This document shows, piece after piece, positions 1 through 64,000 of a DNA stretch of 64,000 nt. Each line of letters begins with the position of its first letter. Within the stretch, counting starts at the first letter, position 1. This stretch comes from Candidatus Tepidifontimicrobium thermophilum (lineage in GTDB: Bacteria; Sysuimicrobiota; Sysuimicrobiia; Sysuimicrobiales; Sysuimicrobiaceae): contig JAVKKH010000007.1 of NCBI GenBank assembly GCA_031296405.1, positions 1 to 64,000 of the forward strand. The letters are read 5' to 3'. A model generated the notes under the pieces. The model had not been told where the DNA came from, did not search any database, and was given only the letters and a program-made list of their open reading frames with translations. Both the position numbers and the translations under genes were made by a program.

Positions 1-563
1 CCCCCCACGTTCTCGTGCCCAAACGCAAAGTCATACCCAATCGTCGCCACCCGACGGTACCGCGTGTTCCGAATCACCCAGTCCCCAAACGGATGGTTCA
101 CCTGACTGCTCGTCCACCCCAGCCGGACAATGTACGGCGAGCGGCGCCGCTGCGTAATGTCGTCCGCAGACACGATGGGGTACACCGTGGGAACCCGGCC
201 GCTGTTCACGTAGTCCACCAGGGCCAGCCCCGAGGCCGCGCTCAGGGGGCCCACCAACAGGTGGACCCGGTCCTGCTCCACTAGCTTGCGGGCCTTCGTC
301 AGGCTGTTGGCCGGGACGTTCACGTCGTCCTCCACCACGATCTCCACCCGCCGCCCGGCCACCGCGTTGCCCTTCTCCTCCCAGAACATCTGGAACCCGT
401 TCACGGAGTCCCGCCCGTTGGCCGCGAACCCTCCCGTGATGGGGAAGATCAACCCGATCCGGATCGGCTCCCTCGTCTGGGACTGCGCCGGGAATCCCCC
501 CGCAAGCCCCCACGTTACGAGCACCGCCAGTATGACCCCGCTCCACCGTAGGCGCCGCAGCAT
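1..563 (-). CDS. Branched-chain-type ABC receptor (LivK-like), 3' end cut by window
   Basis: The first 187 codons of a periplasmic-binding receptor for a branched-chain amino acid/amide ABC importer; the rest lies outside the window. The ATG at 563 follows a GGGAGG ribosome site at normal spacing. Residues 1-29 form a signal peptide (basic start, hydrophobic core, AQSQ end). The mature part begins with IRIGLIFPITGGFAANG and contains LVGPLSAASGLAL, typical of the first lobe of type I periplasmic-binding proteins. It is the last gene of the livH-M-G-F set and lies 41 bases after livF. The ligand cannot be read from sequence; neighbouring catabolic genes suggest a small carboxylate or amide rather than leucine. 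Confidence 0.85.
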   Translation of the reverse strand, partial: MLRRLRWSGVILAVLVTWGLAGGFPAQSQTREPIRIGLIFPITGGFAANGRDSVNGFQMFWEEKGNAVAGRRVEIVVEDDVNVPANSLTKARKLVEQDRVHLLVGPLSAASGLALVDYVNSGRVPTVYPIVSADDITQRRRSPYIVRLGWTSSQVNHPFGDWVIRNTRYRRVATIGYDFAFGHENVG

Positions 564-604
564 CTTCGTTCCTCCCTTCCGCTGGGATGTCGGACCGTAC
601 ACGC

Positions 605-1309
605 TCACACGCCCAGGTACCGCTGCCGGACCCCTTCCGCCCGCCGCAACTCGTCCGGCGTCCCTTCGAACACCACCGTTCCCTTGCTCATCACGTACAC
701 GTAGTCCGCCAGCCGGAGAGCCAGCGGCAGGTTCTGCTCCACCATGAGGATGGACAGGCCGCGCTCCTTCAGCCGCACCAGAGTCTCTGCCAGGTCCAGG
801 ACCAGCTTCGGCGCCAGCCCTTCGGAGGGCTCGTCCATGAGCAGGAGCGTGGGGTTGGTCATGAGGGCGCGGGCGATGGCCAGCATCTGCTGCTCGCCGC
901 CGCTCAGCTTGTTCCCCCGGTGGTGGGCCCGCTCCCGCAGCCGGGGGAACAGCTCGTAGACTCGACCGAGCGTCCAGGCATCTCCGCTGTCCGGTCGGGC
1001 TGCCACCACCAGGTTCTCCTCCACCGTCAGGGACGGGAAGATCCGCCTGCCCTGGGGGACCAGCCCGACCCCCATCCGCGCGATGACGTGGCTGGGCAGG
1101 TGAGTGATGTCCGTCCCGCGCAAGCGGATCCGCCCCGACCGGGGCGGGGTGAAGCCCACCACACTGCGGATCAGGGTCGTCTTGCCCACCCCGTTGCGGC
1201 CCAGCACGGCCACCAGCTGCCCCGGGGCGACCCGCAGGCTGACGCCCTGCAGGACGTAGCTGTCCCCGTAGTACGTGTGGACATCCTCCACCCGCAGCGC
1301 CTCGGTCAC
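605..1309 (-). CDS. livF: ABC transporter ATPase, LivF family
   Basis: ATP-binding subunit (234 aa) of a high-affinity branched-chain amino acid-type importer, acting at the inner face of the membrane. The Walker A motif GRNGVGKT is at residues 37-44, the signature is LSGGEQQ, and the Walker B is LLLMDEP followed by EGLAP, the usual LivF form. Start is the GTG at 1309, sharing GTGA with the livG stop, so the two are translationally coupled; a longer upstream frame would only overlap livG. It pairs with LivG (1306-2058) as the ATPase heterodimer for LivH/LivM. The transported substrate is unknown. Confidence 0.93.
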   Translation of the reverse strand: MTEALRVEDVHTYYGDSYVLQGVSLRVAPGQLVAVLGRNGVGKTTLIRSVVGFTPPRSGRIRLRGTDITHLPSHVIARMGVGLVPQGRRIFPSLTVEENLVVAARPDSGDAWTLGRVYELFPRLRERAHHRGNKLSGGEQQMLAIARALMTNPTLLLMDEPSEGLAPKLVLDLAETLVRLKERGLSILMVEQNLPLALRLADYVYVMSKGTVVFEGTPDELRRAEGVRQRYLGV

Positions 1310-2058
1310 AGCTCGCCCACCCCCAGGTAGATGGCCTGCACCTCCGGGTTCCCCCGCACCTCGTCCACGGTCCCCTCCGCCAGGACGCGGCCGAAGTGCA
1401 GGACGGTGACCCGCTGCGCCACCTGGAAGGCCACGTCCATGTCGTGCTCGATCAGGAGCACTGTGATCTGGGGATCCAGTCCGGCAACCAGCCGCGTCAC
1501 CACCTGGGTTTCCGCGGGCGACAGCCCCGCGGTGGGCTCGTCCAGCAGGAGCAGCCGTGGCCGACCGGCCAGAGCCAGCACGATCTCCAGCTGCCGCTGC
1601 TCCCCGTACGACAGGCTGCCGATGGGCCAGTCCCGCTTCTCCCACAGCCCGAACTCTTCCAGGAGGCGGCGGGCGTCCTCCAGCGCCTGCCGGTGCTGCC
1701 AGGCTGCGCGGAAGGGGTCGTACTTCTCCCTCCGGAGCCCGAAGGCGGCCAGCAGGGCGTTCTCCAGCACCGTCAGGCGGGGGAACAGGTTGGTCACCTG
1801 GTACGTCCGGCCGATCCCCAGGGCCGTCCGCCGGTAGCTGGGCAGGTGCGTGATGTCCTGACCGAACAGGAGGATCCGGCCCGCCGTGGCCGGTACCTCT
1901 CCGCTCAGCAGGTGGAAGAGCGTGGTTTTGCCCGCGCCGTTCGGGCCGATGATGGCCCGGCGCTCCCCCTGGCGGACCTCCAGGTCCACCCCGTCCACCG
2001 CTCGGAGGCCGCCGTAGTGCTTCCGCAACTGCTCCGTCCGCAGGCAGACGGCACTCAT
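1306..2058 (-). CDS. livG: ABC transporter ATPase, LivG family
   Basis: Second ATP-binding subunit (250 aa) of the same importer. Walker A GPNGAGKT is at residues 38-45, the signature is the LivG variant SYGEQRQLEI, and Walker B is LLLLDEPTAGLS. The C-terminal part (VEQ-type helix, then LGVGEL) matches LivG/BraF proteins. The ATG at 2058 overlaps the livM stop in ATGA, and its own stop overlaps the livF start. This fixes the start and supports a single polycistronic message. Confidence 0.93.
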   Translation of the reverse strand: MSAVCLRTEQLRKHYGGLRAVDGVDLEVRQGERRAIIGPNGAGKTTLFHLLSGEVPATAGRILLFGQDITHLPSYRRTALGIGRTYQVTNLFPRLTVLENALLAAFGLRREKYDPFRAAWQHRQALEDARRLLEEFGLWEKRDWPIGSLSYGEQRQLEIVLALAGRPRLLLLDEPTAGLSPAETQVVTRLVAGLDPQITVLLIEHDMDVAFQVAQRVTVLHFGRVLAEGTVDEVRGNPEVQAIYLGVGEL

Positions 2059-3044
2059 CGTTCCGCCACCGGCTCCTTGCCTGGCCCTGCCACGGGGGGC
2101 GTCACCGCGCGCCCTCGCCAGCGCGCCCACAGGGCTCGCGCTCCTCCCGCGACCCCCTGGGGTGCGTACATCACCGTCAGCACGAACACCACCCCGAGGA
2201 TCAGCATCCAGCGGTGGGTGTACGCGCTGACGAGGTTGCGCAGAAACACCACGATCCCCGCGCCCACCAGGGGCCCGAACAGGGTCCCGGCCCCACCCAG
2301 GATTACCATCAGCACCGCCTCCGCGCTGGCCGCGATGTGCAGGTCCGGCGGGCTCACGAACCGGTTGTAGAAGGCGTAGAGGGAGCCCGCCAGTCCCGCG
2401 AACGTCCCCGCCACCACGAAGGCCACGTAGCGGTGCAGCCAGGTGTTGTACCCCAGCATCCGCATCCGGCCCTCGCTCTCCCGGATCCCCCGCAGGCTCA
2501 AGCCGAAGGGAGACCGTACCAGCCGGTACAGGAGGAACGCGGCCAGGCAGAAGATCACCAGGATGAGGTAGTACAGGTGCTTGGGATCCGACGTGGACCA
2601 GGGCAGCCCCAGCTCCAGGGGCGGAATCCCGGGAAGCCCGTTGTCCCCTCCGGTGACCGACGACCACCGGTACGCCAGACCCCAGGTTCCCATGCCCAGG
2701 GCCAGGGTGATGATGAGGAAGTACACGCCTACCGCCCGGGTGGCCAGGAGCCCGTACACCGCCGCCAGCGCGGCCGCGGCAGCCACTCCCGCGGGAAAGG
2801 CGAGGGCCGGAGGTACCCGGTGCTGGGTGGTGAGGATCCCCACGGTGTACGCCGCGGCCCCGAAGTAGGCGGCGTGGCCGAAGGACGTCAGGCCCGTGTA
2901 ACCCGCCAGGAGGTCCAGGCTCATGGCGGAGAGGCCGTAGATCATGGTGAGCAGGACCAGGTGTGTGAAGTACAGGGGCAGTACCTGTGGCAGGGCTAGC
3001 GCCACCGCGGCTACCACCGCCCACCCCAGCCACCGAAGACCCAC
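2055..3044 (-). CDS. livM: ABC transporter permease, LivM family
   Basis: Membrane permease (329 aa) with about ten hydrophobic segments. It carries the LivM hallmark GYTGLTSFGHAAYFGAAAY near residue 50 and ends in a polar tail. It forms the translocation pore with LivH. The GTG at 3044 shares one base with the livH stop (TAGTG), giving tight coupling; the longer upstream frame lies inside livH. Part of the H-M-G-F-receptor set, an order in which the receptor comes last. Confidence 0.92.
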   Translation of the reverse strand: MGLRWLGWAVVAAVALALPQVLPLYFTHLVLLTMIYGLSAMSLDLLAGYTGLTSFGHAAYFGAAAYTVGILTTQHRVPPALAFPAGVAAAAALAAVYGLLATRAVGVYFLIITLALGMGTWGLAYRWSSVTGGDNGLPGIPPLELGLPWSTSDPKHLYYLILVIFCLAAFLLYRLVRSPFGLSLRGIRESEGRMRMLGYNTWLHRYVAFVVAGTFAGLAGSLYAFYNRFVSPPDLHIAASAEAVLMVILGGAGTLFGPLVGAGIVVFLRNLVSAYTHRWMLILGVVFVLTVMYAPQGVAGGARALWARWRGRAVTPPVAGPGKEPVAER

Positions 3045-3898
3045 TACGCCCTCCCGAACAGCCCCGTGGGCCGGATGGCCAGCACGATCGCCATGGGCAC
3101 GAACAGGGTGAAGTACGACAGCTCGGGGAACAGCGCCTTGCCCAAGTTGTCCAGCACGCCCACCAGCACGCTTCCCACCAGGGCCCCCTTGAGGCTGCCG
3201 AGCCCGCCGATGATGACCACCGCAAATGCGAGCGGCAGGACCTCGGAATCCACGCCGGGGTACACCCCGAGGAACGGACCTCCCATCACGCCCCCGAAGC
3301 CGGCCAGGGCGGCGCCCACGGCGAACATCCCGGTGAGGACCGGGTCCACGTGGATGCCGAGCCCCCGGGCCATCTCCTGGTCGTCCACCGCGGCCCGCAC
3401 GACGGCGCCCAACCGTGTGCGCTCCTGCAGCAGCCACAGGAACAGGGCCACGAGGACCCCCACGCCGATCACCGCCAGCCGGTAGGTGGGGAAGAAGGTA
3501 AGGCCCAGGTCCACCGAGCCCGCCAGGGCCCGAGGGGTGGGGAGTCGGTGGGGGTCCCCTCCCCAGATCCACAGGGCCAGGTCCGCGAAGATGAAGGAGA
3601 ACCCCATGGTCAACAGGACCTGGGCCTGCTCCGCCCGGTAGAACCGGGACAGAAAGGCGCGCTGCATGACCACCCCCACCGCCGCCACGGTGAGGCTGCC
3701 GGCCAGCGCCGCCGCCAGGAAACTCTCCGTCGCCTGGACCACCGTGAGGGCCACGTAGGCGCCCAGGAGGTAGTAGGAGCCGTGCGCGATGTTCACGATG
3801 CGCATCAGCCCGAAGATCAGGGTGAGCCCGCTCGCCAGCAGGAAGAGAAGCGCAGCGAAGGAAAGGCCGTTCAGAAGCTGTGTGAGCCAGAACTGCAC
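3044..3898 (-). CDS. livH: ABC transporter permease, LivH family
   Basis: Membrane permease (284 aa), first gene of this importer set. It shows the LivH signature GLTLIFGLMRIVNIAHGSYY in the first third and GGLGSLKGALVGS near the C-terminus. The GTG at 3898 follows AGGAGG at good spacing (CTCAGGAGGCAGC), so the longer upstream frame is not used. It begins 28 bases after the thiamine-diphosphate enzyme gene, implying that enzyme and importer are co-transcribed. Confidence 0.92.
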   Translation of the reverse strand: MQFWLTQLLNGLSFAALLFLLASGLTLIFGLMRIVNIAHGSYYLLGAYVALTVVQATESFLAAALAGSLTVAAVGVVMQRAFLSRFYRAEQAQVLLTMGFSFIFADLALWIWGGDPHRLPTPRALAGSVDLGLTFFPTYRLAVIGVGVLVALFLWLLQERTRLGAVVRAAVDDQEMARGLGIHVDPVLTGMFAVGAALAGFGGVMGGPFLGVYPGVDSEVLPLAFAVVIIGGLGSLKGALVGSVLVGVLDNLGKALFPELSYFTLFVPMAIVLAIRPTGLFGRA

Positions 3899-3926
3899 GC
3901 TGCCTCCTGAGAAGCCCCGAAGTCGC

Positions 3927-5627
3927 TCACGCGGACACCGGCTCCCCCAGCAGGGGCTCCGCCTGCCCGCTCTCCCACCACCGCTGCAGGAGCGGACTCT
4001 CCTCGGCCAGGTCCTCCGACCGGACCTCCACCAGCGCCGGGCGGCCTGCCTCCAGGGCGGCCTGAAGGGCACCCTCCAGCTCCTCGCCCTCCTCCACCCG
4101 CACGGCCCACACGCCGAACGCCTGCGCCAGCTGGAGGAAGTCCGGGTTGTGCAGGCGCGACCACACCTCCCGGCCGCCGTAGTACGCCTTCTGACGCGTG
4201 TGGATGCTGCCGAAGGCGAAGTTGTTCAGCACCACGCACAGCACGGGCAGCTGCTCCCGCACCGCGGTCTCCAGGTCCTGTACGGTCATCAGGAATCCGC
4301 CGTCGCCCGCCAGCACCACCACGCGGCTTTGCGGCCGGGCGAGCTGCACTCCGAGGCCTCCCGCGAGGCCGAACCCCATGGACCCGGAGTTGGGGTTGAA
4401 GTACACCCCGGGCTGCCGTGCCGGGAAGTACTGCGCGGCGTAGTGGATGTAGCTGCCGGAGTCCGTCACCAGACACGTGGCGTCGTCCGTCACGCGACGC
4501 AAGGCCCGGACCACGTCCCAGGGACGGACGGGTCGGCCCCCTGCAGGCCTGCGCCGCAGGCGTTCCTCCCACGCAGCCTTCGCGAGCCGGCAGCGCTCCG
4601 CCCACCCCGGGTCGGGCCGCACCCGGCCCGCCAGCCGCTCCACGAGACCCTCCAGGGCCAGGCGCGCGTCCCCCACCACCCCCACGTCCACCCGGTAGTT
4701 CCGGCCCACCACCGCGGGGTCGATGTCCACGTGGACCAGACGTGCGCCTGGCGCGGGCTGGAAAGTGAACTCGTCCGTGGTACGGTCCCACAGGCGCGTC
4801 CCCACGGCCAGAATCGCGTCCGCGTAACGGAGGGCGAACGCTGCGGCCGCCGAGCCCCCGTAGCCCATGGTGCCCAGGGCTAGCGGGTAGGTCTCCGCCA
4901 CGGGCTTCTTCTGCCACGTGGACACCACGGGCGCGCCGAGCAACTCCGCCAGGCGCACCGCGACCGCGCTGGCCCCGCTCATCCACACGCCCCCTCCCGC
5001 GATCAGCACGGGACGGCGCGCCTCCCGGAGGACCGCCGCAGCCCGATCTAGCGACCGCGCGTCCGGAGCCGGTGGGTGCAGAGGCCGGTATTGCTCAGGG
5101 GCCAGCACCTCCGCCTGGATCTCCACCTTGGCCAGGTCGTACGGGATGCTCACGTGGACCGGACCGGGGCGCCCGGTCTGGGCCAGCCTCAGAGCCTCCC
5201 ACAGAGCATCGGGGACCCGGTCCGCGCGCTGGACCTCCACGGAGAACTTGGTGATGGGGCGGAACACCTCGGCCAGGTCTGCTTCTTCGAAGGCCCCTTT
5301 CCACCGGTACTTCGTGGGGACCTGCCCCGTGATGCAGACCAGCGGCACCGACTCGATGAACGCGGCGGTGACCCCCATCACCAGGTTGGTCCCGCCCGGC
5401 GACCGGGTGCCCACGCACACCGCCGGCCGCCGGGCGGCCTTTCCGTAGCCCACCGCCATGAGGGCAGCCACCTGCTCGTGGCGCACCTGCACCAACCGGA
5501 CCCCGCCCTCCCGATCCAGGGTATCCAGGATCTCCATGAGGCCCGAGCCCGGCACCCCGGCCACGAAGCCCACCTCCTCCCGCGCCAGGGTGCGCGCCAC
5601 GAACTCGGCCACCGTCATCCGCGCCAT
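3927..5627 (-). CDS. Thiamine-diphosphate-dependent decarboxylase/synthase
   Basis: Cytoplasmic enzyme (566 aa) of the acetolactate synthase/benzoylformate decarboxylase superfamily, which cleaves or condenses 2-oxo acids through a carbanion on thiamine diphosphate. The N-terminal Pyr domain has the cofactor-activating Glu in VRHEQVAALMAVGYGK. A central sugar-isomerase-like domain contains VHVDIDPAVVGRNYRVDV. The C-terminal PP domain has the GDG...NN metal motif (LAGDGGFLMTVQDLE to VVLNNFAFGS). Start ATG 5627 follows GGAGGGG; a longer frame would overlap the preceding gene. The exact 2-oxo acid cannot be told; context (M24 enzyme, amidohydrolase, nitrilase) suggests an organic acid catabolic step. 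Confidence 0.88.
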   Translation of the reverse strand: MARMTVAEFVARTLAREEVGFVAGVPGSGLMEILDTLDREGGVRLVQVRHEQVAALMAVGYGKAARRPAVCVGTRSPGGTNLVMGVTAAFIESVPLVCITGQVPTKYRWKGAFEEADLAEVFRPITKFSVEVQRADRVPDALWEALRLAQTGRPGPVHVSIPYDLAKVEIQAEVLAPEQYRPLHPPAPDARSLDRAAAVLREARRPVLIAGGGVWMSGASAVAVRLAELLGAPVVSTWQKKPVAETYPLALGTMGYGGSAAAAFALRYADAILAVGTRLWDRTTDEFTFQPAPGARLVHVDIDPAVVGRNYRVDVGVVGDARLALEGLVERLAGRVRPDPGWAERCRLAKAAWEERLRRRPAGGRPVRPWDVVRALRRVTDDATCLVTDSGSYIHYAAQYFPARQPGVYFNPNSGSMGFGLAGGLGVQLARPQSRVVVLAGDGGFLMTVQDLETAVREQLPVLCVVLNNFAFGSIHTRQKAYYGGREVWSRLHNPDFLQLAQAFGVWAVRVEEGEELEGALQAALEAGRPALVEVRSEDLAEESPLLQRWWESGQAEPLLGEPVSA

Positions 5628-5640
5628 GACCCCTCCAGGC

Positions 5641-6906
5641 TCAGGGCTCGCTGAACCAGTACTCCGGGTGCTCACACAGGGTGAACCGCACGGGCCCCTG
5701 GTCGGTGACGCACACGTTCTCCTCGAGCCGGACCGTCTGCTCCAGGCCCGGGAACCCGCTGAAGGTCTCGATGGCGAAGTACATGTTGGGCTTGATCTCC
5801 GCGGGGTACTTGAAGGAGTAGGCCCGCGAGATCCACATCCCCTCGTACAGGGACAGGCCGATGCTGTGCGCGAACTGCTGCAGGCTGACGCTCCCGTACT
5901 TGTCGTCGTCGTACTCCGGGAACTTCGCCGCCACGTCCGCGGTGGTCGCCCCGGGCCGTAGCGCTTCGATCCCCGCGTACAGGGAGTCGTAGCAGCGCTT
6001 GAACAGGTCCTTCTCCTTGGGCGTGGGCTTGGCCGCCACCTTCCAGCAGCGCACGAAATCGATGAAGTACCCCCCGGGTCCCACCGCGTTGATGTCCACG
6101 ATCATCAGGTCGCCCTGGCGGATGATCTTGTCGGTGTGCCACCGCCGGTAGGGGCTGGTGTTGCCCCCGCTGGCCACGATGATGTCGTACACGAAATCAA
6201 ACCCGCTCCGGTACAGGTACTCGTTGACCTTCGCGCACACTTCGGACTCGCGGACCCCGGGCTTGGCCCACTCGTGCATGGCCATCCACATGGCCGCGTC
6301 GCCGTGGGCGGCAGCGATCTTCAGGCATTCCAGCTCGTCGGGGGTCTTGATCACCCGGGCCGCGGACATGGCCGGCCACGCGTTCACGATGTTCAGGCCC
6401 AACCCGGTCAGGGCCTGGTAAGCCATCATGTCCATGACGTCGATGCCGATCCGCTCCTTGTGGACCCCGTTCTCCCGCAGCACGTCGTACACGCTCTGGG
6501 CCATCCGCTGGGCCATCTCCGGCTCCGCGCCCTCCGCCCACTTCCACGTGATGGCCGGCCGGATCTCCCCCTCCAGCCACGGCGCGTCGATCTGCGCGCA
6601 GACCATGTCGGAGCCCACCGTCTCAAAGAGGACGGGCTTCCCGTTGCGGGGCAGCACGCAGTAGCGGATGAAGATGTTGTTCTTCCAGTTCCCCTGCCAG
6701 ACTCCCGTGACGTACCGGACGTTCTCCCCGACGAACAGCACGAGCGCACCCAGGTCGTGCTTGTCCATCTGCTCGCGCGCCCGGGCCAGACGCTCGCGGC
6801 GCATCCGGGCGAAGTCGACCCGCGCCTGCCAGTCCGTGGCGGTGGTGCTGAACACCCGCCGCGGCTGGTACTCGTGGTACCCCTGAAGGAACTCGTGGTA
6901 CGCCAT
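5641..6906 (-). CDS. M24-family metalloenzyme (aminopeptidase P / DddP-like)
   Basis: Cytoplasmic pita-bread fold protein (421 aa). The creatinase-like N domain covers about residues 35-180 and the catalytic domain 190-400. Metal ligands appear complete: Asp271 (IVDIN), Asp283 (YFIDF), His347 (AHSIG), Glu380 (FAIET) and Glu395/396 (RLEEN). Members of this group are Xaa-Pro peptidases, but the same fold also gave the DMSP lyase DddP, and the long loops and aromatic insertions here are not those of a plain prolidase. Start ATG 6906 has GGAGGAGGGAG before it. It sits 13 bases upstream of the thiamine-diphosphate enzyme. Confidence 0.8.
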   Translation of the reverse strand: MAYHEFLQGYHEYQPRRVFSTTATDWQARVDFARMRRERLARAREQMDKHDLGALVLFVGENVRYVTGVWQGNWKNNIFIRYCVLPRNGKPVLFETVGSDMVCAQIDAPWLEGEIRPAITWKWAEGAEPEMAQRMAQSVYDVLRENGVHKERIGIDVMDMMAYQALTGLGLNIVNAWPAMSAARVIKTPDELECLKIAAAHGDAAMWMAMHEWAKPGVRESEVCAKVNEYLYRSGFDFVYDIIVASGGNTSPYRRWHTDKIIRQGDLMIVDINAVGPGGYFIDFVRCWKVAAKPTPKEKDLFKRCYDSLYAGIEALRPGATTADVAAKFPEYDDDKYGSVSLQQFAHSIGLSLYEGMWISRAYSFKYPAEIKPNMYFAIETFSGFPGLEQTVRLEENVCVTDQGPVRFTLCEHPEYWFSEP

Positions 6907-6923
6907 GGCTCCCTCCTCCCGCC

Positions 6924-7928
6924 TCAGGGTTTGTTTCCTGCACCGTCGAGCCCGAGCAACCGTCGGGCCGTGCCCTCCAGCACCGCCCGTTCCTGCTCTT
7001 CCCCCAACCCGAGCCGCTGAACACGCCCCACGGGATCGTCGTCCGCCATGTCGTAGGGGGCATCGCTGCCGAGGATCATGCGCTGCACACCGACCGTGCG
7101 GACCACGTACGCCAGCGCCCCCTCCCCGTGCACCACCGTGTCGAAGTAGAAGTGGTCCAGGTAACCGGACGGGGGCCTGGGAATGGCGTCCTGCAGCTCC
7201 CGCCTGGAGCGGTGCGCGTGGTCCAGCCGCCCCAGCAGGAAGGGGAACACCCCGCCCCCGTGGGCCAGCACGACCCGCACGCGCGGCTGGCGATCCAACA
7301 GGCCCGAGTAGATCAGCCGCCCCACCAGGGCCGCGGTCTCCGTGGGAAACCCGATGGTGTTGAACAGGTGGAAGGGTGCCAGCACCTCCTCCCCGATGTA
7401 CGTGGTGGGGTGCACGAACACCGGAATCTCCAGCTCGACGGCCAGCTGCCAGACCGGTTCGAAGCCGGGGTCGTCCAGGTAGCGGCCGTTCACGCTGGTG
7501 GCCAGGTAGATCCCCCGCATCCCCAGCTCACGGACCGCCCGCTCGGTTTCCCGCAGCGCGGCCTCCACGTCCTGCAGGGGGAGCGTGGCCAGTCCCACAA
7601 ACCGGCGCGGCTGGCTGCGGCACACCTCCGCGATCCCGTCGTTGAAGGCGCGGGCCAGCTCGAGCCCCAGGCGCGGCGGCGCCCAGTACACCATGGGCGG
7701 CGACAGAGACAGAGCCTGGAGCGTGATCCCTCTGGCGTCCAGGTAGGCGAGCCGGGCCGGAAGGTCCACGAACTCCGGAAACAGCGGCACCGGGGGGTGC
7801 CCCGGGAGGAACAGCAGGGGCGTCAAGCCGTCCCGCTGGATCCCGGCGCCGTAGGGGCTCCCCTCGCGCTCCACGAGGTCCAGGAACGACTTCGGGAAGA
7901 AGTGGCTGTGGACGTCGATGGCGCTCAC
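6924..7928 (-). CDS. Amidohydrolase 2 family metal-dependent hydrolase/decarboxylase (ACMSD-like)
   Basis: TIM-barrel metalloenzyme (334 aa) of the family that includes aminocarboxymuconate-semialdehyde decarboxylase and aromatic acid decarboxylases. The His-x-His pair is at residues 7 and 9 (IDVHSHFFP), then VFVHPTT (metal His), LAHGGGVFPF and the Asp of GSDAPYDM. GTG 7928 overlaps the nitrilase stop (GTGA). A related gene is at 59860-60849, so the organism keeps at least two such enzymes, each beside a transporter. Whether it hydrolyses or decarboxylates cannot be decided from sequence. Confidence 0.87.
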   Translation of the reverse strand: MSAIDVHSHFFPKSFLDLVEREGSPYGAGIQRDGLTPLLFLPGHPPVPLFPEFVDLPARLAYLDARGITLQALSLSPPMVYWAPPRLGLELARAFNDGIAEVCRSQPRRFVGLATLPLQDVEAALRETERAVRELGMRGIYLATSVNGRYLDDPGFEPVWQLAVELEIPVFVHPTTYIGEEVLAPFHLFNTIGFPTETAALVGRLIYSGLLDRQPRVRVVLAHGGGVFPFLLGRLDHAHRSRRELQDAIPRPPSGYLDHFYFDTVVHGEGALAYVVRTVGVQRMILGSDAPYDMADDDPVGRVQRLGLGEEQERAVLEGTARRLLGLDGAGNKP

Positions 7929-8974
7929 GTCAGGCTCCGCTCCGTCCTCGTCGTGGTCTCTTCCTGCTGTCCGTCCCCGGGCCAGGCTGGCCGGCCCTCG
8001 AACTCCTCCTCCACCCACCGGACCATGCGGGGGGACCGGGTGCGCACGTGCAGCTCGAACACATCCGGGCGGTTGTAGTGGCCCGCGAAGTCGTGCACCG
8101 TCCGCTCGTCCACGCACCGGTCGAGATCCACCTCCGCGTACAGGATCCCCTCCTCGGGTCCCATGGGGCCGGCCACCACCTCTCCGGAGGGGCCCACCAC
8201 GGACGACCCTCCCGACAGCTCGGGCCGGCCCAGAAACTCCCGGTCCTCCTCCGTGTACGCCAGCATCTCCCGCATCCGGTCGTCCACCGCGCCGCACGCG
8301 TTGATCACGAAGGCCTTCGCGGTGAAGGCGAAGGCCCGGCCGGCCAGCAGCGCCCGCTCCGACCGGCTCAACATCCGCCGGCCCGGCAGGTTGGGCCAGC
8401 TGGCTACGTGGATCATGGTGTGCTGGCTCAGCAACACGAACACCGCCAGGGGGTTCGAGTTCTCCCCGCAGATCAGCCCGCTGAGCCGACCGTACTCGGT
8501 GTCCAACACCCGTAGCCCTACAGGCAAGCCGGGTGCGTGCACCAGCCGCTCCCCCACGGTGGGCGTGAGCTTCCGGTGCACGTGCGCCACGCGCCCCCTG
8601 GGGCTGATGAAGAGCAGGGAGTTGTATAGAGTCCCTGCGGTGCCCGGCTCCTTCTCGCACGCCCCCACCACCACCCAGGCGCCTGCCCGCTTTGCGGCCT
8701 CCCCCAGCGCCTCCGTCTCAGGGCCCGGCACCGTGACGGCGTTGCGGAACAGACGCGCCGCGTACTCCCGGCTCCGCTCGCCCGTGGCGGGGTGGAAGTG
8801 GTACCAGAGGGGGTGGCCCGGGATGAAACCCTCCGGGAACCCGATCACCCGGGCCCCCGCCCGGCCGGCTTCCTCGATGAGGCGGCAGGCCTTCTCCACC
8901 GTGGGCTCCCGTTCCAGGAACACGGGAGCGGCCTGGACCGCGGCCACCTTCACACGCGGGAGCCGGTCCCCCAT
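7925..8974 (-). CDS. Nitrilase / aliphatic amidase-type carbon-nitrogen hydrolase
   Basis: Nitrilase-superfamily enzyme (349 aa) converting nitriles or amides to carboxylates and ammonia. The catalytic triad is clear: Glu48 in GFPEGFIPG, Lys135 in HRKLTPT and Cys169 in LICGENSNPL. Length and the GENSNPLAVF segment fit the true nitrilase branch (branch 1) better than the amidase branches. ATG 8974 has only a weak ribosome site (GTGAGTGG). It is coupled to the following amidohydrolase by a GTGA overlap, suggesting that the carboxylate product is processed next. Confidence 0.87.
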   Translation of the reverse strand: MGDRLPRVKVAAVQAAPVFLEREPTVEKACRLIEEAGRAGARVIGFPEGFIPGHPLWYHFHPATGERSREYAARLFRNAVTVPGPETEALGEAAKRAGAWVVVGACEKEPGTAGTLYNSLLFISPRGRVAHVHRKLTPTVGERLVHAPGLPVGLRVLDTEYGRLSGLICGENSNPLAVFVLLSQHTMIHVASWPNLPGRRMLSRSERALLAGRAFAFTAKAFVINACGAVDDRMREMLAYTEEDREFLGRPELSGGSSVVGPSGEVVAGPMGPEEGILYAEVDLDRCVDERTVHDFAGHYNRPDVFELHVRTRSPRMVRWVEEEFEGRPAWPGDGQQEETTTRTERSLT

Positions 8975-8981
8975 GGCCCAC

Positions 8982-9341
8982 TCACCGCACCGGGGCGTAC
9001 GGCGACCACTCCTTGCTGCCCTTGCCCTCCACGAGGTCCTTGCTGCTGAGGAACGTGGTGTCCTCCAGGGCCCGCACCTCGTGCACCACCTCTGGAGGGA
9101 TGTGGATCACCCCGCCGGGTCCCACCTCCGCCTCCTCGTCCCCCACCCGGGCCCGCACCCGGCCCCGCAGCACGTAGATGATCTGCTCGTTGGGGTGCTT
9201 GTGCGGGTCCGCACCGGTGCCCGCCTCCATGCGGTACAGGCCCACCTCGATCTTCTGGCCCCGCACGGTGCCGCCGAAGGCCGTGGAGTAGTGGGGCGAG
9301 ATGGTCTCCTGCTGCAGCTCCTCAAACCGGTAGAAGGGCAT
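8982..9341 (-). CDS. Single-domain cupin protein
   Basis: Small beta-barrel protein (119 aa). Cupin motif 1 is PHKHPNEQIIYVLRGR and motif 2 is around IHIPPEVVHEV, giving His/Glu metal ligands. Start ATG 9341 follows AGGAGG. It is clearly paralogous to the cupin at 12814-13149 (both begin MPF-x-x-FEEL/FDEL-like and share the GSQIEVG/GQKIEVG block), which flanks the Tct transporter on the other side. Function unknown; such cupins act as isomerases, dioxygenases or small-molecule binders. Confidence 0.83.
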   Translation of the reverse strand: MPFYRFEELQQETISPHYSTAFGGTVRGQKIEVGLYRMEAGTGADPHKHPNEQIIYVLRGRVRARVGDEEAEVGPGGVIHIPPEVVHEVRALEDTTFLSSKDLVEGKGSKEWSPYAPVR

Positions 9342-9352
9342 CCCTGGACCTC

Positions 9353-9766
9353 CTAGACTTTCGTCGGCGCCTGCCACGGCTTCTCCACGAAGGTGGTGCC
9401 CGCGTCGTCCTTGCTCGGGCAGTTCCCGTACGTGAAGATGAGCTCCGCGGTGTCCGTGGTGCTGAGGTTCTCCAGACCGTGGATCACCCCCGGCGGGACG
9501 AACACGAACTGGTTCTCCTCCACGACGTACTCCTTGCGCTCCTCCCCGATGTACAGCTTCAGCCGCCCCTTGCGCACGAAGAAGGCGGCCTCGCAGGTGT
9601 GGGTGTGAGCGGGGTTCCGGCCCCCCGGCGGCACGATGGTCCGGCCCATGGTGATGGTCTTCGAACCGACGCTGTGCTTGTCCACGCCGAAGGCGATCAC
9701 CAGCGGCGGCTCGTAGGTGACGTCCTTGCCGATCTTCTCCGAGTCCACGATGGCGAAGGTACTCAC
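9353..9766 (-). CDS. Cupin-domain protein
   Basis: Cupin (137 aa) with PAHTHTCEAAFFVRKGR (motif 1) and FVPPGVIHGLEN (motif 2). Metal ligands His-x-His and His are present. The GTG at 9766 follows GAGGAGGTGA at normal spacing. It is different in sequence from the neighbouring cupin 11 bases downstream, so this is not a tandem duplication. It sits directly after tctB in the same unit. Substrate unknown. Confidence 0.83.
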   Translation of the reverse strand: MSTFAIVDSEKIGKDVTYEPPLVIAFGVDKHSVGSKTITMGRTIVPPGGRNPAHTHTCEAAFFVRKGRLKLYIGEERKEYVVEENQFVFVPPGVIHGLENLSTTDTAELIFTYGNCPSKDDAGTTFVEKPWQAPTKV

Positions 9767-9788
9767 GGTTCACCTCCTCGGTTCCGGC

Positions 9789-10280
9789 CTAGGGCAACCA
9801 CGGTCTCCAGGGCGCGCCGCCCCACAGGGCTCCGCCGGGTAACGGCACGCCGAACACCCCCACGAACAGGGCGTCAAACCCCAGCCCCACCAACAGCCCC
9901 GTGACCAACCACAGAGGCAGCCTGCCCGTCCCGCGGCCTCCCTGCAGGCCCTGTGCCGCTCCCGCCACCATCAGCGCCGTGGCCATCCAGAAGCCCAGCG
10001 AGACCAGAGCCAGGGCGTACAGGGTAGCGCCCAGGGCGAATGCCAGAACGTCCCTCGCTTCCCGCCAGCTCTCCCACAGCACCACCCGGTCGGGCCGGCG
10101 GATCCCCTCTTCCACCAACAGGACCCCCGACACCGCCATCACGCCTGCCGCCAGCCTCGGGAACAGCCACACCGCGGGGGTCCCACCGCGGGCGCCCCAG
10201 AAGGCGACCGCCGCCAGGACCAGGAGCAGCGCCCCGCCCACCACGCTGGCGTTGATCCGGATCTCCCCTCCCGACGCCAC
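9789..10280 (-). CDS. tctB: Tripartite tricarboxylate transporter small permease, TctB family
   Basis: Small integral membrane subunit (163 aa) with four hydrophobic segments, typical of TctB, which assists the large permease TctA in sodium- or proton-driven uptake of carboxylates. Starts at GTG 10280, two bases past the tctA stop, with GGAGG inside the end of tctA; a longer frame would overlap tctA by about 70 bases. Gene order receptor-TctA-TctB is the common one. Confidence 0.85.
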   Translation of the reverse strand: MASGGEIRINASVVGGALLLVLAAVAFWGARGGTPAVWLFPRLAAGVMAVSGVLLVEEGIRRPDRVVLWESWREARDVLAFALGATLYALALVSLGFWMATALMVAGAAQGLQGGRGTGRLPLWLVTGLLVGLGFDALFVGVFGVPLPGGALWGGAPWRPWLP

Positions 10281-10282
10281 CG

Positions 10283-11791
10283 CTACGCCTCCGCTGCGGC
10301 CGCCGCCTGCTGCGCCAGCTTCCAGCCGCGCAGCCCCCGCACCAGGGACCACACGCTCAGGACGATGAACAGAGCCGAGAACGGCCGGAGGAAGAACACC
10401 TCCAGCCAGGAGCCCCGCGCCTGCGCCAGGGTGAGGGAGGTGATCAGGGCCGGCTCGATGATGGGGCCCAACAGCAGTCCGAGGACGATGGGGCCGCTCT
10501 CAAACCCACACTTCCGTAGCACATACGCCAGCACGCCGAAACCCAGCATCATGCCTACGTCGAACACGCTGTTCCGCACCGCGAAGGAGCCCACCACGGC
10601 CAGGCTCAGAACCACGGGAGCCAGCACATGAACCGGGATCCGGATGACGAGCACCAGCAGACGGACCATCAGGAGCCCCACCGCGAACAGCACCAGACCC
10701 GAGACCAGGGTCGACCAGATGAAGGTGTACGTCATCGTCGCCTGCGGCCCGAACAGCTCCCGGCCCGGCTTGACCCCGTGGAGGAGGAGCGCGGCCAGGA
10801 TGACCGCCGCGGGCGCGGAGCCCGGGATGCCTAGCGTCAGGGTGGGGATCATGGCCGCGGGTGCCACGGAGTTGTTGGCCAGCTCCGGCGCGATCAGGCC
10901 CTCGACGGACCCCTTCCCCACCTCTGGATTTTTGCTAGAGCGCAACACCTCGTTGTAGGCCACCAGGGCTGCGATGGGGCCGCCCGTCCCCGGAACGATG
11001 CCCACGATGATGCCCACGAGGCTCGCCTTCAGCAGGAGGAAGGGACGGGTCAGGGTCTCCCGCAGGACCTCCCGCAGGGCGCCCGGCTGCGGTCGGTACT
11101 CCGCCACGTACTGCTCCTTCCGGCGCTGCTCCACCATCCGCAGGACCTCGGGAACCGTGAAGAACCCGATGAGGGCCACCACCAGCTCCACCCCGCCCTG
11201 CAGCTGGGGCAGACCGAAGGCGTACCGGACCCACCCCTCCGTCCGGGCCACGCCCACGGTGCTCAACAGCAGGCCGAGGGAAGCACCCGCGATGCCTTTC
11301 AGCAAGGACTTGCCCGTCAGGGAGGCCATGATGGTGAGCCCGAACACGCCGACCCAGAACACCTCCGGAGGCCCGAACCGCAGGGACAGGACGGCCAGCG
11401 GCGCAGCGAGGAGCAGCAGGGACAGCCCCCCCGTGAGCTGGCCCAGGGCGGAGGCCACCAGCGCCGTGAGCAGGGCCTGATGCGCTTTCCCCTTCTTCGT
11501 AAGCTTATGTCCCTCGATGGCCGTCGCCACCGCCGCGGGAGTTCCCGGGGTGGCGATCAGACACGCAGGGACCGCGTCCCCGAAGGCCGCTGCCCCGTAC
11601 AGGGCGCCCATGAGCACCAGGGCACTGGTGGCGTCCATCACGAAGGTGAAGGGCAGCAGGACCGTCAGCCCCATGGTGGCGGTGAACCCAGGCAGGGCGC
11701 CCACCACGGAGCCCACCGCCACCCCCACCGCCATGAGCAGCAGGTAGTACGGGGACAGGACGTTCAGCAGTCCCTGCAGAACCGGGTCCAC
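10283..11791 (-). CDS. tctA: Tripartite tricarboxylate transporter large permease, TctA family
   Basis: Twelve-segment membrane permease (502 aa). Hallmarks are VGALPGFTATMGLTVLLPFT near residue 35 and the repeated IVGIVPGTGGPIAALVAY near residue 260, the two pseudo-symmetric glycine/proline motifs of TctA. GTG 11791 is preceded by GGAGGAG. It works with TctB and the periplasmic receptor TctC to import di/tricarboxylates or related acids. Confidence 0.93.
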   Translation of the reverse strand: MDPVLQGLLNVLSPYYLLLMAVGVAVGSVVGALPGFTATMGLTVLLPFTFVMDATSALVLMGALYGAAAFGDAVPACLIATPGTPAAVATAIEGHKLTKKGKAHQALLTALVASALGQLTGGLSLLLLAAPLAVLSLRFGPPEVFWVGVFGLTIMASLTGKSLLKGIAGASLGLLLSTVGVARTEGWVRYAFGLPQLQGGVELVVALIGFFTVPEVLRMVEQRRKEQYVAEYRPQPGALREVLRETLTRPFLLLKASLVGIIVGIVPGTGGPIAALVAYNEVLRSSKNPEVGKGSVEGLIAPELANNSVAPAAMIPTLTLGIPGSAPAAVILAALLLHGVKPGRELFGPQATMTYTFIWSTLVSGLVLFAVGLLMVRLLVLVIRIPVHVLAPVVLSLAVVGSFAVRNSVFDVGMMLGFGVLAYVLRKCGFESGPIVLGLLLGPIIEPALITSLTLAQARGSWLEVFFLRPFSALFIVLSVWSLVRGLRGWKLAQQAAAAAEA

Positions 11792-11815
11792 CTCGGGGCC
11801 TCCTCCGAGGAGCGG

Positions 11816-12787
11816 TTAACGCAAGAGCTGGACCAGGTCCCGGTACGTGGCCACCAGCCGGTTGACGTACGCCTGGGACTCCGCGGGGCCGTAGTACAGG
11901 GGCGTCAGCCCCTCCTCCTCCACCGCTTTGCGGATCTCCGGCATGCGCATCACCTGCAGCAGGGCCTGCGACAGGCGCGTGACCACCTCCGCGGGTACGC
12001 CCGCAGGGGCGCCCACGCCCCACGAGGTCTCCACGGTGACGTTGTAGCCGAACTCGGAGAAGGTGGGCACGTCCGGTGCGGCCTTCAGCCGCTGCTTGCC
12101 GCTGACGGCCAGGATGCGCACCTGGTCCTTGTACCGGATCCCGTGGGAAGCCGCCGTGGTGGCCGCGTCCACGTGGCCACCCATGAGGCTGGTCATCACG
12201 GGCCCGGCACCGCCCGCGATGGGCACGTAGGTGAGGCGGATCCCCGCGGCCTGCATGAACTGGGCCAGGCTCAGGTCCGAGGGCGACAGCCGCTCCACCC
12301 CGCCCACCGCCAGCTTGCCGGGGTTGGCCTTGGCGTACTCCACGAAGTCCCGGAGGGTCCGGAAGGGGCTGTCCTTACGCACCATGAGGGCGTTGGGGGC
12401 CGCCACCGTCCACGCGATGGACCGGATCTGGTCCAGGCGGTATCCCGCCTCCGCCCCCCGCAGCAGCGTCTGGATGACCATGTGGGGCATCACCAGCCCC
12501 CCCACGGTGTAGCCGTCCGGCCGGGCCCGGGCCAGTTCCGACCATCCCACCGCCCCGCCCCCGCCGGTGCGGTACTCCACCAGGATGCGCACACCCAGCA
12601 GCTTCTCCAGGTGCGGCTGGACCCGACGGACCTCCACGTCGGACTGGCCGCCCGGCGCGAAGGCTACCAGCCACGTGATGGGCCGCGTCGGGTACGCAGA
12701 CGGCGCTCCCGCCGCCGCCCACACCAGGCAGAGAGCCAGACCCGCCGCCAGTACGGCGGTCAGGACCCCTCGCCACGTCCCTCGCAT
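11816..12787 (-). CDS. tctC: Tripartite tricarboxylate transporter receptor, TctC/Bug family
   Basis: Periplasmic binding receptor (323 aa) of the Bug/TctC family. Signal peptide covers residues 1-30, followed by YPTRPITWLVAFAPGGQSD, the family N-terminus, and later VDAATTAASHG and PDVPTFSEFG. ATG 12787 is preferred because GAGGGGGTG lies at correct spacing; the GTG at 12796 would overlap that ribosome site. Such receptors bind carboxylates such as citrate, tartrate, phthalate or pyridine acids; the ligand here is not predictable. Confidence 0.92.
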   Translation of the reverse strand: MRGTWRGVLTAVLAAGLALCLVWAAAGAPSAYPTRPITWLVAFAPGGQSDVEVRRVQPHLEKLLGVRILVEYRTGGGGAVGWSELARARPDGYTVGGLVMPHMVIQTLLRGAEAGYRLDQIRSIAWTVAAPNALMVRKDSPFRTLRDFVEYAKANPGKLAVGGVERLSPSDLSLAQFMQAAGIRLTYVPIAGGAGPVMTSLMGGHVDAATTAASHGIRYKDQVRILAVSGKQRLKAAPDVPTFSEFGYNVTVETSWGVGAPAGVPAEVVTRLSQALLQVMRMPEIRKAVEEEGLTPLYYGPAESQAYVNRLVATYRDLVQLLR

Positions 12788-12813
12788 CCGATTCACCCCC
12801 TCTTACCGTTTGG

Positions 12814-13149
12814 CTAGATCCGGTGTCCCCGGCCGTCCACCAGGGCCTTGCAGCTCAGCACCTCGCTGTCCTCCAGGGCCGTCACCTGGTGTGGCAGGTT
12901 GGGCGGCGCCAGGAAGCCCTGCCCGGGCCCGAGTTCCCGGGTCTCGTCGCCTAGGGTCGCCCGCAGCCGGCCCCGCAGGACCACCATGATCTGCTCCTGC
13001 GGGTGCGCGTGCGGGACGGCTCCCTCGCCCGCGCGGAAGCGCAGGCGGCCCACCTCGATCTGGGAGCCGGTCACCAGCGGCCCGAAGGCCTTCGAGTACT
13101 TGGGCGTCACGTACTCCGCCTGCAGCTCGTCGAAGTCAAAAAACGGCAT
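12814..13149 (-). CDS. Single-domain cupin protein (paralogue of 8982-9341)
   Basis: Cupin (111 aa) with PHAHPQEQIMVVLRGR and LAPPNLPHQV, aligned along its whole length with the cupin at 8982-9341. ATG 13149 follows GAGGAGAG. It lies between the LeuA-like enzyme and the Tct receptor. Two diverged copies kept in one unit suggest two related but distinct ligands or reactions. Confidence 0.83.
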   Translation of the reverse strand: MPFFDFDELQAEYVTPKYSKAFGPLVTGSQIEVGRLRFRAGEGAVPHAHPQEQIMVVLRGRLRATLGDETRELGPGQGFLAPPNLPHQVTALEDSEVLSCKALVDGRGHRI

Positions 13150-13159
13150 CCTCTCCTCC

Positions 13160-14407
13160 TCAGGAACCCTTCACGGGCTGCGCCGCACCCAGCACGGCCT
13201 CCGCGATCTGCACGAACTCCTCCCGGGTGAGCAGTCCCTTCTTCGCCAGGGAGCGCTCCTTCACCCGTACCAGGATCTCGTCCACCCGCGGGTCGTCGGG
13301 CCGCAGCGTGTAGCCTACCTCGCTGAGGAAGTACAGCACCGAGTCCCGGCCGCTGCCCTTGCCCAGCACCACCTCCGCGGGAGGCTGGCCTACCAGCTCC
13401 CAGTGGAAGGGGAACAGTTCCACGGGCCTCTTGTCCTTCAGCCGAACCAGCCACGTGGCGATGATCCCCGACTCCACCTGGAACAGCCGGTCCCCCACCA
13501 CCGCCCGGTTGGGCGGCACGGGGACCTGCGCCAGTTCCCGCACCAGCCTGGACAGTTCGTACAGCTTCTCGTAACGCAGCCCCGTGTCCACCCCGTACAG
13601 GGTCAGCAGCGCCAGGGCCAGGTCCTCCAGGGCGCAGTTGCCCGCCCGCTCGCCCAGCCCGGTGACCGTCACGTGGGCCGTCTGCACGCCCAGGCTGAGC
13701 GCCATGAGGGTGTTGGCCACCGCCATCCCGAAGTCGTCGTGGAAGTGCGCCTCCAGGGGCTTGCGGATGTGCTGCTGCACGAACCGGGTGAAGTACTGGA
13801 TCGCGTGAGGGCTGCTGCCCCCGAAGGTGTCCACCAGCACCAGGGCGTCCATGTGCCCGTGGGTGGAGACCTCCTCGATGAGCCGCACGAACCACTCCGG
13901 CTCCGAGCGGGTGGCGTCGATGGGGAAGAACACCACCTCCAGGCCCTGTTCGTGGGCGAACCGCGTGGCCTCCACCGAGAGGTCGATGGCCCGCTGCGGC
14001 TCCCACTGGTAGGCCAGCTCGATGATGTGCTGGCTGCTGGGGATCTCTACCACCACGCCCTTGACCCCGCAGTCCACCGCCTGCTGCACGTCCGACACCA
14101 GGCACCGGCTGAAGGCGTACACCTTCGGACCCAGGTCCCGCCTGGCGATGGCCTCCACCGCGGCCCGGTCCGCCCGCGACACCATGGGCAGCCCCGCCTC
14201 GATCCGGTGGACCCCCGCCTCCGCCAGCTTCTCCGCGATCCGGATCTTGTCGTCGGTGGTGAACACCACCCCCGCCTGCTGTTCCCCGTCCCGCAGGGTC
14301 ACGTCGTGGAACTCCACCTTCGGCGGGAAATGCAGCTGCGCGCGGACCTCCGGCGCGTAGTTGTGGGGGCTGGTGAACCAGCGTTCCGTCATCCACGGGG
14401 TCGTCAT
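13160..14407 (-). CDS. DRE-TIM metallolyase, isopropylmalate/citramalate/homocitrate synthase-like
   Basis: Cytoplasmic enzyme (415 aa) of the HMGL-like/LeuA superfamily. The N-terminal VTLRDGEQQAGVVF carries the Arg-Asp catalytic and metal pair. The second signature HFHDDFGMAVANTL provides the metal His-x-His, and CALEDLALAL follows. No LeuA regulatory domain is present, so length fits a short citramalate/homocitrate-type synthase. It presumably condenses acetyl-CoA with a 2-oxo acid, but a lyase role is possible. Start ATG 14407 is 9 bases past the dehydrogenase stop. Adjacent 2-hydroxyacid dehydrogenase and Tct carboxylate importer argue for a carboxylate catabolic function rather than leucine synthesis. 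Confidence 0.82.
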   Translation of the reverse strand: MTTPWMTERWFTSPHNYAPEVRAQLHFPPKVEFHDVTLRDGEQQAGVVFTTDDKIRIAEKLAEAGVHRIEAGLPMVSRADRAAVEAIARRDLGPKVYAFSRCLVSDVQQAVDCGVKGVVVEIPSSQHIIELAYQWEPQRAIDLSVEATRFAHEQGLEVVFFPIDATRSEPEWFVRLIEEVSTHGHMDALVLVDTFGGSSPHAIQYFTRFVQQHIRKPLEAHFHDDFGMAVANTLMALSLGVQTAHVTVTGLGERAGNCALEDLALALLTLYGVDTGLRYEKLYELSRLVRELAQVPVPPNRAVVGDRLFQVESGIIATWLVRLKDKRPVELFPFHWELVGQPPAEVVLGKGSGRDSVLYFLSEVGYTLRPDDPRVDEILVRVKERSLAKKGLLTREEFVQIAEAVLGAAQPVKGS

Positions 14408-14416
14408 CTCGCCCTC

Positions 14417-15415
14417 CTACGCGGGGACTCCCGCCACCCGGTTCACCGGGTAGCGGGGCGCTTGTCCGGTCAGTACCCGTACCACCTCCTCCGCAGCCTT
14501 GCGCTGCAGCTCCTGCAGCGACTCCTCGGAGTAGAAGGCCACGTGGGGCGTGAGGATCACGCGGTCCAGTCGGAGCAGGGGATCCTCGGGCGGAGGGGGC
14601 TCCGTGGGGAGCACATCCAACGCGGCCCCCGCGATCCACCCCCGCTCCAGGGCCCGCACCAGGGCGCCCTCGTCCACGATCCGGCCCCGGGCGGTGTTCA
14701 CGAGGTACGCGGTGGGCTTCATCCACCGCAGCGCCGCCTCGTCGATCAGCCCCTCCGTTTGGGGTGTGAGGGGCGCGTGCACCGACACGTAGTCCGACCG
14801 CTGCAGCAGGTCCCTTAGCCCCGCGGGCTCCACTCCCAGCTCCCGCATGACCGCCGGGTCCACGTACGGGTCGAAGCTCAACACCCGCATTCCGAAGGCC
14901 TGCGCCTTGCGGGCCACCAGGCGCGGGATCTTGCCGAACCCCACCAGGCCCAGGACCTGACCCGACAGCCTGTGGACGGGGACCGCGTCCCGGGCGTCCC
15001 AACGCCCCGCCCGCACGTTGCGATCCAGCCACACCACCTTCCGGGCGCACGCCAGGACCAGGGCCAGGGCGTGGTCGCTCACCTCGTCCACGCAGTAGTC
15101 CGGGACGTTGGTCACCACGATGCCGCGCGCGGTGGCGGTGCGCACGTCCACGTTATCGACGCCGATCCCGTACCGGGCGATGATGCGGCACCGCCGCGCG
15201 GCCTCCACCACCCGCGCGGTGACTGGGGCGAAGCACACGAGGAGGGCGTCCGCGTCTGCGACGGGTTCCAGGAGCTCGTCGTCCCGGTGCGCCTGCAGGG
15301 CGACCAGGTCGGCCCCGATCTCCCCCAGGATCCTCCGCTCCACCTCCAGATGGGGAAAGACGGAGTCCGTGACAACGACCTTGAACCGACCGCTACCCAC
15401 CGCGCTCCCGCTCAT
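14417..15415 (-). CDS. D-isomer-specific 2-hydroxyacid dehydrogenase
   Basis: NAD(P)-dependent dehydrogenase (332 aa) reducing 2-oxo acids or oxidising D-2-hydroxy acids. The catalytic domain (residues 10-110 and the C-terminus) surrounds a Rossmann domain with GLVGFGKIPRLVA. Catalytic Arg lies in NTARGRIVDE, Glu in DVLPTEPP and His in LTPHVAFYSEE. The third glycine of the dinucleotide motif is replaced by Pro (G-F-G-K-I-P). ATG 15415 overlaps the regulator gene; an in-frame GTG at 15400 with GGGAG upstream is an alternative. First enzyme gene after the GntR regulator, so probably its main target. Confidence 0.87.
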   Translation of the reverse strand: MSGSAVGSGRFKVVVTDSVFPHLEVERRILGEIGADLVALQAHRDDELLEPVADADALLVCFAPVTARVVEAARRCRIIARYGIGVDNVDVRTATARGIVVTNVPDYCVDEVSDHALALVLACARKVVWLDRNVRAGRWDARDAVPVHRLSGQVLGLVGFGKIPRLVARKAQAFGMRVLSFDPYVDPAVMRELGVEPAGLRDLLQRSDYVSVHAPLTPQTEGLIDEAALRWMKPTAYLVNTARGRIVDEGALVRALERGWIAGAALDVLPTEPPPPEDPLLRLDRVILTPHVAFYSEESLQELQRKAAEEVVRVLTGQAPRYPVNRVAGVPA

Positions 15416-16103
15416 CCGCCTTGCGCTCCCGGCGCAGGTAGTCCACCAGCATGCGGCACGCGATCCCCAGGTGCTCCTCCAGCGCGGCCACCGCGCCGGC
15501 GGCGTCCCGGCGGCGGACCGCCTCCAGGATCTTTCGGTGCTCCCGCTGCGAGTACTGCTTGCGCTGCATCACGGAGATGTACAGGCGCAGGTAGCGGTCC
15601 ACGTTCGTCCGCAGGGTACGGATGAGGTTCAGCAGGCGCTGCCGTCGGGATGGGGCGTACAGCACCGCGTGGAACTCCGTGTTCAGCTCGCTCCAGGCGG
15701 AGGGGTCGCCCTCTGCGTCGATGGCATCCAGGATCCGCTCCGCACGCTCCAGGTCCTCGTCCGTGAGGTGGGGAAAGGCCAGCCGGAGGGCCTGGCACTC
15801 CAGGGGGATCCGGATCTCGTACAGCTCCTCCACTTCCTCGGGGCTGAGTTCCGATACTTCGAAACCCCGGTAGGGCCGCAGACGCACGAGGCCCTCCGCC
15901 TCCAGCTGGCGCAGGGCCTCTCGGACGGGGATGTGGCTGACGCCCAGCTCGCGTGCGATCTCGTCCTGTCGAAGCTGCTGGCCGGCTAGTAAGATGCCGC
16001 GGAGGATGGCCTCGCGGAGGACGTCGGCCACCATCGCGGGGGTGCTCCTGGGCCCAGGGGAGTTGGCCTCCACCAGCGACCGAAGGTCCCCTCTGGACGT
16101 CAC
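15393..16103 (-). CDS. GntR-family regulator, FadR/FCD subfamily
   Basis: DNA-binding repressor or activator (236 aa). The winged helix-turn-helix (about residues 25-90, with LRQDEIARELGVSHIPVREAL) is followed by an all-helical FCD ligand domain with metal-binding His/Asp residues (ELNTEFHAVLY, QREHRKIL). FCD regulators sense small carboxylates. The GTG at 16103 lies four bases from a perfect 16-base palindrome, so no room exists for a ribosome site; a leaderless message or the ATG at residue 24 (AGGAG before it) are the two options. It heads the 16-gene unit running to base 1 and is divergent from the MFS gene. Confidence 0.87.
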   Translation of the reverse strand: MTSRGDLRSLVEANSPGPRSTPAMVADVLREAILRGILLAGQQLRQDEIARELGVSHIPVREALRQLEAEGLVRLRPYRGFEVSELSPEEVEELYEIRIPLECQALRLAFPHLTDEDLERAERILDAIDAEGDPSAWSELNTEFHAVLYAPSRRQRLLNLIRTLRTNVDRYLRLYISVMQRKQYSQREHRKILEAVRRRDAAGAVAALEEHLGIACRMLVDYLRRERKADERERGG

Positions 16104-16107
16104 GCCG

Positions 16108-16123
16108 ATATGCTATAGCATAT
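16108..16123. promoter_or_regulatory. Perfect 16-bp palindrome, probable GntR operator
   Basis: ATATGCTATAGCATAT is a perfect dyad in an otherwise GC-rich region, placed between the divergent GntR and MFS genes. It overlaps where a -10 box for either gene would lie. Size and position fit an FCD-GntR autoregulatory operator. A related, imperfect copy stands at 31046-31059 upstream of the second importer operon. Confidence 0.6.
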
Positions 16124-16172
16124 ACCCCACAGCGTCAACGGATTCAGCCCGGCAGGAGCCGGACCAGCGCAG

Positions 16173-17417
16173 GTGGAACGGGTGGTGACCGTGGACGGTC
16201 GGGACTCCCACACCCCTTTCCGCACCAAGCTGGCGCTCCCTACTCTGGCTCTGGCCTGGCTGGCGGCCGTCAACGGCCGAGCACCCCAGCTCAGCGTGGG
16301 GCCGACCCTCCCCCTGGTGACGCGGGACCTGGGTCTGCCTTCGACTCTGGCGGGTCTGGCGGTGGGGCTGCCGTTGTTGCTCATGGGACTGCTGGCCCTC
16401 CCCGGCGGCTGGTTGGTAGACCGCGTGGGAGCTGGACGGGCGCTGGCAGTCGCGCTTGCCGCGGTGGCCGCAGGAGGGGCAGGACGCGGGTTCGCTACCA
16501 GCCCGGAGGCCTTCGTCCTGGCCACCGCGGTTCTCGGGACCGGCATCGCCGCCATGCAGCCCGCACTGCCCGCCCTGGCCAGGGCGGCCCTCCCCCACCG
16601 GCCCGCCCTGGCCACCGCGGTGTACTTCAACGGGCTCATCCTGGGCGTGTTCGCAGGAGCTGCCTTGGTCCCTGCCTTCCTGCGCCTCAGCGGAGCGGCC
16701 AGCTGGCGGGGAGTTTACTGGATCTGGGGCGCGTACGGGCTGGCCTGCGCTCTGCTGTGGTGGGGATTCTCCAACCGGTCCGGCGCGGGCGTGGCCCCCC
16801 GCTTCAACCCTCGCCCGCCGCACCTGGTCCACGCGGTACGGGAGTCCTTCCGCATCCCTGGCTTCACCGCCACGGCCGTGGCCTTCGGAGCGCAGAGCGC
16901 GATCTTCTACGGCTTCGTGGGCTGGCTGCCCACCGAGCTCGTGCGGGCGGGCTGGACCGTGGGGCAGGCGAGCGGACCCGCGTCCCTGGTGGCGGTGGGT
17001 GCGCTGGTGGCGGGCTTCGGGACCCCCGCCCTGGTGGACGTGGCAGGTCGCAGGCCGGTATTCGTAGGTGCCGGGCTGGTGTGCACCCTGGCCGCCACCG
17101 GCGTCCTGGTGGCCGCGACCTCGGCCCCGTGGTTGTGGGCGTTTCTCGCAGGTTTCGGTACCACCGTGGCCTTCGGTGCGGCCCTGGCCGTCCCTGCAGA
17201 GGTGGCACCCACCGACCGCGTGGGCGTGGTGGCTGGTAGCCTGCTCACCCTGGGGTACGTGATGTCCGCCCTCGGACCGGTGCCCATGGGGGCTCTGCTG
17301 GATCTCACAGGGGCCACCGGGCCCAGCTGGGCGTACATGGTCCTGGTGGGCCTGCTCCTGACCGCGGCGGGCAGTCGGGTGCCGGCGCGGCCTGCTCCCC
17401 CTTCCGGCCCCGCGTAA
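16173..17417 (+). CDS. Major facilitator superfamily permease (CynX/NimT-like)
   Basis: Membrane transporter (414 aa) with twelve predicted segments. The loop after segment 2 carries GGWLVDRVGAGRALA, the MFS A-motif form, and the first segment region AAVNGRAPQLSVGPTLPLV resembles the cyanate/2-nitroimidazole transporter (CynX/NimT) group. GTG 16173 is 14 bases after AGGAG; the GTG codons at residues 4 and 5 are alternatives. Divergent from the GntR regulator and probably under the same operator, so likely a second route for the inducing acid or for product export. Confidence 0.82.
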   Translation: MERVVTVDGRDSHTPFRTKLALPTLALAWLAAVNGRAPQLSVGPTLPLVTRDLGLPSTLAGLAVGLPLLLMGLLALPGGWLVDRVGAGRALAVALAAVAAGGAGRGFATSPEAFVLATAVLGTGIAAMQPALPALARAALPHRPALATAVYFNGLILGVFAGAALVPAFLRLSGAASWRGVYWIWGAYGLACALLWWGFSNRSGAGVAPRFNPRPPHLVHAVRESFRIPGFTATAVAFGAQSAIFYGFVGWLPTELVRAGWTVGQASGPASLVAVGALVAGFGTPALVDVAGRRPVFVGAGLVCTLAATGVLVAATSAPWLWAFLAGFGTTVAFGAALAVPAEVAPTDRVGVVAGSLLTLGYVMSALGPVPMGALLDLTGATGPSWAYMVLVGLLLTAAGSRVPARPAPPSGPA

Positions 17418-17420
17418 GCC

Positions 17421-17448
17421 GTCCGCGACGGACCCAAAACCCGTTTTG
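17421..17448. terminator. Inverted repeats between convergent genes, possible terminator
   Basis: The 42 bases between the MFS stop and the TRAP permease stop hold GTCCG-CGA-CGGAC and, next to it, CAAAAC-CC-GTTTTG. Two short dyads with A/T runs between convergent genes fit a weak bidirectional terminator. The stems are short, so this is tentative. Confidence 0.3.
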
Positions 17449-17459
17449 CCCGGCCGGGT

Positions 17460-19358
17460 CTACCCGCCCGACCCCGGCAGCTGCGGTTCCGCAGAGGCCT
17501 GCCCGTGCGGCAGGCCGACGGTCCTCCTGTTCGCCAGCAGCCGGCGGCCGTATACCGCCCCGCACACCAGCAGTCCGGCCGCGGACCACGCTGCGGAAGG
17601 GTGGAACAGGCCTGCGGCTCCTACGGCCAGCAGAACCCGCTCTGCCGGGCCCAGGGGGCCCGCCAGGTAGCCCATCACCGCCGCGGAGAGGAAGCACAGG
17701 CCCACTGCCGCCGTGCCCACGTGCAGGGCCACGTCCCACGTGCTGCCCCGCAGCAGCAGCGAGGGGATGAACACGAACCCGAACGGGACCAGGTAGCCGG
17801 ACAGGGTGAGCCGCATGCCCTTCAGCCCGGTCTCCATCCAGTTGGACCCCGCGATGGCGGACGTGGTGAACAGCGCCATCCCCTCCGGCGGGGTGATGGT
17901 GGCCAGGACCGAGTAGTAGAAGATGAACAGGTGCGCGGCCAGGGTGGGGATCCCCACGGACTCCAGCGCGGGCGCCACGGTGGCCGCGGCGATGAGGTAG
18001 CTGGCGGTGGTGGGCAGCGCCAGCCCCAGGACCAGGGTGGCTACGATGGCCAGCAGCAGCAGCACGACCACGTTGCCGCCCGCGGCCTGTACCGCCAGGG
18101 AGGAGAACTTCACCCCCAGGCCCGTGAACACGATCATGGAGTAGATCAGGGCGGAGCACGCGGTCCCCATGGCGGCCTCCAGGCTGCGCAGCCCGCCCTG
18201 CGCCAGCCCTTCCGCGATCGCCCTCGGGCCCATCCGGGTCTGCGGCTGCAGCGCCGCCACCAGGACCGTGACCCCGGCCACCACCACGGCGGCGCGCGGG
18301 GCGTGCCACCCACCCAGGACCAGCACCACCAAAAGCACCAGCGGGGCCAACAGGTGGCCGCGACTCCGCAGGACCGCGGGGACCGTGGGGAAGTCGCGCT
18401 CTACCTCCGTCCGGGTCAACCCCCGAAGGCCCAAGGCACCTGCGGCCAGGTAGATGGAGGCGCCCACCCCGAAGTAGTACAGGACAGCCGGCACCAGGGC
18501 CGCCTTCGCGATCTCCACGTACGGGGTGCGGATGAGCTCGGCCATGATGAAGGCCGCAGCGCCCATCACAGGAGGCATGAGCTGGCCGCCCGCAGAGGCG
18601 GCCAGCTCCACTGCGGCCGCCAGGGCCGCGGGGAAGCCGTAGCGCTTCATCAGGGGAATGGTGACGGAACCGATCACCGCGGCGTTGGCGGGCGCGGAAC
18701 CAGAGACCATCCCGAACGCCATGCTCCCCAGCACGGAAACCTGAGCCGGCCCGCCCCGGATGCGGCCGGCCACCCGCATGGCGAAGGCACTGAGCAGGTC
18801 CCCGATGCCCGCCCGCATCAGGAACTCGCCCAGGACCACGAACACCAGGATGTACGTGGCCGCCACGCCCACCGGAAGGCTCCACAGCCCGTCCGGGGTC
18901 AGGTACAGGTAGCCGAGCACGTCCCTCAGGCTGAAGCCCGCGTGGCCCCAGCCTCCTGGGATGAAGCGCCCGCCCAGGGCGTACGCCACCATGGCCAGGG
19001 CCAGCACGGGGAGGGCCCATCCTGTAAGCCGTCGGGTGGCCTCCAGGACCAGCAGCACTGTCACCGCTGCCAGGACCAGCTGGAAGCCCACCGCGATCCC
19101 TGCCTGGTAGGCCACCTGCTCGTGGAATACCAGGACGTACCCAGTCCCCACCACGGAACCCGTCGCGAGCAGGAGGTCCAAGAGCCCCAGCCGGCCTTCC
19201 CGCTCCGCCCGCTGGGCGAACACCAGCAGCAGGACGAACAACAGGAACCCAGACCGTTGTACGAACAGGTCCACCGCCCCGCGCCAGGCGCCCCACAGGA
19301 ACACGAGGCTGAACACGGCGGCCACAGCCCGGTATGCGGTCCGCAGGACGCGGTCCAA
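17460..19358 (-). CDS. TRAP transporter fused permease (4TM/12TM, TAXI type)
   Basis: Membrane protein (632 aa) fusing the small and large TRAP permease parts, as in TAXI-TRAP systems. The N-terminal quarter has the small-subunit helices; the rest shows the DctM-like core, including FGMVSGSAPANAAVIGSVTIP and LALPTTASYLIAAATVAPAL. It imports a carboxylate using an ion gradient together with the TAXI receptor encoded just upstream. The start is TTG 19358, preceded by AGGAGGGC at good spacing. Last gene of the 31011-17460 run. Confidence 0.92.
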   Translation of the reverse strand: MDRVLRTAYRAVAAVFSLVFLWGAWRGAVDLFVQRSGFLLFVLLLVFAQRAEREGRLGLLDLLLATGSVVGTGYVLVFHEQVAYQAGIAVGFQLVLAAVTVLLVLEATRRLTGWALPVLALAMVAYALGGRFIPGGWGHAGFSLRDVLGYLYLTPDGLWSLPVGVAATYILVFVVLGEFLMRAGIGDLLSAFAMRVAGRIRGGPAQVSVLGSMAFGMVSGSAPANAAVIGSVTIPLMKRYGFPAALAAAVELAASAGGQLMPPVMGAAAFIMAELIRTPYVEIAKAALVPAVLYYFGVGASIYLAAGALGLRGLTRTEVERDFPTVPAVLRSRGHLLAPLVLLVVLVLGGWHAPRAAVVVAGVTVLVAALQPQTRMGPRAIAEGLAQGGLRSLEAAMGTACSALIYSMIVFTGLGVKFSSLAVQAAGGNVVVLLLLAIVATLVLGLALPTTASYLIAAATVAPALESVGIPTLAAHLFIFYYSVLATITPPEGMALFTTSAIAGSNWMETGLKGMRLTLSGYLVPFGFVFIPSLLLRGSTWDVALHVGTAAVGLCFLSAAVMGYLAGPLGPAERVLLAVGAAGLFHPSAAWSAAGLLVCGAVYGRRLLANRRTVGLPHGQASAEPQLPGSGG

Positions 19359-19368
19359 GTCCGCCCTC

Positions 19369-20337
19369 CTACCGCGGCAACTGCGGCGGCACCATGGATG
19401 CCGGGATGCGCACCCGCGCCTCCCGGTAGAAGCGCACGGCTCCGGGGTGCAGGGGGTAGCGGGTCTCCACGACGCTGGCCGGCTGGAGCCCTTCCGCCTC
19501 CCGGTACACCTGCACGATCATCCGGTAGTTGTCGAACACCGCCTTGGTGATCCGGTACACGAGGTCCGCGTCCAGGTCGTGGCGGGCCGCCATCACCGCC
19601 CACGGCGCCAGCACCCGGGCCTTGCCCGCTCCGCGGTACGACCGCGAGAAGTCCGCCTCCGCCACGGGGATCTGCGGCATCCGCTCGTTCACCAGGGCCA
19701 CCTCGTCGTCGGTGAGGGACAGCACCCGCAGGGGCTCGCGGAGGGAAACCTCGCCGTAGGCGGGGGCGATCCCGCCCGCCACCACCGCGTCCACCTCACC
19801 CGCCTGCAGGGCGTTGGCGGCGTCCGCGTGCGGGTAGTGGAACAGCCGCGCGGGCTTGACGCGCAGCGCCACCAAAAGCTGAGTCCCCACTTTCTCCGCC
19901 AGGGAGCCGCGCGTCAGGACGTTGATCCGTTTGCCGTCCAGGTCGCGGAACCGACGGATCCCCGAGGACTCCTTCACGATAAAGTGCACGTACTGGGGCG
20001 GATTCGTGGGGTACATCTGCAGGGGGAACTTGGCCGCGTCCTTGAACTCGTCCCGTCGGGCCAGGACGTCGTAGCCGTCCACGGTCACCACCACCGCCAG
20101 GTCCACCAGCCCCGCAGCGAGCCGCGCGGCGTTGGCCCGCAGGCCTGGGGTACCCTGGACGGTGGCGGACACGTCCCGCAGCGCGGCGCTCAACACCTGG
20201 CCCAGCCCCACCGCCTGCAGGTAGGGGCCTCCGCCCACCACGCCGCCCGCGATGGTGAGCCGCACTTGGCCCAGCGCCGCCGCTCCCAGCGCCAGGACCA
20301 ACAGGAACGCCAGACTGCCCGTCCGCCAGCTCCGCAT
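19369..20337 (-). CDS. TAXI-family TRAP transporter solute receptor
   Basis: Periplasmic receptor (322 aa). Residues 1-23 are a signal peptide ending in ALGQ. The mature protein starts RLTIAGGVVGGGPYLQAVGL and has the family features GLRANAARLAAGLVDLAVV and TNPPQYVHFIV. It delivers its ligand (glutamate/2-oxo acid-like in characterised members, unknown here) to the fused permease 10 bases downstream. Position after a TIM-barrel isomerase and a LacI regulator suggests a sugar acid or related polyol acid. Confidence 0.9.
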   Translation of the reverse strand: MRSWRTGSLAFLLVLALGAAALGQVRLTIAGGVVGGGPYLQAVGLGQVLSAALRDVSATVQGTPGLRANAARLAAGLVDLAVVVTVDGYDVLARRDEFKDAAKFPLQMYPTNPPQYVHFIVKESSGIRRFRDLDGKRINVLTRGSLAEKVGTQLLVALRVKPARLFHYPHADAANALQAGEVDAVVAGGIAPAYGEVSLREPLRVLSLTDDEVALVNERMPQIPVAEADFSRSYRGAGKARVLAPWAVMAARHDLDADLVYRITKAVFDNYRMIVQVYREAEGLQPASVVETRYPLHPGAVRFYREARVRIPASMVPPQLPR

Positions 20338-20355
20338 GCTCCTCTCCCTCCCTTC

Positions 20356-21270
20356 TCAGGCCGCTAGCCAGGCCTCTTCCATCACGCGCTTGGCGTTCGC
20401 CACGACCAGCTCCGGCCGCTCGCCCGCCAGCAGCGGCCGCACCTCGGCACTGCACACGGGCCGGTCCTGGGGGTTGAAGAAGTTCAAATCCAGCAGGATC
20501 CGGAAGAACCGCGCCACCAGCTGGACGTCCACCTCGCTGCCGGGCAGGTCGAACCGGGGCTGCATGTCGCCCCACGCTACGCTCCGGCGGTCCTGCACGT
20601 ACGCGTTGCCGAGGTGCACGTGCACCAGGTGCGGGCGCAGGGCCGGCAGGACCTCTTCCAGCTCCTCACGGTTCAGGGGCGCGTGGGACAGGTCGTAAAG
20701 GAGTCCGAACCGGGGGAAGTGTTTGCGGACCTCCTGCACCACGTCCAGGGCGTCCGTGTGGAGTCCCACCAGGGACTCCTTGTCCACGTACCGGTCGAAG
20801 ATCTTCAGGGTGAGCCCGGGGTCCCCGTGCTCCCGGGCGAAGGCACACACCTCCAGCAGGGAGTCCACCAGCAGCTTCTTCGCCTCCTGGCGCCGCTCCG
20901 GGCCAGGGTCCTTCCCCGCGGTCAGCCGGACCCACCGCGCGCCCAGCTGCTCGGCTTCCCGGATGCAGTTCTTGACCTGGTTGATGGCCCGGCGCCGCGC
21001 CTCCGGGTCGAAGGCGTTGAGGCTGAGCCTCTGGCTGAACATGGCGGGCTGGGTCGCGTAGCACACCTCCACGTGGCTCTGCTCCAACACCTGCCGGGCC
21101 TGGTCCCGCACGTGCGGGTCCTTGATCCACCCCACCTCGATGGCGGCGAAGAACGTGTCCTCGCACAACCGGGTGAGGCTCTCCACGATGGGGCCGGTCC
21201 CGTCCTCGATGGGGTAGGCCTTGAAGGCCACGATCCCCGGCCGCATGTACGCTTTCATGGGTGCGTGCAT
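20356..21270 (-). CDS. TIM-barrel sugar phosphate isomerase/epimerase-like protein
   Basis: AP-endonuclease-2 type TIM barrel (304 aa), the fold of xylose isomerase-like and inosose-type isomerases. Visible elements: AIEVGWIKD (strand 2), VRLTAGKDPGP, LTLKIFDRYVDKES (metal Glu replaced by Lys-Ile context), LLYDLSHAP and HVHLGNAY (metal Asp/His positions). ATG 21270 has GGAGGGGAGAG upstream. Between the LacI regulator and the TRAP receptor; likely acts on a hydroxy acid or sugar acid brought in by that transporter. Confidence 0.78.
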   Translation of the reverse strand: MHAPMKAYMRPGIVAFKAYPIEDGTGPIVESLTRLCEDTFFAAIEVGWIKDPHVRDQARQVLEQSHVEVCYATQPAMFSQRLSLNAFDPEARRRAINQVKNCIREAEQLGARWVRLTAGKDPGPERRQEAKKLLVDSLLEVCAFAREHGDPGLTLKIFDRYVDKESLVGLHTDALDVVQEVRKHFPRFGLLYDLSHAPLNREELEEVLPALRPHLVHVHLGNAYVQDRRSVAWGDMQPRFDLPGSEVDVQLVARFFRILLDLNFFNPQDRPVCSAEVRPLLAGERPELVVANAKRVMEEAWLAA

Positions 21271-21301
21271 ACCCTCTCCCTCCCCTCCGGTCGCTCCTTA
21301 C

Positions 21302-22330
21302 CTATCCCGCGCGATCCGCCACGGCCGCGTGGCCCTTCCGAGGCGGGGCCGTGGACTCGCGCACGCGTAACTCCGTGGGCAGCACCACATTGGCCGCGCG
21401 ACGGCCCGCCCGGACCGCCAGCAACAGCTCCAGGGTCCTGCGCCCCATCTCGTAGGTGGGGACGGCCACCGTGGTGAGGGCCGGCACGCTCACCGCGGCC
21501 GCGGGTGTGTCGTCGAAGCCCACCACGGACACGTCCTCGGGGACCTGCAGCCCTTCCTCCCACAGGGCCCGCAGGGCGCCCAGGGCCATCTGGTCGTTCG
21601 AGGCGACCACCGCGCTGACCGGACACCGCTCGAGCAGCTCCCGCGCCGCGCGGTAGCCTCCCTCCGCGGTGAACTCCGACCACACGAGCCACCGCTCGTC
21701 CGGCTGGACTCCCGCCTCCCGCAGCGCCGCCAGGTAGCCGCGCACGCGGTCCCGGGCGGTCAGGGAACTGGCCGGCCCTGCCAGACACCCGACCCGCACG
21801 TGGCCCAGCTCCAGCAGGTGACGGCAGGCCTGCCGGGCGGCCTCCACGTTGTCCACCCGGACCGAAGGGACCCGCGCGGGGTGCCGGCCCACGGCCACCA
21901 CGGGCACCCGACCGTCCACCATCCGGAGATCCTCCACGGTCAGGGTGCCGCCCGCGGCCACCACTCCGTCCACCCGGTGCTCCAGCAGGGTGCGCAGGTA
22001 CTGACGCTGCTTGGCCGGGTCCCGGTCGGTGTTGCACAGGATCACCGCCAGCCCGTGCTGGTGCGCCACGTCCTCGATCCCCCGCAGGACTGCAGCGTAG
22101 TAGGGGTTGGACACGTCCGGCACCAGCAGCCCCACCACCGCGGTCTCCCGCCGCAACAGGCTCCGGGCGAGGCGGTTGGGGTAGTACGCGAGCCGCTGCG
22201 CCGCCTCCAGCACCCGCCGCCGGGTATCCTCCCGCACGGGGTGGTTGCTCCCGCTCAGGACCCGGGACACGGTGGCAGGTGAGACCCCGGCCAGCCGGGC
22301 GACCTCGCGGATGGTCACGGGATCCTCCAT
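21302..22330 (-). CDS. LacI-family transcriptional regulator
   Basis: Repressor (342 aa). The N-terminal helix-turn-helix is TIREVARLAGVSPATVSRVL, with the hinge at about residues 45-60. A periplasmic-binding-like effector domain follows (GLLVPDVSNPYYAAVLRGIE, ASNDQMALGALRAL, VPEDVSVVGFDD). Such regulators respond to sugars or sugar acids. ATG 22330 is 4 bases past the dehydrogenase stop. Probably controls the surrounding dehydrogenase, isomerase and TRAP genes. Confidence 0.92.
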   Translation of the reverse strand: MEDPVTIREVARLAGVSPATVSRVLSGSNHPVREDTRRRVLEAAQRLAYYPNRLARSLLRRETAVVGLLVPDVSNPYYAAVLRGIEDVAHQHGLAVILCNTDRDPAKQRQYLRTLLEHRVDGVVAAGGTLTVEDLRMVDGRVPVVAVGRHPARVPSVRVDNVEAARQACRHLLELGHVRVGCLAGPASSLTARDRVRGYLAALREAGVQPDERWLVWSEFTAEGGYRAARELLERCPVSAVVASNDQMALGALRALWEEGLQVPEDVSVVGFDDTPAAAVSVPALTTVAVPTYEMGRRTLELLLAVRAGRRAANVVLPTELRVRESTAPPRKGHAAVADRAG

Positions 22331-22334
22331 GGCC

Positions 22335-23432
22335 CTACGGGAACACCACCACCTTGATGGCGTCGCCGATCCTCTTCTCCGCGGTCTCCAGGGCCTTCGG
22401 CAGCTCGTCCAGGGAGAACCGGTGTGTGATGAACGGCCTGCCGGAGATCTTCCCCTGCGCCATCAGGGCCAGCCCGCGCTTCACCGCGCCTTTCCCCTCG
22501 CCCCGGATGCCGTACAGGTAGATGTTGTTGCGGACCATGTAGGCAGCGTCGAAGGGTACCGGTTCCCGGCTGAAAGCCGCCAGACACACCTTCCCGCCCC
22601 GCTTGGTGCTGTACAGGGCCTGGTTGATGGCGTCCGGGGCACCGGAGCACTCCATGACCAGGTCCACGCCCAGGCCCTCCGTCAGGTCCCGTACCCGCTC
22701 CACCAGGTTCTCCTGGCGCACGTCCACCACCCAGTCCGCCCCGAGTTCCTGTCCCAGCCGCAGCCGGCTCTCCCGGGTGCCCGCCAGGACCACGGTGGCG
22801 CCCAGGGCTTTCCCACACGCCACCGCCATGAGCCCGATGGGACCCGGCCCGATCACCAGCAGGGTTTCGCCCGCTACCAGTCCCCCGAGCACGTCCAGGC
22901 CGTACAGCGCGGTGCCCGCGGTGACGATGAGGGTGGCCTCGTCGAAGGGGATGTGGTCCGGCAGCTTGTAGACGGTGTTGATGTGGTTGACGGCGTACTC
23001 GGCAAACCCTCCGTCGGTGGTGAACCCGTTGGCCCGGTGCCCCTTGGACCGGCGCGAGTAGTTCAGGCACGAGGTGTACATCCCGTGCCGGCAGCGCTCG
23101 CAGCGCCCGCATCCCGCGTGCACCTCCACCACGACCCGGTCGCCCACGCGGAACTCGTCCACGGACGGGCCCAGCTCCACGACCGTGCCCACGTACTCGT
23201 GGCCGATCACGTGCTGTCCGTTGAAGGGTAGCTCGCCCTCCACCAGGGCCGGGAGCCCGTTGTGCAGGATCTCGATGTCGGTCCCACAGATGGCCACCGC
23301 CTCCACCTTCACCAGGACCTCCGCGGGCCCGGGCCTGGGGACGGGCTTGACCACCGGCCGTAGGTCCCCAGGCCCGAAAAGGGCCCACGCCCGCATGGTC
23401 TGGGGGATCGTCGCGGTGCTTGCCTGTCCCAT
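22335..23432 (-). CDS. Zinc-dependent medium-chain alcohol/sorbitol-type dehydrogenase
   Basis: Cytoplasmic NAD(P) oxidoreductase (365 aa). Catalytic zinc ligands are in AICGTDIE (Cys) and GHEYVGTVVE (His-Glu). The structural zinc tetrad is CGRCERCRHGMYTSC, and the Rossmann motif is VIGPGPIGLMAVA. It resembles L-threonine/sorbitol/polyol dehydrogenases. ATG 23432 is chosen because GGGAGG lies at proper spacing; the GTG at 23441 overlaps that site. Likely oxidises a polyol or hydroxy acid in the LacI-controlled pathway. Confidence 0.9.
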   Translation of the reverse strand: MGQASTATIPQTMRAWALFGPGDLRPVVKPVPRPGPAEVLVKVEAVAICGTDIEILHNGLPALVEGELPFNGQHVIGHEYVGTVVELGPSVDEFRVGDRVVVEVHAGCGRCERCRHGMYTSCLNYSRRSKGHRANGFTTDGGFAEYAVNHINTVYKLPDHIPFDEATLIVTAGTALYGLDVLGGLVAGETLLVIGPGPIGLMAVACGKALGATVVLAGTRESRLRLGQELGADWVVDVRQENLVERVRDLTEGLGVDLVMECSGAPDAINQALYSTKRGGKVCLAAFSREPVPFDAAYMVRNNIYLYGIRGEGKGAVKRGLALMAQGKISGRPFITHRFSLDELPKALETAEKRIGDAIKVVVFP

Positions 23433-23453
23433 CGCATCCACCTCCCTGCCGGC

Positions 23454-24686
23454 CTAGCGGCACACCTCCTGGAACACCTCCTGTACCGCCTGCACGAACT
23501 CCGGGTGGTTGATGGCCGCGTCCACCTCCAAGTACCGGATGCCTGGCCGCAGCCGCTCCCGCACCGCCTCCCGCAGCGCCTCGGGGATGCGGGGATCCCA
23601 CAGAGGGCCGCCTTGCTCTCCGATGTACGACCACCCGCGGAGGGGGACCACCAGCGCCACCGGCCCCGCAGCCTCGTTCAGCCGCGCCACCAGTTCGTCC
23701 GCCACCCGTCGGACCTCCTCGGGCCGGGCCTGCACGTTGGTGTTGTAGGGGTTGTGGTAGTGGGTCGGCCGGTCCCGGTACCTCTCGGGCACGGCATCCG
23801 GTGCGCCGAAGATGAAGTAGTCCAGGCCTCCCGGGGCCACCACCTGCGGCAGTCCCAGCCGGCCGACCACGCGCAGGCGCCCGGACCGCACGGGCGCGTA
23901 GATGTCCTCGGGGAACACCTCGCCGACCAGCTCGTGGGGGGTGAGGTCCAGGACCGCGCTGAAGGCACCCTGCTCGGCCAGCTGCTCCATGGCGGTACCC
24001 CCCGCTCCAGAAGCGTGGAACGCCACCGGTTCGTAGCCGCGCTGCCGGAGCCACTCCACCAGGGCACTCACCGCGCCGTGGGTGTTGCCCAGCGCGGTCA
24101 GCGCCACCGCGGGACGGCCGTCCACGGGCGTCGGCTGGGACTCCACGGCCCCCAGCAGCATCCCCGCCGCACGAGCCAGCACCGTACGGGTGATCCGGTT
24201 GGGTCCGCCCAGAAAGTCCGCGACGGAGAACATCACCGCGATGTCGCTGGCCTGCAGGTAGGGCCGCAGGTTGCCGGAAGCCACGGTAGACACCACCACT
24301 TTGGGGACCCACAGGGGCAGGCTGCGCAGGGCGAGGCAGGCGGCTGCGGTGCCCTGGTTTCCGCCGATCCCGATGGCCCCCGCCAGCCGTCCTTCCTGCC
24401 ACCACCCCAGCAGGACCCGGGCCGCGCCTTCCCCCGTCACGGCCAGCGCCCGGTCCCTGCGCATGTGCAGGAGGTCTGTGGCGTCCACCCCGGCCAGCCG
24501 GGCCACCTCCTCCCGGGGCACGTCCGCTTCGGGCCAGCCTTCGGGAGGGGGACGCAGGCCCACGTCCACCACCTTCGCCACCCAGCCCCGGTCCCGGAAC
24601 CAGGCGCGCAGAAAGTCCGCCTCCGGCCCCTTGGTGTCCACGGTGGCCAGCACCGCGACCCACCGGTTCGCCGACGTGGCCCCCAA
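23454..24686 (-). CDS. Tm-1-like / UPF0261 ATP-binding protein
   Basis: Protein of 410 aa matching the UPF0261/Tm-1-like family (N-terminal half of the tomato Tm-1 resistance protein). Features: VAVLATVDTKGPEADFLR at the start, GAIGIGGNQGTAAA, ALGNTHGAVSALVEW, and FHASGAGGTAMEQL in the nucleotide-binding second half. The start is TTG 24686 with GGAGGCGAGGG before it. Biochemical role is unknown; homologues often neighbour TIM-barrel phosphoenolpyruvate-hydrolase-like proteins, not seen here. It sits between a class II aldolase and a zinc dehydrogenase. Confidence 0.85.
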   Translation of the reverse strand: MGATSANRWVAVLATVDTKGPEADFLRAWFRDRGWVAKVVDVGLRPPPEGWPEADVPREEVARLAGVDATDLLHMRRDRALAVTGEGAARVLLGWWQEGRLAGAIGIGGNQGTAAACLALRSLPLWVPKVVVSTVASGNLRPYLQASDIAVMFSVADFLGGPNRITRTVLARAAGMLLGAVESQPTPVDGRPAVALTALGNTHGAVSALVEWLRQRGYEPVAFHASGAGGTAMEQLAEQGAFSAVLDLTPHELVGEVFPEDIYAPVRSGRLRVVGRLGLPQVVAPGGLDYFIFGAPDAVPERYRDRPTHYHNPYNTNVQARPEEVRRVADELVARLNEAAGPVALVVPLRGWSYIGEQGGPLWDPRIPEALREAVRERLRPGIRYLEVDAAINHPEFVQAVQEVFQEVCR

Positions 24687-24746
24687 CCCTCGCCTCCCTA
24701 AACCACCGGCCCGTCCCTTCGGGTCACGAGCCCCTCCGACACGGCG

Positions 24747-25361
24747 TCAGCGGGCCTGTCCCAGCAGCCGCAGCCACAGCGCGGTGCGGCACGCGTCCTC
24801 CAGGTACTCGCTCAGATACAGCGCCTCCTCCAGGTCCGCTCCCACGGTGACCGTGCCGTGCTCCGCGAGGATGACCGCCCGCATCCCCGGGCTGCCGAGC
24901 GCCTCACCGACGGCCTCCGCGAGCTCCCGGCTCCCCGAGGGAGCAGGAGGCACCAGACTCAGCCGACCGCCCAGGAAGGTGCGGGCGGCCCCCGTGTGGA
25001 GAGGCGGCAGCTGGCGGGCGGCGGCGAACACCAGGGCGTAAGGGGGGTGCAGGTGCACCACTGCCCCCACGTCCGGCCTGCGGCGGTACACCTCCAGGTG
25101 GAAGAAACGCTCCTTGGAGGGCCGGAGCTCAGACTCCTCTACCAGGTTGCCCTCCAGGTCCATAAGCAGCACGTCCCGGGCAGTGAGCTGTCCCAGGGAC
25201 ATCCCCGTGGCCTTGATCAACACCCGGTCCTGCCCGGGCACCCGGCAGCTCAGGTTCCCGCTGATCCCGGGCGCCAGCCCGAGCCGGTACGCCCGCCGGG
25301 AAACCGCGGCCAGCTTGCGCCGCAGCCGTTCCAGCTCCGCAGGGTCCGTCACGGTTGCCAC
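24747..25361 (-). CDS. Class II aldolase/adducin-family protein
   Basis: Zinc aldolase or epimerase of the fuculose/ribulose-phosphate type (204 aa). The metal site HLHPPY is preceded by the SKERFFHLEVYRRRPD helix, a GNLSCR turn occurs near residue 35 and a third His in AEHGTV. GTG 25361 overlaps the end of the creatininase gene by 13 bases, with GGAGCGGG upstream. Likely cleaves a sugar-phosphate or hydroxy-oxo acid in the same pathway as the dehydrogenase and isomerase. Confidence 0.88.
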   Translation of the reverse strand: MATVTDPAELERLRRKLAAVSRRAYRLGLAPGISGNLSCRVPGQDRVLIKATGMSLGQLTARDVLLMDLEGNLVEESELRPSKERFFHLEVYRRRPDVGAVVHLHPPYALVFAAARQLPPLHTGAARTFLGGRLSLVPPAPSGSRELAEAVGEALGSPGMRAVILAEHGTVTVGADLEEALYLSEYLEDACRTALWLRLLGQAR

Positions 25362-26269
25362 GCCCGCTCCGGGAAGTCCGCGTGGCAGACCTCCACGGGG
25401 AACTTCCGCACCTCCTCCACGAAGTCGGCCAGGTGGCGGGCCATGCGGCGGAAGATCTCCATCCCCTTCTGGGGGTTGGCCCGGAAGGGGTTGCCGATCA
25501 CCGCGGTGTCGGAGTACTCGTGGTGCTCCATGGGCACCCAGATGTTCTCCGACTCCTGGAAGATCACGGTCCCCGTGCCGTCCACCTTCGAGAACTTCTC
25601 GCCCATCCAGCGGGGCGCGTGGGCCCGGTCCGCCACCGCCCGCCGCATGTCCACCAGGGCCTCGTGGACCGCCATCACGCAGGACGTTTCGAGCTCGCTG
25701 CTGTGCCAGCCCGGGGTCTCCTCCGGCGGGTTCTCCAGCACCCCTCGCAGGACGTTCACCTCCCGCTCCGTGGGGGTCTTGTAGAAGGCGAAGAACGCCC
25801 CGGTGCGGTAACGGAGGTACCGCAGGATCTCGTCGATGGGCTTGGTGTTGGAGCCGTGGTGGCTTACGAACACGATCCGGCGGAACCCGTGGAACACGAG
25901 GCTGAGGGCCACGTCGTGCATGACCCGGCGGTAGGTCTCCGCCTGCAGGGTGATGGTGCCCGCCCCCTCCAGAAGCCGGCCCATGTGGTGGGGGGAGTAC
26001 CCGAAGGGCATCAGGGGCGCGTACAGGCAGTCTGCCATCTCCGCGGCCATCACCACCGCGGTCATGGTGATGTAGCTGTCCGTGCCGAGGGGGATGTGGG
26101 CGCCGTGCTTCTCGGTGCTGCCCAGGGGGACCAGCACCACGTCCTGTCCGGGCTCCCGCAGGCGCTCGGCCACCTCCGCGTAGGACATGCTCAGCAGGTT
26201 GCGTTTGCGGCCGTCCGGGGGGACGTCCGCGGCGAAGTACCGGTGGTAAGCGGGCTCGTGGGTTGCCAA
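25349..26269 (-). CDS. Creatininase-family amidohydrolase
   Basis: Metal-dependent cyclic amide hydrolase family (306 aa). Ligand motifs are GSTEKHGAHIPLGTDSY (Glu, His, Asp), FVSHHGSN in place of the usual NGHGGN, and HSSELETS in place of HAGEIETS. The start is TTG 26269, directly after AGGAGGAGCAGCG; no ATG or GTG fits as well. Known members open creatinine, mycofactocin peptide or formamido-pyrimidines; the substrate here is unknown. First gene after the second liv-type importer, so may act on the imported compound. Confidence 0.87.
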   Translation of the reverse strand: MATHEPAYHRYFAADVPPDGRKRNLLSMSYAEVAERLREPGQDVVLVPLGSTEKHGAHIPLGTDSYITMTAVVMAAEMADCLYAPLMPFGYSPHHMGRLLEGAGTITLQAETYRRVMHDVALSLVFHGFRRIVFVSHHGSNTKPIDEILRYLRYRTGAFFAFYKTPTEREVNVLRGVLENPPEETPGWHSSELETSCVMAVHEALVDMRRAVADRAHAPRWMGEKFSKVDGTGTVIFQESENIWVPMEHHEYSDTAVIGNPFRANPQKGMEIFRRMARHLADFVEEVRKFPVEVCHADFPERAWQP

Positions 26270-26296
26270 CGCTGCTCCTCCTGTCTGCAAAGGTTT

Positions 26297-26314
26297 GTGG
26301 AAAAGGATTTCCAC
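26297..26314. promoter_or_regulatory. Inverted repeat upstream of creatininase-family gene
   Basis: GTGGAAA-AGGA-TTTCCAC, a 7-bp perfect dyad in the 124-base gap between livH-2 and the creatininase-family gene. It has no T-tract, so it is either an operator (perhaps for the LacI regulator downstream) or an mRNA hairpin. A CCTCC-T-GGAGG repeat lies about 20 bases further on. Confidence 0.4.
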
Positions 26315-26393
26315 CTCCGGGGGCTGTTTCCTCCTGGAGGTCCCGTTTTCCTGCCTGGGAAGCGGCTCCTCTGGCGCAGTCCCCTGCGGGGCT

Positions 26394-27263
26394 TCAGCGC
26401 CGCAGCAGGGCGCTACCGTACAGCCCCGTCGGCTTCCACAGGAGGATGAGCAGCATCGCCGCAAACGGCGCCATCTGGGCCAGGGGCGCGTACACCAGGG
26501 ACCCTAAGGAGACCACCTGCCCCACCAGGAAGGCGGACACCAGGGTGCCTTTGAGGCTGCCCAGCCCGCCGATGATTACCACCATGAAGACGAAGGGGAC
26601 CACCTCCAGGCCCATCTGCGGGTCCACCATGACCAGGGGACCGTGCAGCGCGCCTGCCAGCCCGGACAGCACCCCCGCCCCCACGAAGGTCCCGGTGAAC
26701 AGCCGGTACACGTCCACGCCCAGGCCCTCCACCTGGTCCACGTCCTCCACCGCGGCCCGGATGGCGGTGCCCACGATGGTGCGGTTCAGCAGCCACTGGA
26801 TGGCGCCGTAGACCGCGCCCGCGATACCGATCACGATGATCCGGTACACGGGGACGTTCACCCCCAGCAGGGCCACCTGGGCCTCCACGGGGATCCCCAT
26901 GGGGCGGGGCACTAGGCCCCACACGTACTTGATGGCGCCCACCCCCGCCACCAGGATCCCGAAGGAGGTGATCATGGTGAAGGTAATCTCCCGGGCGTAG
27001 ATGCGGTCGAACACCCACCGCTCCACCACCCAGCTCAACGCGCCCGCGGCCAGGGCCCCGCACAGCATGGCGGGCCAGGTGAGCCCCGTACTCACGTTGA
27101 CCTGATAGGCCACGTAGGCCCCCAGGGAGTAGTACAGGAGCTGGTCCAGGCTGATGATGCGCATCAGCCCGAAGCACAGGGACAGGCCCGCGGCCAGCAG
27201 GAAGAAGATGCTCCCCATGCTGAGCCCGTAGACCACGCCGGAGATCCACAGGTGCGCGTCCAC
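26394..27263 (-). CDS. livH: ABC transporter permease, LivH family (second system)
   Basis: Permease (289 aa) of a second branched-chain-type importer. It has FGLMRIISLDQLLYYSLGAY in place of the usual FGLMRIVNIAHG region and GGLGSLKGTLVSAFLVG near the end. GTG 27263 follows TAGGAGG. The altered NIAHG motif sets it apart from the first LivH (3044-3898), consistent with a different substrate. Last gene of the receptor-G-F-M-H run. Confidence 0.92.
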   Translation of the reverse strand: MDAHLWISGVVYGLSMGSIFFLLAAGLSLCFGLMRIISLDQLLYYSLGAYVAYQVNVSTGLTWPAMLCGALAAGALSWVVERWVFDRIYAREITFTMITSFGILVAGVGAIKYVWGLVPRPMGIPVEAQVALLGVNVPVYRIIVIGIAGAVYGAIQWLLNRTIVGTAIRAAVEDVDQVEGLGVDVYRLFTGTFVGAGVLSGLAGALHGPLVMVDPQMGLEVVPFVFMVVIIGGLGSLKGTLVSAFLVGQVVSLGSLVYAPLAQMAPFAAMLLILLWKPTGLYGSALLRR

Positions 27264-27273
27264 GCGCGGCCTC

Positions 27274-28242
27274 CTACTCCTGCAGCGCCGGGGCCGGCCG
27301 GCGCCACGCCCACCGCCGGCGCAACCACGGCTCCAGGGTGCCCCAGATCCCCCGCTCGCCGGCCAGCATGATCACCACCAGCAGCAGGCCCACGAAGAAC
27401 TCCCAGTTCCCCACGACCCCGCTCACGAGGTCCTTCATACCCACGTAGGCCAGCGCTCCCACCAGGGGCCCGTACAGGGTGCCCGTGCCTCCGAGGATGG
27501 TGACCACCACGGGGTCTGCGGCCCGGGCGGCGCTGGCCATCTCCGGGCTCACGAATCCGAAGTACACCCCGTACAGGCTGCCGGCCAGCGCCGCGGTGGT
27601 ATTGGCGAGGACGAAGGCCGTCCACCGGATCTTGAAGTCGTGGTAGCCGAGGAACTTCACCTTGTCCTCGTTGGTCTTGGTCGCCAGGCAGCACGCCCCG
27701 AACACCGTGTCGTCCAGGGCTTTGTACAGGGCCCACACCGCCACCGCCACCAGCCAGGCGAACCACACGAAGCCGTCCGGCCGGGTCAGGTCCAGCACGG
27801 GCGTGGAGGTCATCCGGTCCAGGAACCACAGGCCGTTGTCGCCTTTGGTGATGGGGGCCAGGACCTTCTGCATCAGGTGGTAAACGATCACCGCCAGGGC
27901 CAGGTTCACGAGGGCGAAGTAGTCGCTCCGCAGCCGGACGAACACCAGGCCTACCACCGCGGAAAAGAGCAAGCCACTCGCGAGGCCGGCCAGGATGCCC
28001 AGTAGGGGGTCACGCCCGAAGTAGTAGAGGTAGAAGGCCGTTCCGTACGCGCCCGCGGCCAGGTACGCGGGCTGGCCGAACGAGATGAACCCCACGCGCC
28101 CCAGGAGGAAGTTGCAGGCCATGGTGTACACGGAGAAGATGAGGACCTCCACCAGAAAGGGCAGGGGGAGGACCCACCGCGCCACGGCCAGGACCCCGAA
28201 GGGGATGAGGATCCCTGCCCACCAACGCAGCCGACGGCTCAC
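27274..28242 (-). CDS. livM: ABC transporter permease, LivM family (second system)
   Basis: Permease (322 aa) with LLGRVGFISFGQPAYLAAGA, the LivM hallmark, about ten hydrophobic segments and ILGGTGTLYGPLVGA near the C-terminus. GTG 28242 shares GTGA with the livF stop. Works with the LivH-type permease 11 bases downstream. Confidence 0.92.
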   Translation of the reverse strand: MSRRLRWWAGILIPFGVLAVARWVLPLPFLVEVLIFSVYTMACNFLLGRVGFISFGQPAYLAAGAYGTAFYLYYFGRDPLLGILAGLASGLLFSAVVGLVFVRLRSDYFALVNLALAVIVYHLMQKVLAPITKGDNGLWFLDRMTSTPVLDLTRPDGFVWFAWLVAVAVWALYKALDDTVFGACCLATKTNEDKVKFLGYHDFKIRWTAFVLANTTAALAGSLYGVYFGFVSPEMASAARAADPVVVTILGGTGTLYGPLVGALAYVGMKDLVSGVVGNWEFFVGLLLVVIMLAGERGIWGTLEPWLRRRWAWRRPAPALQE

Positions 28243-28934
28243 AGGTACGCCTCCACCGCGCCGGAGCGGATGGCGTCGGGGTCGGTGATCTCCGCCACCA
28301 CCCGCCCCTCCTTGACCGCGTACACCACATCTGCCACGCGGCCCACCAGGGGCAGGTTCTGCTCCACCATGAGGAGGGTCGCCTGACCCTTCAGCTCCTC
28401 GAACACACGCCCCAGCTGCTCCACCACCGCAGGAGCCAGGCCCTCGGTGGGCTCGTCGATGAGCAGGACCTTCGGCCGGCCCAGCAGGGCCCGGCCGATC
28501 ATCAGCATCTGGCGCTCCCCGCCGCTCAGGTACCCGCCCTTTCGGTCCAGCAGCCCCTTCAGCCGGGGGAAGTACTTGAACACCACGTCCCAGTCCCAGT
28601 CCCCGGTGGCGTAGCTGGCCAGGCGCAGGTTCTCCCGCACGGTGAGGTCCGCGAACACCCGCTTGTCCTGCTGGACGTAGCGGATCCCCATCCGCGCCAC
28701 CTCGTAGGGCTTCCGGCCCACCAGGTCTACGCTCCCGTAGCGCACCGACCCGGCCCGCGGGCGGAGGAAGCCTGCGATGGTCCGCAGCAGGGTGGTCTTG
28801 CCGGCACCGTTTCGTCCTACGCAGGCCGCCAGCCGGCCGCGGGGCACCGCCAGGTGCACGTCGAACAGCACCTGGGCTTCGCCGTACCCCACGTGCAGGC
28901 CCTCCACCACCAACGCTCCGTCGGGGTGGCTCAT
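28239..28934 (-). CDS. livF: ABC transporter ATPase, LivF family (second system)
   Basis: ATPase (231 aa) with Walker A GRNGAGKTT, signature YLSGGERQML, Walker B VLLIDEPTEGLAP and the LivF-type VEQNLPLVGR ending. ATG 28934 overlaps the livG stop (ATGA), ruling out the longer upstream start. Confidence 0.93.
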   Translation of the reverse strand: MSHPDGALVVEGLHVGYGEAQVLFDVHLAVPRGRLAACVGRNGAGKTTLLRTIAGFLRPRAGSVRYGSVDLVGRKPYEVARMGIRYVQQDKRVFADLTVRENLRLASYATGDWDWDVVFKYFPRLKGLLDRKGGYLSGGERQMLMIGRALLGRPKVLLIDEPTEGLAPAVVEQLGRVFEELKGQATLLMVEQNLPLVGRVADVVYAVKEGRVVAEITDPDAIRSGAVEAYL

Positions 28935-29698
28935 GCGGACTCCGCCCCCACCCGCCAGTAGCTGCGCCGCACCTCGGGGTCCTGCAGGCACTCCTCCGGC
29001 CTGCCCTCGGCGATCACCCGGCCCTCGTGCAGGACCACCAGCCGCTCCACGAACCCCAGCAGGTGCGACACCTTGTGCTCCACCACCACCATGGATCGCT
29101 GCCCCACTTGAGACCGCAGCACGTCCATCACTTGGTGGATCTCCGCCTCGCTGAGGCCTGCCAGGGGCTCGTCCAGCATCAGTACCCGGGGCTCCGACAG
29201 GATGGCCATGGCGATCTCCAGCCGCCGTTTCTCTCCGAGGCTGAGGTGGCGGACGAGCCGGTCCCGCTGGCTGACCAACTGGAAGCGCTCCAGCACCTCC
29301 TGCACCCGAGGGTCGTCGTAGTACCGACGTCGCGGCGCCGTCAGCAGCACCCGCACGTTCGCACCGGAGTGCAGCCGGCTGAAGCGTGCCAGGACGAGGT
29401 TGTCCAGGACGGACAGGGCGTCGAAGGTGGAGGCCAGCTGGAAGGTGCGCACCAATCCGAGGCCCACGCGATGCTGCGGCGGGGCGTGGGTCACATCCTG
29501 GCCCAGGTAGACCACCCGGCCCTCGTCCGGGGGGTGGTAACCGGTCACCAGGTTGAAGAAAGTGGTCTTCCCGGCGCCGTTGGGCCCCACGATGCCGGCC
29601 ACCTCTCCCTCGCGGAGGGAGAAGTTCACGTGGTCCACGGCCACGAAGGACCCGAACCGCTTCGTGAGGTCCACGGTGCGTAGGATCTCCGCGCTCAA
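28931..29698 (-). CDS. livG: ABC transporter ATPase, LivG family (second system)
   Basis: ATPase (255 aa): Walker A GPNGAGKTT, signature LSLGEKRRLEIA (atypical Ser-Leu-Gly-Glu), Walker B VLMLDEPLAGLSEAE. I choose TTG 29698, which has GGAG eight bases upstream. The in-frame GTG at 29713 touches the foot of a 13-bp hairpin (29715-29744) and would have no accessible ribosome site. The hairpin probably lowers expression of the transporter genes relative to the receptor. Confidence 0.9.
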   Translation of the reverse strand: MSAEILRTVDLTKRFGSFVAVDHVNFSLREGEVAGIVGPNGAGKTTFFNLVTGYHPPDEGRVVYLGQDVTHAPPQHRVGLGLVRTFQLASTFDALSVLDNLVLARFSRLHSGANVRVLLTAPRRRYYDDPRVQEVLERFQLVSQRDRLVRHLSLGEKRRLEIAMAILSEPRVLMLDEPLAGLSEAEIHQVMDVLRSQVGQRSMVVVEHKVSHLLGFVERLVVLHEGRVIAEGRPEECLQDPEVRRSYWRVGAESA

Positions 29699-29714
29699 GT
29701 CTAGCTCCGGCACG

Positions 29715-29744
29715 CCGCGGGCCCGCCCCGCGGCGGGCCCGCGG
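29715..29744 (-). promoter_or_regulatory. Very stable stem-loop between receptor and livG-2
   Basis: A perfect 13-bp GC-only stem (29715-29727 with 29732-29744) and a CCGC tetraloop, between the receptor stop (29767) and the livG-2 start. No U-tract follows, so it is more likely an mRNA-stabilising or attenuating structure than a full terminator. Such elements after receptor genes are known to give receptor excess in ABC operons. Confidence 0.65.
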
Positions 29745-29766
29745 TTCCCTCCGGGTACGGGGCGGC

Positions 29767-31011
29767 TCAGTACCCGAGCGCCTTCAGGGGCGGCAGCACC
29801 TCCTCGCCCCCCTGGGCGCCCACCACCTGGAACAGGTCCCACTCGTGTCTCTGCTCGCCAGGCCCCTTGCCCTTCACCAGGAACGCGGCGAAGCGGTAGA
29901 TCACCGAGTGATCCTTCCGCCACTGGGCCGGCCCCTTCACGGTCTGGAAGATGGGCTTGGCCATGAGGGCTGCCGCAACCTTCCCGGGCTCCAGGGAGCC
30001 AGACTGTTCGAACCCGCGGAACATCTCCTGCATGGCGGTGTACGCGATGGTGGCGTAGGCGTCGGGCGGGGTGCGGTAGCGCGCCTGGTACTGCTGCGTG
30101 TATGTCTGCGCGCTCTTCGCCACGGGCGAACCGCCCAGGAAGCGGTCGAGGTCGTAGTAGAAGTAGTGCATGGCGTACACGTCCTTCAGGGCCTCCGGCG
30201 GAAGCCCCTTGGCCACCACGTTGGTGATGAAGGCGTTGAAGATGGTCATCTCCCGGTTCAGGCCCATCTGGTAAGTCTGCTTCAGGAGGGCCACCGCGTC
30301 CGCGGCGAACTGGGCGGAGATGAACACGTCCGGCCGGGCTGCCCGCACCTTCTGGAGGACCGTGGTGAAGTCCGTGGTCCCCAAGGGCACCTCATCATAC
30401 CCCACGATCTGCGCCCCGAACTTCTCCGCGGCCGCCCGGGTCCCGTCCCGCATGTCCCAGCCCCAGCTGTCCGCGCGGGCCAGGAAGAAGATCCGCTTCT
30501 TGCCCAGCACCTGGATCGCCGCGGACCCGGCCATGTAGCCTACGGTCCAGGGGCTGAAGGTCACCGCGAAGGTGGTGTCCGCGAGCTTGCCCCGCTCGAA
30601 GGCCTCCTTGGCCATCACGCACACCGGGAAGTACGGCATAGGCTCCCGCTTGACCACCGCGTTGATGGCGTAGGCGAGAGGGGCCCACGTCTGTCCCACG
30701 ACCCCCACCACACCCTGCTCGACAAGGTAGCGGTACCGGCGGACGCCCACGTCCAGCTTCGCTTCGTCGTCCGCCACCACCCCTTCCACGCGGACTCGGC
30801 CCCACGGCATGCGCAGGCCGCCCTTCTCGTTGACCTGCTCGATGGCCAGCATCGCACCGTTCCGCTGGGTCTCCGCCACCGCGGCGAACGGCCCTGTGAG
30901 GGGAAGCAGGATCCCGATCTTGACCGTGCTCGGGTTGGCCGCCCCTGCCAGCGCGGAAGCCGCCAGGGCAGCGCACACCAACAGCGCCAGCACGACTACA
31001 GCTCCTCTCAT
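29767..31011 (-). CDS. Branched-chain-type ABC receptor (second system)
   Basis: Periplasmic binding protein (414 aa). Signal peptide covers residues 1-24 (ending ALAGAANP); the mature start VKIGILLPLTGPFAAVAETQ is typical of LivJ-like Peripla_BP_6 receptors. ATG 31011 has GGGGGTG upstream; the longer frame from 31092 would put 27 polar residues before the signal peptide. First gene of the 31011-17460 unit, preceded by an AT-rich promoter/operator patch. Ligand unknown; amide or carboxylate substrates are common in this family. Confidence 0.9.
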   Translation of the reverse strand: MRGAVVVLALLVCAALAASALAGAANPSTVKIGILLPLTGPFAAVAETQRNGAMLAIEQVNEKGGLRMPWGRVRVEGVVADDEAKLDVGVRRYRYLVEQGVVGVVGQTWAPLAYAINAVVKREPMPYFPVCVMAKEAFERGKLADTTFAVTFSPWTVGYMAGSAAIQVLGKKRIFFLARADSWGWDMRDGTRAAAEKFGAQIVGYDEVPLGTTDFTTVLQKVRAARPDVFISAQFAADAVALLKQTYQMGLNREMTIFNAFITNVVAKGLPPEALKDVYAMHYFYYDLDRFLGGSPVAKSAQTYTQQYQARYRTPPDAYATIAYTAMQEMFRGFEQSGSLEPGKVAAALMAKPIFQTVKGPAQWRKDHSVIYRFAAFLVKGKGPGEQRHEWDLFQVVGAQGGEEVLPPLKALGY

Positions 31012-31045
31012 CGCACACCCCCAGCCAGCGTGCTGCCGTGCCCTA

Positions 31046-31059
31046 TATCGTATATCATA
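31046..31059. promoter_or_regulatory. AT-rich imperfect dyad, candidate GntR operator/promoter
   Basis: Read on the minus strand TATGATATACGATA, 35 bases upstream of the second receptor gene. Eleven of 14 positions equal the core of the perfect palindrome at 16108-16123 (TATGCTATAGCATA). It contains TATGAT, a good -10 box. A shared regulator of both importer operons is plausible. Confidence 0.45.
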
Positions 31060-31120
31060 GAAGCGCCACCAGCGCCAGACGGTCCGCGACACGTCCAGCT
31101 CCTCCGCGGCGGAGGAAAGG

Positions 31121-31582
31121 CTACAGCCGGACGCTGAACACCACGGTGAGGTTGGGGGCCTGCGGCCCTGTCAGGATCACCGTCAGCCTCGAGCCCTCCT
31201 CCTCCACCCGGAGGGGCACGACCACCAGAGTCCCCACCGGGATGGCCACCACCGTCTGGACCGGCACCAGGTAGAAGATCCGGCCCCGCAGCTTGGCTCC
31301 CGCGGGCGTGCTCAGCCGCACCAGCTGGCCGGGCGGGATGCGCACCTCGGGGTCCAGGAACGCCAGGAACGTGCCCTCGCGGTCGCGCACCAGCCCCACC
31401 ACGTAGCAACGATCCCGCACCACCACCGCGCCAGTCCCCCACACCAGAGCCCGACTGGTGCAGAAGACTTCCCCTGCCCGGTACAGCTTCACCCGCCGGG
31501 CCTTCGGCCCTGCCACAGCGACCCCGCCCACCAGCAACACGGCCAGCAGGGCAACCCCGACCCTTTGCACGACCCGCATCAT
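31121..31582 (-). CDS. Small secreted protein of unknown function
   Basis: Protein of 153 aa, not recognised. Residues 1-24 form a signal peptide (VALLAVLLVGGVAVAG). The mature part is all-beta in appearance, with alternating valine-rich strands (RIFYLVPVQTVVAIPVGTL, ending LTVVFSVRL) and two cysteines (VFCTSR, RDRCYVV) that could pair. ATG 31582 follows GGAGGTG. Lies 33 bases after the ABC ATPase gene in the same direction, so likely co-transcribed; may be a periplasmic binding or envelope accessory factor. Confidence 0.7.
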   Translation of the reverse strand: MMRVVQRVGVALLAVLLVGGVAVAGPKARRVKLYRAGEVFCTSRALVWGTGAVVVRDRCYVVGLVRDREGTFLAFLDPEVRIPPGQLVRLSTPAGAKLRGRIFYLVPVQTVVAIPVGTLVVVPLRVEEEGSRLTVILTGPQAPNLTVVFSVRL

Positions 31583-31615
31583 CCCCGCACCTCCAGAAAG
31601 AACTCCCCGGGCAAA

Positions 31616-32698
31616 CTACGTCCGAGTTCGCGTGCGGGTTCTCCTATCCTCCCCGGCCGCCGCGCTCTCTATGAGATCCGCTCCGGCCTCGTCACCGGAA
31701 AAGTCCATCACCCGCGATTTCGGAACCGCCAGCAACACCTGTCCTGGGCGCACCGGCTCCCGCCCGTCCGCCATGACCATGGTGTCCCCGACCCGGACGT
31801 AGGCTCGATACACGGCCCCCAGAAACAGACAGTCCACCACCTCCCCGGGCGTCCAGACCGCGCCTGCCGGAGGAGGGGAACCGGCAGGCAACAGGGCGAC
31901 GTCCTCTGCGCGGAACAGGAGCCGGCCCCGCTCACGCGGCTGGATCCGCCCACCCTCCGCCACCGTGCCCGGGAGCACGTTGGTGGACCCCAGGAACTCC
32001 GCGACGAACGGATCCCGGGGCCTGGCGTACACGTCCTCCGGTCTCCCCGCCTGCACCACCCGACCCCCCTCCATCACGACCAGCACGTCCGCGATGCTCA
32101 GGGCTTCCTCCTGGTCGTGGGTCACGTAGACGGTGGTGATTCCCGTGCGACGCTGCAGGGCCCGGATCTCCACCCGGACCCGGTGGCGGACCTTGGCGTC
32201 CAGGTTGCTCAGGGGTTCGTCGAGCAGCAAAAGCCGCGGCCGGACCGCGATGGCCCGGGCCAGGGCGACCCGCTGCTGCTGGCCCCCGGACAGCTCTCGA
32301 GGCCGGCGGGACTCGATTCCCGGCACGCGATCCAGCTCTACCAAAGCCAGGGCCTCCCGCACCCGGTCCCGGACTTCGTGGGAGGGCAGCCGCCGCAGGC
32401 GAAGCCCGAAGGCCACGTTGTCGAAGACGGTCATGTGAGGCCACAAGGCGTAGTTCTGAAACACCAGGGCGCAGTCGCGCGCCTGAGGGGGGAAGTCCGT
32501 GACGTCTCTCCCGTCCATCCACACCCGCCCCTGGTCCGGACGCACGAACCCCGCGAGAACCCTCAACAGCGTGGTCTTCCCGCACCCTGACGGGCCCACC
32601 ACCGCGGTCAACGCGCCTTTGGGGAACGTGTGGGTGACGCCCGCGAGGGCGGCGACACGGCCGAACCGTTTCTCGAGCTTCTCGACCCGAACTTCCAC
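31616..32698 (-). CDS. ABC transporter ATPase, PotA/FbpC (CUT1-MOI) type
   Basis: ATPase (360 aa) of a polyamine/iron/thiamine-type importer. Walker A VGPSGCGKTT is near residue 35, the Q-loop is VFQNYALWPHM, the signature RELSGGQQQRVALARA, and Walker B LLLLDEPLSNLDAK. A C-terminal TOBE-like domain covers about residues 240-340 (FRAEDVALLPAG, VDCLFLGAVYRAYVRVGD). GTG 32698 has AGGAGG at ideal spacing. The C-terminus ends in an odd RTRTRTRT repeat. Confidence 0.9.
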   Translation of the reverse strand: MEVRVEKLEKRFGRVAALAGVTHTFPKGALTAVVGPSGCGKTTLLRVLAGFVRPDQGRVWMDGRDVTDFPPQARDCALVFQNYALWPHMTVFDNVAFGLRLRRLPSHEVRDRVREALALVELDRVPGIESRRPRELSGGQQQRVALARAIAVRPRLLLLDEPLSNLDAKVRHRVRVEIRALQRRTGITTVYVTHDQEEALSIADVLVVMEGGRVVQAGRPEDVYARPRDPFVAEFLGSTNVLPGTVAEGGRIQPRERGRLLFRAEDVALLPAGSPPPAGAVWTPGEVVDCLFLGAVYRAYVRVGDTMVMADGREPVRPGQVLLAVPKSRVMDFSGDEAGADLIESAAAGEDRRTRTRTRT

Positions 32699-32709
32699 GC
32701 GGCGACCTC

Positions 32710-33525
32710 CTACAGGTGGCCGAAGAACGCCAGGTACTCCGCCCGCAGGAACCGCTCCAGCAGCAGCAGCAGGACGACCCCCGGCGCCATCAAGATGAGG
32801 GCCGTCACCGACGCGATCTGAAGCTCGTACCCCAGGCTCGCCGTGTACATGTACACGGGCAAGGTCGTCACGTACGGGGCGCCCACCAGTAGCGTCCCGT
32901 TGAACTCGTCCAGGGAGTGAAGGAACACCAGAATTGCGCTGGCCGCCACACCGGGCAGGGCGAGCGGCAACGCGATGCGGAAGAAGGTCCGCGTTGCGGA
33001 AGCTCCCAGGTTCAGAGCCGCTTCCTCCAGTTCGGGGCCGACGGCCCGGAACGCGGCCGTGAGGGTCCACACCGCGTACACCAGACCCCCCACCAGGTGG
33101 ATCAAGACGACGCCGGGGACGGTGCCCGCGAGGTTCCACCGGTAGAACAGCACGGTGGCGCTGGCGAACACCGGGAGCTGGGGAAACGCCTGAGGGAGGA
33201 CGAACAGCGTCAGCACCGCGGCCCCGGCAGGCAGGCGCCTGCGGGCGGCCAGGTAACTGACGGGCAGCGCCGCTACCAGGGCGAGCACCGTGGTGATGGT
33301 GGCGATGGTCACCCCCCGGGTGAGTGCCCGGAGTGGGTCTCCCTGCAGCATCCGCAGCCAGTACTTCAAGCCCAACTGCTGCGGGAAGGGCGCGGGCCAG
33401 TGCCACCGCTCGGCCAGCGACCAGACCACCAGGCTGAGCAGCGGGCCCAGGATCACGACCAGCACGAGTGTCCCGAGGGCGGCCCGCAGCGTCACCGCCA
33501 ACAGACTCCGGCCCGCCACGCTCAT
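32710..33525 (-). CDS. ABC transporter permease (polyamine/iron/thiamine type), second subunit
   Basis: Inner-membrane permease (271 aa) with six segments and the BPD_transp_1 EAA loop ELEEAALNLGASATRTFFRI. ATG 33525 shares ATGA with the stop of the first permease. Forms a heterodimeric pore with it; typical of YnjC/PotBC-like systems. Confidence 0.9.
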   Translation of the reverse strand: MSVAGRSLLAVTLRAALGTLVLVVILGPLLSLVVWSLAERWHWPAPFPQQLGLKYWLRMLQGDPLRALTRGVTIATITTVLALVAALPVSYLAARRRLPAGAAVLTLFVLPQAFPQLPVFASATVLFYRWNLAGTVPGVVLIHLVGGLVYAVWTLTAAFRAVGPELEEAALNLGASATRTFFRIALPLALPGVAASAILVFLHSLDEFNGTLLVGAPYVTTLPVYMYTASLGYELQIASVTALILMAPGVVLLLLLERFLRAEYLAFFGHL

Positions 33526-34352
33526 CGGGCCACCGAACGTAGGTAAGCGTAGACGGCGCCTGAAGCCATTACGTAGGACACCACCCCCAGGGCGCTCGCC
33601 ACGCCGAAGTCACCGTGCTGGCCGAAGCGGTAGTAGAGGTCGACCATCAGCATCTGGGGCCCCGAGCCACGACTCATGAGCAAAGGGATCGAGAACGAGG
33701 CCAGCATCGAGGTCAGGGTGAGGACCGTCGCGAGAGCGAGGGAGGTCGCGGACATGGGGACCAGCACCGCCCAGATCTGGCGCAGGATGCCGGCCCCGAA
33801 TCCCTGGGCCGCCTCCAGGTAGCTGTCGTCCACCCCGCGGAAGGCGCCGACGAGAAGCAGAACCACCAGGGCCAAGTGCTTCCAGGTGAGGGCTAGGACT
33901 AGCCCCAACCAGCCTTCTCCGATTCCCAGCCGGGCACCTGAAGGCACCAGTCCCACCGCGGAGAGCGCCAGGGCCAGCGTGCCGCTGGGCTGGAGGAACA
34001 CCCGCATGGCGTGCCCCGTCACGACGAACGGCACGAACAGGGGGACCTTGAGGAGGAACTCCACCCACGGCCACGCGCGTAGCCGCAGGTACCCCGCCAG
34101 GTGGATCCCAGCGCCGAAGGTGAGGGTGACGCCCGCGCCGGCGACTCCCAAGGTATAGAGGACGTCCCGTCCGTACAGTCGGGCCACGATGGCGTAGTTC
34201 TCCAGCGTCACGCGCCCCTCCCGGACGAAGGAGGCCACCAGGGACTGCAGGAGCGGCAGGCCGAACGCCACGCCGAGCACCGCCACCGCGGGCAGGGTGG
34301 CAAGGACCCAAGCCCACCGCTCCCACCGGTGCGCCTCGGTGGCCAGGCTCAC
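33522..34352 (-). CDS. ABC transporter permease (polyamine/iron/thiamine type), first subunit
   Basis: Inner-membrane permease (276 aa), six segments, EAA loop SYLEAAQGFGAGILRQIWAV. GTG 34352 overlaps the receptor stop (GTGA); the long frame upstream lies inside the receptor gene and is not used. Partner of the permease at 32710-33525. Confidence 0.9.
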   Translation of the reverse strand: MSLATEAHRWERWAWVLATLPAVAVLGVAFGLPLLQSLVASFVREGRVTLENYAIVARLYGRDVLYTLGVAGAGVTLTFGAGIHLAGYLRLRAWPWVEFLLKVPLFVPFVVTGHAMRVFLQPSGTLALALSAVGLVPSGARLGIGEGWLGLVLALTWKHLALVVLLLVGAFRGVDDSYLEAAQGFGAGILRQIWAVLVPMSATSLALATVLTLTSMLASFSIPLLMSRGSGPQMLMVDLYYRFGQHGDFGVASALGVVSYVMASGAVYAYLRSVAR

Positions 34353-35494
34353 CGCACGATCTCCTCGTAGGCGAGCAAAATGGCGTCGTAGTAGTCGCCA
34401 AGGGGCATCTGCAGGGAGTACCGCGCCAGATCCTCCGGCGTGACGCCCTTGAACAGCAGCGCCCGCGCCTGCGGGGAGACTAGCGGCATCACCCGGTTCG
34501 GATCGATGCCCGGGTACCACCCGAACTGCTCCACGATCACCTTCGCCTGGACCTGCGGGTTCGCCACGAAGTCCACATACCGCGCACCCCAATCCCGGTT
34601 GGCCGCCTCCCGCGGAACCACCAGGTAGAGGGGGTAGATCGGCAGACCGGGGGCGATGAGGACGGGCGTGATGTCCGGGTTCATCCGGCCCTCGTTCTTC
34701 CACGCCACCAGCTGGTCCACCCACACCGCTCCCATCCAGATCTCGCCGCGGTTCAGCGCGTCCAGGGTCCCCGCGTTGCCCGAGGTGATGACCACGTTCC
34801 GGTTGAACTCCCGTAGCTGCTCGATCGCCTGGCGGATCAGGGGATCGTACTTGCGGTCGTAGGGACCCTGGGTGAACAGGTCATACCGCCCCGTCTTGTA
34901 GTAGACCCACGCCATGACGAAGCCGATGCCGGAGACGCCCCCCTTGATGCCGTTGTAGCCGAACCGGCGAGGGTTGGCCCGCACCCACGCCTCCAACTCC
35001 GCAAAGGTGCGCGGCGGCTTCTGGACGTAGGCCGGGTTGTACGCGATGGCGATCTGGTTCTTGAACATGGGCACCACGTAGCCCTTTACCTCCACCCCGA
35101 AAGCCCGCTCGGTGTCGGGTCCAACCACGTACCGGCCGAACTGCATCTGCGGGACGAACCGGTGCAGGAGGCGCTCTCGCACCATCTGGGCCGCGTACCG
35201 CATGGATATCAGCGCCACGTCCAGGTCCCAGGGCTTCCGTCCTGCGTCCGCCTGCGCCTTGATCTTCGTGTAGACAGCCCGGCTGGCTGCCTCGCCGGTA
35301 CCGGTGCCCACCGCGTGCACGGTCACGCCCGGATGGTTCTTGGCGAAGGCGACACCCAGGTAGTTGTTGTGGGCCTCCACCACGTTCACGTCCGCCGCAA
35401 TCGCCACCTGGATCGTGACCCGGGACTGCGCGAACCCGGCTGCCGCAAGGCCCCCTACGAGGACGACCGCCGCCGCCAGAGGTTTCCAACGCAT
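34349..35494 (-). CDS. ABC transporter extracellular solute-binding protein
   Basis: Periplasmic receptor (381 aa) of the type II (SBP_bac) class. Residues 1-22 are a signal peptide (LAAAVVLVGGLAAAGFAQ). The mature part has NNYLGVAFAKNHPGVTVHAV, PMFKNQIAIAYNPAYVQKPP (hinge region common in iron/spermidine/thiamine receptors) and WMGAVWVDQLVAWKNEGR. ATG 35494 follows AAAGGGGTGAG. Substrate not assignable. Confidence 0.88.
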   Translation of the reverse strand: MRWKPLAAAVVLVGGLAAAGFAQSRVTIQVAIAADVNVVEAHNNYLGVAFAKNHPGVTVHAVGTGTGEAASRAVYTKIKAQADAGRKPWDLDVALISMRYAAQMVRERLLHRFVPQMQFGRYVVGPDTERAFGVEVKGYVVPMFKNQIAIAYNPAYVQKPPRTFAELEAWVRANPRRFGYNGIKGGVSGIGFVMAWVYYKTGRYDLFTQGPYDRKYDPLIRQAIEQLREFNRNVVITSGNAGTLDALNRGEIWMGAVWVDQLVAWKNEGRMNPDITPVLIAPGLPIYPLYLVVPREAANRDWGARYVDFVANPQVQAKVIVEQFGWYPGIDPNRVMPLVSPQARALLFKGVTPEDLARYSLQMPLGDYYDAILLAYEEIVR

Positions 35495-35500
35495 GGTTGC

Positions 35501-36019
35501 TCACCCCTTTCCGGTTCGTGTGGACTTGTCGCCGCGCACCCGACCGTGCGCCAACTCCCAGGCCAGGGCCACCGCCTCTGCCGCGTCCCGCGCCCGCACG
35601 ATGGGGTCACCCTGTAGCCCGGGTCGGGAAAGCTCCCAGGTCCCCAGCCCGACCACGGGGACACCCAGCTTCAGCGCGTAGGCGATCTCCGAAAGCGTCC
35701 CGTAGCTTCCACCCACCGCCACCACGGCATCGGAGGTGCGCACCACGATCACGTTGCGCGCCTCGCCGAGCCCCGTCACCACGGGTACGCCTACGTAGGG
35801 GTTGGCCTCCTCTGCCCGCGTCCCGGGCAGGATCCCCACCACCAGGCCACCCTCCTCCACAGCCCCCCGGGCGGCTGCCTCCATCACCCCTCCGAGCCCC
35901 CCGCACACCAACACCCCGCCGCGGCGGGCGATCTCACGCCCGACCTGCTCCGCCATCCGGCACATCTCCGGCCGGGCGTCCTGCTCGCCGATCACCCCGA
36001 TGTGCAGGCGCCTACTCAC
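35501..36019 (-). CDS. LOG-like / TIGR00725 family protein
   Basis: Rossmann-like SLOG protein (172 aa). It shows LVCGGLGGVMEAAARGA and the phosphate-binding VAVGGSYGTLSEIAYAL, as in TIGR00725 and lysine-decarboxylase-like LOG proteins that release bases from nucleoside monophosphates or bind nucleotides. GTG 36019 overlaps the regulator stop by 8 bases and has GAGGTG upstream. Its place between a GntR regulator and an ABC receptor hints that the imported or sensed ligand is nucleoside- or cytokinin-like; that is inference. Confidence 0.83.
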   Translation of the reverse strand: MSRRLHIGVIGEQDARPEMCRMAEQVGREIARRGGVLVCGGLGGVMEAAARGAVEEGGLVVGILPGTRAEEANPYVGVPVVTGLGEARNVIVVRTSDAVVAVGGSYGTLSEIAYALKLGVPVVGLGTWELSRPGLQGDPIVRARDAAEAVALAWELAHGRVRGDKSTRTGKG

Positions 36020-36707
36020 GGTACACCTCGTAGCAGGCGTCCACAGGGAGGCCTGCGTCCACGAAGGCCACTCCCTCCACCAGCAACAGCGGCGTGCCAG
36101 GAGGCACCTCCAGGAGCCGTGCTTCGGGAGCCGTCGCTCTCACCGGCCGGTACACTCGCTCACAACGAGTGAACCGGTAGCCGTAGTGCTCCTCCACGAG
36201 GCGGTACAGGGAGTCGGACGCAAGGTCCAGCCCGTCCAGGCCGGGGCAGATGCGCACCGGGATGCACGACACGTGGTACGCAACCGGGTGGCCAGCCACG
36301 AGGCGAAGCCGCCGGATCCGGTACACCAGCTCCCCGGGGGCGAGTGCCAGGGCCCTACGCACCGCCTCCGAGGGCCGCTCGCGTCGCACGCTCAGGAGGT
36401 GGTTCTGCACTTCCACGCCGTGGGCCCGCATCTCCTCGGTGAAGGACAGCACGGTCCAGAAACGGCGCAGCGCTCTGGGTCGGCTGGCAAAGGTGCCCAC
36501 GCCATGGCGGCGCTGGACCAAGCCTTCTGCGGCCAGCGCGGCGATGGCCTGTCGCACCGTCATCCGGCTGCACCCGAACCGACGGGCCAGCTCCCCCTCG
36601 GAGGGCAGCCGTGCGCCTTCGGGGAACTGCCCCTGGCGGATCCACCGTTCCACGGCGCGGCGGACCGCCAGGTATCTGGGCCCTGTCTGGACGTCTAGAC
36701 CTGCCAC
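36012..36707 (-). CDS. GntR-family regulator, HutC/UTRA subfamily
   Basis: DNA-binding regulator (231 aa). The winged helix (SEGELARRFGCSRMTVRQAI) spans about residues 10-70, followed by a UTRA ligand domain (RIRRLRLVAGHPVAYHVSCI; LEVPPGTPLLLVEG). GTG 36707 is chosen: a near-consensus promoter (36714-36742) puts the transcript start at the GTG, so the message is probably leaderless; the longer frame would run through the tRNA gene. First gene of the unit that includes the LOG-like protein and the ABC importer. Confidence 0.85.
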   Translation of the reverse strand: MAGLDVQTGPRYLAVRRAVERWIRQGQFPEGARLPSEGELARRFGCSRMTVRQAIAALAAEGLVQRRHGVGTFASRPRALRRFWTVLSFTEEMRAHGVEVQNHLLSVRRERPSEAVRRALALAPGELVYRIRRLRLVAGHPVAYHVSCIPVRICPGLDGLDLASDSLYRLVEEHYGYRFTRCERVYRPVRATAPEARLLEVPPGTPLLLVEGVAFVDAGLPVDACYEVYRE

Positions 36708-36713
36708 GGGCGC

Positions 36714-36742
36714 AGGATAGCTCGCGGGGACCCGCGGGTCAA
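36714..36742 (-). promoter_or_regulatory. Promoter of the HutC-type GntR operon
   Basis: TTGACC (36742-36737), 17-base spacer, TATCCT (36719-36714), then six bases to the GTG start. Spacing and boxes fit a housekeeping sigma-70-type promoter. The start of transcription should fall on or next to the start codon. Confidence 0.65.
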
Positions 36743-36755
36743 GGGAAAAACCCAG

Positions 36756-36830
36756 TGGTCGGGGCGGCCGGATTCGAACCGGCGACCTTCGGCTCCCAAA
36801 GCCGATGCGCTTCCGCTGCGCCACACCCCG
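36756..36830 (-). tRNA. tRNA-Pro (anticodon UGG)
   Basis: 75-nt cloverleaf including an encoded CCA. The acceptor stem CGGGGTG pairs with CGCCCCG (one G-U). The anticodon loop TTTGGGA sits between TCGGC and GCCGA, giving anticodon TGG, and the T-loop is GGTTCGAATCC. It decodes proline CCN codons. It stands alone, with its own promoter 7 bases upstream. Confidence 0.96.
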
Positions 36831-36837
36831 CGCCTCC

Positions 36838-36866
36838 ACTGTACGGAGGCGCCCCCGGACCGTCAA
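36838..36866 (-). promoter_or_regulatory. Promoter of tRNA-Pro
   Basis: TTGACG (36866-36861), 17-base spacer, TACAGT (36843-36838), seven bases before the tRNA 5' end. The -10 box is the loop of an 8-bp inverted repeat (GCGCCTCC at 36830-36837 with GGAGGCGC at 36845-36852). Confidence 0.65.
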
Positions 36867-36915
36867 CCGCAAGGAGAACCCCAGGGCCACCCCGAAGATC
36901 CCTGTGAGGGACGCG

Positions 36916-38556
36916 GTGGACACACGGTTCGAACGGCTCAGCGACGAGATCCTGACGGCAGCGTTCGACTTCTACCCCACCTGGGCGGCGCGGCTCGGGC
37001 TGCACGCCTACGACGGCCGGCTGGGTTCCTTCAACCTGTCGGCCCTGGACGCACGGTTGCGGACGATCCGGGAACACGAGCGGGCCCTGCGGGAGGCCCC
37101 TAGCGAGGACCTCTCTCCCCGGCAGCGGGTGGACCGTGAACTCCTCCTCGCCTTCCTCGAGCGCGAACGGTTCGACCTGGAGGACCTGCGGAGCTTCCAG
37201 CGCAACCCGCTGGCGTACGCAGACGCCCTGGACGTGACCCTGTACGTGAAGCGAGAGTATGCGCCCCTCGAACAGCGTGCCGCGGCGCTGACGGAGCACC
37301 TCCGCCAGCTGCCGGCGTTCCTTACCGAGGCGCGCAGGAACCTCGAGCCGCACTGCCCCCGGCCCTTTGTGACCACCGCGCTGGAGATGTTCACGGGGGG
37401 CCTGGACTTCCTCCGGGACCAGCTCCCGACTGCGGTGCGGGAGGTCTCCCCACCGGTCCGGGCGCGGCTGGAGGACGCCTGGAGCGCCGCAGTCAAGGCG
37501 GTGGCCGCGTTCGTGGGATTCCTGCGGGACGAGCTGTTGACGCGCGCCACCGACGAGTTCGCCCTGGGCCCGGACCTGTACCGCCGCATGCTGTGGGCAG
37601 GCGAGCGGATCGATGTGGACCTGGAGTCCCTCCGCAGGCGGGCTGAGGAGGAGCTGGGGCGGCTACAGGGGGAGCTGGAGGAGGCGACCCGTCGCGTGGA
37701 TCCCCACCGGCCGCCCGGGGACGTTGTCCGCAGCCTGTGCCGGGAGCACCCCGCGGAGGGGGAGCTTGTTGGCTGCGTGCAGTCCATCCTCGCGGAGCTG
37801 CGCGAGTTCCTCCACCGCAACCCCGTGGTCACGGTGCCGGAGCCGTCTGACTGCCGCGTGGAACCCACGCCCCCGTTCCTGCGCTGGGCCTTCGCCATGA
37901 TGGACACCGCGGGCCCCTTCGAGGAGCAAGAGGTGGCGTCCTTTTTCTACGTCACGCTGCCAGACCCCGCCTGGTCCCCGGAGGAGAAGGAAGCGTGGCT
38001 GTCCCGCTTCGACGTGCACACCCTCCGGAACACCAGCGTCCACGAGGCGTACCCGGGCCACCACGTGCACTTCCTGCGGCTGCGCCAGGTACCCTCCCGG
38101 GTCGGCAAGGCCCTCACCTCCTACGCCTTCGTGGAGGGGTGGGCCCACTACTGCGAGGAGATGATGCTGGAGTGTGGGTACGGGGAGGGAGATCCCAAGC
38201 TCCGGGTCGCGCAGCTGGTAGACGCCCTGGTCCGCGCGGTGCGTTTCCGGGCCTCCCTGGGGCTCCACACGGAGGGCTGGACCCTCGACCAGTCCGCGCG
38301 CCGGTTCGTGGAGGACGCTTACCTGGAACCCCTGCCGGCCCTGAAGGAGGCTGAACGTGGGACCTTCGACCCCGGGTACCTTTCCTACACCCTCGGTAAG
38401 CAGCTCGTCAAAGAGCTGCGGGCGGAGTGGGAGCGCCGGCTCGGGAACGCCTTCCGGCTGCGGGACTTCCACGACCGGCTGCTGGACCTGGGCGCTCCGC
38501 CCGTGCCTGTTGCCCGTCGGGTGCTGCTGGGTGAAGCCGGGCCGCAGGCGCCCTGA
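36916..38556 (+). CDS. DUF885-family metallopeptidase-like protein
   Basis: Protein of 546 aa matching the DUF885 family of predicted zinc peptidases. The family signature SVHEAYPGHHVHFLRL (His-Glu...His) lies near residue 380, followed by FVEGWAHYCEEMMLECGYG, the second conserved block. Mostly alpha-helical; no signal peptide with this start. GTG 36916 is preferred because GAGGG precedes it at normal spacing; GTG 36904 is an alternative. Related proteins hydrolyse peptides; physiological role unknown. Ends 13 bases from the convergent gene at 38570. Confidence 0.85.
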   Translation: MDTRFERLSDEILTAAFDFYPTWAARLGLHAYDGRLGSFNLSALDARLRTIREHERALREAPSEDLSPRQRVDRELLLAFLERERFDLEDLRSFQRNPLAYADALDVTLYVKREYAPLEQRAAALTEHLRQLPAFLTEARRNLEPHCPRPFVTTALEMFTGGLDFLRDQLPTAVREVSPPVRARLEDAWSAAVKAVAAFVGFLRDELLTRATDEFALGPDLYRRMLWAGERIDVDLESLRRRAEEELGRLQGELEEATRRVDPHRPPGDVVRSLCREHPAEGELVGCVQSILAELREFLHRNPVVTVPEPSDCRVEPTPPFLRWAFAMMDTAGPFEEQEVASFFYVTLPDPAWSPEEKEAWLSRFDVHTLRNTSVHEAYPGHHVHFLRLRQVPSRVGKALTSYAFVEGWAHYCEEMMLECGYGEGDPKLRVAQLVDALVRAVRFRASLGLHTEGWTLDQSARRFVEDAYLEPLPALKEAERGTFDPGYLSYTLGKQLVKELRAEWERRLGNAFRLRDFHDRLLDLGAPPVPVARRVLLGEAGPQAP

Positions 38557-38569
38557 AGGCCTGACCCAG

Positions 38570-39274
38570 CTAGGCCCCGGACCCCTGCCCCTGCTGTTGC
38601 GCCTTTCGGGCCGCGGCCCGGGCCTTCGCTTCCTCGATGAGCCGCTGTCGCTCCGCCGCTTTGGGGTCCGTGGCTGCGGGCGGCTGCCGCGAAGCCGCCG
38701 CAGCGGGTGTGGGTGCCTCCTCCGGAGGTGCGGCCTCGCCCTTGGCCTTCGCCTCCTTGGCCAGCTCGGTGGTGCGCTGCATGGCCGTGCTGTCCCCCAA
38801 CCACTCCAGACGCAGGAACGCCTCCACCCGCCGGCGCGCCTCCTCCAGGGACTGGGGGTTTCCGGCCTGAGCTTCCTCCGCCAGGGTCCGATCCAGGCGG
38901 TAGCTCACCAGGCGCTGGCCGTCCGTGACGTGGACCAGGGGGTGCCCTTTGGAGTCCTGGTAGACCAAAATCCGCGCCTGGATCCCCAGGCGCTGCGCGA
39001 TGGGAGCTACCTCCTCGTACACCCACTGAAGGAAGGGCGGCAGCTGGCGGTTCGCCCCAGGGTCCAGTGTGGCCGCCACGCTGCGGCCCGTCAGCGGGTC
39101 CTCAAAGCGCGGTCTGTGCCGTGCCCGGCGCTGCTCGGCCTTCCGGAGCTGCTCCGCGATCTCCTCACGCACGTCCAGGGCCGCCACCAGGAAGGAGGCC
39201 GCGTAGATGAGGAACACTGCGAAGGTCAGCGCCCAGTACGTCCAGAAGGGGTTGTTGAAGAACACGTTGGACAC
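38570..39274 (-). CDS. Membrane-anchored coiled-coil protein of unknown function
   Basis: Protein of 234 aa, not recognised. One N-terminal transmembrane segment (residues 10-32, WTYWALTFAVFLIYAASFLV) is followed by charged helices. The C-terminal third is low-complexity and Ala/Glu/Lys/Gln-rich (KAAERQRLIEEAKARAAARK), likely coiled coil. The middle (about residues 70-130) is a small folded region with ARILVYQDSKGHPLVHVTD. GTG 39274 follows GGGAGGG. Convergent with the DUF885 gene and 42 bases downstream of rdgB. Confidence 0.75.
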   Translation of the reverse strand: MSNVFFNNPFWTYWALTFAVFLIYAASFLVAALDVREEIAEQLRKAEQRRARHRPRFEDPLTGRSVAATLDPGANRQLPPFLQWVYEEVAPIAQRLGIQARILVYQDSKGHPLVHVTDGQRLVSYRLDRTLAEEAQAGNPQSLEEARRRVEAFLRLEWLGDSTAMQRTTELAKEAKAKGEAAPPEEAPTPAAAASRQPPAATDPKAAERQRLIEEAKARAAARKAQQQGQGSGA

Positions 39275-39316
39275 GGCAACCCTCCCGACCGTCCTGGTGT
39301 CAGTGTACCAGCGGCT

Positions 39317-39928
39317 TCAAGGGTCGCGCTGCTCCCGCACCAGGGTCAGGAGGAACTCCCGCGCCTTGCGCACGGCCTGGCCGCGGTGGCTGATGAGGTC
39401 CTTCTCCTGCGGGTTGAGCTCCGCCACGGTCCGATCCAGCTCCGGGAGGTAAAAGATAGGGTCGTACCCGAATCCCCCGGTGCCGCGGGGCTCCAGCGCG
39501 ATGGCTCCCTCGCAGGTCCCCTCGAACGTGTGCACACGGCCGTCCGGGAAGGCCACCGCCACCACGGCCCGGTACCTCGCGGTGCGGTTCTCAGGTGGCA
39601 CCCCTTCCAGGCGTCGGAGGATCTCCCGGTTCCGGTCCTCGTCCGTGGCGTCGTCTCCCAGGAACCGGGCGGACCGCGCGCCCGGCTGGCCCTCCAGGTA
39701 GTCCACCTCCAGGCCCGAGTCGTCCGCCAGGGCGACCTCGTTGAGCCAGCGGGCCACCGCCAGGGCCTTGGAGCGGGCGTTGGCCTCGTAGGTCCCCCCC
39801 TCCTCCGGCAGCGGGGGGACTTGCGGGTAGTCGCGGAGGGTCCGGACCTCCAGGGGCAGGTCGGCCAGCATGCGCTGCAGCTCCGCGCTCTTGGCCTCGT
39901 TGCGGGTGGCGAGGACGATGCGCTTCAC
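39317..39928 (-). CDS. rdgB: XTP/dITP diphosphatase (RdgB/HAM1)
   Basis: House-cleaning nucleotide pyrophosphatase (203 aa) removing deaminated purine triphosphates. Motifs: [14 protein letters not shown] at the start, [31 protein letters not shown] and [13 protein letters not shown] 39928 shares GTGA with the rph stop. The rph-rdgB pair is a common bacterial arrangement. The longer upstream frame lies inside rph. Confidence 0.95.
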
Positions 39929-40647
39929 GAGCCCTGCAGGGTCCGCTTCTGGAGCTCGATGAGCTGTCGGATGCCCGCCTCGCCCAGGGCCAGGAGCTGC
40001 CGGAGTTCCTCGCGGGTGAAAGGGCGCCCCTCCGCGGTCCCCTGGACTTCCACCAGCTCGCCCGCGTCCGTCATCACGAGGTTCATGTCCACGTCGGCGC
40101 GGGCGTCCTCCTCGTAGGCGAGGTCCAGCATGGGCACCCCGCCCACGATCCCCACGCTGGTGGCGGCCACGAAGTTGCGCACGGGCCACCCCGAGAGCGC
40201 CTGGGTCCTGTGCAGCAGGCTCAGCGCGTCCACCAGGGCCACGAAGGCACCGGTCACCGCCGCGGTGCGGGTTCCCCCGTCCGCCTGCAGGACGTCGCAG
40301 TCCAGCCACACGGTGCGCTCGCCCAGCTTCTTCAGGTCCACCGCGGCCCGCAGGGATCTCCCGATGAGCCGCTGGATCTCCGCGGCCCGGCCGCCCGGTT
40401 TGCCGGTGGGGTCCCTGGGGATGCGTTCGCGGGAGGACCGGGGCAGCATCCCGTACTCAGCGGTGATCCAGCCCTGGCCCGAGCCCCGCAGCCAGGCGGG
40501 CACCCGCTCTTCGATGGTGGCCGCGCACACCACCCGGGTGTCCCCGAGCTCGATGAGCACCGACCCCTCCGCGTACTTCAGGTAGCCCCGCACCATCCGG
40601 CACGGCCGCAGCTCGTCCGGCGCACGACCGTCGGCCCGTCGGACCAA
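39925..40647 (-). CDS. rph: Ribonuclease PH
   Basis: Phosphorolytic 3'-5' exoribonuclease trimming tRNA 3' ends (240 aa). [13 protein letters not shown] opens the protein; [37 protein letters not shown] and [19 protein letters not shown] are the family blocks, with phosphate-binding Arg and metal Asp residues. The only fitting start is TTG 40647, eight bases past the preceding stop, with GAGG further up. Standard length. Confidence 0.96.
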
Positions 40648-40654
40648 GCCTCTT

Positions 40655-41404
40655 TCAGACCTCGTAGGCTCCTCCCTCCTCCACGGCCCCCACCGGACCG
40701 CCGAACGCCTTCTGCGCGGCCGCCACGGACTCCTGGGGGTCGGTGGTGGGGAAGAAGTGGGTGAGCAACAGCCGCCGGACCCCCGCCTCCTGGGCCAGGG
40801 CTCCAGCCAGGGAGCCCGTCAGGTGGCCCGCGGCGTCCGCGCGGTCCCGGTACGCCTCGGACAGCGTGGCCTCGGCCAGCAACACGTCGGCCCCCCGGCT
40901 CAGCTCGCGCACCGCGTCTGAGGGCGCGGTGTCCGCGGTGTACACCAGCACGGCACCCTGCGACTCCAGCCGCACCGCGTAGGTCTCCACGGGGTGCCGG
41001 GTCCTGCGAAACCGCACCCGCAGCCCGTCCAGCTCCACGGGCTCGGCCTCCGCGATGGCGTAGAAGTCGAACTCCTCGAGGACCGGCTCGCCCACCACGT
41101 GCGCGAGGTACTCCGCGGCCTGCGCGGGACCCAGCACCGCCAGGCGGCCGGCCCAGCTGGCCGGCCGCCGGCCCCACCGGAGGGCCACCCGCAGGGCCGG
41201 GAGGTCCGCCACGTGGTCCGGGTGCAGGTGCGACACCACCACAGCGTCCAGGTCGTACGGGCTCACCCGGAGGAGCAGCCGGGACAGCGCGCCGTGCCCC
41301 AGGTCCAGGAGCACGCGCCGGCCTGCGGCCTCCACCAGGTAGCCCGAGCATGCCTCCCCCGGCCGTGGGTAGCCTCCGCATCGCCCCAGCACCCAGACCC
41401 GCAT
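40655..41404 (-). CDS. Metallo-beta-lactamase-fold hydrolase (RNase Z-like)
   Basis: Protein of 249 aa with [15 protein letters not shown] (zinc motif His-x-His-x-Asp-His), [10 protein letters not shown] (bridging Asp) and [10 protein letters not shown] (final His). Belongs to the RNase Z/phosphodiesterase-like group; the protein lacks the RNase Z exosite arm, so it may be a phosphodiesterase. ATG 41404 follows GGAGGAGGTG. Between the cell-wall amidase and rph. Confidence 0.87.
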
Positions 41405-41423
41405 GGACACCTCCTCCAAGCCG

Positions 41424-43208
41424 CTAGGGTTGCAGCGCGGGGACGTGGCGGATGAAGCGCACCACGCCCCGCGCGATGGCCTCTGCGACCCGCTGGCGGA
41501 AGGCCGCGGTGCGCAGCAGGGCCTCGTCCTCCAGATTGGTAAGGTAACCCACCTCCACCAGCACCGCGGGTATGGGGCTGTCGCGCAGGACCTTGAAGTT
41601 GGCGGTTCGGATCCCACGGTCCGGGATCCCCAACCGGCCCAGCTCCTCCTGGATCCACGTGGCCAGCTGCACGCTGTTCGGTTTCAGGTAGTACGTCTCC
41701 AAGCCTCGGATCACTCCGCGGGTGGTGGCGTTCGCGTGCACGCTGACGAACACGGTCGCCCCCGCCCGCAGGGCGATGGGGACTCGGTCCGCGAGGTCCA
41801 CGAACACGTCCGCCTCGCGGGTCATGACCGTACGGACACCCTGGCCCCGCAGGACGTCCCGCAGCCGCAGCCCGATGTCCAGCACCACGTCCTTCTCCAC
41901 CAGGCCTGTGGCCCCGATGGCGCCGGGGTCCTTGCCTCCGTGGCCGGGGTCAATCGCCACCACGTGGCCGGTCCGTGGCGGGGGTGCCGGCAGTTCGTCC
42001 ACCACGACCACCAGCCGACTCCCCCCGTCTTCCAGTTGCACCTCGTAGCGGGTCCTGGCCTGCCACTGCACCACCACCCGAGCGACGTCCGGGTCCGTCT
42101 GGAACTGCGCCGCCCGCACCACTTCCACGGGGCCTCCCACCGCGAGCTCCTGCTTCACGGGCACGAAGACCCCGGGGATGTCGAGGACCAACCGGTCCGG
42201 GTCCGGTAGCTCCTTGACCTGGAATTCCAGCGGACGGTCGGCCTGCACCACGACCCGCACGCGGCCAACCTGCCGCTCCAGGCTCAGTCCCAGGATACGG
42301 GGTACGTCGGGTCCAGCGGGCGGTGCGGGTGAGCTGACGGGCGGGACGGTCTGGGGATCAGGGGAGGTGGCGGCCGGGTCCGGACTCGCGGCCGGAGGCG
42401 AAAAGGCAGGAGGAGACGCCGGCGGTCCGGTGGCCGCAGCCGACGGTGCCCTCGGGAGCAACCGCAACACCACCTCGGGCGGCCCTGAGACCACTTCCAC
42501 GTCCAGCGGCGCGTCCAGGTCCAGGACCACCCGGGTCACGTACGGCTTGACCTGGAACTGCGCCACCCGCACGCGCCGCACGCCGAACTCCCCGAGGCTC
42601 ACCTCGCGGGTCTCGATGCGGGAAGCCGCGTTCACGAGGTCCACCACGAGGCGGTCCGGCTGGGACAGCACCGCCGTGCGGACTTCCACCGGCCCCGTGG
42701 CTTCCACCTGTAACCGCAGGCCGCCCGGTGCCCGATCCAGCACCAGCCGGAGCACCTGACTGACCACGTGCAGGGTCCCCTCTGTGGGCTCCCACTTCAC
42801 CCACGCGCCCAGGGCCCGGAACAGGAACTCCGCGGGGACCAGCAGCTTGCCGCCTGCAAGCTCAGGGGCCACAGGCAACACGCGGGGCTCGCCGTCCACC
42901 AGCGCCACGCGGTCGCCCGCCCGGAACACAAGCCGTGTGCCCCGAGGGCCGACCACCTGCGCCGTCCGGGTTAGGGGATCCCACCGGCTGCTCGCGCCGT
43001 AGGGCTCCACCAGCCCCTCCAGCGGGGCCAGCAACACGCCGGCCCGGAACACGGGCGGGGGGTCCAGGCTCGGGGTGCGGCCGTTCACCACCACCGCGGG
43101 CGACGCGGGCTGCGCCCCCGCGGGCAGGCTCAGGCACAGGACCACCAGGCCGACCCACAAGGCTGGCCGGCTTGAGGGTCGGCCGGGTCGGGCTGTCTGT
43201 CGGGCCAT
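41424..43208 (-). CDS. N-acetylmuramoyl-L-alanine amidase with AMIN domains
   Basis: Secreted peptidoglycan amidase (594 aa). Signal peptide spans residues 1-33 and a copper-amine-oxidase-N-like (stalk) domain about 35-135. Two AMIN-like domains (around 140-240 and 305-395) are separated by a Pro/Ser/Ala linker, and a C-terminal amidase_3 domain begins at HVVAIDPGHGGKDPG. Zinc ligands are in DPGHGG, LVEKD and SVHAN; the catalytic Glu is in VEVGYLTN. ATG 43208 starts the signal peptide; a TTG at 43247 is possible but gives 13 extra polar residues. Acts in cell separation or wall turnover. Confidence 0.92.
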   Translation of the reverse strand: MARQTARPGRPSSRPALWVGLVVLCLSLPAGAQPASPAVVVNGRTPSLDPPPVFRAGVLLAPLEGLVEPYGASSRWDPLTRTAQVVGPRGTRLVFRAGDRVALVDGEPRVLPVAPELAGGKLLVPAEFLFRALGAWVKWEPTEGTLHVVSQVLRLVLDRAPGGLRLQVEATGPVEVRTAVLSQPDRLVVDLVNAASRIETREVSLGEFGVRRVRVAQFQVKPYVTRVVLDLDAPLDVEVVSGPPEVVLRLLPRAPSAAATGPPASPPAFSPPAASPDPAATSPDPQTVPPVSSPAPPAGPDVPRILGLSLERQVGRVRVVVQADRPLEFQVKELPDPDRLVLDIPGVFVPVKQELAVGGPVEVVRAAQFQTDPDVARVVVQWQARTRYEVQLEDGGSRLVVVVDELPAPPPRTGHVVAIDPGHGGKDPGAIGATGLVEKDVVLDIGLRLRDVLRGQGVRTVMTREADVFVDLADRVPIALRAGATVFVSVHANATTRGVIRGLETYYLKPNSVQLATWIQEELGRLGIPDRGIRTANFKVLRDSPIPAVLVEVGYLTNLEDEALLRTAAFRQRVAEAIARGVVRFIRHVPALQP

Positions 43209-43323
43209 GGCTGCGTCCGCGCTCCCTCGCGTGCCCTCCGCGGGCAAGGCTCCGTCCGATCTCCGTGGGCCCGGCTCAGTGTTCGAGCTCGCGGTCTGTG
43301 TTCCCTGCCGTGCCAGAAGCCCC

Positions 43324-43818
43324 TCAGCCTCTCCTGTGGCGACGACCCAGGAGATTCTCCAGGAACTCCTCGTGCCGCACCTCGTCCGCCAGCAGCTCCG
43401 TGGCCAGCTGGTAGGTCACGGGGTCTTTGCCGAAGGTGAGCTTGGCCAATCGGTTGTACGCCTCGATGGCGTTGCGCTCCGCCCGGATCTGGTCCTCCAC
43501 CATTCCGTCCGCGTCACTCCAGTCCGCCCGCGGGGCGGTCCACGGCCCGTTGGCACCGGCTTCCCAGTCCCTGGGGTGCACCACCGGGTCCCCTCCCAGC
43601 TCCACGATGCGGCGGGCCAGCTTGCCCGCGTGCCCCAGCTCCTCCTTGGCCTCCTCCTCGAAGTGCTCCACCAGCTCCTCCCCGTGCCAGCCCTCCGCCA
43701 CCTGGGCGGTGATCCAGTAGGAGTAGAAGGCGAGCAGCTCGTCCAGGTAGGCCTTCCGCAGCTCGCCCACCAGCTCGTCCACGTTCAGGTCCACGATGCT
43801 CCTGCCCTTCTCACCCAT
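43324..43818 (-). CDS. Ferritin-like diiron protein
   Basis: Four-helix ferritin-like protein (164 aa). Putative diiron ligands: Glu27 (LDELLAF), Glu60 and His63 (EELGHA), Glu114 (AERN), Glu146 and His149 (DEVRHEE). No rubredoxin domain, so not classical rubrerythrin; closest to bacterioferritin/Dps-related proteins. ATG 43818 follows AAGGGAGGAGG and overlaps the end of the Fur gene by 8 bases. Likely stores iron or scavenges peroxide under control of that regulator. Confidence 0.87.
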   Translation of the reverse strand: MGEKGRSIVDLNVDELVGELRKAYLDELLAFYSYWITAQVAEGWHGEELVEHFEEEAKEELGHAGKLARRIVELGGDPVVHPRDWEAGANGPWTAPRADWSDADGMVEDQIRAERNAIEAYNRLAKLTFGKDPVTYQLATELLADEVRHEEFLENLLGRRHRRG

Positions 43819-44293
43819 GTCGCCTCCTCCCTTCGTGGGGTTTCGAGTCCGTCCGCCCGCGTCGCCCGTCCCCGGTCCCGCACCGTGCGCAGGTACCCTG
43901 CACCACGACACCCCGGTCCGCGCGGAACCTCCTCCGCCTCGCCACCCGACTTACGGAGGCGAGGAGCTGGGGGTCCTGGACGTCCTCGATCCGACCGCAA
44001 CGCACGCACTCCAGATTGACGTGCGGCGCGCCCGGGTCGAACCGGGTGACTCCGTCCGCCGCCGGCAGGGGTGTGACGAGCCCGACGCGGGCCAAAATGT
44101 CCAGGGTCTTGTACACGGTGGCACGGCTGACCATGGGATGGCTGGCCCGTACCCGGCGGTAGAGCCGGTCCGCGGTGGGGTGATCCCCGACCTCGCAAAG
44201 GGCCGCCCACACGGTCCAGCGCTGCGGGGTGAGGCGGTACCCGGCCCGGGCCAGGCGGCGTCGCAGGTCAGCGAACCCGATTTGGAGATTCAT
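43811..44293 (-). CDS. Fur-family transcriptional regulator
   Basis: Metal- or peroxide-responsive repressor (160 aa). The winged helix covers residues 1-85 (RLTPQRWTVWAALCEV; VSRATVYKTLDILARVGLV) and the dimerisation domain has structural zinc pairs Cys96/Cys99 (CVRCG) and Cys135/Cys138 (CARCG). HVNLECVRCG is the usual Fur/PerR/Zur context. It cannot be assigned to Fur, PerR or Zur by eye; the coupled ferritin gene favours iron or peroxide. ATG 44293 lies in a Fur-box-like dyad, suggesting autoregulation. The C-terminus is basic (EGRRRHG) because it runs into the ferritin ribosome site. Confidence 0.9.
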   Translation of the reverse strand: MNLQIGFADLRRRLARAGYRLTPQRWTVWAALCEVGDHPTADRLYRRVRASHPMVSRATVYKTLDILARVGLVTPLPAADGVTRFDPGAPHVNLECVRCGRIEDVQDPQLLASVSRVARRRRFRADRGVVVQGTCARCGTGDGRRGRTDSKPHEGRRRHG

Positions 44294-44298
44294 TCTCA
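44284..44298. promoter_or_regulatory. Fur-box-like 7-1-7 dyad at the fur start codon
   Basis: On the minus strand TGAGAAT-G-AATCTCC: the left arm TGAGAAT resembles the Fur half-site TGATAAT and five of seven bases are symmetric. It overlaps the ATG of the Fur-family gene and lies 24 bases from the start of the divergent plus-strand gene. Confidence 0.35.
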
Positions 44299-44321
44299 GG
44301 TAGTATCTTATATAGAGCCTC

Positions 44322-44996
44322 GTGGGTGCAACCACGCGTCGGCGGACCCCACCCCTGGAACGGCTGACGCCCCGGGAGCGGGCGGTGGTGCGGTCGTGCG
44401 CCACGCCGGAGCGGGTCCAGCGGTGGCTCCGCCAGCTGCCGTACAACTGGGAGACCCGGCGCCCGACCCTGCGGTCGTTCCGGGGCGTGGTTCGCGTGGG
44501 GCAGGCCCACTGCCTGGAGGCGGTACTGGCCGCGGCGGCGGTGCTGGACCACCACGGGTACCCTCCCTGGGTCCTGGACCTGGAGTCGGAGGACGGACTG
44601 GACCACGTGGTGTTCGTGTTCCGGAAGGACGGGCGCTGGGGCGCGGTGGCCAAGTCCCGGGACGCGGGGCTGCACGGGCGCCGGCCGGTGTTCCGTACCC
44701 TCCGGGACCTGGTCTACAGCTACGTGGATCCCTACGTGGACGGCTCCGGCCGCATCGTGGGCTACGGGCTCGCGGACCTAGACGAACTGGTGCGGGTAGA
44801 CTGGCGGCTTTCGGAGGACGACGTCTGGGAGGTGGAGCGGGCACTGTTGCGCATGCCCCACAAGCGGCTGCACACCTCCGACCGGCGACACCGGGAGGTG
44901 CTGCAGCGCTACCTCCGTTGGAAAGAGCGTGGCGGACCGCTGGACCGCCGGGCCCTCCGTGAGCTGTACGGGCAGGCGGTGGACGCCTGGTGGTGA
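44322..44996 (+). CDS. Transglutaminase-like (papain-fold) protein of unknown function
   Basis: Protein of 224 aa. The pattern GQAHCLEAVLAAAAVLDHHG (Cys64), LDHVVFVF (His95) and VAKSRDAG (Asp114) matches the Cys-His-Asp order and spacing of the transglutaminase-like core. HGYPPWVLDL resembles the strand after the catalytic helix. No signal peptide or membrane segment. GTG 44322 has no good ribosome site, and an AT-rich patch (TATCTTATATAG) just upstream suggests a leaderless message. Starts 28 bases from the divergent Fur gene. Substrate unknown. Confidence 0.72.
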   Translation: MGATTRRRTPPLERLTPRERAVVRSCATPERVQRWLRQLPYNWETRRPTLRSFRGVVRVGQAHCLEAVLAAAAVLDHHGYPPWVLDLESEDGLDHVVFVFRKDGRWGAVAKSRDAGLHGRRPVFRTLRDLVYSYVDPYVDGSGRIVGYGLADLDELVRVDWRLSEDDVWEVERALLRMPHKRLHTSDRRHREVLQRYLRWKERGGPLDRRALRELYGQAVDAWW

Positions 44997-45021
44997 GCCG
45001 ATCCGGGTGCCGCCTAGCTAG

Positions 45022-46830
45022 CTAGTACCCCCGCAGGTTCAGCTGCACGAACACCGGGTACGCGCTGATCCCCGCAGGCAGGGCGAGGTCGTGGATGGGC
45101 GCGTGCAGGACGATCCACGTGATCACCTGCTGCCCCTGGATGGGCTCCCCGTCGGCGTACTGGCCCGGGTGGTAGAAACGGGTCTCCGCGGCCTCGTCCA
45201 GCACCCGCTTGGACCTGCCGATCTCCCCCCGCTTTGCCCGCACCACCGCCACTTCCACGTTCTCGTCCAGGGGGATCTCCACCGCCTCCGACCCCCTGGG
45301 GTTCTTGACCCGCACCACCATGCCGGGCCGCCCGACCACGTAGAACTCAGCCCGAGGGGAGGTCCACCGCCTCCCGTCGAACAGCTCCACCCGGACGCCC
45401 TGCGTCGTCCCGGGGGTGAGATCCAGGCCCCACACGGACAGGTAGCACTGGTACACGGAGGTGGGGCGGCGCACCCGCAGGAACTCCGTGACGTAACCGG
45501 GCCCGTTCCGCCGCCACTCCAGCCTCACCACACCGTCCGCGAAGAAGTCGTAGGCCACGTCGTAGTTGTAGGGGCCGAAACGGTGACCGGCGTGGAAGTC
45601 CTGCGCGTGGGGCAGCGCCCCGGTGTGGTAGTGCGAGCGCATCCGGAAGCCGCCGGGGTGATCCGCGGTGGCAGGGATCGGGATCTTCCCCAGCAAGCCC
45701 GGACCTCCGAAGTCTGCGCTGTGGATGTCCCAGTAGAGGAGTTCCCCCGCGAAGTACTTCGCTCCCTCCGGGAAGTACCAGCGGAGGGTGGGCCGTCCGT
45801 TCTGCGGCGGGAGGTTGTACCCGGTAAAGGTGAACTGCAGCAGGCTCCGGAGTACTGGCTTTCCCCGGAACCACGCGGAGACGTCCACCCCTTGCGTCTC
45901 GGGTGGGCTCCACCGGACCCTCCAGCGGTCCTGGGCGAACTCCCGGGGCGGCAGCTCCTGCCGGTGGAAGCCCTCCGGGGCAGTGTACCAAGGCCGCTTC
46001 GCGAAGGGGACCTCCGGCACCCTACCCAGCACGGACCTCGCCCTCGGCACGATCGCCCGCGCGAGCTCCTCGGAAGGATATTCCGTGAAGCGCCGGATGA
46101 CGTTGACGTCCACGACTTTCATGTTCTTCGGGTCCCGCACGTCCAGGAACACGCTCAGGACCGCTAGCTTCCCGTTCTCCTTGAAGTAGTAAATCGCGGG
46201 GGTGACCGTCCGCAGAGGCCGCTTCTTGTACGCGGTGATGACCTCCGCCACTTTCACCATGGGGTACCACGGCTTGCCCTCCAGCACCGCCTTGACCCTC
46301 GCGTCCTGCAGCACGACCCGGTGCCGAGCCACCGCGTCCGGACCCTCGTTCTTCGGAATCCGCTTCCACGTGACGTCCTTCGGTCTCGTGACCGTCAACG
46401 CCACGATCTGGTCATAGCGGCGGTCCACCAGGGCGTACACCACCTGGTGGCCGGCCGCGGTGATTTCGAACCCGTTCTCCAGGTCCCCTTGCACCCGCAT
46501 GTCCGTGGATCCCTGCAGGCTCACTGAGTCCAGGTCGTTGGTGAGCGGGTCGTAGGCTTCGAACGACGCGATCCAGCCGCGCGCGATACGGTTCACCTCG
46601 GGGTCCGCCAGCACCACCTCGACGGCCCTCCGCTGGCGGTAGAAGAAGAGGGACTTGTACGCGTCCCGCCCCACGTCCCGGGACGTGAGCAGGCGGGCGG
46701 TGGCGATGCGCGGGGAGACCGCTTGGGCTTCCCCAGCGGGCGGGGACGCAGCGTGCACGCCCGCTACCACCAACCCCGAGGCCAGCAGCAGAAACGAACG
46801 GATCCCCCGCAAGAGTCCCCCCATTCCCAT
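45022..46830 (-). CDS. Copper amine oxidase-like protein lacking the copper His pair
   Basis: Secreted protein (602 aa), signal peptide residues 1-29. The C-terminal two thirds follow the copper amine oxidase plan: PYNYDVAYDFFADGVVRLEW matches the TPQ segment, with Asn422-Tyr423-Asp424 conserved. The His-x-His copper pair expected next is Tyr460-Gln-Cys462 (SVYQCYLSVWGLDL). FYHPGQYADGE and TWIVLHAPIHDLAL match the final block with a His retained at 580. It is therefore probably not a functional copper amine oxidase. ATG 46830 follows GAGGGG. Stands alone between the transglutaminase-like gene and prpC. Confidence 0.72.
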   Translation of the reverse strand: MGMGGLLRGIRSFLLLASGLVVAGVHAASPPAGEAQAVSPRIATARLLTSRDVGRDAYKSLFFYRQRRAVEVVLADPEVNRIARGWIASFEAYDPLTNDLDSVSLQGSTDMRVQGDLENGFEITAAGHQVVYALVDRRYDQIVALTVTRPKDVTWKRIPKNEGPDAVARHRVVLQDARVKAVLEGKPWYPMVKVAEVITAYKKRPLRTVTPAIYYFKENGKLAVLSVFLDVRDPKNMKVVDVNVIRRFTEYPSEELARAIVPRARSVLGRVPEVPFAKRPWYTAPEGFHRQELPPREFAQDRWRVRWSPPETQGVDVSAWFRGKPVLRSLLQFTFTGYNLPPQNGRPTLRWYFPEGAKYFAGELLYWDIHSADFGGPGLLGKIPIPATADHPGGFRMRSHYHTGALPHAQDFHAGHRFGPYNYDVAYDFFADGVVRLEWRRNGPGYVTEFLRVRRPTSVYQCYLSVWGLDLTPGTTQGVRVELFDGRRWTSPRAEFYVVGRPGMVVRVKNPRGSEAVEIPLDENVEVAVVRAKRGEIGRSKRVLDEAAETRFYHPGQYADGEPIQGQQVITWIVLHAPIHDLALPAGISAYPVFVQLNLRGY

Positions 46831-46955
46831 CACCCCTCTTCGCTTCGGAAGCCCCCGGCGCGGACGGCAGTCAAAGTCTTCTGTTAATTCTCCCCACGGC
46901 CCGGAGGGTTCCTGTGCCCCTTCCAGGATCCCGCCCGGGCACCCGGGTAAGCACT

Positions 46956-46970
46956 GCCGGTGCGACCGGC
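46956..46970 (-). terminator. Hairpin just past prpC, possible terminator
   Basis: GCCGGT-GCG-ACCGGC lies 4 bases beyond the prpC stop, followed by a second GC-rich repeat (CCCGGG twice). No T-tract, so an intrinsic terminator is only tentative. The rest of the 143-base gap to 46831 shows no clear gene. Confidence 0.35.
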
Positions 46971-46973
46971 CTA

Positions 46974-48104
46974 CTAAGGCCGTAAGCCCCGCGGGCCCTC
47001 GTACAGCACCCGGGGCCGGAACAGGCGGTTGTTCGCGTGTTGCTCCGTCACGTGGGCCACCAAGCCCGCGGTGCGCGCCACCAGGAAGATGGGGGTGTAC
47101 AGCTCGATAGGGATGCCGAGGAGGTAGTAGATCAACCCCGCGGGGTAGTCCGCGTTCGGGTACAGCCCCTTCTCCCGTTGCATCACGCGCTCCACCACCC
47201 CGTGGATCCGCACCAGCTCCCCGCCCTCCGGCCGCCGCGACGCCAGGGCGGGGAGGAACTCCCGCATGAGGAGGGCCCGGGGGTCGTACCGGCGCATGTA
47301 CACCCGGTGCCCGAAGCCCATGATCCGCTCGCCGCGGCGCAGCCGCTCCAGTATGTAGGCCTCCGCGGCCTCCGCCCCCCCGTGCTGGAGGATGTCCAGC
47401 AGCATGTGGGCCACGGCCTCGTTGGCACCCCCGTGCAACGGCCCCTTCAGGGAGGCGGCCGCCCCCACCAGGGCCCCGTACAGGTCGGAGAGGGTGGACG
47501 CGATGACCCGGGCCGCGAAGGTGGAGTTGGGCATCTCGTGCTCGATGTAGCAGGTCAGGGTGAGGTCGAACACCCGCACCGCCTCGGCGTCCGGCCGGCC
47601 GCCCGTGAGCATGTACAGGAAGCCCTCGGCAAAACCCAGGGACGGGTCCGGCCGGACCCTAGGCAGCCCGCGCAGGGCGCGGTAGGCGTTGGCGGTGATG
47701 GCGGGCATGCGGGCCAGCACCCGGACCCCCTTGCGGAGGTTGGCTTCCGGGGAGGAGTCCCGGAGTTCGTCGGGGTCCTCCAGCCCGGCCAGGAACGACA
47801 GCGCGGTGCGCTGCGCGTCCATCACGTGCATCCGGGGCGGCAGCAGCTCCAGCAGCCGGTACACCTCCTCCGGGAGCTCCGCTTCCGCCTTCAACTGCCC
47901 TTCGAAACCAACTAGCTCCTCTGCAGACGGCAGGTGACCGTACAGGGTCAGGTAGGCGACCTCGGTGTAGCGCCTGGTCCGCGCCAGCTCGATGAGGTCG
48001 TAACCCCGCAGCACGATCTGCTCGTGTTCCACGTCCAGGTAGGAGATGCCGGTGGCGGCGGCGATGACCCCTTCCAACCCCGGGCTGTAGCTCGCCTGCG
48101 TCAT
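46974..48104 (-). CDS. prpC: Citrate/2-methylcitrate synthase
   Basis: Citrate synthase-family enzyme (376 aa) with active-site KGPLHGGANEAVAHML (His), GFGHRVYMRRYDPR (His) and a C-terminal Arg/Asp region (FRPRVLYEGP). Short form, without the NADH-regulated type II N-domain. The adjacent methylisocitrate lyase and PrpD-type genes make 2-methylcitrate synthase (propionyl-CoA + oxaloacetate) the likely role. ATG 48104 follows AAGGAGGACAGGG and overlaps the prpB stop. Confidence 0.9.
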   Translation of the reverse strand: MTQASYSPGLEGVIAAATGISYLDVEHEQIVLRGYDLIELARTRRYTEVAYLTLYGHLPSAEELVGFEGQLKAEAELPEEVYRLLELLPPRMHVMDAQRTALSFLAGLEDPDELRDSSPEANLRKGVRVLARMPAITANAYRALRGLPRVRPDPSLGFAEGFLYMLTGGRPDAEAVRVFDLTLTCYIEHEMPNSTFAARVIASTLSDLYGALVGAAASLKGPLHGGANEAVAHMLLDILQHGGAEAAEAYILERLRRGERIMGFGHRVYMRRYDPRALLMREFLPALASRRPEGGELVRIHGVVERVMQREKGLYPNADYPAGLIYYLLGIPIELYTPIFLVARTAGLVAHVTEQHANNRLFRPRVLYEGPRGLRP

Positions 48105-49012
48105 CCCTGTCCTCCTTCCCGGAACCGCTGCGCCAGCTCGGCGTCCCACTCCTCGTAGGCGGCGTAGCCGATGCGGTCGTACAGCTCCGCGCGTGTCTGC
48201 AACCGGTCCAGAACCGCGACCTGCGTTCCGTCCCGGCGCAGCACCTCGAGGACCTCCTCCGCGGCCTTCATGGCCGCCCGCAGCGCGGTGACGGGGAAGA
48301 TCACCACCCGGTAGCCGAGCTCCGCGAAGCGCTGGGCGGTCAGGTACGGGCTGCGGCCGAACTCCGTCATGTTGGCCAGCAGCCACCCGCCCACGCGTCG
48401 GGCGAACTCCGCGAACTCCGCCTCCGACTCCAGGGCCTCGGGGAAGAGAATGTCCGCCCCGGCCTCCCGGTACAGCAGGGCCCGCCTCACCGCGCCGTCC
48501 AACCCCTCCACCGCGCGCGCGTCCGTGCGGGCCACGATCAGGGCGTGTCTGCGGGCGGACGCCGCGGCCGCCACCTTCCGGGCCATCTCCTCGGACGGGA
48601 CCACGGACTTTCCGGACAGGTGCCCGCACTTCTTCGGCAGCGGCTGGTCCTCCAGCTGGATCGCAGCCGCACCCGCCCACTCCAGCTCTCGCACCGCAGC
48701 GAGGACGTTCAGCGCTTCCCCGAAGCCGGTGTCCGCGTCCACCACCAGGGGAAGCCCGCACGCCCGGTAAACGCGCCGCACGAAATCCGCGAGCTCCGTC
48801 AGCGTGAACAAACCGAGGTCCGGCAGCGCCAGGCTCGCGGAGAAGGCGGCCCCGGACACGTACAGAGCCGTAAACCCCGCGCGCCGGGCCACCACCGCGC
48901 TCAGGGCGTTGAACACGCCAGGTGCCACCACCACGGGCTCGCGCTCCAGCAGCCGCCGCAGCACGACTCCCGGCGGCTCCTCCGGACCCGGTCGCAGGAG
49001 CCAGGCGCTCAA
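48101..49012 (-). CDS. prpB: 2-methylisocitrate lyase (isocitrate lyase/PEP mutase family)
   Basis: Enzyme of 303 aa cleaving methylisocitrate to pyruvate and succinate. The family signature is KKCGHLSGK with catalytic Cys129, the metal Asp pair is in VVDADTGFGE, and LEDQP precedes it. TTG 49012 gives full length, but an in-frame GTG at 48964 with GGAGGAG upstream would yield 287 aa and is equally possible. Between prpD and prpC, with ATGA overlap to prpC. Confidence 0.9.
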   Translation of the reverse strand: MSAWLLRPGPEEPPGVVLRRLLEREPVVVAPGVFNALSAVVARRAGFTALYVSGAAFSASLALPDLGLFTLTELADFVRRVYRACGLPLVVDADTGFGEALNVLAAVRELEWAGAAAIQLEDQPLPKKCGHLSGKSVVPSEEMARKVAAAASARRHALIVARTDARAVEGLDGAVRRALLYREAGADILFPEALESEAEFAEFARRVGGWLLANMTEFGRSPYLTAQRFAELGYRVVIFPVTALRAAMKAAEEVLEVLRRDGTQVAVLDRLQTRAELYDRIGYAAYEEWDAELAQRFREGGQG

Positions 49013-49037
49013 GGCGAACCCGCACCCTCCCTCATCC

Positions 49038-50414
49038 CTACAGCCGCACCAGCCCGCCCAGCTCCCGCAGGCTCCGGTCCTCCAGGGTCCACACCGCCTC
49101 CACCACCCGCTGCGCCTGGGCCGGCGACAGCACCCCCTCCACGTTGGCCCGGAACTTGTTCACCACCTCCGCGTCGCTGAGGGGGTTTTTGGCATGACCG
49201 CGGGGATACCGGACTTCCCGGGTGAACACCTGGCCCTCGTGGGTGCGGACCTCGATGCGGTTGGGGATGCCGTCCGGATAACCCGCGGTGAGCTCGGGGT
49301 CCTCCTCCAGCTCCGTCCGCTCCTTCAGCATCCGCCGCACCTCCGGGTCGGTGAACCGCGCGGGGGAGAAGGAGGACCGGTCCACCCGGCCGTCCAGCAG
49401 CGCCACCACCACGATGTACGGCAGCGAGTGGTCCGCGGTCTCCCGGGTCTTGGGCTCCCACTTCTCGGGGTCCTTGGCGATGATCTCGTAGGCCGCGCGG
49501 AAGGTGGCGATGCGGACCGAGGCGATCCGGCCGGGGTCGTGCAGCTCCGCACGGAGCTGCAGCGCGGCGTCCACCGCGCTCTGGGCGTGGTACTCCACCG
49601 GCCAGTACTTAATGTACGTATCGAGGATCCGCCGGGGCGGCCGTTTGTCCCGTAGACCTCGCAGGGCCTGCTCCGCAAAGCCCTGCCCGCCCAGCAGCTG
49701 GCGGAAGAACCCCATCTCCCCCTCGAAGGGCTGGAAGGGCCCCGTCATCCCGGCCTCCGCCAGCAGCGCCCCGAACAGCGCGTGCCGGGCGGCGTTGGCC
49801 GCCGCGGCGCCTTTCCACATGGAGAGCTCCCCGGCCCGGGTCTGCCGCATGGCCGCGTGGGGCACGCACGCCAGGCTGATGGCGTGCTCGATGGCCTCCA
49901 CGGGAAGGCCCAGCAGCCGTCCGGCCGCGGCCGCGGTAGCGACCCCGATGTAGTTCACGTGGTCCCAGCCCCACCGCCGCAGGCTCGCGGCGTCGCACAG
50001 GTTCACCCCCACCTCGTAGGCCACGGCCACCGACAGCAGAAAGTCGCGCGCGGGCAGGTCCCGCCACTCCGCCAGGGCCCACAGGGCGGCGATGGTGTCG
50101 CTGGGGTGCAGGGGCTCTTGGGACAGGTACGTGTCGTTGAAGTCCAGGTAGCGGACCATCACACCGTTGCACAGCGCCGCGGCTTCCACGGGAGCCGTAA
50201 AGTTGGTGCCCCACAGGGTCGCGCCCCCGACCAGCGGCCAGTGGTAGGCGTACGCCCGCGCCGCCTTCGGCGCGGGCTCCGCGAAGGCTGCCAGCGCCAC
50301 TCCCAGACTGTCCAGCACCCGTCGCTTGACCTCGTGCACCGTGGGTTCGGGCAGCTGCTCCCACTCCACGGCCGCCGCGTACTCCGCCAGCATCCGGCTG
50401 AACCGGTCGCTCAC
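49038..50414 (-). CDS. prpD: MmgE/PrpD-family 2-methylcitrate dehydratase
   Basis: All-helical plus alpha/beta PrpD-fold protein (458 aa). Conserved: RVLDSLGVALAAF, MVRYLDFNDTYLSQEPLHPSD (the active-site loop), WGWDHVNYIGVATAAAAG and FEGEMGFF. GTG 50414 has GAGGGAGC upstream. With prpB and prpC it completes a methylcitrate cycle for propionate oxidation; aconitase for the last hydration would come from elsewhere. Confidence 0.92.
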   Translation of the reverse strand: MSDRFSRMLAEYAAAVEWEQLPEPTVHEVKRRVLDSLGVALAAFAEPAPKAARAYAYHWPLVGGATLWGTNFTAPVEAAALCNGVMVRYLDFNDTYLSQEPLHPSDTIAALWALAEWRDLPARDFLLSVAVAYEVGVNLCDAASLRRWGWDHVNYIGVATAAAAGRLLGLPVEAIEHAISLACVPHAAMRQTRAGELSMWKGAAAANAARHALFGALLAEAGMTGPFQPFEGEMGFFRQLLGGQGFAEQALRGLRDKRPPRRILDTYIKYWPVEYHAQSAVDAALQLRAELHDPGRIASVRIATFRAAYEIIAKDPEKWEPKTRETADHSLPYIVVVALLDGRVDRSSFSPARFTDPEVRRMLKERTELEEDPELTAGYPDGIPNRIEVRTHEGQVFTREVRYPRGHAKNPLSDAEVVNKFRANVEGVLSPAQAQRVVEAVWTLEDRSLRELGGLVRL

Positions 50415-50460
50415 GCTCCCTCCCTCGCGCGGTTCTGTGAGGGCTCCCTGCCGCCTGGTT

Positions 50461-51108
50461 CTACTTTGCCGACTCCGCTCGCCCCTCCTGCCCGTCCGGC
50501 GGCAGCAGTACCACGTGCACGATCCCCGGCCCGTGCACGCCTACCGCCAGGCTCATCTCGATGTCCGCGGACCGGCTGGGACCGCTGGCCAGCACCAGCG
50601 CGCTCGGCAGCCCTCCCAGCCGCTCCAACAGGTCGAAGAGGTCTGCGAGCACCCGGTCCTCCCGCAACACCGCCACGTGCACAGGCGGGAGCAGGGACGC
50701 GGAACGGGGTCGGTTCGGGCGGGCCACCAGCACCAGGGTGGCGGACTCCGCGATCCCGTAGTCCGCGCCTGTGACGCCCACCTCCGCCTCCGACAACCGG
50801 TCCCAGTCCACGAGGGGCAGGCGCAGCTTCCGCAGCGAGACCCCGAGATCCCGCAGGGCCGGTTCCACGTAGGTCCGCCTGCCGTCGCACAGCTGCGCCA
50901 CGGCCGCGGCCAGCTCTCTAGGGTCCTCCAGGCGGTGCACACGGACGCCCAGCTCCTCCGCACGCCGGACGAACACGCCCACCGGGTCCGCTTGGAGCTG
51001 CCGACGGTAGCCCGCGGCCTCCGCGGGCGCCTCCGGGGAAGCCAGCTCGAGGGCCTCGCCGGACCGCGCGGACCGGACTGCCCGCAGGATCTCCTCGCGG
51101 CTGCTCAC
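50461..51108 (-). CDS. lutC: LUD-domain protein LutC-like
   Basis: Protein of 215 aa forming the LUD domain, third part of the LutABC L-lactate oxidation complex. Visible: VGVTGADYGIAESATLVLV, ASLLPPVHVAVLRED and ASGPSRSADIEMSLAVGVHG, the three conserved blocks. GTG 51108 shares GTGA with lutB. Cytoplasmic. Confidence 0.93.
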   Translation of the reverse strand: MSSREEILRAVRSARSGEALELASPEAPAEAAGYRRQLQADPVGVFVRRAEELGVRVHRLEDPRELAAAVAQLCDGRRTYVEPALRDLGVSLRKLRLPLVDWDRLSEAEVGVTGADYGIAESATLVLVARPNRPRSASLLPPVHVAVLREDRVLADLFDLLERLGGLPSALVLASGPSRSADIEMSLAVGVHGPGIVHVVLLPPDGQEGRAESAK

Positions 51109-52484
51109 CTTCTGGCGGCCCGGTGGAAGGGTGTGGGGCTGAGGCGCGGCAGGTCCCGGCCGCGGGCCCAACGCCGCAAAGCGCCTACCGGGACGCGCCG
51201 GACCACGGGTTCCAGCACCCGCGCAGCCACGGAGGCCCAGCGGTACAGGCGCGGACGGCACAGCAGCCAGGCGGCCACACGTGCGGCCCTTCGCTCCCAC
51301 CTGGCTTCCGCCGTCTGGCCGGCCCGCGCCCGCAGGGCCACCAGCATGCCGGGGATGTCGATGCGCACCGGGCACACGTCCCTGCACGCCCCGCACAGGC
51401 TCGACGCGAAGGGTAGGTCCACTAGCCCCCGGCCGCCGGTGAGCGCGGGGGTCAGCACCGCGCCGATAGGCCCCGAGTACACGGAGCCGTACGCGTGTCC
51501 GCCAGCCCGTTCGTACACCGGGCAGACGTTGAGGCAGGCGCTGCAGCGCACACACTGCAGGGCCTCCCGCAGCTCCGGGTCCGCCAGCACCCGGCTCCGC
51601 CCGTTGTCCACCAGCACCAAGTGGAAGGCGTCCGGCCCGTCCCGTTCCCCAGGCCCCCGCGGCCCCGTCAGCAACGACACGTACGCGGAAAGCCGCTGTC
51701 CGGTGGCGCTGCGGACCAGCAGGGGCAGGAACACCGCCAGGTCCGCCAGGCGGGGGAGGACCTTCTCGATCCCCGCCACCGCCACGTGGACCCGCGGAAG
51801 GCTGGTGACCATGCGGGCGTTGCCCTCGTTCTCCACCAGCACCACGGTACCGGTCTCCGCCACCAGGAAGTTGGCGCCCGTGATCCCCACGTCCGCCTGC
51901 AGGAACGCCTGGCGCAGGTGGGCGCGGGCCGCTGCGGTGAGGACCGGGACAGGGGCGTCCGCTGGGGTGCCCAGGTGGCGGCGGAACAGCTCGGCCACGT
52001 CCTCCCGCCGTTTGTGGATGATGGGCGCGATCAGGTGTGACGGGCGGTCGCCGCTGATCTGGACCACGAACTCACCCAGGTCCGTCTCCACAGGCTCGAT
52101 CCCGGCCTCCAGCAGGGCCCGGTTGAGCTCCACCTCCTCGGTGACCATGGACTTGCTCTTGACCACCCGCCGGGCTCCCGCCTCGCGGCAGATCCGCACC
52201 ACGCAGGCCGCCGCCTCCTCCGCGTCCCGGGCCCAGTGCACGTGTCCGCCTCGGGCGCGGACGGCTGCCTCCAGCTGCTCGAGGTACCGGTCCAGGTTTG
52301 CCAGGGTGTGCTCCTTGATGCGCTTGGCCCGGTCCCGCAGCACGTCGAAGTGGGGCAGTTCCGCGGTCACCTGCACCCGGCGGACGGCGAGGTTGTCGGT
52401 CACCCTCCGGATGGCCTCCCGCAACGCGGGATCCAGCACCGCGCGGGCGCTCGCTTCCCGGAAGCCGGCCGCGCTCGGGCTCAC
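51105..52484 (-). CDS. lutB: LutB-like iron-sulfur oxidoreductase
   Basis: Fused LUD plus ferredoxin protein (459 aa). The N-terminal LUD domain includes GITGANFLVAETGTVVLVEN and VKSKSMVTEE. Two 4Fe4S motifs follow: CVRCSACLNVCPVY and CGACRDVCPV. C-terminal helices end in an Arg-rich tail. GTG 52484 overlaps the lutA stop (GTGA), which excludes the much longer upstream frame. Core electron-transfer subunit for L-lactate to pyruvate oxidation. Confidence 0.94.
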   Translation of the reverse strand: MSPSAAGFREASARAVLDPALREAIRRVTDNLAVRRVQVTAELPHFDVLRDRAKRIKEHTLANLDRYLEQLEAAVRARGGHVHWARDAEEAAACVVRICREAGARRVVKSKSMVTEEVELNRALLEAGIEPVETDLGEFVVQISGDRPSHLIAPIIHKRREDVAELFRRHLGTPADAPVPVLTAAARAHLRQAFLQADVGITGANFLVAETGTVVLVENEGNARMVTSLPRVHVAVAGIEKVLPRLADLAVFLPLLVRSATGQRLSAYVSLLTGPRGPGERDGPDAFHLVLVDNGRSRVLADPELREALQCVRCSACLNVCPVYERAGGHAYGSVYSGPIGAVLTPALTGGRGLVDLPFASSLCGACRDVCPVRIDIPGMLVALRARAGQTAEARWERRAARVAAWLLCRPRLYRWASVAARVLEPVVRRVPVGALRRWARGRDLPRLSPTPFHRAARR

Positions 52485-53212
52485 GACCCGCCCAGTACCT
52501 CCGCCAGGTGCAGACACCGCAGCCGGACTCCCTTCCGGCTCAGCCCACCCGCCAGGTGCAGCAGGCAGCCCAGGTCGGTGGACACCAGCACCTCCGCTGT
52601 GGTGGCGCTGACGTCCTGCAGTTTGTCCCGGAGCATGGCCTCGGACACCTCCGGAAACTTGACGGAGAAGACCCCTCCGAACCCGCAGCACGCTTCCGGG
52701 TGGGCCAGGTCCACGAGCTCCAGACCCGCCACCCGCCGCAGGACAGCCCGCGCGCAGTCTGCGGCGCCGAGGCTCCTCAGCTGGTGGCAGGAGGCGTGAA
52801 GGGCCACGCGGTGAGGGAAACGGGCGCCGACGTCCTCCACCCCCAGCACCCGGACCAGGAACTCCGACAGCTCGTAGGTGCGCTGGGCCACGGCCCGCGC
52901 ACGCCCCTCCCAAGGGCTTCCGGCCAACACCCGCGGGTAGAACTCCCGCACGGTGGCCACGCAGGATCCCGAGGGAGCCACCACCGCGTCGAAGGGCTCG
53001 AACGTCTCCACCCACCGCCGGGCGAGCCGGGCCGCCTGGTCCGGGAAGCCGTCGTTCAGCAGGGGCTGGCCGCAGCAGGTCTGCCCCCCGGGGACTTCCG
53101 CGCGCAGCCCCACGCGCTCCAGCACCTGCAGCGTGCCCCGGGCGACGCTGGGTGCGAACTGGTCCACCAGGCACGTGACGAAAAGGGCCACGCGGTGCGG
53201 GCGGTCAGGCAT
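52481..53212 (-). CDS. lutA: LutA-like (Fe)-S oxidoreductase with CCG domains
   Basis: Protein of 243 aa with two cysteine-rich CCG-type repeats (QTCCGQPLLNDG and EACCGFGGVFSVKFPEVSEA), typical of LutA/GlpC-like non-cubane cluster subunits. ATG 53212 has only a weak ribosome site; upstream residues in the same frame are not conserved in character. First gene of lutABC, 76 bases after the molybdenum hydroxylase gene. Confidence 0.92.
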   Translation of the reverse strand: MPDRPHRVALFVTCLVDQFAPSVARGTLQVLERVGLRAEVPGGQTCCGQPLLNDGFPDQAARLARRWVETFEPFDAVVAPSGSCVATVREFYPRVLAGSPWEGRARAVAQRTYELSEFLVRVLGVEDVGARFPHRVALHASCHQLRSLGAADCARAVLRRVAGLELVDLAHPEACCGFGGVFSVKFPEVSEAMLRDKLQDVSATTAEVLVSTDLGCLLHLAGGLSRKGVRLRCLHLAEVLGGS

Positions 53213-53288
53213 CCCAGGGGAGGTTACGCGCTCCGGGCCCCAGGGTCCTGCGCCCGGCGCTGCCAGAGGGCCTGTGGATCGGACGTCG

Positions 53289-55604
53289 CTACCGTCCCGC
53301 CCGCAGGGCGCGCCACACCCGCTCTGCGGTGAAGGGGAAGTCCAGGTGCCGCACCCCGAAGGGCTCCAGGGCGTCCAGCACCGCGTTGGCGATGGCGGGC
53401 GGTGCGCCGATGGTCCCCGCCTCACCCAGACCCTTCGCTCCCAGCGGGTTCAGGGGAGAGGGTGTCTCCAGGAACTCGCTGACGAGGGGAGGCGCGTGCA
53501 CCGCCCGCGGGAGCCCGTACTCCGCCAGGCTGGACGCCAGGGGCTGTCCCTGGTCGTCGTACTCGAAGGCCTCGGTGAACGCCTGTCCCAGCGCCTGCAC
53601 CACGCTGCCCGAAATCTGGCCTTCCGCCAGGAGGGGGTTGACGATGCGGCCCGCGTCGTCCACCGCCACCAGCTTTAAAACCTTCACTTCCCCCGTCTCC
53701 GGGTCCACCTCCACCACCGCGCCGTACGCGCCGTAGGGGAACACCGGACGCGGGATGGCGAAGTACCCCACCGCCTCCAGGCCCATCTCCAGATCCGGCG
53801 GCAAGCGGTGCGGCTGGTAGGCCGCGGAGGCCACGTCGCGCCAGGAGACTACGCGCTCGGGCACCCCCCGAACCCAGATCCGACCGTCCTGCCAGTCCAG
53901 GTCGTCGGGAGAAGCCTCCAGCAGGTGCGCGGCGATAAGCTTGGCCTTCGCCCGGATTTTCTCCGCGGCCACCACGATGGCGGAGCCTCCCAGGGTGGTG
54001 GACCGGCTCCCGAACGTGCCGATGCTGCGGCCCAGCAGGTTCGTATCGCCGTACTGCACCAGGACGTCGTCCGGGTGCACCTGTAACAGGTCCGCGGCGA
54101 TCTGCGCGAAGGAGGTCTCGTGGCCCTGCCCGTGGGGCACGGAGCCCGTGCGGACCACCACCCGGCCCGTGGGCTCCACCACCACCGCGGCGCTCTCCCA
54201 GAGCTGGCTCGCGGCCCGCTCCACGTAGAACGCCACCCCCACTCCCACGAGCCGGCCGTTGGCCCGGGCGCGCTCCTGCTCCTCCCGCCAGCGGTCGTAC
54301 TCCAGCAGCTCCCGCAGCCTTTCCAGGGCCCGCGGGTAGTCGCCGGAGTCGTAGACGAATCCCAGGGGGTTGCGGTACGGGAACGCGTCGGGTCGGACCA
54401 GGTGCCGCATCCGGAATGCCACGGGGTCCTCGTGGAGCTCCCGGGCCACCAGTTCCGCCATCCGCTCCACCAGGTAAGCGGCCTCGGGCCTTCCGGCACC
54501 CCGGTACGGACCCGTGGGCACCTTGTTGGTGGCCACGCCCAGCAAGACCACGTGCGCGTGCGGGATGGCGTACGCGCCCGTCATGAGCATGGCGGTGTTC
54601 ACGGGCGGGACGGGCGTGGAGGGATACAAGTAGGCACCCGCGTCCGCCAGTAGACGGGCCCGCAGCGCCACCATCCGGTTTCCCCGGACGGCCACCTCTA
54701 CCTCCGCGACCATTCCTCGCCCCTGGTAGCTGGCCAGAAGGTTCTCCCGGCGATCCTCCACCCACTTGACCGGGCAGCCCAGCACCAGGGCCGCCCAGGC
54801 GGCCAGCACGGTCTCCGGAGAGACCCCGAACTTGCTCCCGAAAGCCCCTCCCACGTCGGGCACGATGAAGCGGATGCGCTCCTCCGGCCGCCGCAGGATG
54901 CGGCTCAACTGCTCGCGCGGCCGGTGGGTGCCCTGGGCGGACGCCCACACCGTCAGCAGGTCGGATCCCGGCTCGTAGACGGCGACCGCGCCCCGGGTCT
55001 CCATGGGTACCGCGGCCAAGCGGGGAATCCGGAACTTCTGGCGCACCACCCGGTCCGCACGGGCGAACTCGCCGTCCGGGTCTCCTCCCTTGCCTTCCCA
55101 CCGGAACAGGACGTTGTCCGGAAGCTGCTCGTGCAGCCGCACCGCCCCCGCCAGCGACTCCTCGGGATCCACCACGGCGGGTAAGGGATCGTAGTCCACC
55201 TCCACCACGGCTGCCGCGTCCTCCGCGGCCGCGCGCGTCTCTGCCACCACTGCGGCCACGGGTTCGCCCACGTAGCGGACCCGGTCGGTGGCGAGGACGG
55301 GGTGGGGGACCTGTTCCACCCGCGTGCCTTCCACTCCGGCCAGCGCGTACTGCCCGAGCCTGCCCGCTAGGTCCCGGCCGGTGAACACCGCCACCACGCC
55401 GGGTGTCGCCCGTGCCGCCTCCACCCGGACCCCGAGGACCCGGGCGTGGGCGTAGGGACTGCGCACCACCACCAGGTGCAGCATTCCGGGCAGCTTCAGG
55501 TCGTCCACGTACCGCGCCTGGCCCCGCAGGAAGCGGCCGTCTTCCTTGCGCCTCAGGGGACGGCCGACCCACCCTCCCGCAGGCGGAGCGTGCTCAACCC
55601 TCAC
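53289..55604 (-). CDS. Molybdenum hydroxylase large subunit (xanthine/aldehyde dehydrogenase type)
   Basis: Molybdopterin-cytosine-dinucleotide subunit (771 aa). The N-terminal a/b hammerhead domain (WVGRPLRRKEDGRFLRGQARY) is followed by cofactor-binding blocks: VPDVGGAFGSKFGVSPE, VPTGPYRGAGRPEAAYLVER, VPHGQGHETSFAQIAADLL, and the catalytic Glu in KGLGEAGTIGAPPAIANAV. It lacks the AYxCSFR loop of true carbon monoxide dehydrogenase, so it is a CoxL-like hydroxylase of unknown substrate. GTG 55604 follows AGGAGG. No FAD (CoxM) or 2Fe2S (CoxS) subunit genes lie beside it. Confidence 0.9.
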   Translation of the reverse strand: MRVEHAPPAGGWVGRPLRRKEDGRFLRGQARYVDDLKLPGMLHLVVVRSPYAHARVLGVRVEAARATPGVVAVFTGRDLAGRLGQYALAGVEGTRVEQVPHPVLATDRVRYVGEPVAAVVAETRAAAEDAAAVVEVDYDPLPAVVDPEESLAGAVRLHEQLPDNVLFRWEGKGGDPDGEFARADRVVRQKFRIPRLAAVPMETRGAVAVYEPGSDLLTVWASAQGTHRPREQLSRILRRPEERIRFIVPDVGGAFGSKFGVSPETVLAAWAALVLGCPVKWVEDRRENLLASYQGRGMVAEVEVAVRGNRMVALRARLLADAGAYLYPSTPVPPVNTAMLMTGAYAIPHAHVVLLGVATNKVPTGPYRGAGRPEAAYLVERMAELVARELHEDPVAFRMRHLVRPDAFPYRNPLGFVYDSGDYPRALERLRELLEYDRWREEQERARANGRLVGVGVAFYVERAASQLWESAAVVVEPTGRVVVRTGSVPHGQGHETSFAQIAADLLQVHPDDVLVQYGDTNLLGRSIGTFGSRSTTLGGSAIVVAAEKIRAKAKLIAAHLLEASPDDLDWQDGRIWVRGVPERVVSWRDVASAAYQPHRLPPDLEMGLEAVGYFAIPRPVFPYGAYGAVVEVDPETGEVKVLKLVAVDDAGRIVNPLLAEGQISGSVVQALGQAFTEAFEYDDQGQPLASSLAEYGLPRAVHAPPLVSEFLETPSPLNPLGAKGLGEAGTIGAPPAIANAVLDALEPFGVRHLDFPFTAERVWRALRAGR

Positions 55605-55676
55605 AGACTCGACCTCCTCACCTCGCGCGAACTCCCGAGCACACGCACCAGTATACGCCGGAGCCCCGGGGTCGCC

Positions 55677-56132
55677 TCAGCCGCGCCACGTGCAGGCCGG
55701 GCCCAGGAACACCGTCTCGTGCCGTCCCTGGGAGAAGTACTCCAGGAATGTGAGCTCGGAGTCCGGGTCCGCCAGGAGCTGGTGGATGTCTCCCTCCGCC
55801 ACCCACACCACCGAGCCCGCGCGCAGGGGGAATTCGGCGTCCCCGATGCGGATGCGGCCGCGGCCGGCCAGTACGAGGAAGAAGTGTTCGGTTCCCCTGT
55901 GGAGGTGTACGGGGGAGGCCGAGCCAGGGGCCACGGTCACCACGTCCACCAGCAGGGAGCTGCCCGTGTTGGTGTGGTTGAGCAGGACACGCTTTCTCCG
56001 CCCGTCGTGCACGGATACGAGCTCAGGGACCTCCTCCAGGTGGAACACCTTGGAACCCGGACCCCGGCCCACCACCTGCTCGGCGTCCGCCAGCGCCTCG
56101 TGGGGCACGGCGGCCCGCTGGGTCTCCGCCAT
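55677..56132 (-). CDS. Cupin-domain protein
   Basis: Cupin of 151 aa, unrelated in detail to the three others in the window. Motif 1 is VHLHRGTEHFFLVLAGRGR (ligands His, His, Glu, with the fourth His) and motif 2 ends at EGDIHQLLA. ATG 56132 follows AAAGGAGG. Lies 26 bases after the NitT/TauT-type receptor gene, so probably the last gene of that unit. Function unknown. Confidence 0.82.
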   Translation of the reverse strand: MAETQRAAVPHEALADAEQVVGRGPGSKVFHLEEVPELVSVHDGRRKRVLLNHTNTGSSLLVDVVTVAPGSASPVHLHRGTEHFFLVLAGRGRIRIGDAEFPLRAGSVVWVAEGDIHQLLADPDSELTFLEYFSQGRHETVFLGPACTWRG

Positions 56133-56158
56133 CGCTACGGCCTCCTTTCCGTCCGTCC

Positions 56159-57193
56159 CTAGTGCCAGCGGGGATCTCCGGACCACTTGCCCAGCTTTGT
56201 GAGACAGGCCCGCGTGAACCCCCACTCCACCGCCCGCTCGTAGGTGGGCCGCTCCGCCGCCGAAATGTTGCCGATCTGCACCTCGGTCTCAATCCCGTCC
56301 TCCACCAACTCCTTGTGCAACGCCTCGTTGACGGGCCAGATGCCCCGCCGGGCGAGTTCGTCGTAGGTCCGAGCCACGATCCCCGGGCTGAACTTCGTGT
56401 ACTTCACCCCGATCTCGATGGTGCGGGCTCGGTTCTGGTACATGAACCGCTGAGCCTCGATGAGTGCGCAGACCGCGTTCTGCAGCAGCTGCGGTTCTGT
56501 GCGGATCACGTCGCCGGTGGTGATGTATGCGGCGTACCAGCCCCGGGGGAGCACCTCCCAGAGCCGTGCCAGGATCCGGAGGGACGGGCTCTGGCCCAGG
56601 GCCTCGTAGGCTTGGTCCAAGTGCATGATGATGGCGTCGATCTGCCCTCCCAGGAGGGCCGGGATCCTCGCCGCGGTGGCCACGGGCACGTACTGGACGT
56701 CCCGGGGTGTGAGCCCGCAGCTCCGGAGGACCGCGCGGGTCATGACCTCCGGGTACGCTCCCACGCCTCCGGGCGTTCCGATCTTCTTGCCCCGCAGCTC
56801 CTCACACCGGCGCACCTCCGGGCGCGCCACCATCACCACGGGGTGCGGCAGGGCGTAGCTGTACACCGCCTTCAGATCCGCACCCCGTGCGAGAGCTGCC
56901 ACGAAGGGCGGCACACCCGGAGCAGCTAGGTGGACCTCCCCCCGCGCCCCCAACAGGGCCCGAAGGGCCGCGGGGCCTCCCTCGAAGGTGAAGATCCGCG
57001 CCTCCAGTCCGTACTTCGCAAAGATCCCTGTCTCCTGGGCCACCCACGGAGGCAGGTGGACTACGTTGGGCGGCGTGGTGGGCATGGCGATGCCCAGGAC
57101 TCGTCGCGTCTGGCCCCACGAGAGGGCTGGCCCCCACAACAGAACCAGTCCCACCAGACCTCCGGCAATCCACCGACGGGCCATCCGCTGCAT
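56159..57193 (-). CDS. NitT/TauT-type ABC receptor (SsuA/THI5-like)
   Basis: Periplasmic receptor (344 aa). Signal peptide residues 1-27; the mature region PPNVVHLPPWVAQETGIFAKYGLE is the NMT1/SsuA-like opening, with LRGKKIGTPGGVGAYPEVMT as the conserved ligand-site block. Family ligands include sulfonates, pyrimidine precursors and aromatic acids. ATG 57193 follows AAGGGGG. Directly downstream of its permease and ATPase genes. Confidence 0.88.
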   Translation of the reverse strand: MQRMARRWIAGGLVGLVLLWGPALSWGQTRRVLGIAMPTTPPNVVHLPPWVAQETGIFAKYGLEARIFTFEGGPAALRALLGARGEVHLAAPGVPPFVAALARGADLKAVYSYALPHPVVMVARPEVRRCEELRGKKIGTPGGVGAYPEVMTRAVLRSCGLTPRDVQYVPVATAARIPALLGGQIDAIIMHLDQAYEALGQSPSLRILARLWEVLPRGWYAAYITTGDVIRTEPQLLQNAVCALIEAQRFMYQNRARTIEIGVKYTKFSPGIVARTYDELARRGIWPVNEALHKELVEDGIETEVQIGNISAAERPTYERAVEWGFTRACLTKLGKWSGDPRWH

Positions 57194-57213
57194 CTCCGTC
57201 TACCCCCTTCCGG

Positions 57214-58020
57214 TTATTCCTCCCGCAGCACGTGCATCCAGGGCGCGATCCGGCGCTCCAAGCGCTTCAAAAGTCCCGTCAGCCCCACACCCATCCCCAT
57301 CAGCACCACGATGGGTACGAAAAGACGGTCCGTGCGGAAGGTGTTGGCGTACTGGACGATCATGTAACCCAACCCCGTGATGCTGGTGTAAAACTCCGCC
57401 ACCACCATCCCGACCAGCCCCCGCCCAATGGCCAACCGAATCCCTGCGAGGATGAAGGGTAGGGCGGACGGGAGGATCACGTCCCGCCACGTAGCCCACT
57501 CGGTGGAGCAGAACGCCCGGGCGACCTCCAGGAGTCTGCGGTCCACGCTGCGGACCCCTTGATAGGTGTTGATGAGGATGGGGAACACGCAGAACAGGAA
57601 CACGAGCGCCACCTTGGCCTGCGTCTGGAACCCCAACCACAGAACGAGGATGGGGATGAGGGCGACGGTTGGCGTGGCGTACAGGGCGCTGATGTACGGG
57701 TCGGTGACGTGTTCCAGGAGCGGCCAACGGGCAACGGCGACTCCCAGGGGGATCCCCGCCGCGACCGCCAGCAGCAGGCCCAGGGACAAGACCACGAGAC
57801 TCGCCTGCAGGTAGAACTGCAACTCCCCCGTCTGGACCAACGCCACCGCGGCCCGGGCGATAGCGGACGGATAGGTGAAGATCGGCGACCCCAGGAGCCG
57901 TCCGTACGCTTCCCACGCGCCCAGCCCCACAGCCACGGAGAGCCACCGGATGGCAGCCGGCGTCATCCGAGGGCGCGTGGGAACCCGTCGCTGCGCCGGT
58001 GCGGCGGCTGCCACCCTCAT
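57214..58020 (-). CDS. NitT/TauT-type ABC permease (SsuC-like)
   Basis: Membrane permease (268 aa), six segments, EAA loop in RRLLEVARAFCSTEWATWRD and the BPD_transp_1 fold. Ends with basic residues. ATG 58020 shares ATGA with the ATPase stop; the longer frame upstream overlaps the ATPase and is rejected. Importer pore for the receptor at 56159. Confidence 0.9.
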   Translation of the reverse strand: MRVAAAAPAQRRVPTRPRMTPAAIRWLSVAVGLGAWEAYGRLLGSPIFTYPSAIARAAVALVQTGELQFYLQASLVVLSLGLLLAVAAGIPLGVAVARWPLLEHVTDPYISALYATPTVALIPILVLWLGFQTQAKVALVFLFCVFPILINTYQGVRSVDRRLLEVARAFCSTEWATWRDVILPSALPFILAGIRLAIGRGLVGMVVAEFYTSITGLGYMIVQYANTFRTDRLFVPIVVLMGMGVGLTGLLKRLERRIAPWMHVLREE

Positions 58021-58781
58021 CGCACCACCTCCGCCTCCGCCCGCAGGAGCTCCCACAGCCGGTGACGCAACTCGTGAAAGCGCGGGAGACCCCGGACACG
58101 GTCGCCGCTTCGCGGCCGCGGGATGTCCACCGACAGCACCTCCCGGACCCGCCCGGGGCGTGAGGACAGAACCACGATGCGGTCCCCGAGGAGGATCGCC
58201 TCGTCGATGCTGTGGGTTACGAACACCACCGTCTTGCGCTGCGTCCGCCACACCCGCAGCAGCTCCTCCTGCATGAACTCCCGGGTCTGAGCGTCCAGGG
58301 CGCCGAAGGGCTCGTCCATGAGCAGGACTTCCGGGTCCACAGCCAGCGCCCGGGCGATCCCGACCCGCTGCTGCATCCCGCCGGAGAGCTGGTAAGGATA
58401 CTTGTGCTCAAATCCCCGCAACCCCATGAGCTCGATGAACTTCGGCACCCGCTCCTGGATCTCGGCTTTGGGGCGGCCCTGCAGTCGCAGGCCGTAGGCC
58501 ACGTTGTCCCACACCGTCTTCCAGGGGAGCAGGCCGAAGTGCTGGAACACCATGGCCACCTCGGGTCGCGGACCGCGGACCTGCTCGCCGTCCACCCACA
58601 CCCTCCCTTCGTCCGGGGGCACCAGGCCCGCGAGGATCCGTAGCAGGGTGGTCTTCCCGCACCCGCTGGGCCCGATCACGCAGAGGAACTCGTTGGGCTG
58701 CACCTGCACCGAGCACGGCCCCAGCGCGCTGACGTCACCGAAACGCTTGGTCACACCCTCCACGACCATCTTCGCGGTCAT
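58017..58781 (-). CDS. NitT/TauT-type ABC ATPase (SsuB-like)
   Basis: ATPase (254 aa): Walker A IGPSGCGKTT, Q-loop VFQHFGLLPWKTV, signature YQLSGGMQQRVGIARA, Walker B VLLMDEPFGALD, H-loop VTHSIDEAILL. ATG 58781 overlaps the alpha/beta hydrolase stop (ATGA), coupling hydrolase and importer synthesis. Confidence 0.93.
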   Translation of the reverse strand: MTAKMVVEGVTKRFGDVSALGPCSVQVQPNEFLCVIGPSGCGKTTLLRILAGLVPPDEGRVWVDGEQVRGPRPEVAMVFQHFGLLPWKTVWDNVAYGLRLQGRPKAEIQERVPKFIELMGLRGFEHKYPYQLSGGMQQRVGIARALAVDPEVLLMDEPFGALDAQTREFMQEELLRVWRTQRKTVVFVTHSIDEAILLGDRIVVLSSRPGRVREVLSVDIPRPRSGDRVRGLPRFHELRHRLWELLRAEAEVVR

Positions 58782-59863
58782 CCCGCGCCTCCGGAGCTCG
58801 CCCCCAGCTGCTCGGCCATCCAGTCCGCCACCAGGGGCCGGTACTTGTAGGGGATGTTGTTGCACACGTGGTTGCCCTCGGGGTACAGCACGAACTCCCC
58901 CCGGGGCGCCTCCCGCGCTACCCGCTCCGCGTCCTGCCAGGGGAACAGGGCGTCCTGCTGCCCGAACACCACCAACAGCGGCTGCTGCAGCCTCGGCAGC
59001 ACCGGCCCCAGGTCCAGCTCCAGGGCCCGACGCCGTGCCTCCGAGTCGTCAGCCGCGCCCGCGTGGTACCGGAACGTCTCCCTCGTCAGGACCGGCAGCC
59101 GCTCCCACGCGGCCCCGAAGTTGTAGGGCCCTCCGATGGCGGCCACCGCCCGGATCCGCGGCTCAAACGCCGCGGCCCGGGGCGCGTAGTAGCCGCCCAG
59201 GCTGACCCCCACCGCCCCCACCCGGTCCAGGTCCAGGTCGAAGTTTGCCGACAGGTGGTCCAGCACCGCCCGCACCGCCGCCTCGTAGTCGGGCCGGATG
59301 CGGGTGTGGAAACCCGTCTCACCCTGGCCAGGGCCGTCCACGGATACCGTGGCCATCCCCCGCACCAGGAAGGTGTTCTCCCAGTGGAAGAACTCCTCTT
59401 TGGTGGAGTCCAGGCCCGGGATCAGCAGCACCACAGGCGGCCGCTGGCGGCCCTGGGGCCTGCGCAGGTTCGCGAACAGCATCGTGTCCTCGAAGGGGAT
59501 CTCCAGACGGCGCGCGGTAGCGTCGAGGTGTCTGTGGGCCGCCCGGAGGGCCTCCACGGACCGCACCGTGGTCTCCCGGTACCGCTGAGGATCCACCGTC
59601 CACACGAACTTCGCGAAGTGGTAGCACAAGGCCGCCCGCACCCACGCCTCGCCCGCGGTGATCCGCCGTCCCCGGGCCTCCGCCTCGCGGGCCAGCTCCG
59701 CGTGGACGTCTCCGGTCCGCACCCACGCCTCCAGCCACTCCTCCCAGCGCGTGATGGAAGCGGTCGCGCGGACGAAGTCGTTGTAGTCCACCCCCTGGGC
59801 GATCATCCGTGGGGCCCAGTTCTGCACCACCGCCTGAACCCTCGTGTCCCCCCGCCCGCTCAC
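58778..59863 (-). CDS. Alpha/beta hydrolase (FrsA / dihydroxypseudooxynicotine hydrolase-like)
   Basis: Serine-type hydrolase (361 aa) with a helical N-terminal cap (residues 1-125, YHFAKFVWTVDPQRYRETT) and a catalytic core. Nucleophile Ser221 in GVSLGGYYAP, Asp304 in FGQQDALFP and His332 in EGNHVC. LLIPGLDSTKEEFFHWE and DGPGQGETGF are typical of the 2,6-dihydroxypseudooxynicotine hydrolase and FrsA-like group, some of which cut C-C bonds. GTG 59863 overlaps the amidohydrolase stop. Substrate probably an aromatic or amide degradation intermediate. Confidence 0.87.
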   Translation of the reverse strand: MSGRGDTRVQAVVQNWAPRMIAQGVDYNDFVRATASITRWEEWLEAWVRTGDVHAELAREAEARGRRITAGEAWVRAALCYHFAKFVWTVDPQRYRETTVRSVEALRAAHRHLDATARRLEIPFEDTMLFANLRRPQGRQRPPVVLLIPGLDSTKEEFFHWENTFLVRGMATVSVDGPGQGETGFHTRIRPDYEAAVRAVLDHLSANFDLDLDRVGAVGVSLGGYYAPRAAAFEPRIRAVAAIGGPYNFGAAWERLPVLTRETFRYHAGAADDSEARRRALELDLGPVLPRLQQPLLVVFGQQDALFPWQDAERVAREAPRGEFVLYPEGNHVCNNIPYKYRPLVADWMAEQLGASSGGAG

Positions 59864-60849
59864 GTCCGCACCTCCAGGCCCAGGGCCCGGGCCGCGTTGT
59901 CCCGCAAGACCCTGGCTTCCGCCTCCTGCCCCAGCTCTGCCCGGCGGACGAACTCCACCGGCTGCGCCAGTCCCATGTCGAAGGGGTAGTCGGACCCCAA
60001 CACCACCTGCTCCGAGCCCACCCACTCCACCAGCTGCCTCAGCAGCACGGGGTCGTGGGTGACGGTGTCGTAGTAGAAGCGCCGCAGGCACACTTCCACG
60101 TCCTCCCGCAGTCTCGCCCGCGCCTTGGGTTGGAAGGTGTGGGCGTGGCGCAACCGGCCCCGCAGGGCGGGCAGAGCACCACCCCCGTGGGCCAGGATGA
60201 CCACAAGCCGCGGATGACGCTCCAGCACCCCGCTCATCACCAGGTGCCCGGCGGTCATGGCGGTCTCCACGGGGTTGCCGACCGTGTTCCACAGGTAGTA
60301 CTCGTGCAGGTCGGGGATCCCGAACCCTCGGGTGGTGGGGTGCACGAACACGCCGAGTTTCAAGGCTTCTGCAGCCTCCCATACGGGCTCGAACGCATCC
60401 TCCCCCAATAACCGGCCTCCGACCCTGGCGGTGACCTCCACGCCCACCAGCCCCGGCCGGCCCCGCACGTCCTCCAGCAACCGCGCGGCCTCCTCCGGAG
60501 CCTGGAGGGGGACCGCCCCGAACGCCCACACCCGGCCTGGGCGGCGCGCACAGACCCGGGACAGCCCCTCGTTCCACGCCTTGCAGACCTCCCGGGCCAG
60601 CCCCACGTCCTGCTCCTCGTACGGCAGCATCGAGACCCAGGGCGAGAGGATCACGGCGTCCACGCCTACCCGGTCCAAGTCCTCCAGGGTCGCCTCGGGG
60701 TCCGCCAGCGCCCCCACCGCGGAGAGAACCCGCTGCCCGCGCCACTCCACGACGTCGCGGTCGCCCTCCCGGACCCGCCGCGCCCGCCAGTCCCCTTCGC
60801 CCACCAGCTCGGGGACGACGACGTGGCAGTGGACGTCGACCGCGTTCAC
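59860..60849 (-). CDS. Amidohydrolase 2 family metalloenzyme (ACMSD-like)
   Basis: TIM-barrel enzyme (329 aa). His-x-His at residues 7 and 9 (VDVHCHVVV), VFVHPTTRGFG, ILAHGGGALPAL and the Asp of GSDYPFDMG give a complete mononuclear site. Similar in plan to the enzyme at 6924-7928. GTG 60849 overlaps the stop of the selenoprotein candidate, so its translation should depend on ribosomes reading through the UGA there. Likely a decarboxylase or ring-fission-product hydrolase. Confidence 0.88.
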   Translation of the reverse strand: MNAVDVHCHVVVPELVGEGDWRARRVREGDRDVVEWRGQRVLSAVGALADPEATLEDLDRVGVDAVILSPWVSMLPYEEQDVGLAREVCKAWNEGLSRVCARRPGRVWAFGAVPLQAPEEAARLLEDVRGRPGLVGVEVTARVGGRLLGEDAFEPVWEAAEALKLGVFVHPTTRGFGIPDLHEYYLWNTVGNPVETAMTAGHLVMSGVLERHPRLVVILAHGGGALPALRGRLRHAHTFQPKARARLREDVEVCLRRFYYDTVTHDPVLLRQLVEWVGSEQVVLGSDYPFDMGLAQPVEFVRRAELGQEAEARVLRDNAARALGLEVRT

Positions 60850-61436
60850 CGGCGACCTGCCACCCCCTTGGTGCCGGGCTTCAACCCCACAGCGGTGTCC
60901 GCCAGCACCTCGCCGTGCCGAATGCCCAGGGTTTTGATCCACCGCTGCTGCCCGAGGGTGAGGGCGACGAAGAAGCCCAGTTCCACGATTTCCGGAACGG
61001 TGAACTGCTCATAGAGCTTCGCCCACAGGGCGTCGTCCGCGATCTCCGCGTTCCACACGATGGCACTGGTGTACCGCAACGCCACCTTCTCCCGCTCCGT
61101 GAAATGTTCGGACTCCTCAAAGTGCAGCAGCTCCTCGTACTTCTCCTCCGTCAGGCCCTTCCGTCCAGCCTGGACGGATCGCTGGACCCCTCAGTACTCG
61201 CACTCGATGGACTTCGAGACGTAGACGCGACACAGCTCCTTGATGGAGTGGTCCAGCACCCCGTGCCGGAAGGTGAGCTCCCACGCCTGGCTGAAAGCCC
61301 GGATGACGTTGGGGCTGTGGGCCCGGATGGCCTGGCTTTCCGGCCTCGGGGTGCCCTCCCGCCGGGCGCGCTCCAGATACCCCAGAATCTCCGGGTCCTT
61401 TACGGTGTCAGGGTCTACGTACGGAATCCTCGGCAT
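60846..61436 (-). CDS. Carboxymuconolactone decarboxylase/AhpD-family selenoprotein (in-frame UGA = Sec82)
   Basis: One frame of 196 codons, open except for a single TGA at 61193-61191. It begins with ATG 61436 after GGAGGTGGG (MPRIPYVDPDTV, the usual CMD-family N-terminus) and ends at 60846. The TGA is codon 82, in SKSIECEY-TGA-GVQRSVQAG: where AhpD-like proteins have the CxxC redox pair, this has Cys79-Glu-Tyr-TGA. Family sequence continues in frame (HFTEREKVALRYTSAI, ELGFFVALTLGQQRWI). A SECIS-like hairpin (61160-61178) follows. The downstream amidohydrolase GTG overlaps the final stop, implying full-length translation. Expected role: peroxide or thiol/disulfide redox, or proton-transfer chemistry on an aromatic intermediate. 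Alternatives are a point-mutated pseudogene or sequencing error. Confidence 0.85.
61160..61178 (-). promoter_or_regulatory. SECIS-like stem-loop downstream of UGA
   Basis: An 8-bp perfect stem (TCCGTCCA with TGGACGGA) and a GGC triloop, beginning 12 bases after the TGA; the apical loop starts 20 bases after it. Bacterial SECIS rules (stem just past UGA, loop 16-37 bases away, G in the first two loop positions) are met. A competing weaker stem (GTCCAGC with GCTGGAC) overlaps it. Confidence 0.7.
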
Positions 61437-61450
61437 CCTCCCACCTCCCG

Positions 61451-62626
61451 CTATCCCACACGGCGCAAGCCCCGGGGATACCCGTGCACAGGCTCTACGC
61501 CGTCCTCCCTCAGCACCACCAGCTCCCCGGTCTGCACGCCGGCTCGGGCGTCCGGGGTCACCACGTTGGGCTGGATCACCAGGGCCATGCCGGGCCGCAG
61601 GATCAGCTCCGCGTCCTGCGGGTTGTCGAATCCCTCAGGCCCCAGCACAGGCGGCAGGTAGCCGCCTCCGTACCCGTGCACGAGGTCGTCATACACCGTG
61701 AACCCTGCCCGTCGGATCCCCTCCAGCACCCGCAGGAGTTCCCCCGCGCGGATCCCCGGCCGCAGGACGCGCAGCGCGTGCTCAAACGCCTCCTCCGCCA
61801 CCCGGTGCAGCTCGCGAAACAGGGGCGTCGGCTCTGCCCCCACCACAAACGTTCGCAGGAGCTGCCCCGCATAGCCCCAGAAGGCCGCGCTGATCTCACA
61901 CACCACCACGTCCCCTACCCGCACCCGGCGGCCGGAGGGGTACTGCGCGGGGACGCACCGGTCAGGATCGGTCATGGAAGTGACGGAGAGGAAGTGGATG
62001 TGGGTGCTTCCGCCCAACGGCACGTACGCCCGCTCCACGACGTCCACCAGCTCGAACTCGCTCACCCCGGGGCGGAGGGCTGCCTCCAGGGCCCGTACCG
62101 CGCGGTCGGTGAGCTCCGCCCCCGCCCGCAACCACGCGAGCTCCTCCTCCGACTTCACCAGCCGCAACGACACGTAGGAGGGGGTCAGGTCCACCACCTG
62201 CCGCACGCGCGTGGCCAGGGGATGCCACGCAGAACCGGGCAGGGGTCCCACCACACCCACCCGCTGCTGTTCACCCCCTCGCCGGACCAGCTCCTCGGCC
62301 ACGGTTCGGGCGGTTGCTGGCCCTGCCCAGACCACCTGGACGTCCGAGGCCACGGCGCGCTGGGCCGTAGGCACGTGGTTCCGGTACTGGACGAACAGCT
62401 TCACGGCCTCCCCGGGGGCCCACACCACCGCTGCCTCCCGCGTCACCGGCCATCCGGTGAACCACTGGACGGCGTCGCCGCTGCCCGCATTCCCGTACAG
62501 CACGAGCCGGTCCACCCCGCTCCGCTCCACCAGTTGCGCCAGCTGCGCCCGACGGCGGCGCACCTCGTCGTCGGAGAAAAGCGGGTAGCCATCCTCTGCC
62601 CACACTGCCCGCCAGGAGGACCCCAT
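61451..62626 (-). CDS. M24-family protein with degenerate metal site (creatinase-like)
   Basis: Pita-bread fold protein (391 aa), creatinase N-domain about residues 15-150, catalytic-type domain 155-385. The five metal ligands of M24 peptidases are mostly replaced: first Asp is Glu244 (VVCEIS), second Asp is Gln255 (GYAGQLLRTF), His317 remains (VHGYGGG), first Glu is Gln352 (VIQPNV) and second is Gly367 (GVQTGELV). Only His is kept, as in metal-free creatinase-type members. ATG 62626 lies just past the aldehyde dehydrogenase stop with a weak site (TAGGG). May hydrolyse a C-N bond in the same pathway. Confidence 0.82.
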   Translation of the reverse strand: MGSSWRAVWAEDGYPLFSDDEVRRRRAQLAQLVERSGVDRLVLYGNAGSGDAVQWFTGWPVTREAAVVWAPGEAVKLFVQYRNHVPTAQRAVASDVQVVWAGPATARTVAEELVRRGGEQQRVGVVGPLPGSAWHPLATRVRQVVDLTPSYVSLRLVKSEEELAWLRAGAELTDRAVRALEAALRPGVSEFELVDVVERAYVPLGGSTHIHFLSVTSMTDPDRCVPAQYPSGRRVRVGDVVVCEISAAFWGYAGQLLRTFVVGAEPTPLFRELHRVAEEAFEHALRVLRPGIRAGELLRVLEGIRRAGFTVYDDLVHGYGGGYLPPVLGPEGFDNPQDAELILRPGMALVIQPNVVTPDARAGVQTGELVVLREDGVEPVHGYPRGLRRVG

Positions 62627-62628
62627 CC

Positions 62629-64000
62629 CTAGCCGTCCGCGGGATTGAGCACCACGATCCGCAGGTCCGTCATCTCCTCGATGGCGTATCGGGGTCCCTC
62701 CCGGCCGATCCCGCTCCGCCGGATCCCACCGTAGGGCATAAGGTCCACGCGGAACCCCGACGTGTCGTTGACGATCACCCCGCCCATGCGGAGAGTCCGG
62801 GCCGCCTTCATGGCACGGTCCAGGTTCCGGGTGAACACCCCCGCCTGCAACCCGTACTCCGTGTCGTTGGCCTGCCGCAGGGCCTCCTCGAAGCTCGAGC
62901 AGGCCACCACGGACGCCACGGGCCCGAACACCTCCTGGCAGACCACCTTCATCTCCGGCCGCACGTCGGTCAGCACCGTGGCCGGGTAGAGGACCCCCTG
63001 CCGCGGCCCGCCCAGCGCGCGCCGGGCGCCTCCCTGCACCGCTTCCTCCACCCAGGCCTCCACGCGCCGCGCGTCGTCCTCAGAGATCAGGGGCCCGATG
63101 TCCGTGTCGGGATCCTCGGGGTCGCCCAGCTTCATGGCCCGCGCGGCCGCCACGAACTTCTCGAGAAACGGCTCGTAGGCCGGCTGCTCCACGTAGATGC
63201 GCTGCACGGAGATGCAGAACTGACCCGCGTAGAGATACGCGAACCGGGCCAGCAGCTGCGCCGCCTGGTCCAGGTTCGCGTCCTGGGCGACGATGTTCGG
63301 GGAGTTGTTCCCCAGCTCCAGGATCACCCGCCGCAGGCCTGTGGCGGCCTTGATGCGCTCCCCCACCTCGGGGCTGCCGGTGAAGGTGTACAGGGCGATC
63401 CCGGGGTGACGCAGCAGGGCCTCGCCCACGGTCCGCCCGCCGCCGACGACCACGTTGAGGTACCCCGGGGGAAGCCCGGCCTCTTCCAGGAGCTGGGCCA
63501 GCATCAGGCTCGTGAGGGGCGTGTAGGTGGCCGGTTTCAGGACGACGGCGTTCCCTGCGGCCAGGGCGGGCCCCACCTTGTGCGCCACCAGGTTCAGGGG
63601 GAAGTTGAAGGGGGAGATGGCGCACACCACACCTACTGGAACCCGGAGGGTGAAAGCCAGGCGTCCTTCGCCGCCCGGGGCGGCTTCCACGGGCACCTGC
63701 TCCCCGTGGATCCGCTTGGCCTCCTCCCCGCTGAGGGAAATGGTCTGGAGCGCGCGGTCCACTTCCACCCGTGCGTACTTCAGGGGTTTGCCGGCCTCCC
63801 GGGCGATGGTCAGCGCGAACTCCTCGCGCCGCTGGCTCAACAGGTCCGCGGCGCGGCGCAGGATCTCGAACCGTCGGTACGGGGAAAGCGGACGCTCCTC
63901 CAGGGCCCGCTGCGCCGCCTGCACCGCCTCGTCCACGAGGGCCTCGTCCGCCTCCACCACCTCCGCCAGGACCTCCTGCCGGTACTTGTGCAGCACCGGC
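62629..64000 (-). CDS. NAD(P)-dependent aldehyde dehydrogenase, 5' end cut by window
   Basis: ALDH-superfamily enzyme; 457 codons are visible and roughly 20 N-terminal residues lie beyond base 64000. Motifs: AISPFNFPLNLVAHKVGPAL (cofactor domain), FTGSPEVGERI, catalytic Glu in ILELGNNSP and catalytic Cys in YAGQFCISVQRIYV; the C-terminal oligomerisation region (PYGGIRRSGIGREGPRY) is complete. The GTG at 63996 is likely internal because homologues have a few strands before it. It resembles lactaldehyde/succinate-semialdehyde/glyceraldehyde dehydrogenases; it would oxidise an aldehyde made in the following pathway. Confidence 0.92.
   Translation of the reverse strand, partial: PVLHKYRQEVLAEVVEADEALVDEAVQAAQRALEERPLSPYRRFEILRRAADLLSQRREEFALTIAREAGKPLKYARVEVDRALQTISLSGEEAKRIHGEQVPVEAAPGGEGRLAFTLRVPVGVVCAISPFNFPLNLVAHKVGPALAAGNAVVLKPATYTPLTSLMLAQLLEEAGLPPGYLNVVVGGGRTVGEALLRHPGIALYTFTGSPEVGERIKAATGLRRVILELGNNSPNIVAQDANLDQAAQLLARFAYLYAGQFCISVQRIYVEQPAYEPFLEKFVAAARAMKLGDPEDPDTDIGPLISEDDARRVEAWVEEAVQGGARRALGGPRQGVLYPATVLTDVRPEMKVVCQEVFGPVASVVACSSFEEALRQANDTEYGLQAGVFTRNLDRAMKAARTLRMGGVIVNDTSGFRVDLMPYGGIRRSGIGREGPRYAIEEMTDLRIVVLNPADG

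Follow-up and report, generated by a model that had tools for sequence, protein, structure and literature searches.

Copper amine oxidases (CAOs) make their own cofactor, topaquinone, with the help of copper, and serve as the textbook example of such self-processing. The methylamine dehydrogenase system consists of a TTQ enzyme, the MauG peroxidase and amicyanin. In plants, clades of CuAOs without the T/S-x-x-N-Y-D active-site motif are described in PMC12058724. The family considered in this work is undescribed in the open-access literature searched, including PMC3382800 and PMC12058724; no paper was found there that combines amine oxidase, haloarchaea and topaquinone, or that deals with DUF7405.

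The window (the whole stretch of 64,000 nucleotides that was analysed, positions 1 to 64,000 of contig JAVKKH010000007.1 of Candidatus Tepidifontimicrobium thermophilum) includes a gene for a CAO-like protein (Table 1), for which the reading frame, coordinates and strand were borne out. The open reading frame 45022-46833 (-) starts GTG-ATG, with the GTG one codon upstream of the ATG, at 46833; residues are numbered throughout according to the form starting at the ATG, and numbers in the 603-aa form are one higher. Both residue groups previously singled out, Asn422-Tyr423-Asp424 and Tyr460-x-Cys462, are present in this numbering. Secretion, which had also been proposed, is supported by a predicted signal peptide, and the N-termini of the haloarchaeal relatives are Tat/lipobox-like. 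Searches of the window protein against Pfam and NCBIfam gave no match at E ≤ 10, and PF01179, the CAO family, was absent from its own genome in a Pfam search. The best PF01179 match among 37 relatives was sub-threshold (E 0.041, 1/37).

The family is made up mostly of haloarchaeal 'hypothetical proteins'. A genome scan with the window protein, which relies on exact short peptides and may miss distant bacterial relatives, found two haloarchaea with 46-47% identity, and a plasmid search added six haloarchaeal records carrying the family. An eight-row profile with a threshold of E ≤ 0.001 matched 54 of 391 haloarchaeal genomes, although in a few cases the match was confined to signal-peptide stretches. 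The phylum of the window has 42 further genomes, and none of them yielded a family member; no bacterial member was found among 60 relatives or in one other phylum (0/10), and no relative in the viral contigs searched. A wider archaeal phylum scan gave no long match outside the genomes in which the family had been found before; nearly all its remaining matches were short and located at signal-peptide positions. CAOs proper also occur in haloarchaea (PF01179 in 16 of 194 genomes), and those inspected have the His-x-His pair; hence, the family is not simply the haloarchaeal version of CAO.

The alignment used below has 55 rows, of which 52 are different; some rows come from one genome via two collections. 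It comprises a core of 43 including the window protein, six paralogues that have lost the tyrosines described below (Tyr-less paralogues), the outgroup row L041, and a distant clade of five rows (identity about 23-25%). Left out were L008, whose gene is broken, L010-L012, which are repeated or partial copies, L054, which matches in the signal peptide alone, and other profile matches from the 391 genomes for which there was no locus sequence at that time. The gene in L008 (7839-9750, on a Natrinema plasmid) is split into pieces in different frames and is an apparent pseudogene.

Table 1. Positions in the window of the CAO-like gene, its predicted parts, the putative active-site residues and the inserted segment.
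Feature	Positions	Strand	Remarks
Segment missing from two same-genus genomes	45000..46973		Single-gene insertion between convergent genes
CAO-like gene	45022..46830	-	602 aa from ATG at 46830; stop 45022-45024 included
Putative Sec signal peptide	46750..46830	-	Residues 1-27, ending V-H-A; inferred from sequence
Two CAO D2/D3-like alpha/beta repeats	46048..46689	-	Residues 48-261; E. coli amine oxidase 92-183, 71 residues, 3.1 Å
CAO enzyme-domain-like beta supersandwich	45025..45960	-	Residues 291-602; profile alignment, weak structure rows
Asp368 (Tyr-Trp-Asp-Ile-His)	45727..45729	-	Kept in every clade including Tyr-less paralogues
His400-Tyr401-His402	45625..45633	-	His402 kept in every clade but Tyr-less paralogues
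His413	45592..45594	-	Present in all 43 core rows and in L041; absent from distant clade
Pro420-Tyr421-Asn422-Tyr423	45562..45573	-	Tyr421 aligns with topaquinone tyrosine
Tyr460-Gln461-Cys462-Tyr463	45442..45453	-	At place of CAO His-x-His; Tyr463 invariant outside Tyr-less paralogues

A CAO-type architecture had been suggested for the window protein, and comparison of profiles together with low-confidence structural comparison points to it over the full length, the relation being remote. As judged by hhalign, the 37 family rows matched 30 CAOs in the enzyme domain with Prob 89.4 (P 2e-6) and 10 bacterial CAOs over 412 co-linear columns with Prob 90.8 (P 1.2e-6), and controls with the reversed CAO profile and eight column shuffles gave Prob 0.1-0.3. 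The score depends on the rows used, alternative sets giving Prob 2.3 to 11. Against haloarchaeal CAOs, Prob was 5.1 with a first set of 15 and 3.9 with 20. Swapping query and template gave 4.6. Omission of the paralogues gave 11.0, or 10.0 when the comparison was with bacterial CAOs, in that case over a C-terminal stretch only. The distant rows by themselves scored 10.7, and the core, paralogues and L041 scored 2.3 once those rows had been removed.

Structure models were built from a three-sequence alignment and were poor, both at full length (AlphaFold2, pLDDT 37.8) and for the C-terminal part folded alone (pLDDT 39.5). All seven Foldseek matches of the full-length model to the PDB at E ≤ 0.001 were CAOs, with a global TM of 0.13, and the first 14 rows from VIA-align were likewise CAOs, with Z 6.4-7.8, values below 8, for which the tool warns of a possible common arrangement. 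Residues 63-447 of this poor model are co-linear with residues 100-491 of the E. coli amine oxidase. For the equally poor C-terminal model, no Foldseek match reached E ≤ 0.001 and the 50 matches listed included no CAO, and VIA placed GH97 domains, from sugar enzymes, first (Z 6.0), with CAO slightly behind (Z 5.0). Sequence and profile searches of PDB chains returned weak, unrelated matches only. The D2-D3-D4 order is co-linear with that of CAOs in the profile comparison and in the structure comparison, the latter with models of pLDDT <40. A remote relation to CAOs is considered likely but not proven.

The profile alignment places the CAO copper pair exactly at Tyr460-x-Cys462, and the proposed replacement of His-x-His by these residues is thus confirmed. 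A comparison of homologues at this position had been suggested as a check, and none of the 55 rows carries the pair, whether at that place or shifted along by one residue. The pair has therefore been lost, as initially claimed, but the loss is a family trait and not peculiar to the window protein. Two other assignments had to be revised. The topaquinone tyrosine had been taken as Tyr423 in Asn-Tyr-Asp, whereas the alignment pairs Tyr421 in Pro-Tyr-Asn with it; the end points of the structural alignment agree with Tyr421 if the topaquinone residue numbers that we assume are correct. The third copper histidine was not retained as stated, since the two positions concerned, 576 and 580, are His in the window protein and mostly Glu and Asp elsewhere.

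Outside the Tyr-less paralogues the topaquinone-position tyrosine is kept, with Pro and Asn as its flanks, and the stretch with the catalytic Asp of CAOs falls in an alignment gap; close by, 46 of 55 rows have an Asp or Glu at position 355. Asp368 was considered as a catalytic base, but a structural role is likelier, as judged by its presence in the Tyr-less paralogues. Given the altered flanks, the missing His-x-His, the mostly acidic residues at the third His position and the gap at the catalytic Asp, formation of topaquinone by the known copper route is not expected. As defining CAO features were looked for and not found, the family is not assigned as CAO.

Other residues at this site are strictly conserved. 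The four residues Tyr421, Tyr423, Tyr463 and His402 do not vary among the 43 core rows, the outgroup row and the five distant rows; in the alignment, Tyr463 adjoins the copper-ligand pair. His400 and His413 are each present in 43/43 core rows, and both are missing in 5/5 distant rows. Positions were counted as universally conserved if kept in at least 95% of the core, in L041 and in at least four of the five distant rows, which gave 30 positions. Five of these (His402, Pro420, Tyr421, Tyr423 and Tyr463) are lost in all six Tyr-less paralogues, and of the other 25 none is (0/25). A Fisher test of the joint loss gave p 7e-6, with the His402 window chosen after inspection of the data, and p 1.8e-4 with only the topaquinone and His-x-His windows, which were fixed by the CAO mapping. 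The six paralogues (L047-L051 and L053, all haloarchaeal) have intact genes, and their motif is changed from Pro-Tyr-Asn-Tyr to Gln-Ser-Ser-His or Gln-Thr-Asn-His. Because they form one clade, the joint loss represents one evolutionary episode. It suggests that the five residues function as a unit where CAOs have their active site. The initial annotation had viewed the window protein as a possible secreted binding or structural pseudo-oxidase. The secretion and the copper-pair loss stand, but a different active site is more probable than a merely structural or binding role, given that the three tyrosines and His402 are invariant across clades and were lost together in one group of paralogues. 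On sequence grounds, the Tyr-less clade is the likelier pseudo-version.

Gene neighbourhoods were counted for 56 of 59 loci, the family gene having been missed by a simple gene caller in L049, L050 and L128. The neighbours differ among clades. A DUF7405 gene is found in 17/56 loci, in 16 of them directly downstream on the same strand at 5-46 bp, a halocyanin gene in 11/56 and an aldehyde dehydrogenase gene in 6/56. Halocyanin and DUF7405 genes occur together only at L041 (1/56 loci); this locus, from genome G396, encodes a very divergent full-length relative, with both genes less than 800 bp away. A plastocyanin-type domain is fused to the family protein in 3/37 rows, N-terminally in L009. On a Halorubrum sp. 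PV6 plasmid, the family gene lies between halocyanin and aldehyde dehydrogenase genes, near paaC, paaD and related genes, an arrangement that resembles tynA-feaB-paa of E. coli. DUF7405 genes are common in haloarchaea (346 of 391 genomes), so that information lies only in their adjacency and not in their presence.

One DUF7405 protein is annotated as a Dyp-type peroxidase in its record; its match to PF24152 is at 1.6e-147, that to the Dyp C-terminal model only at 1.3e-4. The DUF7405 gene at 7678-8952 of L113 and 16 similar ones have no Asp at the place where the GxxDG motif of Dyp peroxidases has it. An hhalign link between the family and DUF7405 (Prob 79.8) was set aside, as it spans only positions 7-34, the signal peptide. 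The haloarchaeal gene contexts fit an exported amine-oxidising redox protein.

In the window itself, no halocyanin, DUF7405 or aldehyde dehydrogenase gene is adjacent to the CAO-like gene. The window genome has five plastocyanin-family matches elsewhere, so an electron acceptor is possible. Upstream of the CAO-like gene and in the same orientation, the stretch 46974-53174 (-) has prpD-, prpB- and citrate-synthase-like genes of methylcitrate type, which encode MmgE/PrpD, PEP mutase/ICL family and citrate synthase proteins, and then, further upstream, LutB/LutC-like genes, the latter recognised by eye. The gene flanking the CAO-like gene on the other side, at 44322-44996 (+), has a sub-threshold match (E 1.3e-4) to Vasohibin, a family of transglutaminase-like peptidases. 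In two genomes of the same genus the flanking convergent genes nearly touch. Since the other 42 genomes of the phylum are without the family, acquisition of one gene is more probable than a series of losses. In the tree the window protein is placed on a long branch beside, not inside, two haloarchaeal core groups, and its pI of 9.67, compared with a family median of 4.39, indicates no salt adaptation. Recent transfer from a sampled haloarchaeon is unsupported on both counts.

The conserved Tyr and His residues at the former copper site suggest that the protein is probably a redox enzyme whose site was rebuilt, and not a dead one. The explanation tentatively preferred is an exported redox enzyme without copper ligands, probably amine-oxidising, that either descends from CAOs or shares an ancestor with them. 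The three-histidine copper site would have gone and the site would have been rebuilt from His402, Tyr423, Tyr421, which takes the place of the topaquinone tyrosine, and Tyr463, which is on or next to the copper-ligand strand. Outside the cytoplasm, such an enzyme would probably convert amines to aldehydes, the electrons passing to a blue copper protein or ending in peroxide, and might depend on tyrosine modification or on binding of another metal. For the window protein, an enzymatic role is probable as judged from its residues. A non-catalytic secreted pseudo-oxidase, in which the CAO scaffold binds a ligand or partner protein and the Tyr/His set is the binding site, is possible but unlikely: the catalytic Asp was not found in the CAO alignment and the paralogues without the tyrosines persist as intact genes, but invariance of four redox-capable side chains across clades about 25% identical, and fusion to or proximity of electron-transfer and peroxidase-like genes, would be hard to reconcile with it. 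A different metal site, the alternative named in the initial annotation, is rather unlikely; tyrosinates and histidine would there bind iron, zinc or copper where topaquinone and copper used to be, comparable to tyrosinate-iron or copper-radical enzymes. Three Tyr and one His are co-conserved, and His400 and His413 could add to them in the core; however, the distant clade keeps one His only.

The remaining readings are less probable. A copper-free dehydrogenase of the CAO superfamily seems improbable; its tyrosine cluster would be oxidised in trans, giving a quinone or a cross-linked cofactor, and in one branch the neighbouring Dyp-like protein would do this as MauG does for methylamine dehydrogenase. 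The electron acceptor would be a blue copper protein, fused or encoded nearby, and not O2. That the family has no kinship to CAOs and is another beta supersandwich (galactose mutarotase/GH97-like), with the CAO match reflecting fold class, is very improbable. The ranking of GH97 above CAO by the C-terminal model alone and the failure to reach the Pfam cut-off for CAO would agree with it, but the N-terminal D2/D3-like repeats are also co-linear with CAO and the topaquinone strand with its Asp-Gly turn matches as well. Least credible, and close to negligible, is an ordinary copper/topaquinone oxidase with misaligned ligands. Upstream of the tyrosine, a His-x-His (400/402) is indeed found in all core rows, yet this pair is broken in the distant clade and the Tyr-less rows, none of the 55 rows has His-x-His in the stretch that follows the tyrosine, and the consensus Asn and Asp/Glu are replaced.

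A tyrosine kept without copper ligands throughout a family, amid a new set of residues, would show in what way such a scaffold can be re-tooled, and the family would make copper-independent modification of a topaquinone-position tyrosine testable. It also provides a lead for unannotated haloarchaeal proteins encoded beside electron-transfer and peroxidase-like genes.

The likeness to CAOs (PF01179; E. coli TynA, Hansenula HPAO, Arthrobacter AGAO) lies in the co-linear domain order, from profiles and low-confidence structure, in the tyrosine of the topaquinone strand, in the predicted export and, on one haloarchaeal plasmid, in the vicinity of aldehyde dehydrogenase and paa genes. Unlike CAOs, the family has no His-x-His, no conserved third His and no Pfam match over the cut-off, it has Pro for Asn before the tyrosine and Asn for Asp/Glu after it, and the catalytic Asp was not found, with a deletion around the base. 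The methylamine dehydrogenase system is similar in that the candidate redox enzyme gene has a cupredoxin gene as its neighbour in some clades and a peroxidase-like gene in others; the DUF7405 and cupredoxin genes share one locus of 56 (L041) and occur separately at 17/56 and 11/56. However, fold and cofactor differ, and the DUF7405 neighbour is only distantly Dyp-like. The plant CuAO clades of PMC12058724 are close CAO homologues, whereas the proteins described here form a separate prokaryotic family with its own Tyr/His set.
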